From a virus, in IMG/VR virus record IMGVR_UViG_3300028563_000074, positions 1 to 22,974 of that record: a DNA stretch of 22,974 nt, one strand, 5' to 3'. This document shows, piece by piece, positions 1-22,974 of this stretch. A model generated the notes under the pieces. It made no database searches. It saw only the letters and a list, made by a program, of their open reading frames with translations, and was not told the DNA's origin. Every line of letters starts with the position of its first letter. The stretch's first letter is position 1. The translations under genes and the position numbers were made by a program.

Positions 1-84
1 TACACGCTGACCGATGAAAACGACCCGCGTGAAGAAGTGATACCGGAAACTTTCAAGCCGGTAGTTGAGCACAATCTACTCTAG
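1..84 (+). CDS. C-terminal end of an upstream gene (5' truncated)
   Basis: The first frame is open from the window edge for 27 codons and ends at TAG (82-84), 8 nt before the next start codon. The visible residues are acidic and then hydrophobic, ending in VVEHNLL. The fragment is too short to identify. In many phages the gene just before a DUF2815 gene encodes a DUF2800 Cas4/RecB-like nuclease, so that is a reasonable guess from context only. The ribosome binding site of the next gene (AGAGGA) overlaps this stop codon, which suggests one transcript and coupled translation. Confidence 0.6.
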   Translation, partial: YTLTDENDPREEVIPETFKPVVEHNLL

Positions 85-92
85 AGGACACA

Positions 93-737
93 ATGGCCAC
101 CATCAACAATCGCATCATCCTGAACGACGTCCGCCTGGACCGTGTTTCGCTCGCGAAGCCGTACCAGGGGCGCCCCAACAAGGACGGCACACTGCCGGAC
201 CCGAAGTGGCACGTCGACGCCATCTTCGCCGAAGACCATCCGCAGCTGCCGGCAATCACGCAGCAGATCATCGAGGCGGTGAATCGCAAGTTCACGACCG
301 ACCCGACGCTGGCGCTGGAGCAGATCAAGGCGAACAACAAGCTGCCGCTCCATCGCGGTAACATCGACCGCGCCGGCAAGCCGCAGTATGCGAACAAGCT
401 GTTCATCAGCGCGAACGCGAACTTAGCGGACCCGCCGAACGTCGTCGCCACGGAGAACGGTGTCAACATCGCGACTCAGGGCACACCCATTGTGCTCACG
501 CCCGCGAATCCGAAGTTCCCGTACGCCGGCTGCTACGCCAATGTGGCGTTGGAGTTCTTCGGCTACGACAGCAACGGTAGCAAAGGCGTCAGCGCGAAGG
601 TGCTCGCGGTGCAGTTCCTGCGCCACGGGGAGCCGCTGCGCGGATCGTCGGTGGTAGCGGCCACCGAGTTCGGCATCGTGGCAACGGACGCGGACGGCCC
701 GGCGCCGGCCGCCGCTGCGCGGACCAGCCTGCTGTAA
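93..737 (+). CDS. DUF2815-type putative ssDNA-binding protein
   Basis: A 214-aa protein beginning MATINNRIILNDVRLDRVS, which looks like the start of the phage DUF2815 family. Members are usually about 180-220 aa, adopt an OB-like fold and are thought to act as single-stranded DNA-binding proteins at the phage fork. Supporting features are the early beta-strand pattern, a PKWHVDAIFAEDHPQL segment near residues 37-52, and a C-terminal segment where strands give way to an Ala/Pro linker ending in LL. The start is fixed by AGAGGA 3 nt upstream of ATG 93. It lies directly upstream of the polymerase block, as usual for the family. Identification is from sequence pattern and neighbourhood; DNA binding itself is inferred. 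Confidence 0.8.
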   Translation: MATINNRIILNDVRLDRVSLAKPYQGRPNKDGTLPDPKWHVDAIFAEDHPQLPAITQQIIEAVNRKFTTDPTLALEQIKANNKLPLHRGNIDRAGKPQYANKLFISANANLADPPNVVATENGVNIATQGTPIVLTPANPKFPYAGCYANVALEFFGYDSNGSKGVSAKVLAVQFLRHGEPLRGSSVVAATEFGIVATDADGPAPAAAARTSLL

Positions 738-744
738 CCTAGTC

Positions 745-767
745 GGGCGGTTGTGAGCCGCCCTTCC
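745..767 (+). terminator. Hairpin terminator or attenuator after the ssDNA-binding gene
   Basis: GGGCGGTT (745-752) pairs with AGCCGCCC (756-763) around a 3-nt loop, with one T-G wobble, and is followed by TTCCTTC. This looks like an intrinsic terminator with a weak T-tract. It lies in the only real gap of the right-pointing operon, 8 nt after the ssDNA-binding stop codon. The next gene has its own strong GGAGGA site at the 3' side. It probably works as a partial terminator or as an mRNA 3'-end stabiliser, leaving the ssDNA-binding protein more abundant than the downstream enzymes. Confidence 0.55.
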
Positions 768-780
768 TTCGGAGGATGCC

Positions 781-1080
781 ATGAGTAAATTCCTGGGCGC
801 GATCCCGGCCGTTCAGGCGCGGGTTCAGCGCCGCAAGCAACGCACCGAACGCAAGAACTTCCTACGCTTCCTGCGCGAGCACTCGAACCCGAGCACCTAC
901 TTCGGGCGCGTGTGCATGGGCGCAGCGTTGCGCGTCGAGGCCATCCGGTTGCGGCCGGACTGGTCGGGGGAGTTCAAGACCGCGAAATTCGGGAGAGTGC
1001 TCGATGTTTACGCAGCTGCCGTTACGCGCAACGCCAAGCCAGTCGAAGACGAAGCCGCACCTGCGCCAGCTGCCGTATAG
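781..1080 (+). CDS. Hypothetical small basic protein
   Basis: A 99-aa protein with no recognised family. Residues 14-33 are rich in Arg and Lys (RVQRRKQRTERKNFLRFLRE), giving a basic helix that could bind nucleic acid, and the last 15 residues are an Ala/Pro/Glu tail. GGAGGA lies 5 nt before ATG 781, so translation is likely strong. The last 77 nt overlap the next gene in another frame. Its place between the ssDNA-binding protein and the polymerase suggests a replication accessory role, but nothing in the sequence proves this. Confidence 0.7.
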   Translation: MSKFLGAIPAVQARVQRRKQRTERKNFLRFLREHSNPSTYFGRVCMGAALRVEAIRLRPDWSGEFKTAKFGRVLDVYAAAVTRNAKPVEDEAAPAPAAV

Positions 1081-1279
1081 CAGGCTGTGGCTGTGCGCGT
1101 ATCTGGGATGGGTCGGCTTTGGGGACAGCCCCAGCGACGCGTACTATGACATGCTCGGGTCGGTAGATGTGGAGGGCACCATTAAGCGCGGCATTGCTGA
1201 GCAACTGCGCGATAGCGTCTCTGCTCGTCAGGCAGAACGTGAAGTCGTCAGTGAGCTATTGCGGAAAGTGGGCTACTAG
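1004..1279 (+). CDS. Hypothetical protein overlapping its neighbour
   Basis: A 91-aa ORF in the +1 frame of the preceding gene. GGGAGA lies 7 nt upstream of ATG 1004, supporting this start despite the 77-nt overlap. The middle contains SRLWLCAYLGWVGFG (about residues 26-40), which is hydrophobic but short for a membrane span. The C-terminal half (VEGTIKRGIAEQLRDSVSARQ onward) is predicted helical. The stop codon TAG shares its G with the GTG start of the DNA polymerase, so the two are translationally coupled. A later ATG at 1151 would give a much shorter product. No family is recognised. Confidence 0.6.
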   Translation: MFTQLPLRATPSQSKTKPHLRQLPYSRLWLCAYLGWVGFGDSPSDAYYDMLGSVDVEGTIKRGIAEQLRDSVSARQAEREVVSELLRKVGY

Positions 1280-3495
1280 TGACCTACCTGTACATCGACA
1301 CTGAGACCTACTGCGCGCTGCCCATCGAGCGCGGCAACGACCTGTATTGTCGCGCGGCGACGTGCATCATCGTCACGTACGCGTTCGGGGAGCTGCCGGT
1401 TAGAATCTGGTTCCCGGAGACGGAACCGATGCCGGATGACCTAAAACTATACATATCGGACCCGACGTGTATATTCGTTGCGCACAACGCGCAGTTCGAC
1501 CGCAGCATCCTGCGTTACGGCTTGAAAATTGTGCTGCCGGCGCTCAGTATTTACGGCGACGTGTTCAGGTGGCGCTGCACGCGGGCGCAGGCGTACGCGC
1601 ACGGCCTGCCCGGCGCGTTGGAGGGCCTGGGCCGCGTCCTGCGTCTCGATGAGGACCACGCGAAACTGGCCGATGACGGGAAGCTGATCCACACGTTCTG
1701 CATCCCGGTCAGCGGCCGGCGCATCATGCCGGCCGACGCGCCGGTAGAGTGGGCGCGCTTCTGCAACTACGCGCTGCGCGACACCGAGGCGCTGCGCGAG
1801 ATTCATCGCCGGCTGCCGACGTCGAACTATTCCGGCAACCACATCGTGGCGTGGACGGTGTCGGAGCTGATCAACAATCGCGGCTTCGGCTTCGATGTCC
1901 GGCTCGCGACCGCGGCCGTCGATTTCCTGGCCGACGCCAAGGTGCAGAGTAGCGAGGCGGTCATGAAACTGACCGGCCTGGAAGTGCACGCGGCCACGCA
2001 GCGCAACCGGCTGCTGGCATTCCTGCGCGAGCGTTTAAACATCGACATCGAGTCGCTGCGTGCGGCCGAGGTGCGCGAATGGCTGGAGAGTGACGACCTG
2101 CACCCGGTGGCGCGCATGCTCCTGGAGCAGCGCCTGGAGGCCGGTAAGTCGAGCGGCGCGAAGTATAATCGCGGGCTGCAGATGCTCGGCCCCGGCAATC
2201 GCCAGCGGCACACGCAGCAGTTCAATGGTGCTGGCCGCACTGGCCGGGATTCTGGGCGCGGCTTCCAGCCCCACAATATGACCCGCCCGGTACTCTCGGT
2301 CCAGCGGGAGACTGGCCGGATCGAGTTGGTGCCGGTCAAGGCGAAGTACATTGACGAGGTAATCCTGCCCGGCATCATGAACAAGCGCGCGCTGTGCAAC
2401 ACGCTGGTCTACGGCGGCCCGCACGAGGCCGCGGCGCTCGCGATGCGCCATGTGATCACGGCCGCGCCCGGCAACCATATGGTGGTCGGGGACTTCAAGA
2501 ACATCGAGTCGGTGATCACGGCGTGGATAGCGAACGAGGAATTCGAGCTGGTGGCGTTCCGCGAAGCGTTCGCCGACACGAAGGACAAGTCGAAGGACGT
2601 CTACAACCTGCAGTGGAGCCGCCTCTTCGGCATGCGCCCGCAGGACGTGAACGAGACCGAGCGCCAAGGCAGCAAGGTCGTCAAGCTGGCCTTCGGCTTC
2701 GGCGGCGGCGTGGGTGCCCTGGTGACGATGGCAGCCGGCTACCAGCTGGAGCTGGAGCCGCTGGCCGACATCGTGTTGCCGCGCGCGACGCCCGAGCAGC
2801 TGCACAAGGCCGCGAAGGCGTACCGGCGCGCGCTGGCGCGGTGCGAGGATTGGGGCCTGCCCGAGAAGGTCTACATCGCCTGCGACGTGCTGAAGCAGGC
2901 GTACCGCGCGACGAACAGCAGGATTCACCAGCTGAAGCTGGACGTGGACAAGGCGGTCAAGGACGCGGTGCGTGAGCCGAACCAGCGCACCTACCGTGTC
3001 GGCCGCTGCGATATCTGGTGCAATGGTTCGTACCTGATCATCCAGCTGCCGAGCGGGCGCCGGTTGCTATACGCTAACCCGACGCTGCAGAAGGAAGTCA
3101 TCCCGGACCCCGAGGGCGGCGAGCCGTGGACGACGTACAACGTGTGGTACTCGACCGCGCGCGGCAAGCAGTGGCGCCGCGAGAAGTCGTGGTCGGGGCT
3201 CTTCGTCGAGAACATCGTGCAGGCGATAGCGAACGACGTGCTGCGCGCGGCCTCCGAGCGGGTTCATCTCGACACGCTGTCGGTGCCGGCGATTCGCGCG
3301 TACCTGGACACACTGCCCGAGTGGGAGCGTACGGCCATCTGCCTGCGCGTGCACGACGAAATTGCGCTGGACGTGCCGGTCGGGTCGTACCCGGAAGCAC
3401 GGCTGGCGCAACAGATGACAAAGCTGGAGCCGTGGATGGAGGGCCTGCCGCTCGCGGCAGATACATGGGAGAATTTCAGATATGGAAAGCGTTAG
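1279..3495 (+). CDS. Family A DNA polymerase with 3'-5' exonuclease domain
   Basis: This 738-aa protein is the replicative polymerase. The N-terminal proofreading domain has ExoI YIDTET (D7, E9), ExoII HNAQFD (D74) and ExoIII YALRD (D168). RTGRDSGRGFQPHNMTRP (320-337) matches the template/primer-contacting segment of Pol I. Palm motif A is GDFKNIES (D405), motif B is RQGSKVVKLAFGFGGG (462-477) and motif C is VHDE (691-694). At the position of E. coli Tyr766 there is Phe474, and Leu470 replaces Phe762. There is no 5'-3' exonuclease domain. The start is GTG, sharing one base with the previous stop; a codon upstream frame gives no better choice. The family is the one that occurs with DUF2815, VRR-NUC and SNF2 genes, including the DpoZ clade of Z-genome phages, but clade membership cannot be decided by eye. 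Confidence 0.95.
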   Translation: MTYLYIDTETYCALPIERGNDLYCRAATCIIVTYAFGELPVRIWFPETEPMPDDLKLYISDPTCIFVAHNAQFDRSILRYGLKIVLPALSIYGDVFRWRCTRAQAYAHGLPGALEGLGRVLRLDEDHAKLADDGKLIHTFCIPVSGRRIMPADAPVEWARFCNYALRDTEALREIHRRLPTSNYSGNHIVAWTVSELINNRGFGFDVRLATAAVDFLADAKVQSSEAVMKLTGLEVHAATQRNRLLAFLRERLNIDIESLRAAEVREWLESDDLHPVARMLLEQRLEAGKSSGAKYNRGLQMLGPGNRQRHTQQFNGAGRTGRDSGRGFQPHNMTRPVLSVQRETGRIELVPVKAKYIDEVILPGIMNKRALCNTLVYGGPHEAAALAMRHVITAAPGNHMVVGDFKNIESVITAWIANEEFELVAFREAFADTKDKSKDVYNLQWSRLFGMRPQDVNETERQGSKVVKLAFGFGGGVGALVTMAAGYQLELEPLADIVLPRATPEQLHKAAKAYRRALARCEDWGLPEKVYIACDVLKQAYRATNSRIHQLKLDVDKAVKDAVREPNQRTYRVGRCDIWCNGSYLIIQLPSGRRLLYANPTLQKEVIPDPEGGEPWTTYNVWYSTARGKQWRREKSWSGLFVENIVQAIANDVLRAASERVHLDTLSVPAIRAYLDTLPEWERTAICLRVHDEIALDVPVGSYPEARLAQQMTKLEPWMEGLPLAADTWENFRYGKR
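2033..2040. repeat. GTTTAAAC palindrome, copy 1
   Basis: Lies inside the polymerase gene and is read as CGT TTA AAC (R-L-N); it uses the rare Leu codon TTA. One of four copies in the window. Confidence 0.6.
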
Positions 3496-3655
3496 ACGAT
3501 TCAGCTTCAGCCTGCCGGCATCGCTGCGCAAGCATAAGTGCTGGAGCATTAATGACGACACGTTTGTCGCGCGTCGTCGCCGGCTCTACTTTCACGTGTA
3601 CGTAGGTAGCAACATGTGGTTCACCGAGATTCGCATTCGCTTTGGGAGAAACTAA
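3482..3655 (+). CDS. Small basic protein of 57 aa
   Basis: A short ORF that is easy to miss. ATG 3482 lies within the end of the polymerase gene (14-nt overlap) and is preceded by GGGAGAA about 8 nt upstream. The product starts MESVRRFSFSLPASLRKHKC and is rich in Arg and aromatic residues, with alternating beta-type patterns (RRRRLYFHVYVGSNMWFTEI). It ends in TAATG, sharing a base with the next gene's start. The ribosome binding site plus coupling at both ends argue that it is real. No family is recognised; a small nucleic-acid-binding or inhibitor protein is possible but not shown. Confidence 0.6.
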   Translation: MESVRRFSFSLPASLRKHKCWSINDDTFVARRRRLYFHVYVGSNMWFTEIRIRFGRN

Positions 3656-3972
3656 TGGGTTTTGAATCAGTACGACCGCACACGCTGAGCATCATGCGGC
3701 TCAGCATCGACGGCCTGCCGGACGTGTACAAGGTCTTCGGCGGCAGGAACAATGACATCTGGGTCGCCACGTTCCTGGATAAGGACGAGGCGCAGGCGTG
3801 GATCGACGGGAGCGTGCACTACGGAGCTACGATCAAGGGGTGGGTCCATGACGCGTCGGGAAACGACAGTAGAAAAGTACCTGAAGCAGAGAGTGGAACT
3901 GCTGGGGGGAGCGTGCGAGAAGTTCAGGAGCACGGAGAGGGGTCACCCGGATCGACTCTGCTCCTTCCGTAA
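3655..3972 (+). CDS. Hypothetical protein with a long overlap into the nuclease gene
   Basis: A 105-aa ORF. ATG 3655 was chosen over an upstream in-frame start at 3616 because GGGAGA stands just before it and the preceding stop overlaps it as TAATG. The N-terminal 65 residues (LSIMRLSIDGLPDVYKVFGG, then DEAQAWIDG) look like a compact alpha/beta domain. The last 41 residues are polar, low in hydrophobics, and lie over the first 125 nt of the VRR-NUC gene, so the tail may be shaped mainly by the other reading frame. No family is recognised. Confidence 0.6.
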   Translation: MGFESVRPHTLSIMRLSIDGLPDVYKVFGGRNNDIWVATFLDKDEAQAWIDGSVHYGATIKGWVHDASGNDSRKVPEAESGTAGGSVREVQEHGEGSPGSTLLLP

Positions 3973-4129
3973 TGGTTATCACTGCCTCGTGGAGACTAAG
4001 TGGGCCGAGGATGCAGAACCTGAAGATCATCAGATTCGCAAGCACCTGTGGTGGCGCGCTCGCGGCATGGACGTGTACGTGTTGCGGTCGCGTGCCGAAG
4101 TGGATGATTGGCTGAGGGCGTATGGCTGA
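3848..4129 (+). CDS. VRR-NUC domain nuclease
   Basis: A 93-aa protein that is essentially a single VRR-NUC fold, a PD-(D/E)XK-type nuclease. Key residues: GHPDRL (32-37, catalytic D35), LVETKW (47-52, E49 and K51), Q62 in the following helix, and a C-terminal strand GMDVYVLRS. These minimal phage forms are usually 85-110 aa, so it is full length. ATG 3848 has AAGGGG about 10 nt upstream; an open frame continues back to 3752 but that extension is Arg-rich and unlike the family. Its last 8 nt overlap the helicase start, and VRR-NUC with SNF2 is a recurrent phage gene pair that may cooperate in processing branched replication intermediates. The biological substrate here is unknown. Confidence 0.85.
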   Translation: MTRRETTVEKYLKQRVELLGGACEKFRSTERGHPDRLCSFRNGYHCLVETKWAEDAEPEDHQIRKHLWWRARGMDVYVLRSRAEVDDWLRAYG

Positions 4130-5525
4130 CACGTTCGTAGACCAGCCGTGGCAGCCGATTGGCACGAAGTTCATCGTGGACAATCCGCGCGCAATGCTCG
4201 TGGCCGATCCCGGCATGGGCAAGACCGCGATGACGCTCAAGGCGCTGAAGATTCTGCACATGTGCGGCTCGTCGTTCTTCCCGGCGCTGATACTGGCGCC
4301 CAAGCGCGTGGCCGAGGTCGTATGGGACGGCGAGGTGCGGCGCTGGGACGTGTTCAAGGACCTGAGCGTGCTCAAGGTCATCGGCGAGCGCGAGGCGCGC
4401 ATGGCCGCGCTCAAGTCGTCCATCGCCGATATCTACGTGTGCAACTACGAGAATGCGCCGTGGCTCGTGGAGCAGTTCGGGGGATCAAAATGGCCGTTCA
4501 AGATAGTGGTAGCGGACGAGAGCCCTCGCCTGAAGTCCTTCCGGCTGAACAAGGGCGGCCAGCGAGCTGAGGCGCTGGGGAAGATTGCGCGTTTTACCGG
4601 AAGGTGGCTGAACCTTACCGGAACGCCGATGCCGAACGGCGAGCAGGACTTGTGGGGCCAAATGTGGTTCGTCGACTTCGGCGAAAGGCTGAAGCGCAGT
4701 TACACCGCGTACATGGACGCGTACTTCAAAGAGAATCCCTACTCTCGCAAGATAACCTGCTTGCCGGGTCAGGAAGCCGTGATACAGGAGCTGGTCAAAG
4801 ACCGCGTGATGTCGCTGCTGGCGGAAGACTGGTTGCCGCTGGATAAGCCGCAGATCATACCTGTCGAGGTAGCGCTCCCGCCGAAGGCGCTGATCCAATA
4901 CAAGCAGATGGAGAAGGAATTTTTCACGACGGTCAGTGAGCGCGAGATCGAGACCGCGGTCGAGGCCGGCACGGCCGCCGCGAAGTCTTCGAAGATGATG
5001 CAGATAGCGTCGGGCAGCATCTGGGACGAGAACGCGATGCCGCACAAGATCCACGAGGCCAAGGTCGAGGGCCTGGCCGACATCGTCGAGCAGACCAACG
5101 GCGCGCCGCTGGTCGTCGCTTACTGGTGGAAGTTTGACCCGCCGCGCATCATCGAGGCGTTCCCGAAGGCGAAGGTCTACAGCGGGCCGCAGGACGAGGC
5201 CGCGTTCAACGCCGGCAAGATCCCGATGCTGCTCCTGAACTGGAACTCAGCCTACGGGCTCAACCTTGCGCGCAACTGCCGCGACCTGGTATGCTACAGT
5301 TATTGGTGGAATGCCGAGCTGTGGACGCAGATGCTGGACCGAATTGGCCCGGTGCGGCAGTATCAGGCCGGCAAGAAGTGCGTCGTGCGTATCTGGCAGA
5401 TCATCGCACAGGACACGATTGACGACGGCGTGATCGCGTCGAACGCGCGTAAGATTACGATGGAAATGGCATTCAAGCGCGCTCGCGCACGGAGGAAGGA
5501 TGGCGAACAAACTAATGTCGCTTGA
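4122..5525 (+). CDS. SNF2-type superfamily 2 DNA helicase/translocase
   Basis: A 467-aa ATPase of the phage SNF2-like group. Motif I is ADPGMGKT (28-35), motif II ADESP (131-135, a DESx variant of DEAH), motif III LTGTP (165-169). The second RecA-like lobe has AYGLNLA (377-383, motif V) and QMLDRIGPVRQ (403-413, motif VI with arginine finger candidates). The IGPVRQ form of motif VI is, from memory, common in phage members. There is no separate DNA-binding domain, so it is a minimal translocase. It probably remodels DNA at the replication fork together with the adjacent nuclease and polymerase. Its last 26 nt contain the GGAGGA ribosome binding site and start of the next gene. Confidence 0.9.
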   Translation: MADTFVDQPWQPIGTKFIVDNPRAMLVADPGMGKTAMTLKALKILHMCGSSFFPALILAPKRVAEVVWDGEVRRWDVFKDLSVLKVIGEREARMAALKSSIADIYVCNYENAPWLVEQFGGSKWPFKIVVADESPRLKSFRLNKGGQRAEALGKIARFTGRWLNLTGTPMPNGEQDLWGQMWFVDFGERLKRSYTAYMDAYFKENPYSRKITCLPGQEAVIQELVKDRVMSLLAEDWLPLDKPQIIPVEVALPPKALIQYKQMEKEFFTTVSEREIETAVEAGTAAAKSSKMMQIASGSIWDENAMPHKIHEAKVEGLADIVEQTNGAPLVVAYWWKFDPPRIIEAFPKAKVYSGPQDEAAFNAGKIPMLLLNWNSAYGLNLARNCRDLVCYSYWWNAELWTQMLDRIGPVRQYQAGKKCVVRIWQIIAQDTIDDGVIASNARKITMEMAFKRARARRKDGEQTNVA

Positions 5526-6720
5526 GCTGTCGCAGCGGGCGATGAACCTGGTGACGAAGCACGGCACCGTCACGAAGGCCGCACGCGCAGCCGGCATCGC
5601 GCGCAAGACGCTCGGGGATCAGTACGCCAGTGCCGTACAGGTCGGCCTGAAGCCGACAACCGACAACACTGACGAGCTGACGGCGCTCAGGCTCAAGGCG
5701 CAGCGGCTGGAGGGCGAGCTGCGGCGCGCACAGGAAGTGTCGGCCGGCGCCGAGCAGGTTCTGCGCGCCATCGGCAACATCGACCGGCAGCTGGCTGAGA
5801 CCGCGCCGCCGACCTGGACGCAGCAGATCAGCAAGCCGTCGGCACCCGGCGTTCCGACGCTGTTTCTGTCGGACCTGCACTGGGGTGAGGTGGTCTATCC
5901 GGCGCAGATCGGCGGCGTGAACCAGTTCAACGTGACCATCGCCAAGCGCCGGCTTAAGTACACGTTCGACACGGCGGTAAGCCTGTTGAAGATTCTCGAC
6001 AGCAAACTGGATTATCCTGGCATCGTGATCCCGCTTGGCGGCGACATGATCTCGGGCAACATCCACGACGAGCTGGTCGCGACCAACGAGCTGGGCTCGA
6101 TCCCAGCGATGCTGGACCTGCACGGGGACATCACTGCGCTGCTGAAGTCGGCGGCCAATACGTTCGGGCACGTGTTCGTGCCGTGCGTCAGCGGTAACCA
6201 CGGCCGCGACACACGCAAGATTTGGTCGAAGGACCGGCACCACACCAGCTTCGACTGGCTGCTGTACCAGTTCCTGGCGAAGACCTTCGCCGATGACAAG
6301 CGCGTGCAGTTCCTGATCCCGGACGGCCCGGACGCCAGCTACCGCGTCTATGACTACCGCTATCTGCTGACGCACGGCGATCAGTTTCGAGGCGGCGACG
6401 GCATCATCGGGCCGCTCGGTCCGCTGATCCGCGGCGATCAGCGCAAGCGTACGCGCAATTCGCAGATCGACCAGGATTACGACACGATGATCTGCGGCCA
6501 CTGGCACCAGTACATAACGCTGCGCCGGCTGATCGTGAATGGGTCGCTCAAGGGGTACGACGAGTACGCGTACTCCAGCAACTTTCCGTTCGAGATTCCG
6601 ACACAGGCGCTGTGGCTGACGCACCCCGTCCACGGCATCACGTTCCGGGCTCCGGTCTACTGCGAGAAGCAGAAAGAGCCACTATCGAAGGCATGGGTGT
6701 CCTTCAGGGAGGACAAATGA
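5500..6720 (+). CDS. Helix-turn-helix / metallophosphoesterase fusion
   Basis: A 406-aa protein. Residues 18-45 form an HTH-like segment (HGTVTKAARAAGIARKTLGD), followed by a helical stretch near 58-100 that may be a coiled coil. The calcineurin-like phosphoesterase core has all expected metal ligands: SDLHWGE (D125, H127), LGGDMISG (D182), GNHG (N233, H234), THGDQ (H292) and GHWHQ (H334, H336). Enzymes with this core cut phosphodiesters, for example nucleases of the SbcD/Mre11 group. A DNA-binding N-terminus fused to it suggests a sequence- or structure-directed nuclease in phage DNA metabolism, but the substrate is not deducible. GGAGGAAGG just before ATG 5500 supports the start. Confidence 0.85.
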   Translation: MANKLMSLELSQRAMNLVTKHGTVTKAARAAGIARKTLGDQYASAVQVGLKPTTDNTDELTALRLKAQRLEGELRRAQEVSAGAEQVLRAIGNIDRQLAETAPPTWTQQISKPSAPGVPTLFLSDLHWGEVVYPAQIGGVNQFNVTIAKRRLKYTFDTAVSLLKILDSKLDYPGIVIPLGGDMISGNIHDELVATNELGSIPAMLDLHGDITALLKSAANTFGHVFVPCVSGNHGRDTRKIWSKDRHHTSFDWLLYQFLAKTFADDKRVQFLIPDGPDASYRVYDYRYLLTHGDQFRGGDGIIGPLGPLIRGDQRKRTRNSQIDQDYDTMICGHWHQYITLRRLIVNGSLKGYDEYAYSSNFPFEIPTQALWLTHPVHGITFRAPVYCEKQKEPLSKAWVSFREDK

Positions 6721-7130
6721 CGACCTACTACCTGGCTGGCCCGATGCGCGGGCTGCCGCAGTGTAACTTCCCGGCGTTCAATGACGCGGCCGAATGTTTG
6801 CGACGGCGGGGATTCCACATCATATCGCCGGCCGAACTCGACTCCGCGGCAACACGAGCCGAGGCGCTGGCGTGCGTCGGCGGCGAAGACTTGCCGACCT
6901 ATGGCGGTGAGACCCCAGGGGAGATCCTCGCACGCGACGTGCGCATTGTCGCGGACGAGGTCGACGGGCTGATCTTCCTGGATGGCTGGGAGAAGTCGCG
7001 CGGCGCGCGCCTGGAGGCATTCGTCGGGCTGCTCTACGGGAAGGCGTTTGCGTTGTACCGCGGTTACGGCATCATCACTGGCCTACACGCTGACGCTGTG
7101 CGCTACCAATTGATGAGGAACATGCCATGA
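6717..7130 (+). CDS. DUF4406 (nucleoside deoxyribosyltransferase-like) protein
   Basis: A 137-aa protein opening with YLAGPMRGLPQCNFPAFND and containing DGLIFLDGWEKSRGARLE (about 83-100), both hallmarks of DUF4406, a Rossmann-like family related to nucleoside 2-deoxyribosyltransferases. In the related enzymes the catalytic Glu falls in the second segment; E98 is the candidate. A function in nucleotide salvage or modification is likely but unproven. The start at 6717 forms an ATGA overlap with the previous stop and has GGGAGGA upstream; an open frame extends back to 6612 but lies within the previous gene. The insert at residues 44-70 (around CVGGEDLPTYGGETP) is longer than in the shortest members. 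Confidence 0.85.
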   Translation: MTTYYLAGPMRGLPQCNFPAFNDAAECLRRRGFHIISPAELDSAATRAEALACVGGEDLPTYGGETPGEILARDVRIVADEVDGLIFLDGWEKSRGARLEAFVGLLYGKAFALYRGYGIITGLHADAVRYQLMRNMP

Positions 7131-7735
7131 GCTACCTGCCAGCCGACGACAAAGCGCGCAAGGGTCTGCCGCTGTTTAAACAGATCACGCGCTACTTCCC
7201 GAAGGCGCTGCGCGAGATCACGAAGGTCAGCGTCGTGAACAACGTCCGCTACAACCCTGACCGTGAGCCGACCAACATCAACTGGAACCGGCCGCTGAGC
7301 ACGGACCAGCTCGGGAGTCTCTTCCGGCACCTGCTGGAGTACGAGGTAGACGGGAAGGTGTTCGATCTCGTGCCGTCCGATGTCGCGAAGAAGACCGGCA
7401 TCACTCAGGTGTACGTGCTGGCCGAGGCAGCGTGGCGCTCGCTGGCGGCGCTGGAGCTGGAGATCGAGAAGCAGGAGGCGAGCGCTTTGGTCGAGAAGTC
7501 GACCAAGCTCCCGCAAACGACTGGGTTCCCGGCACCGTTTCCGCTTCAGAACGTGTACGACGACAGCACGGGAAGTGGCGTTGACATCAGCGCTGGGCAT
7601 GCACAGGCCGGCCGCCCGCCTACTAAACCGGCTAAACCGGCTTCGCTCCCGAACGCGTACGACGACAGCGCAAGGCCGTCGATGCAGGCCGAGTACCTGA
7701 AAGGTGTCAGTGACCGGTGGTGTCTGAACCCGTGA
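7127..7735 (+). CDS. MazZ-like / DUF5664 putative dATP/dGTP diphosphohydrolase domain protein
   Basis: A 202-aa protein. Residues 10-115 carry the pattern of the dATP/dGTP diphosphohydrolase N-terminal domain (DUF5664, MazZ-like): KG (12-13), YFPKALREI (23-31), RYN (41-43), NINW (50-53), FRHLLEYEVDGKVFD (66-80) and AEAAWRSLAALEL (99-111). Members are related to MazG-type all-alpha NTP pyrophosphatases and are thought to hydrolyse purine dNTPs; one works in the Z-genome pathway of aminoadenine phages. Here activity is unproven. The C-terminal 85 residues are a Pro/Ser/Asp-rich tail with a repeated N-x-YDDS (near 142 and 176). The gene is coupled through ATGA to the previous stop and through GTGA to the next start. 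Confidence 0.65.
   Translation: MSYLPADDKARKGLPLFKQITRYFPKALREITKVSVVNNVRYNPDREPTNINWNRPLSTDQLGSLFRHLLEYEVDGKVFDLVPSDVAKKTGITQVYVLAEAAWRSLAALELEIEKQEASALVEKSTKLPQTTGFPAPFPLQNVYDDSTGSGVDISAGHAQAGRPPTKPAKPASLPNAYDDSARPSMQAEYLKGVSDRWCLNP
7174..7181. repeat. GTTTAAAC palindrome, copy 2
   Basis: Lies inside the MazZ-like gene near its 5' end, read as CTG TTT AAA CAG (L-F-K-Q). It is 5141 nt from copy 1. Confidence 0.6.
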
Positions 7736-8208
7736 TCGAAGTCGAGCTAGTCCCCGTGTACACTCTCCGACGCACGGACAACACGCGCAAGGTGCGCGCG
7801 CTGTACAACCTGCAGTTTCCGCCGGACACCTGGATGGGCAGGAATCAGGCGCACTGGATGCTCTCGAACGACGTCGAGCCGGTGGCCGGGTTCTGCTCCG
7901 CGGCGTATCTCAAGGACTTGAAGTGCGGGTTTTTTACCGCGGCCTGGGTGCGGGCCGCGGTGCGGGGCGGGGGGATTCAGCGCAGGATGATCAGGACGCG
8001 CGTGAACTGGTCGAAGAAGCAGGGCGCGCGTTTCTGTCTGACGTACTGCGCGGCCGATAACTACGGCTCACTGTACAATCTGCTGCGGTGTGGCTTCCAG
8101 GCGTACTGGAAGAGCGGCTGGCACGTGTGCGTGCTCAAATTCGAAGATATCTCGGCCCACACGATCAACGCTGCGCTCAAACGGACATCGTGGGATAAGG
8201 GCTCATAA
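7732..8208 (+). CDS. GNAT-family N-acetyltransferase
   Basis: A protein of about 158 aa with a GNAT fold. The acetyl-CoA pyrophosphate loop is seen in WVRAAVRGGGIQRRMI (equivalent to R/Q-x-x-G-x-G/A), and NYGSLYNLLRCGFQAY is the typical final helix and strand. Start choice is uncertain: GTG 7732 forms a GTGA overlap with the previous stop, as do several neighbours, while GTG 7717 or 7720 would add 4-5 residues. It closes the right-pointing operon and its TAA merges into the terminator hairpin. The acceptor is unknown; phage GNATs may acetylate host proteins, toxins, or modified nucleotides. The many Arg, Trp and Cys residues make it diverged from standard bacterial enzymes. Confidence 0.75.
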   Translation: MIEVELVPVYTLRRTDNTRKVRALYNLQFPPDTWMGRNQAHWMLSNDVEPVAGFCSAAYLKDLKCGFFTAAWVRAAVRGGGIQRRMIRTRVNWSKKQGARFCLTYCAADNYGSLYNLLRCGFQAYWKSGWHVCVLKFEDISAHTINAALKRTSWDKGS

Positions 8209-8239
8209 AAGGCGCCTAAAGCCGTTTAAGGCACCTTTT
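8207..8239. terminator. Bidirectional hairpin terminator at the operon junction
   Basis: AAAAGG (8207-8212) pairs with CCTTTT (8234-8239), GCC (8214-8216) with GGC (8230-8232), then T-A and AAA-TTT around the tetraloop GCCG, with one C-A mismatch and one bulged A. The terminal A-run and T-run make it an intrinsic terminator readable in both directions. It starts in the stop codon of the acetyltransferase gene. Confidence 0.8.
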
Positions 8240-8249
8240 AAGATACTTT

Positions 8250-8265
8250 ACACCCTGCAGGGTGT
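8250..8265. terminator. Perfect 16-bp palindrome, likely second hairpin
   Basis: ACACCCTGCAGGGTGT reads identically on both strands. As RNA it would form a 6-bp GC-rich stem with a TGCA loop. There is no clear T-tract beside it, so it could also be a protein-binding site rather than a terminator. It sits between two other hairpins in the 83-nt convergent junction. Confidence 0.5.
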
Positions 8266-8277
8266 AGGCTGATTTTA

Positions 8278-8290
8278 CCCCTTGCAGGGG
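8278..8290 (-). terminator. Short hairpin directly after the last late gene
   Basis: CCCCT (8278-8282) pairs with AGGGG (8286-8290) around TGC. On the left-pointing transcript it begins immediately after the TAG stop of the last fibre gene. The following bases are TAAAAT rather than a T-run, so on its own it would be a weak terminator; it probably works with the larger hairpin farther on. Confidence 0.5.
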
Positions 8291-9106
8291 CTATTTCAGC
8301 TTCTGCACCTGCAGGTAGCCGCCCGGCAGGCACTGCGCGCCGGTACTTCCGGCGAACATCCCAACGTACAGCGCCATGACGCCTGGCGCGGTGCATGTGA
8401 ACGCCCCGGATATCTCTATCTGGTTCGTGTTCCCGACGGCCAGCGTGATGAGGATGACCGTCGGCGCGTTGCGCTCGGTCCCGAGGTTGTTCATGTAGCC
8501 GCCAGACACGAGGCTGGCGCCGTTATTACCGCCGACCAGCACATAGCTGGACTCGAAGCCGTCGCGATATGCGCCGGCATTGATGACGCTCAGCGCTTGA
8601 TTGACGCCGGTCAGCGTCGTGAAGAACGGCGCCATGAACGCCGCTACCGGCGCCCCACCAACGGGTTGCCAGTTGGTCACAGACTTGAATCGGTAGGTGC
8701 CGGGGTACGGTACGAACACCTGCGGCGTCGGCAGCGCGAAGATCGTTGTCAGACTGACCTGACCCAACGAGCACACGGCCGACACGTCAAAGCGCCCGGT
8801 CGGCACGTACGGGTCTACGTCCCCGAGCAACTGCCCAGCCTGATTGAACAGCTGCACGCGCAGCAGTCCGACTGGCGGGAAATTGATAACCGGGAACTGC
8901 CCCTGCGCGTTGGCAGTAATGGTGTTCGACGCGAATGGCGTCGTCAACCCGGCGTCCTGGTAGAGCGTCGGGACGTACCCTGTCACGCCGCCGCCGCTCA
9001 AGCGCGAGTTCTGAAACACCAGTTTGGCATTAGGCAGAATCGTGTTAAGCGGGCTAAGTGGCGCCACTACCGGATCGACGAACAGCAGACCGCGCTTGAC
9101 CGCCAT
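8291..9106 (-). CDS. Tail fibre or spike protein B
   Basis: A 271-aa protein, the last gene of the late operon. The N-terminal region (residues 1-110) has the adaptor pattern GLLFVDPVVAPLSP ... LYQDAGLTTPF ... ANAQGQFPVI ... RVQLFNQAGQLL ... DPYVP, which is shared with the neighbouring gene and is common in podovirus fibre proteins. The C-terminal part is Gly/Val/Thr-rich beta structure ending GGYLQVQKLK, probably a receptor-binding head. No enzymatic motif is visible. ATG 9106 lies 2 nt after the previous stop. It is a virion surface protein by inference from sequence style and position. Confidence 0.7.
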   Translation of the reverse strand: MAVKRGLLFVDPVVAPLSPLNTILPNAKLVFQNSRLSGGGVTGYVPTLYQDAGLTTPFASNTITANAQGQFPVINFPPVGLLRVQLFNQAGQLLGDVDPYVPTGRFDVSAVCSLGQVSLTTIFALPTPQVFVPYPGTYRFKSVTNWQPVGGAPVAAFMAPFFTTLTGVNQALSVINAGAYRDGFESSYVLVGGNNGASLVSGGYMNNLGTERNAPTVILITLAVGNTNQIEISGAFTCTAPGVMALYVGMFAGSTGAQCLPGGYLQVQKLK

Positions 9107-9108
9107 GA

Positions 9109-9873
9109 TCAGCCTATCTGCTGCGTCAGGATGTAGCTGCCGCCATGCAGGGTGGTCGGCGTGGCAGAGGTGTTCTCTTGACCCCAGTACACGGCAACCG
9201 TGCCGGCCGTCGTGGCCGTGAACACGCCGCGATACATCAGTGAGTTCTGGAGCCCGCTGCTGGTGCTGTAATTGACCGCAGCGTTGCCGAGCTGATACCC
9301 GTTGGCGACGGCCGCCTGCGTGCTGCCCACCACCGAGAACGAATACGCGTTCGAGAGGTTCGTCGTCCCGCTGAACTGCGCGGCCACCTGAATGCCTGGC
9401 GTCGCGCCGGCCACGCCATTGGTGTCGAACTCGATCAGGAACTCGACGATGTACGTGCCGGGACCCGGTATAGCGACCTGCAGGTCCGGGTCGATCAGCA
9501 GCGCGTTGGTCGTTCGCGAAGTGTTGGCCGGTTTGACAACCGGGTTGATCTCCAGCGGCTTCGGGACGTACGGGTCCGTCTGCTGTAGCAGCGTGCCGGT
9601 AGAGCTGAAGAGCTGCACGCCATACAGCAGCGCAGGGTTCAGGTAGATCGGATTGAAGCGCCCATTACCGTCGGCCGTGCACGACGGCTGCGCCTGCCCC
9701 GGCACCTGCGACAGCACCGTCATCAGCGCGCCGTCGGCGTACACGTTCTGCGGCGTGCCGAAGCTCGTGCCAGACACGAAGAACAGCCGATAGCAACCGG
9801 CCTGCACCTGCCCGGCGGTCGAGAGTGGTTTGTCGTACGGGTCGTAGAACAGTACGCCCTGCGGGAATGCCAT
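9109..9873 (-). CDS. Tail fibre or spike protein A
   Basis: A 254-aa paralogue of the downstream fibre gene. It shares the N-terminal adaptor (GVLFYDPYDKPLST, VYADGALMTVL, GNGRFNPIYL, VQLFSSTGTLLQQTDPYVP). The C-terminal domain starts near residue 137 with PGTYIVEFLIEF and ends with RGVFTATTAGTVAVYWGQ, then a strand GGSYILTQQIG, a beta-sandwich head pattern common in phage fibres. The same head is seen in the needle-position protein at 20767-21612. The start ATG 9873 overlaps the previous stop as TAATG. It probably binds the host surface as part of a trimer, which is inference. Confidence 0.7.
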   Translation of the reverse strand: MAFPQGVLFYDPYDKPLSTAGQVQAGCYRLFFVSGTSFGTPQNVYADGALMTVLSQVPGQAQPSCTADGNGRFNPIYLNPALLYGVQLFSSTGTLLQQTDPYVPKPLEINPVVKPANTSRTTNALLIDPDLQVAIPGPGTYIVEFLIEFDTNGVAGATPGIQVAAQFSGTTNLSNAYSFSVVGSTQAAVANGYQLGNAAVNYSTSSGLQNSLMYRGVFTATTAGTVAVYWGQENTSATPTTLHGGSYILTQQIG

Positions 9874-12800
9874 TATTCTTCGTCCTGTGTAGTGAACCGG
9901 CTAGCGGCGCGCTCTTGTCTCACGCCTTCGAGCCGCTTGGCGGCGCGTTCGAGGTGGGGCCGTAGAGCGCGTGCAGCAGCCGCTGCCTTTTCGCTTGGAG
10001 CTGCCGCCCCGGCGCCTGCGCCCGCCTTTCCTGCCACTGACTTAGCAGCTTCTGCGTATCGGCTACCTGCGAGGAATCCGGCATGCTCTGGAGCGCCGAA
10101 GAGGTTGTGGAAGTCGGGCGTTGATCGGATGAGGTCATCGGTAATTTCTCCATTCTTCACCAGCTCAGGGATCGTGGGGCCGAGCGCACCCATGCCTTTG
10201 CCCTGTTCATTCGCGTGTTCCATCGCCGTCTTTGCCCAGGACCACACGGTCTCCTGAACTTCGCGCGGTGTCCACGTCTCGCCGGTCTTCTTCGACAGCA
10301 TCTGCGCGGCCTGGCGCACCCTAGCGCTCATCGCGAGGTAGGTTGGCGATTTACCTGGGCCGCTATTGTTCAGCGTGCCGGCCATCTTTGTGGGCAGGAC
10401 ATTGGCGAACGTCGCCATGTGCGCATCGTTGGTCACTTCGTGCACGTTGTCGCGCAGGTTCTGGTAGAAGCTGTGCACCTTCGGCCCAGACAGCGTCATC
10501 TTTTCCGGGTCCGGATCGGTCAGTGCGCGAACACTATTCGCCACCCAACTGTGCAGGATGTTGCTGTTACCGGTCGCCTTCGGGTTCTTGAGCGCGGACT
10601 GCTCCATGAGTTTGCTAATCGCGGTCGCGTCCGTGGGCCGCCCGGCATTGTCCCAGTTGATGAATGTGCGCAGCGCGTTGTGGAAGTTCATCTGCACGGA
10701 CGTCTGCGGGCTCATGGCGGCCAGGAGCCCAGCGAAGCGCGGCGCGTCCGGCCCGAATACGTTGGTAATCGCCTGCGCCGAGTCCTTGTACCAGCCCTTC
10801 TTCGCTTGCCCAGCGAGCGCCGCGGCGGCGTATTCCTCGTGTGGCGGCAGGTGATTGAACGTGTCGATCAGCCGCTTGGCGGTGTCCGAGCGCAGCTGCG
10901 CGTTCTCCTGATCGGTCAGGAACTGCTTGACCTTGCCAGCCGAGTTGAGGTCACCCACCGCGCCGCGCTGGCCCGGTAGACGCGCGCCCAGCGGCTGCGT
11001 GTCCGTGCTCTTGTCTTGCTGGAAGTAATCCCGGCCGGCATTCCCTTTCTTCGGCGTCGTGGCCATGCTTCGATTGGCGCTGTACTCGTTGCCGCGCTCG
11101 GTGTCGCGCTTGACACCCCCGAGGTCACCCACCGCGCCGCGCTGGCTGGCCGCCTTCGCGTACTGACTCAACGGACGCGTGTTGGTCTGCGGTAGCGAGC
11201 GATGCACGTCCGCAAGCGTACGCCCGTCGTGCAATAGGAACTCGTCCGGCTTGAACGGCCGCCACTGGTCAGCGCCCGGCCCATGCAGGTCACCTTTGCC
11301 GCCAGACATCTGCGCAATAGACTCCTGCTTCAGGTCAGCCGCGAGCCCGTGCGCATCCTTGTCAGACAGCGCGTTGTCGATGGTCGCGACGAAGGTCGGT
11401 TCGGTCTTTGACTGCTGCACGGTGCCCTTGAGCACGTTCGCGCCGCGCGCCTTGAGCGCTGCCTGCACGTCGCTCGGCTTGAGCGCGCCGACCTTGTCGC
11501 CGACATTGAGCCCGACATTGAGAATCGCCGGCTGCTTCCTGGCACCGATGAAGCCGCCCTGCTTGCCGCCTGGGCCGCCGCCAGGCGTCGGCTTCTCTGG
11601 CGGCTTCGGCGTGAAGTCGTGCAGGTTGGTCACGCGCTCGGCGTTGTACTTTTTCAGCGCGTTCTCTTCTGCGTCGCCGGTGACAAACTTCTTCAGCTTC
11701 TCACCTACGCCAGCCATCTCAGCGGCGCCTACGGCCAGCGGGCCGCCAACGTGCGCAGCGACGGCGTCCGCGGCGCCGCGAGCCAGCGTGCCGGCCCCTT
11801 CACGTAGCTTGCTCGCGTTGACTTCCTGCGCGTGCGCGCCGGGGTAAGAGCGGTCCATCTTCAGGATGTTACCGGCGTGGTTCACGTCGGCCCAGCGCTT
11901 CATCTGCACGGGACTGAATACCGCGCCCATCTTCCCCTCGTTGTCCTGAAGGTACTGCGCGAACTTCGCCTGGTTCCAGCCGCCGCCTTCCATCTGGCCC
12001 GCTTTGAGCGCCCCGGCCGCGAAGTGATCGCGCATCGCGTCGTAGGCGTCGCGCGTCATCTTGTCCACGTCGTTGAACGCCTTGGCGTCCCCTATGGAAT
12101 GGAAGTAGTCCCGCGCGCCGCGCAGGGAGCTGAACACGTCATGGAACTGCTTGATGCTCGTGCCCTTGCCGGTCAGCGTCGGCATCACCTTTTCGGTCTG
12201 CACGGCGCGATTCGACTCGACCCCGTCTTCCGGCGGGAGGTATTTGGCGACCGCGTCGTTGTTATCGAACAGCCGGCCACGCGTGGCGCGGTTTAAACGC
12301 GACGCCTTGAAGACGTCCTGACCCATCGACTTGGCGAGCGAATCGTCGAGCGTGTCACGCACCATGCCGATCAGCTTGCCAGTCTTCGGCGTGTAGCTCT
12401 CGCGCAGGAACTGGCGCAGCTGTTCAAGCTGCTCCCCGCTGCCAGGCTTGAAGACGCCCTTGTCGTTGACCAGACCCAGCTCTTCGGCGCGGGTCATGAT
12501 GCCCTCGTAGAGCTGCTTGCCTTCGGTCGTACCGTAGAAGCGACCTTTCCCCTGTGTCATGAAGTCCTTGAACGGGCTCATGTCGGGGTTGAAGTTGCGC
12601 GCGGCGTTGCGCGCGGCTTCGTACATCGCGTCGTCGTGGCGCTTGAAGTGACCGACCGTCGCGTCGATAGCGGCCTGCAGCCGGCCGCCGCGGACGTTCT
12701 CCGCTGTCGGGCTCGTGTCAGCACCGCTACCCATTTCGGTGACGGCACTGCGCAGGGCGGCCTGCTCGTTGGCGATGACTTCCTTCGCTCGCGCGCCTAT

Positions 12801-15134
12801 CTTGTCCTTCATCTTCGAGGTCTGGAAGTCGTTGCCGCTCTCGGCGTGGTCGCGCGCGAGCGCGCTGGTGCGCACCTCATCGAGTGCGGGCAGCGTGCGG
12901 CGCAGATGTTCCGCGTTCGCGTTGAACTCATCGTTACCGACGCCCTTCGAGGCGGCGCCTTCGGAAGATGGCAGCGCAAAGCGCGACTTGACCGGCGCGC
13001 TGGGCTCAGCGCCGACGGGACCGGGCGCGCCGGGAGCGGCGCCGGGCGGTAGCGGCTTTTCGGCTACCTTATCCACCCATTTGTCAGCCGGCACGTCTGC
13101 CGCCTTGATGACAGCGTCCGGCAGTAATCCAGCTTTCTGCTGCGCGTAAACGGTCTTCGCCGCGCTCGCGCCACGGTTGGCTTCAGCGTTCGGCCCGAAG
13201 TTCACCCACGCGTTCTGGCCCAGCGTCTCGGTCGCCAGCGCCTTTTGAGCGAGCGGCGAATACATCGGCTTGTGAATGCGGTAGGCGTTGAACTCCCCGT
13301 CCGCGCGGAAGCCGTTACCCTCTTTCACGTGCCCGAAGTAGTCGTGCACGATCCGGAAGACGTCGTTGGCCAAGAGCTTCTTGCCGTCAACGGTGATGTT
13401 CGTCGGCCGCATCAGCGGGTGGTCGGTGTTGTTCTCGCCCTGCCCGAACCCTTCGTCAGTCGGGTAGACCCACAGATGGTTCCTGTTGCGCACGTCGAGT
13501 GTCGCGAGGCGCGGGTTGCCCTTGTACGGGTCTTCCTGGCCCGGCTTAATGAACTCGATCTTCAGTCCGGTGTTCTGGATGGCCTTGTACTGCGCGTTCG
13601 TTTCGCGAATGAGCGCGTCATAAGCGGCAGCCGTCGCCGGGTCGTCCGGCGTGTGCGGCATCCGCTCGTAGGCGTCCGCTATCATCGCGCCGCGGCTCGG
13701 CGTGATGGGCTCGTAGACACGCGGCGGATCGTGCGGTAGACCAGCAGAGCGCACGTAGTTGTAGGCCGCGGTGCGCGCGGCCGGGCTCGGGCCGAACTTC
13801 GTCGGCTGACCGTTGACCTTGACTTCCTGCGGCAGGCCATCCATCGGCGGCGCGCTGACTTCGGCGGGCATCGCCGGGCGCCGCATGGCGCCGGCCGTAC
13901 CTTGGCTGGTCTCTTCGGATTCGAAGCCGTGCGCCTTGTAGAACGCGTCTAGCTTCTCCTGGGGGATCAGTGTACCGGAGGCGCTGCGCTGCGGAATGGC
14001 GTCGAGGGTGAGGTTGGTGCCGTTGGCGTCCGCGAGCGCGGTCAAGCGCTGCATGGCAAGACCGCCCTGGCCCTGCCCTGGTTGGTCCGCAGTGAAGCTT
14101 TGAATATGCGCCGTCGCCGGGTCCGTGGGGTCCTTGACGGCCTCGACGGACAGGCCGCCGAGCCGGCGCTGGGCTGGCTCAGTCGGGTGCGGCTGGGTGG
14201 CGGCCTCGTAGGCGGCCATGAACTTGTCCTGCGGGGAGCCGGCGCCCGCTGGTGAGGCTTCCGCGGCCGGGGCAGACCCCGGAGGGACTGACGACTCAGC
14301 GGGCGCTGGCGTGGCCGGTTTGGCCGATCCTGTGGCCGGTTCTGGCGCATTGCCGGGCTGTGCGCCAGAAGGCGCTGCAGCGGCTGCTGGAGCCGGGCCG
14401 GGTTCGTCCTCTGGCATGGTGTCGGCGGGAGCGGCCGGCGGCGCAGCGGCTGCCGTAGCGGGCTCCGCGGCCGGTTTGGCCGTTTCTGCAGCCGCTTCCG
14501 TCTCGCCGACCTTGGCCGCGGTGGCCGCGGCCTTGGCGTTCGGGGTGGCCAGCTTCTCGGCCGCCTTCGCCGCGCCGCCTACCGTGGCCTTGGCCGCGGC
14601 TTCGCCGCCGCCGGCCGCGGCAGCCGTCATCCCGAGCCACGGGGTGACGTACTGCATGTTCCTGAGCACGTGGCTGACGTACTCGTCACCAAAAGTCGAG
14701 CGCGCCCACGCATTGACCTTGGCCAACGCTTCCGGTCCGTTCACCGCATGGTACGCCTTGGCAATCAGTTTGGACGGAACCTCGGCGAGGTCTTTGCCGT
14801 ACACCGAGCGCGGCGCCCATGTGGTCTTGTCCTGCACGGCGTCATCGACCGCGCGCGCCGCGTCCGGATCGCGAGTAGCCGCCAGCGTGCCGTAATAGCT
14901 CAGGCCGCCGGCAATCGGCGCAACGATGCCGCCGGTCGCGAGATTACCCGCGGCATCTACGGCGCCCATCATGAAATGGTTGGCTGTATCGAGCGCCTTG
15001 GCTACCGGGCTGAAGCTCGGAGGCGGCCCGGACGCGGGCGGCGGGGCCGGCATCGCGCTAATGTCGGTGCCGTCGTCCGGGGGCGCCGGCATGGCGCTGA
15101 TATCGGTATCGTCTACTTGTGCTGCAGCAGCCAC
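9873..15134 (-). CDS. Giant multidomain (polyvalent-type) virion protein, probably ejected
   Basis: A 1753-aa protein. Residues 1-40 hold two copies of TDISAMPAP; about 165-300 is an Ala/Pro/Glu-rich linker. Residues 325-415 look like a GNAT acetyltransferase (GQGQGGLAMQRLTALAD, later KLDAFYKAHGF). Residues 440-675 form a conserved-looking domain with VHDYFGH (596-602), RIHKPMYSPLAQ and TETLGQNAW, candidate metal or catalytic residues H597, D598, H602, E614 and H621. Long helical regions follow. QRGAVGDL occurs twice near 1334 and 1391. Near 1430-1650 a domain with GLLAAMSPQTSVQMNFHNAL resembles DUF7178. GTG 15134 overlaps the previous gene by 22 nt and has AAGG 7 nt upstream. Position after the ejection genes fits a protein injected with the DNA, as in P22 gp16 or large polyvalent proteins; domain functions are inferred. 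Confidence 0.8.
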   Translation of the reverse strand: MAAAAQVDDTDISAMPAPPDDGTDISAMPAPPPASGPPPSFSPVAKALDTANHFMMGAVDAAGNLATGGIVAPIAGGLSYYGTLAATRDPDAARAVDDAVQDKTTWAPRSVYGKDLAEVPSKLIAKAYHAVNGPEALAKVNAWARSTFGDEYVSHVLRNMQYVTPWLGMTAAAAGGGEAAAKATVGGAAKAAEKLATPNAKAAATAAKVGETEAAAETAKPAAEPATAAAAPPAAPADTMPEDEPGPAPAAAAAPSGAQPGNAPEPATGSAKPATPAPAESSVPPGSAPAAEASPAGAGSPQDKFMAAYEAATQPHPTEPAQRRLGGLSVEAVKDPTDPATAHIQSFTADQPGQGQGGLAMQRLTALADANGTNLTLDAIPQRSASGTLIPQEKLDAFYKAHGFESEETSQGTAGAMRRPAMPAEVSAPPMDGLPQEVKVNGQPTKFGPSPAARTAAYNYVRSAGLPHDPPRVYEPITPSRGAMIADAYERMPHTPDDPATAAAYDALIRETNAQYKAIQNTGLKIEFIKPGQEDPYKGNPRLATLDVRNRNHLWVYPTDEGFGQGENNTDHPLMRPTNITVDGKKLLANDVFRIVHDYFGHVKEGNGFRADGEFNAYRIHKPMYSPLAQKALATETLGQNAWVNFGPNAEANRGASAAKTVYAQQKAGLLPDAVIKAADVPADKWVDKVAEKPLPPGAAPGAPGPVGAEPSAPVKSRFALPSSEGAASKGVGNDEFNANAEHLRRTLPALDEVRTSALARDHAESGNDFQTSKMKDKIGARAKEVIANEQAALRSAVTEMGSGADTSPTAENVRGGRLQAAIDATVGHFKRHDDAMYEAARNAARNFNPDMSPFKDFMTQGKGRFYGTTEGKQLYEGIMTRAEELGLVNDKGVFKPGSGEQLEQLRQFLRESYTPKTGKLIGMVRDTLDDSLAKSMGQDVFKASRLNRATRGRLFDNNDAVAKYLPPEDGVESNRAVQTEKVMPTLTGKGTSIKQFHDVFSSLRGARDYFHSIGDAKAFNDVDKMTRDAYDAMRDHFAAGALKAGQMEGGGWNQAKFAQYLQDNEGKMGAVFSPVQMKRWADVNHAGNILKMDRSYPGAHAQEVNASKLREGAGTLARGAADAVAAHVGGPLAVGAAEMAGVGEKLKKFVTGDAEENALKKYNAERVTNLHDFTPKPPEKPTPGGGPGGKQGGFIGARKQPAILNVGLNVGDKVGALKPSDVQAALKARGANVLKGTVQQSKTEPTFVATIDNALSDKDAHGLAADLKQESIAQMSGGKGDLHGPGADQWRPFKPDEFLLHDGRTLADVHRSLPQTNTRPLSQYAKAASQRGAVGDLGGVKRDTERGNEYSANRSMATTPKKGNAGRDYFQQDKSTDTQPLGARLPGQRGAVGDLNSAGKVKQFLTDQENAQLRSDTAKRLIDTFNHLPPHEEYAAAALAGQAKKGWYKDSAQAITNVFGPDAPRFAGLLAAMSPQTSVQMNFHNALRTFINWDNAGRPTDATAISKLMEQSALKNPKATGNSNILHSWVANSVRALTDPDPEKMTLSGPKVHSFYQNLRDNVHEVTNDAHMATFANVLPTKMAGTLNNSGPGKSPTYLAMSARVRQAAQMLSKKTGETWTPREVQETVWSWAKTAMEHANEQGKGMGALGPTIPELVKNGEITDDLIRSTPDFHNLFGAPEHAGFLAGSRYAEAAKSVAGKAGAGAGAAAPSEKAAAAARALRPHLERAAKRLEGVRQERAASRFTTQDEE
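10947..10971 (-). repeat. 25-bp direct repeat, copy 1 (encodes QRGAVGDL)
   Basis: A 25-base exact match to 11121-11145, 174 nt (58 codons) away and in the same reading frame of the giant protein gene. It encodes QRGAVGDL in a Gly/Ser/Asp-rich linker. The perfect nucleotide identity points to recent duplication or to a constrained peptide motif such as a protease site. Confidence 0.8.
11121..11145 (-). repeat. 25-bp direct repeat, copy 2 (encodes QRGAVGDL)
   Basis: Second exact copy of the repeat at 10947-10971. The sequence between the copies encodes a polar linker (about residues 1340-1390), so the pair brackets a spacer between two putative domains. Confidence 0.8.
12291..12298. repeat. 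GTTTAAAC palindrome, copy 3
   Basis: Lies inside the giant virion gene on the opposite strand, read as CGT TTA AAC (R-L-N), again with the rare TTA codon. It is 5117 nt from copy 2. Confidence 0.6.
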
Positions 15135-16921
15135 TGTGTCGCCTTTGCGGTATTGCCGCTAAAGTGAGTGTCGGCGTATTTCTTGATCTGTGCCGGGGTC
15201 CATTTGAGCGCACCGGCTTTTTCGCCGGTCATGCCTTCCTCAAGCGCCTTCGAGCGCGGGAAGTATTTGTTGTTCCAGTCCGCGAAACTCGTCGGCGTGT
15301 TGCCGGCGTTCAGGTAACCGGGGATACGGCCGGCGAGGTCCTTGACGTAGTTCGCCTGCACGACCTGGGACTTCACCAGGTCCTGAAGAGCGCCGTACGG
15401 CATATCCTCGACATTCGGAAACGCCTTTTCGAGGTTTACCTTGACGTCGTACACGCCAGGCTTGCCGCCATAGGTTTCCTTCAGGTTCGCGACCGCGGCC
15501 TGCGTCAGGTACTTCGCCACTTCCGCGCGATGGTCCGCCGTGTCCGTGTCGTATCCGAGGGACGCGAGACGGTGCGCTATGGCGCCAGGCAGACCTTGAA
15601 TCGCGTTGATGTGCGATCCGTCCGGCGCACCCAGGATGCGCTGCGCGGCCTGAAAGTTCGTCAGCGCGGAGGAAGCCGCGGTGGCTAAGTCAGAGCCGTT
15701 CTGCTGCAGCTCTTTGCGCTGCGCGACGTAGGTGTCCTGCGTGCCCTTCTGAATAGTGGACGGCGTGCTGTTCGCTTTGCCGGGTGCGAGCGCGGGATCG
15801 CGATAAGCCTTGTCAGCCAGCGCGGCGCTGAGCACCGGGTCCGCTGTCGGCGACGAGGGTGGCCCAGCGGGCGCCGCGGCGGGCGCATTGGCCGGCGGCT
15901 TCGCCTGGCCGGCAACCTTCCCGATAGTGGCTCTCGTCGCCGCGCCCACGCCGCCACCTACCGTCGGCTGCGCGCCGGGGACACCGCCGCGCTGCGCAAC
16001 CTTGGACACCCAGTCAGCCAGCGACTGCGCGCCATTGCCGGACTGCGGTGACTGCCATGTCGGCACTTGCGTGACAGAGCCGTCAGTGTTGTGCACGTCA
16101 ACCGGCTGCAAGCCTTTCTCCGCGAGCGCTGACCACTGCTCCAACGATAAGCCGGACCGCTCGACGCCTGGCACCGGCTTACCGGTCTGCTCATCGACGT
16201 ACGTACCGTCAGTGCGCGCTACAGCCTTGCGCCCGGTGTACATGTGCGTAGCGCCGGCCACGTGCGCAGCGAAGGCGCGCGCGGCGCCGTCCTGCTCCGA
16301 CGGGTCAGCGAAATCTTTGCGAATCTGAGCCGCGGTGTTAGGCGCGACGGCGTCGAGCGCGTAAAGCGCACCGCTAGGCGCCGCTTCAGTTACCGCGTCA
16401 AACGCGTTGTAGAGGTTGTTCGCGTGAAACTGAGAGTGCGCGACGCGCGACCCGACAGCGTTGTCGCGGATCGTGGCGTACATCTTGCCCGTCTCGGGGT
16501 CGATGAACGTGCCCTTGGCGATATTCTGCTGCTCTTGTTCGGTGCCTTTCGGGTCAACGAAGAACTTCTGCGCGAGTGAGGCGTCGATCTTCGCGATATT
16601 CTCTGCCGACAGCGCGCTCGTGGTATGGGCCGCCACACCAGACTGGTCCGGCTGAGCGGCTTGCCCCGGCAGCGACGTATCGTCCGACGGCACGGCTGGC
16701 TGCTCGCCGCTGTGATCCGTCTGGTTGGTGAAATCGTTGATGATGTGCATGACCATCGGCATGCGCGCCTGCATGATCTGATTTTGCATCGCGGCTTGCT
16801 GGGTCTGCTGCTGCACGAGCCCGGTATTCGCGCGCTGCGCCGCCATAGCGGTCTGGCCTTGACCGAAGCTGTTGATCATCGCACCGTAGTCCTGCATCGG
16901 CTGGACTGGGAAATCTGCCAT
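15113..16921 (-). CDS. Ejection-type internal virion protein
   Basis: A 602-aa protein. The N-terminus (residues 1-60) is Gln/Ala/Met-rich and helical (GQGQTAMAAQRANTGLVQQQ). The middle has Ala/Pro-rich linkers (330-370) and polar helices. The C-terminus is helical with YNAGNTPTSFADW-like segments and ends LLQHK. No enzyme motif is seen; the long helical, low-Cys composition and the place after the other ejection genes match P22 gp20/gp16-type proteins that leave the capsid with the DNA. AGAGGA 8 nt before ATG 16921 overlaps the preceding stop. Assignment rests on position and composition. Confidence 0.65.
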   Translation of the reverse strand: MADFPVQPMQDYGAMINSFGQGQTAMAAQRANTGLVQQQTQQAAMQNQIMQARMPMVMHIINDFTNQTDHSGEQPAVPSDDTSLPGQAAQPDQSGVAAHTTSALSAENIAKIDASLAQKFFVDPKGTEQEQQNIAKGTFIDPETGKMYATIRDNAVGSRVAHSQFHANNLYNAFDAVTEAAPSGALYALDAVAPNTAAQIRKDFADPSEQDGAARAFAAHVAGATHMYTGRKAVARTDGTYVDEQTGKPVPGVERSGLSLEQWSALAEKGLQPVDVHNTDGSVTQVPTWQSPQSGNGAQSLADWVSKVAQRGGVPGAQPTVGGGVGAATRATIGKVAGQAKPPANAPAAAPAGPPSSPTADPVLSAALADKAYRDPALAPGKANSTPSTIQKGTQDTYVAQRKELQQNGSDLATAASSALTNFQAAQRILGAPDGSHINAIQGLPGAIAHRLASLGYDTDTADHRAEVAKYLTQAAVANLKETYGGKPGVYDVKVNLEKAFPNVEDMPYGALQDLVKSQVVQANYVKDLAGRIPGYLNAGNTPTSFADWNNKYFPRSKALEEGMTGEKAGALKWTPAQIKKYADTHFSGNTAKATQWLLQHK

Positions 16922-16927
16922 TTAAAC
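16920..16927. repeat. ATTTAAAC, near-match to the GTTTAAAC palindrome
   Basis: The only TTTAAA I found that is not part of a full GTTTAAAC. It overlaps the start codon of the 602-aa ejection gene and sits between its ribosome binding site and ATG. It may simply be an AT-rich initiation region. Confidence 0.5.
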
Positions 16928-16934
16928 TGATCCT

Positions 16935-17948
16935 CTACGCCGGGATATTTATGCTCGGGGCCAAGGCAAGAATCGCCTGGTCCCATTGCGACTGAGTCAT
17001 GCCGCCCCACGCATTGTCGCCGTACTGCGTGTTGAGCTGATCCAGCGCGCTCTGCGCCAACTGATCGTAGTACGTGTTGGTCGCAACTTCCGGAATGGAT
17101 GAAATGTCCGGAGCTGAGTTCATCGCGTACGGGTTACCTACTGCGCTGCGGATGGCGGCGATATTTGGCATCAACGCCGTGTTGCCCTGGTTAGCCTGCG
17201 CCGTCTGGAGGGCCGAGAACGCCGACATCGCATCGTTTTCAATCGTCGTCGATTGATCCTTACCGATGCCAGCGCCCCACGTGCCGGTGGTCGGGTCGAG
17301 CACGTGGAAAGCATCGCTCCCGCTGGCAGTGTTGTTGCCGTACATGAACCCTAGATTACCAGAAGCTACGCCGCCCTGCCCGTTTATCGTCGGCGTCGTG
17401 AGCCCGAGCGCCTGCTCTTCAGCGGCGCTTAGACCCGTGCCACTAGAGCCGACGTTTCCGGCCGTTCCGATCCAGTCGAGCACATCTTGCACGAACTGAA
17501 CGCCGATACCAATAGCTGGCGCGTATTCTGAGGCCAGTGTGCCTACCGTTGACCCGATGCTGCTAGCTGCGCTACCGGCAGCCGCGCCGGCAGCCGCGCC
17601 GGCAGCCGCGCCGCCGCTATCGAAGAGGCTAGATGCCAGCCCGTACAGTTTCAACGCATCGACACCAGCGTTGACATCCGCGCCGATGTTGTTCGGATTC
17701 TGGATCGCGTTCACGATCCCCGCGACGTCGCCAGCCGCTCCTATGCCGGCACCGACAGACGACGGAAGCACCGATCCGCCAAGATCCTTCGCGCCGATAT
17801 TGTAGAGCCCAGCGGCGCCGCTCGCCGCGGCCACGCCGCTAGCGACCGACGGCTTGTTGATGGCCCCGATGATAGACGATATGTCAGTAGCGGCGCTCAG
17901 CCCCTGACCAATCGTCGGCATCGTGCCCGTGGCGCCGAAATTCGCCAC
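16935..17948 (-). CDS. Ejection-type protein, probably made as a -1 frameshift extension
   Basis: A 337-codon ORF from GTG 17948, but the start is doubtful. There is no Shine-Dalgarno sequence before that GTG or before the next ATG (17921). The frame is open for 29 more codons upstream, back through a -1 slippery heptamer at the end of the preceding gene, and the extra segment encodes TDISGTAP, similar to the TDISAMPAP repeats of the giant protein. I therefore think it is mainly expressed as the C-terminal half of a fusion. The sequence is Ala/Gly-rich with small-residue helices (AAAGAAAGAAAG near 113-124, VQFVQDVLDWIG near 151-162), like membrane-active P22 gp7/gp20-type proteins. It ends with a helical LDQLNTQYGDNAWGGM segment. 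Confidence 0.7.
   Translation of the reverse strand: MANFGATGTMPTIGQGLSAATDISSIIGAINKPSVASGVAAASGAAGLYNIGAKDLGGSVLPSSVGAGIGAAGDVAGIVNAIQNPNNIGADVNAGVDALKLYGLASSLFDSGGAAAGAAAGAAAGSAASSIGSTVGTLASEYAPAIGIGVQFVQDVLDWIGTAGNVGSSGTGLSAAEEQALGLTTPTINGQGGVASGNLGFMYGNNTASGSDAFHVLDPTTGTWGAGIGKDQSTTIENDAMSAFSALQTAQANQGNTALMPNIAAIRSAVGNPYAMNSAPDISSIPEVATNTYYDQLAQSALDQLNTQYGDNAWGGMTQSQWDQAILALAPSINIPA
17575..17610 (-). repeat. Three perfect 12-bp tandem repeats
   Basis: CCGGCAGCCGCG occurs three times in a row (plus-strand reading), encoding AAAG units in the Ala/Gly-rich segment of the ejection ORF. The unit is a multiple of 3, so slippage would change length without breaking the frame. Confidence 0.85.
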
Positions 17949-17994
17949 CGGCGCCGTGCCGCTAATATCGGTATTGAGATTGCCGCCTATACCA

Positions 17995-18041
17995 GCGTCG
18001 CCAGGGGTCGCGGCCCCCGTTGACGACGCGCCTAAAAACCC
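17995..18041 (-). promoter_or_regulatory. Programmed -1 ribosomal frameshift signal
   Basis: On the minus strand the upstream gene ends CTG GGT TTT TAG. The heptamer G GGT TTT (18041-18035) fits X XXY YYZ with X=G, Y=T, Z=T. After 5 nt comes a stem: GCGTCG (18029-18024) pairs with CGACGC (18000-17995), and inside it GGGG pairs with CCCC around a 7-nt loop. A -1 slip re-pairs on GGG TTT and continues TTA GGC GCG, exactly the open frame of the downstream ORF, so a 332 + 29 + 337 = 698-aa fusion results. An alternative is a miscounted T-run: one more T would also fuse the frames. Confidence 0.7.
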
Positions 18042-19030
18042 AGGTCGGTTAGATTAAAGTCTCCGGTGGTTGCGTTGCTACCGTAGTCTATGCTACCGAC
18101 ACCTGAGTAATCAGGAGTTGTGGTTGGCGCGTACGGATTCGACCCATCCGTCGCCGGGCTAGTGTATGCGTTACCCGGAGTCGCGAGCGGGTCATAATTC
18201 GGGCTCGTCGGATCGGTGCTGGGAGCCGATGAGGCGCCGCCGTAATTCGAGCTGCCGGCGCCAATGTAGTTTCCGTATTGGTCGTACTGGCTAACGGGCG
18301 CGCTATACGAGCCGCCGCTGCTGCTACCGCCACCCTTCAGCATGCCTAGCAGCTGATTCACAATGCTGCCGGCTGCGCCCGACCCGCTGGAGCCTGAGCC
18401 CCCAAACAGCGAATTGACGCCGTTCGTGACCGCGCCACCGACGCCGGCCACGCCGCTGGCGTTCTCGTTGCCCATCGTCTGCGATTCATTGGCAAGGTTG
18501 CCGGTCGTCTGCATCTGCGCGCTGGCGAGCCCTTGATTCGCCTGGTTGCCGAGGTTCGCCGTAGACAGTAGATTCTGCACGTAGTTCTGATACGCCGGAA
18601 GCGCAACCTGGCTGGAAATGTAGCTGCCGACCAGCCCAGGCGTACCAGAGTTGTAGAGATTACCCCCGGCGCCGATCATGCGTTGCGCGGCCTGAGTACC
18701 CTGGTTAACGGCCTGTGAGAAGCCAGGAATCTGCGACAGAAAGTCGGGGCTGAGCGCCGTGCTACCAGGCAGCCCTAGCGCGCTACCGAGCTGCGTGAAC
18801 GCGTTGTTGCCAAGCGCCCGCTGCCCGCTGTAGATGCCCTGCACGGCCGTGTTACCGGCGTTCGTGTTGGTCGTCGCGTTGGCGGTGCCAGTAATCTGCG
18901 CACCGGCGGCGTTGTTCGACGTTACCCCGCCAGCTACGCTGCCTCCGAGAGAGCCAAGCGAATTGATCAGATTGCCGTAGTTGATACTGCCATCTGGGTT
19001 CATCAGCGCAGCGCCAGTTGCATTTGCCAT
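18032..19030 (-). CDS. Ejection protein (P22 gp7-like; DNA transfer protein type)
   Basis: A 332-aa protein rich in Gly, Ser, Asn and Gln. Residues 40-200 are helical with repeated small residues (QGTQAAQRMIGAGGNLYNSG, then SYISSQVALPAYQNYVQNLLSTANLGNQANQG), a pattern typical of podovirus DNA transfer/ejection proteins that cross the cell envelope. Residues 210-332 are a Gly/Ser/Tyr/Pro-rich low-complexity tail ending NLTDLGF. AGGAAA lies about 6 nt before ATG 19030. The stop codon follows a slippery heptamer, so part of the ribosomes probably continue into the next ORF. Family name is from composition and gene order, not from a search. Confidence 0.7.
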   Translation of the reverse strand: MANATGAALMNPDGSINYGNLINSLGSLGGSVAGGVTSNNAAGAQITGTANATTNTNAGNTAVQGIYSGQRALGNNAFTQLGSALGLPGSTALSPDFLSQIPGFSQAVNQGTQAAQRMIGAGGNLYNSGTPGLVGSYISSQVALPAYQNYVQNLLSTANLGNQANQGLASAQMQTTGNLANESQTMGNENASGVAGVGGAVTNGVNSLFGGSGSSGSGAAGSIVNQLLGMLKGGGSSSGGSYSAPVSQYDQYGNYIGAGSSNYGGASSAPSTDPTSPNYDPLATPGNAYTSPATDGSNPYAPTTTPDYSGVGSIDYGSNATTGDFNLTDLGF

Positions 19031-19031
19031 T

Positions 19032-19532
19032 CTATTTTCCTGTTAGCCCGTCGCGCTCGGCCCAGCACGCTTTCAGCTGAGCGTCGTCGTGTCTCAAGGC
19101 GTCTGCGAGTTCGAGGGCAAGCTCTGCAGGTACTTTTCCCAGTCCGCCAGTGCTCGCGGTCCCTGTGGCTGATCCCGCGTGGGCGGGGCCGGCACTACCC
19201 AATGCGGGGTGGGCACTGCTGTGACTCGTATCGGCGTTGCGCAGCCGCTGCAGATCAGCGTCATGCTGGCCAGCATCCAGACTAAGTTCTTCTTCATAGC
19301 CGCTCGTCACCTTCGCCAGGTTGCTGGCGTATTCCGAATCATTCTGCTTGATCTGCGCCTCGGCGGCGGCCTGTACCTTCGCGGTCGCGGCCTGCACCGC
19401 CGCGATCTCGTGCGCGGCGCCCTTCTTCTGCTCGACCGCATCGTGGTGGAACCAGAAGACGATGGCGGCGGCCACGAGCGCGGCGTACACGTAATCGCGG
19501 AACGGGACCAGCTTAGCGAGTGTTGCGAACAT
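19032..19532 (-). CDS. i-spanin (Rz-like)
   Basis: A 166-aa inner-membrane spanin subunit. The start ATG 19532 shares a base with the holin candidate's TGA; an earlier in-frame start at 19574 would lie within that gene and add a non-membrane peptide. An N-terminal signal anchor spans about residues 14-28 (YVYAALVAAAIVFWF), followed by a long helical, coiled-coil-like Ala/Gln/Glu region to about 100 and a Gly/Ser-rich stretch. Cysteine occurs only near the C-terminus. With Rz1 it joins inner and outer membranes in the last step of lysis. The o-spanin gene is nested within it in the +1 frame. Confidence 0.85.
   Translation of the reverse strand: MFATLAKLVPFRDYVYAALVAAAIVFWFHHDAVEQKKGAAHEIAAVQAATAKVQAAAEAQIKQNDSEYASNLAKVTSGYEEELSLDAGQHDADLQRLRNADTSHSSAHPALGSAGPAHAGSATGTASTGGLGKVPAELALELADALRHDDAQLKACWAERDGLTGK
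19094..19297 (-). CDS. o-spanin lipoprotein (Rz1-like), embedded in Rz
   Basis: A 67-aa ORF wholly inside the i-spanin gene, in the +1 frame. It begins MKKNLVWMLASMTLICSGC, a lipoprotein signal peptide with lipobox ICSG-C and lipidated Cys at residue 19 (the -3 residue is Cys rather than the usual Leu). The mature part is short and Pro-rich (PIRVTAVPTPHWVVPAPP), as in Rz1. Nested Rz/Rz1 is a classical arrangement. Upstream of ATG 19297 only a weak GAGCGG is present, so it is probably translated at a low level. The spanin pair implies a Gram-negative host. Confidence 0.85.
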   Translation of the reverse strand: MKKNLVWMLASMTLICSGCATPIRVTAVPTPHWVVPAPPTRDQPQGPRALADWEKYLQSLPSNSQTP

Positions 19533-19723
19533 CAGTGCGCGTCCTGCTTCTTGTCGTCGTATATCACGAACCAATGGTACAGCCCGAGGATCGACACGGA
19601 CGTCGTGCAGCCGGTGACGAAAGACGAAATGTCGGGGTGTTTAAACAGGTACAGCCACAACGTAGCGATCACCGCCGTAATCGCACCGATAATAAACCAG
19701 TCGCGCGAGTCCTGAACGGTCAC
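19532..19723 (-). CDS. Small two-span membrane protein, holin candidate
   Basis: A 63-aa protein with two hydrophobic segments (WFIIGAITAVIATLWLYLF, about 9-27, and SFVTGCTTSVSILGLYHWF, about 34-52) and a short charged C-terminus (DDKKQDAH). This matches class II holin topology. GTG 19723 overlaps the lysozyme TGA as GTGA; the stop overlaps the spanin start as TGATG. Location between lysozyme and spanins supports the call. The second membrane protein upstream of the lysozyme could be the holin or antiholin instead. Confidence 0.6.
   Translation of the reverse strand: MTVQDSRDWFIIGAITAVIATLWLYLFKHPDISSFVTGCTTSVSILGLYHWFVIYDDKKQDAH
19639..19646. repeat. GTTTAAAC palindrome, copy 4
   Basis: Lies in the loop-coding part of the holin candidate, read as CTG TTT AAA CAC (L-F-K-H). 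It is 7348 nt from copy 3. Confidence 0.6.
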
Positions 19724-20193
19724 GGGTACTGCCCCGTCAGGAAGTAGTCCGTGATGCGCTCAGCACGCTGCCCGACTTCCGTGTACCACGGGGTCTTCTG
19801 GCCGTTTGTGTATAGCATCTGCTGTTTCATTTCCGGCCAGTTCTGCGCCTCAGCAGCGGCGCGCGCATCGTGGAACTTCTCCCACTTCCCGCGCATGTTG
19901 AAGCAGACTTCGACCAGCGCGTTCTGTCGGCACTGCGTGTCCATCTTCACCCACTCGGGCAGCTTCTGGGCGAACGCCAGCGCGCTGAGCAGGTCCCCGA
20001 GAAAGTAGCGGTCAGACACCGCCGGCAGGATCGTGAAGCCGGCCCAGCTCCTGCCCGGCGCCGGTAGCGGCAGCAGATGGCCGCGCCCTATCGTCCAGTT
20101 GCCGAGCGTGTCTGGGTAGGCTTCCAGTTTGTTGGCCTCGGCGGCGTCAATGTCGGCCGCCAGGCGCGGGTCAATGCGCGGGTCAGCAATCAT
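19720..20193 (-). CDS. Endolysin, T4-type lysozyme (GH24 muramidase)
   Basis: A 157-aa enzyme cutting the MurNAc-GlcNAc bond of peptidoglycan. The catalytic triad of T4 lysozyme (E11, D20, T26) is matched at identical spacing: E19, D28 and T34 in EANKLEAYPDTLGNWTIGRGH. The C-terminal part (QNALVEVCFNMRGKWEKF and TPWYTEVGQRAERI) is typical of the family. ATG 20193 forms ATGA with the previous stop; the longer open frame up to 20289 is an Arg-rich shadow. There is no signal peptide or SAR segment, so release depends on a holin. The length is usual for the family (about 145-165 aa). Confidence 0.93.
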   Translation of the reverse strand: MIADPRIDPRLAADIDAAEANKLEAYPDTLGNWTIGRGHLLPLPAPGRSWAGFTILPAVSDRYFLGDLLSALAFAQKLPEWVKMDTQCRQNALVEVCFNMRGKWEKFHDARAAAEAQNWPEMKQQMLYTNGQKTPWYTEVGQRAERITDYFLTGQYP

Positions 20194-20447
20194 TTGTGCT
20201 TTTCGAAGATGTGCACCAGCAGCGCGCCGCCCACGGACGCCGCGGCACTGGCGACGAGACTCCACACACGCGTGGCCCCGGCCTGCCACGACATCTTGCG
20301 CTCCACCGCCCCGATACGGTCACTGAGCACCTTGTCGTCCACGACGTGCTGTGTGAACGTCGTGTTCAGTGCCGTCAGACTGCCCTTGATCTCTCCGAGC
20401 GTCTGAGTCATTTCCAGTGCCCATGCCGGGGCGGCGTCGTCGCGCAT
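20190..20447 (-). CDS. XhlA-like membrane protein in the lysis cassette
   Basis: An 85-aa protein with a polar, coiled-coil-like N-terminal part (LGEIKGSLTALNTTFTQHVV, about 17-36) and one membrane span near the C-terminus (VWSLVASAAASVGGALLVHI), ending in basic FEKHK. This is the layout of haemolysin XhlA and several small phage lysis proteins. It overlaps neighbours as TAATG upstream and ATGA downstream and precedes the lysozyme directly. It may be a holin partner or antiholin; the exact function is not shown. Confidence 0.6.
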   Translation of the reverse strand: MRDDAAPAWALEMTQTLGEIKGSLTALNTTFTQHVVDDKVLSDRIGAVERKMSWQAGATRVWSLVASAAASVGGALLVHIFEKHK

Positions 20448-20755
20448 TACGCTGGCCTATATTCCGGCAGCGGGCTATCGAAGTACTCTGTCAGGCGGCC
20501 CTGTGATAGCACCGTCGTGATCGGCTCGGCGGCCTTCTTGATCCGCGAGACTTCGTCCTGCGTCAAGCTGACGTGACTCCTAGCATCCACCGCGGCCTGC
20601 ACGCGCAGCGCGAGTTGGAACGCCTTCGTCTTCTCTTCCCCGCTCGTCTTGTCGTTGAAGCCGTTCAACAGCACGTTGACGATGAAATCGCCGAACGCGT
20701 TCTCGGTATTCTCGCCCTTGATGTTCTTGATGAACGTGGTCGTGTCGTATCGCAT
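20447..20755 (-). CDS. Hypothetical protein between needle-position gene and lysis genes
   Basis: A 102-aa acidic/basic mixed helical protein starting MRYDTTTFIKNIKGENTENA. ATG 20755 is preferred to an upstream GTG (20764) because GAGG lies right before it. The C-terminal half contains VSLTQDEVSRIKKAAEPITTVLSQGRLTEYF, which resembles a two-helix module with an acidic loop. In P22 gene order this place, after gp10 and gp26, belongs to the head-assembly gene 14, but I see no sequence similarity to claim that. No known family is recognised. Confidence 0.6.
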   Translation of the reverse strand: MRYDTTTFIKNIKGENTENAFGDFIVNVLLNGFNDKTSGEEKTKAFQLALRVQAAVDARSHVSLTQDEVSRIKKAAEPITTVLSQGRLTEYFDSPLPEYRPA

Positions 20756-20766
20756 TGTCCTCACCT

Positions 20767-21612
20767 CTAGTTAAGTTGCTCAATATCCATGTACGCGTTT
20801 GCCGCCAGAAGCGTGGCATTCGCACTCGTGGAATTCTGTGCCCACCACAAACCTATCGCGCCGGGAGTCGTCGTTGTGACCGCCAACTCGAACTGAATGA
20901 AGTCGGTCGAGGTGGCGGTACTTATGGTCGCGAGCGATACCGCGGCGCCTGAACCCGTGAAGAGTACCGGCGGGAACGCCGCGCCGTTGACGACGCCCTG
21001 CACCGCCATGTTCACCGGTCCGCTAACCGAACCGGCTATGTTGACCTGAAACTTCGCGCCCTGCGTTCCCGTGATCGAGCCGCTGAACTGCAGCATGCCG
21101 CGAATACGGTACGAGCCCGCCGGCACCGCCGGGAAGTTCAAGTAGTTGTCCACCGCGAGCGTGATCGTGCTAGCACGATTCTGCTGCGCGGCTGTATGGT
21201 ACCCTACTACATACTTGCTCTGCAGAACGCCGTTGATGTAGTACCCGTTCGATACGTTTATCGTGCCGGCGCCCTGGTCCGTGAGCCCAGCGCCTACGTC
21301 AAGTCCAGAGCCCAGCAGGCTCAACGCCGGCTGACCGGCCACGCCGTTAATCGTCAGCGCGACCCCGCTGACAGGGGTCGGGATCGTGTAGTTCCCGTTC
21401 GCGCTCGGCGTCAGCGCGGTCGTGGAGATCGTCCCCGGCAACTGCTCGGTACCCGTTATAACGATGCCGGGACCGGCAATCGTGTTCCGGATATCCATGT
21501 TCTGCATGTGGTGCGTGATGAACGCACGGAACCAACCGGAGTCCCATTCCTTCGGGATGTTGCGCACCGCCCCGGAGGATATCCCCATCTTGACCGGTTG
21601 CGGATTAGCCAT
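20767..21612 (-). CDS. Needle-position virion protein with fibre-type head domain
   Basis: A 281-aa protein immediately downstream of the gp10-like gene, overlapping it by one base (TGATG). The N-terminal region contains IPKEWDSGWFRAFITHHMQN (about 19-38), probably an attachment helix. The middle is Gly/Thr/Val-rich beta structure. The C-terminal domain (about 165-281) begins PAGSYRIRGMLQFSG and ends with PGAIGLWWAQNSTSANATLL and NAYMDIEQLN, clearly like the head of the fibre protein at 9109-9873. In P22 the tail needle gp26 occupies this place. A tail-tip or fibre role is likely; the exact role is inference. Confidence 0.65.
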   Translation of the reverse strand: MANPQPVKMGISSGAVRNIPKEWDSGWFRAFITHHMQNMDIRNTIAGPGIVITGTEQLPGTISTTALTPSANGNYTIPTPVSGVALTINGVAGQPALSLLGSGLDVGAGLTDQGAGTINVSNGYYINGVLQSKYVVGYHTAAQQNRASTITLAVDNYLNFPAVPAGSYRIRGMLQFSGSITGTQGAKFQVNIAGSVSGPVNMAVQGVVNGAAFPPVLFTGSGAAVSLATISTATSTDFIQFELAVTTTTPGAIGLWWAQNSTSANATLLAANAYMDIEQLN

Positions 21613-22974
21613 CAGTTCGTACCTGGTTCGAACGTCGCCTGCACGTCTACCGCGAATGTCGGTGTCGGATCAGTGATCCGGAACCGCAGCGACAGGTCGC
21701 GGCTCTGACCGAGGTTCCACCATATAGCGCGGCTGTCGAACTGTCCGGGCAACCCGAGGTTGACCGGGTCCTGGAACGACGCGTACGTGAACCCGTCCGT
21801 GGACATCAGCATGTCGATCACTGGCGCCACCGTCATGGACGCGCCCTCTCCCGGCGTGACCACTACCTCGACCCGACGCGTCACCAGCCGCTGGTGCTGG
21901 TTGTAGTACGACTGCATCGTGAATTCGCACACCTGCGGCGTGCCGAATTCCGTGAAGATCGCCGGATCGAGAATGCCTACCTGACTCGTCAGCGAATCGC
22001 CGATCAACTGGCCGCCGAGCCCGTTGTAGTAGCACAGCGCGCGCCAGCCGCCCAGCGGCGTGCCATTGTAGACCACGCTCGGCGACCCGAACTGGTTGAA
22101 CGAGCCCGACGGAGCGAAGGACGCCAGCTCGAACCACTTCTGCGTCAGGCAGTCGTAGCACAGCGTGCGGCCCTGCAGCCCTTCGGGCGAGATCGCGTTC
22201 GGCAGCTGTATGATGTACAGCGGGTGCCCGGATACCGTCGGCGTCAGCGCGTATGCGCCACTCAGATTGCCGGCGTTGCCGATGGGTGACGCGATAGTCT
22301 GAAGAATCTGCTCGATGCCGCTGTTCGACACGCGCATCGGCGTCTGTCCATTGCGACGACGCACGGTCAGGTCGTTCGCAACCCAGAAGACGGTCTGGTC
22401 TTGGAACCCTACCGTGTAGCCGCAGAGCGGATGGCAGCCCTGCGATATGAAACTGTCGGGCGCCGCGGCGAACGGTGAGCCGGTCGGGTTACCGGAGTTG
22501 ATGTAGCCCTCGGCCGTGCGCGTGCCTATCAGGATCACTTCGCGATGGTCCGTGGCGCCGCCGACAAACAGGTCGGTGCCGAACTCGCGCGAGAACGATG
22601 CGGCGGTCGTGAACGTGATCTGGTTGTTGCCAGACACGATCCGGCCGTCGTCGTTGAAGAACGTCAGACCATTAAGCGCCAGAAACACCATGTATGAGTC
22701 TACGAACCAAACGTCGAACGCGCCGAGCGTGGTGAAGAACGCCGCGCTAAGCTGCGCCCAAGCGGTCCCCGACGTGAAGTTCGGCTGGTACGTCCAGGCG
22801 TTCGACGTGCCAGGCTGCAGGATAAGCAGGCAGGCGCCGTTGTCGCACATGCGCACAAAGCCGGTGCCCGTGATCTGCGACGTGTTCAGCGGGCCGACCA
22901 AACTGCCTGACTGGCTGATAGCATTCAGGTTCATAGAGTACAAGTTCTGGCCGATGACGACGTACTGTACGCCC
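21612..22974 (-). CDS. P22 gp10-like packaged-DNA stabilisation protein (5' end outside window)
   Basis: An open frame of 453 visible codons runs off the right edge, so the start is missing; the TTG at 22943 is not taken as a start because the frame continues upstream as GVQYVVIGQN. It is beta-rich with features expected of the gp10/Phage_stabilise family: DVWFVDSYMVFLALNGLTFF, QDQTVFWVANDLTVRRRNGQTPMRVSNSGIEQ (as two adjacent parts), and a repeating WD-like strand pattern. P22 gp10 (472 aa) forms a hexameric tail ring that closes the portal after DNA packaging. The remaining upstream part is probably short. It leads the late gene order seen in P22: 10, needle, small protein, ejection proteins. 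Confidence 0.75.
   Translation of the reverse strand, partial: GVQYVVIGQNLYSMNLNAISQSGSLVGPLNTSQITGTGFVRMCDNGACLLILQPGTSNAWTYQPNFTSGTAWAQLSAAFFTTLGAFDVWFVDSYMVFLALNGLTFFNDDGRIVSGNNQITFTTAASFSREFGTDLFVGGATDHREVILIGTRTAEGYINSGNPTGSPFAAAPDSFISQGCHPLCGYTVGFQDQTVFWVANDLTVRRRNGQTPMRVSNSGIEQILQTIASPIGNAGNLSGAYALTPTVSGHPLYIIQLPNAISPEGLQGRTLCYDCLTQKWFELASFAPSGSFNQFGSPSVVYNGTPLGGWRALCYYNGLGGQLIGDSLTSQVGILDPAIFTEFGTPQVCEFTMQSYYNQHQRLVTRRVEVVVTPGEGASMTVAPVIDMLMSTDGFTYASFQDPVNLGLPGQFDSRAIWWNLGQSRDLSLRFRITDPTPTFAVDVQATFEPGTN

What the first reader, a model, noticed from the sequence alone, without database searches (positions are those of the whole stretch)
16935..19030. Probable programmed -1 frameshift fusing two ejection-protein genes
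The 332-aa gene ends CTG GGT TTT TAG, giving the heptamer G GGT TTT (same X XXY YYZ logic as lambda G/T, G GGA AAG). A stem GCGTCG/CGACGC starts 5 nt after it, with an inner GGGG/CCCC helix. The next ORF is in the -1 frame, open through the slip site, and lacks any Shine-Dalgarno or convincing start. The 29 codons between slip site and its first GTG encode TDISGTAP, a motif found elsewhere in the virion genes, which suggests this segment is translated. Predicted fusion: 698 aa. Frameshifting is established for tail assembly chaperones; I know of no established case in ejection proteins.
Basis: partly seen in the sequence, partly recalled or inferred. Interest (0 to 1): 0.85.

Follow-up and report, generated by a model that had tools for sequence, protein, structure and literature searches.

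The report
Frameshift-extended gp7-like phage ejection protein
In a short-tailed phage known only from metagenomes, the gene for a probable DNA-ejection protein ends in a ribosome-slip signal that would let some ribosomes change frame and add a second, glycine-rich half; a distant phage carries the same signal with a differently spelled hairpin, so it is very probably real.

Summary
A 332-aa gp7-like "DNA ejection" gene (phrog_598) ends CTG GGT TTT TAG. A 366-codon ORF follows in the -1 frame, open through the slip site, with no start for 86 nt and no Shine-Dalgarno. A 35-nt hairpin begins 5 nt after G_GGU_UUU. A twin contig (99.64% over 8,869 bp, no gaps) has the same T5 run. The start-less 30 codons have coding-frame codon usage.

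The decisive new evidence is a distant phage contig, L138. At the same junction it has G_GGT_TTT, the same 5-nt spacer and the same 35-nt hairpin frame with three compensatory pair changes. Its -1 ORF has no start for 125 nt. In-frame GGGTTTT occurs 3 times in 69,100 codons of these phages; two are these junctions.

Two other lineages with this gene order (L135/L136, L142) use the same -1 frame but with an ATG just after the stop. In about 30 relatives the gp7-like domain ends one 570-786-aa ORF.

Best reading: a programmed -1 frameshift giving gp7-like protein plus a minority C-terminally extended form. The mechanism is known; I found no earlier case in ejection proteins. Efficiency and presence in virions are untested.

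The parts
18032..19030 (-). up332: gp7-like DNA-ejection protein gene (0 frame), 332 aa, ATG with AGGA Shine-Dalgarno, stop TAG 18034-18032
   Evidence: phrog_598 'DNA ejection' E 2.8e-6; homologous to the C-terminal ~300 aa of L011's 713-aa protein
18035..18041 (-). slippery heptamer G_GGT_TTT (P-site GGT to GGG, A-site TTT to TTT)
   Evidence: same heptamer at the same junction in L138; motif class R_RR.U_UU.Y described as shift-prone in E. coli (PMC4066793)
18030..18034 (-). 5-nt spacer TAGGC, containing the 0-frame stop TAG
   Evidence: spacer is also 5 nt in L138 (CTGTA)
17995..18029 (-). 35-nt candidate stimulatory hairpin GCGTCGTCAACGGGGGCCGCGACCCCTGGCGACGC: 9-bp outer stem and inner GGGG/CCCC helix
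   Evidence: same 35-nt closure in L138 with three compensatory pair changes
16935..18053 (-). dn366: -1 frame ORF open from 18053; if entered at the slip it adds 366 aa, giving a 698-aa fusion; Gly/Ala-rich, no family match
   Evidence: weakly but specifically similar to L138's -1 product (shuffle z 6.1)
17949..18034 (-). start-less part of dn366 between slip site and first GTG, with coding-frame codon usage
   Evidence: score 8.6, null -16 +/- 7.4
15113..16921 (-). p602: next virion gene (gp20/gp16 position), own Shine-Dalgarno AGAGGA; marker gene used to find relatives
9873..15134 (-). p1753: very large late protein after p602, possibly the largest ejection or tail component
   Evidence: weak PHROG matches of unknown function; partial homologue in L011
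21612..22943 (-). Hc3 (P22 gp10-like head closure) gene, 5' end beyond the window; places the phage among P22-like podoviruses

Best explanation
This is a programmed -1 ribosomal frameshift. Most ribosomes finish the 332-aa gp7-like ejection protein at TAG 18034-18032. A minority, held up by the 35-nt hairpin, slip on G_GGU_UUU (tRNA-Phe re-pairs fully with UUU; tRNA-Gly moves from GGU to GGG). They then translate a further 366 Gly/Ala-rich residues, giving a 698-aa gp7-dn fusion. The phage thus makes two forms of the gp7-like protein in a ratio set by slip efficiency. Shown: the signal, its recurrence with compensatory changes in a second lineage, absence of a usable start, and coding usage of the start-less segment. 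Inferred: that slippage occurs in vivo, its efficiency, and that both forms enter the virion and act in DNA ejection.
For: (1) Anatomy complete: heptamer, 5-nt spacer, stable hairpin, -1 ORF open through the slip site, no start codon or Shine-Dalgarno. (2) L138 has G_GGT_TTT at the same junction, a 5-nt spacer and a 35-nt hairpin in the same register; 8 of 8 compared pairs form in both, 3 changed on both sides. Hairpin MFE lies in the lowest 0.05% (window) and 0.2% (L138) of codon positions, and 2 of the 3 in-frame GGGTTTT in 69,100 codons are these two junctions. (3) The start-less segments are coding: window score 8.6 against null -16 +/- 7.4; L138's 41 codons 17.5 against null -14 +/- 10, coding mean 16.9. 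L138 residues upstream of its first GTG align with L142 and L135. (4) dn is in the -1 frame relative to the gp7-like gene in all four gp7-first lineages. (5) Same T5 in the twin contig; L138 has only T4, so a T run is not the conserved feature. (6) R_RR.U_UU.Y heptamers are described as shift-prone in E. coli (PMC4066793); G_GGU_UUU is among the most shift-prone for mammalian ribosomes (PMC5009743).
Against: No expression data. Only two distinct lineages carry the signal; two other lineages (L135/L136, L142) have the same gene pair with a plain ATG. C-termini ending LGF occur in relatives with no frameshift (L126, L132, L133: GGG TTT TAA), so the GGT TTT codons may partly reflect protein conservation. 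Hairpin z-scores against dinucleotide shuffles are modest for the window (-1.75 to -2.0) and depend on the stretch folded. With two sequences the shuffle control of pair covariation is uninformative (76 of 500). The host, and the slip efficiency of this heptamer in it, are unknown.
Confidence: 0.85

Rival explanations
1. Termination and re-initiation: ribosomes stop at TAG and restart at GTG 17948 (or ATG 17921), so dn366 is a separate protein of about 337 aa, as the plain-ATG relatives suggest.
For: L135/L136 and L142 have the same gene pair with an ATG 8 and 2 nt after the stop. GTG 17948 exists.
Against: No Shine-Dalgarno at GTG or ATG, and GTG lies 83 nt beyond the stop. The segment before GTG has coding codon usage. 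In L138 the first GTG lies 122 nt beyond the stop, and residues conserved with L142/L135 lie before it. Heptamer and hairpin would be coincidences in both phages.
Confidence: 0.07
2. A broken gene: one ancestral fused ORF lost one T (T6 to T5) by mutation or assembly error, and there is no programmed event.
For: A T6 run would give exactly the fusion sequence, and single long ORFs of similar size occupy this position in about 30 relatives.
Against: The twin contig with 32 SNPs and no gaps has the same T5. The single-ORF relatives have the opposite domain order (gp7-like domain C-terminal), so they are not an unbroken version. L138 shows the same arrangement with T4 and a covarying hairpin. Codon usage downstream is intact.
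Confidence: 0.05
3. Transcriptional slippage on the T run yields a mixed mRNA pool rather than ribosomal frameshifting.
For: The window has T5 next to G3.
Against: L138 has only T4, which is short for polymerase slippage (general knowledge). The conserved elements are the in-frame heptamer and a hairpin 5 nt downstream, a ribosomal design.
Confidence: 0.03

Closest known systems
Phage T7/T3 gene 10A/10B and Lactobacillus phage A2 frameshifts (PMC5009743)
   Same: -1 ribosomal frameshift at the end of a virion protein gene gives a minority C-terminally extended form
   Different: There the extended proteins are major capsid or other major virion proteins; here it is a gp7-like DNA-ejection protein, and the extension is a 366-aa Gly/Ala-rich domain. 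Presence in the virion is not shown here.
Lambda G/GT tail assembly chaperone frameshift
   Same: -1 slip on a G_GGN_NNN heptamer near the end of the upstream gene; -1 ORF without its own start
   Different: No long tail or tape measure gene is seen here, and the upstream gene is a gp7-like ejection gene. G/GT products are absent from mature virions (PMC5009743).
P22 ejection proteins gp7, gp20, gp16
   Same: Order Hc3 ... gp7-like, then two further large genes; phrog_598 match
   Different: In P22 these are separate ordinary ORFs (about 12, 30 and 12 copies of gp7, gp20, gp16 injected per virion, PMC8402733). Here the gp7-like gene has a -1 frame extension with no P22 counterpart found.
Relatives with one 570-786-aa ORF (L011/L090-L100, most of L103-L133, L146)
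   Same: A gp7-like domain and a Gly/Ala-rich domain in the same slot before the p602 homologue
   Different: There the Gly/Ala-rich domain is N-terminal and in the same frame; no significant homology to dn366

Membership tests
Programmed -1 ribosomal frameshift signal | X_XXY_YYZ heptamer in the 0 frame inside the overlap of the two ORFs | tested here: met
   G_GGT_TTT 18041-18035, overlap 18053-18032
Programmed -1 ribosomal frameshift signal | Downstream structure about 5-9 nt after the heptamer | tested here: met
   35-nt hairpin after 5 nt, MFE in the lowest 0.05% of codon positions
Programmed -1 ribosomal frameshift signal | Downstream ORF in the -1 frame without its own initiation site | tested here: met
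   No start for 86 nt, no Shine-Dalgarno; coding usage before the first start
Programmed -1 ribosomal frameshift signal | Signal conserved in an independent relative | tested here: met
   L138: same heptamer, spacer and hairpin register with 3 compensatory changes; absent in L135/L136 and L142, which have an ATG instead
Programmed -1 ribosomal frameshift signal | Fusion protein actually made | not testable with these tools
   Needs mass spectrometry or a reporter assay
P22 gp7-like ejection protein (phrog_598) | Sequence match of the upstream protein | tested here: met
   window E 2.8e-6; L138 8.5e-24, L142 1.2e-21, L135 2.6e-21
P22 gp7-like ejection protein (phrog_598) | Gene position after the head-closure/tail genes of a P22-like podovirus | tested here: met
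   Hc3, then lysis-type genes, then up332; same order in L011
P22 gp7-like ejection protein (phrog_598) | Packaged in the virion and ejected with DNA | not testable with these tools
   No proteomics
P22 gp20/gp16 ejection proteins (for dn366) | Sequence match | tested here: not met
   No PHROG, Pfam or phage tblastn match
Lambda G/GT tail assembly chaperone | Located between major tail protein and tape measure genes of a long-tailed phage | tested here: not met
   P22-like Hc3 and ejection genes; no tape measure family match among the window proteins scanned

The most novel reading that the evidence does not exclude
Some P22-like podoviruses set the ratio of plain to C-terminally extended gp7-like ejection protein by programmed -1 frameshifting, while other phages supply the partner from a coupled ATG, or carry a comparable Gly/Ala-rich domain in a reversed in-frame fusion. 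This would be the first recoding event in the DNA-ejection apparatus.
Probability: 0.5. Interest if true: 0.72.

Novelty: new variant of a known kind. Interest (0 to 1): 0.62.

Why it matters
Ribosomal frameshifting in phage structural genes is known from tail chaperones and from capsid and other major virion proteins. Searches of the open-access library found no case in ejection (pilot) proteins, though most subscription papers are missing from it. If real, the ejection machine of some podoviruses needs two forms of its gp7-like protein in a set ratio, which gives a handle on an apparatus whose copy numbers are poorly understood. The different ways related phages join the gp7-like domain to a partner (frameshift, ATG just after the stop, reversed single ORF) form a natural series for testing why. 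Automated annotation would call dn366 a short orphan gene or miss its N-terminus.

Tried and rejected
Phage-collection searches with up332 and dn366 gave nothing. Single-protein viral scans found only the twin contig. Twin SNPs gave no selection signal for dn366 because none fall in it. dn366 against the N-terminal domains of the single-ORF relatives: no significant profile match, so homology is not claimed. dn366 against an L142/L135/L138 profile: no significant match; only the pairwise L138 comparison stood out (z 6.1, controls 1.1-2.4). One script row (win_dn) was in the wrong frame and was ignored. One search failed because an alignment row overrode a locus name; it was rerun. The AlphaFold model of up332 had pLDDT 45 and was not used for a fold search. 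The gp7 tree places the window with the single-ORF phages L011/L123 on a very long branch (2.94), so common descent of the frameshift module with L138 versus convergence is undecided. Reading TAG as sense does not help: the 0 frame meets another TAG 15 codons later (read directly).

Full report
WHAT IS THERE. The window is a whole IMG/VR contig. Its minus strand is the late operon of a P22-like podovirus: Hc3 head-closure gene, a 281-aa gene, an endolysin-like gene, a 180-aa gene in the Rz position, the gp7-like up332, the -1 frame ORF dn366, p602 and p1753. up332 ends CTG GGT TTT TAG. dn366 is open through this end in the -1 frame, has no ATG/GTG/TTG until 17948, and has no Shine-Dalgarno there, whereas up332 and p602 have good ones. 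The heptamer is 18041-18035, the spacer 5 nt, and the hairpin 18029-17995. The fusion is 698 aa.

IS IT CHANCE OR ARTEFACT? In 21 related loci (69,100 codons) X_XXY_YYZ heptamers occur in frame 100 times, so about 0.012 are expected in the 8-codon overlap. GGGTTTT occurs three times in all: here, at the L138 junction, and once inside L138's dn ORF. The hairpin, in the slot 5 nt downstream, is more stable than 99.95% of codon positions, though its z-score against its own shuffles is only about -1.75 to -2.0. The start-less 30 codons use codons like the rest of the late genes. An independent contig, IMGVR_UViG_3300031240_000122, matches over 8,869 bp with 32 substitutions and no gaps and has the same T5.

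RELATIVES. Searching by Hc3, then by p602 aligned with L011, then by the gp7-like domain gave about 35 relatives. In most of these one ORF (570-786 aa where complete) fills the slot, with the gp7-like domain at its C-terminus and a Gly/Ala-rich domain N-terminal. That is the opposite order to the window, so these are not an unbroken version of it. Four lineages have the gp7-like gene first with the junction visible: the window and twin; L138 (IMGVR_UViG_3300012917_000038); L135/L136; and L142 (IMGVR_UViG_3300047160_004820). In all four the next ORF is in the -1 frame. L142 and L135/L136 have an ATG 2 and 8 nt after the stop and no heptamer.

THE DECISIVE RELATIVE. L138 ends its 305-aa gp7-like gene (phrog_598, E 8.5e-24) with CAG GGT TTT CTG TAG, and its -1 ORF has no start for 125 nt. 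The window reads GGGTTTT-TAGGC-[35-nt hairpin] and L138 reads GGGTTTT-CTGTA-[35-nt hairpin]. The hairpins are closed by GCGTCG.../...CGACGC and GCGCCAC.../...GTGGCGC. Eight compared pairs form in both, three with both sides changed and one with one side changed; sliding the partner by 1-3 columns destroys most of the pairing. A 35-nt closure with at least 7 outer pairs occurs at 0.085% of positions in these phages. L138's 41 start-less codons have typical coding usage (17.5; coding mean 16.9; null -14 +/- 10). Residues 31-60 of its -1 product are 70% identical to L142, and half of these lie before the only GTG. dn366 and the L138 product resemble each other beyond shuffles (z 6.1; controls 1.1-2.4), in an alignment that begins before the first GTG in both.

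MECHANISM. Shown: the signal and its recurrence. Inferred: slippage in vivo. In the -1 slip the A-site tRNA keeps UUU:UUU, matching the rule that the best bacterial motifs allow cognate A-site re-pairing; R_RR.U_UU.Y heptamers are named as shift-prone in E. coli (PMC4066793). The likely result is a majority 332-aa gp7-like protein and a minority 698-aa form. P22 gp7 is one of three ejected proteins, with about 12 copies per virion (PMC8402733, abstract); the T7 gp14/P22 gp7 class is tabulated as the outer-membrane component of the conduit (PMC8954989). An added Gly/Ala-rich domain on some copies could be a membrane or conduit element. That is speculation: hydropathy of dn366 stays below the usual transmembrane threshold (maximum 1.33), and no family matches it.

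HOW FAR IT GOES. Against: two lineages only, no expression data, and C-termini ending LGF in relatives that do not frameshift (L126, L132, L133), which could partly explain GGT TTT. The gp7 tree puts the window near L011/L123 on a long branch, so a shared origin of the module with L138 is open.

NOVELTY. Frameshift-extended virion proteins are established (T7/T3 gene 10, phage A2, Listeria phages; PMC5009743). Six searches of an open-access library found none in ejection proteins. Verdict: new variant of a known kind.

Noticed in passing
L011, L090-L100, most of L103-L133, L146: A large family of uncultivated P22-like phages carries the gp7-like ejection domain as the C-terminus of one 570-786-aa protein with a variable Gly/Ala-rich N-terminus, unlike the separate short gp7 of P22.
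   Followed up: partly
L146 (PLES01000005.1): The only relative found in genome assemblies lies in a bog MAG labelled Solirubrobacterales, a possible but unproven hint at an actinobacterial host (it could be mis-binned).
   Followed up: no
window 21636-22947: Substitutions between the window and its twin contig are concentrated in the Hc3 gene (23 of 32) and nearly absent from the lysis genes through dn366, suggesting recombination or mixed strains.
   Followed up: no
window 9873-15134: A 1753-aa late protein with only weak matches to three PHROGs of unknown function; complete versions in relatives run from 1090 to 1757 aa in the same place.
   Followed up: no
window 19032-20289: An endolysin-like gene and a gene in the Rz position sit inside the structural operon, between head-closure and ejection genes, in the window and in L011.
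   Followed up: no
L138 7247-7253: A second in-frame GGGTTTT lies inside L138's own dn ORF, with no evident role.
   Followed up: no
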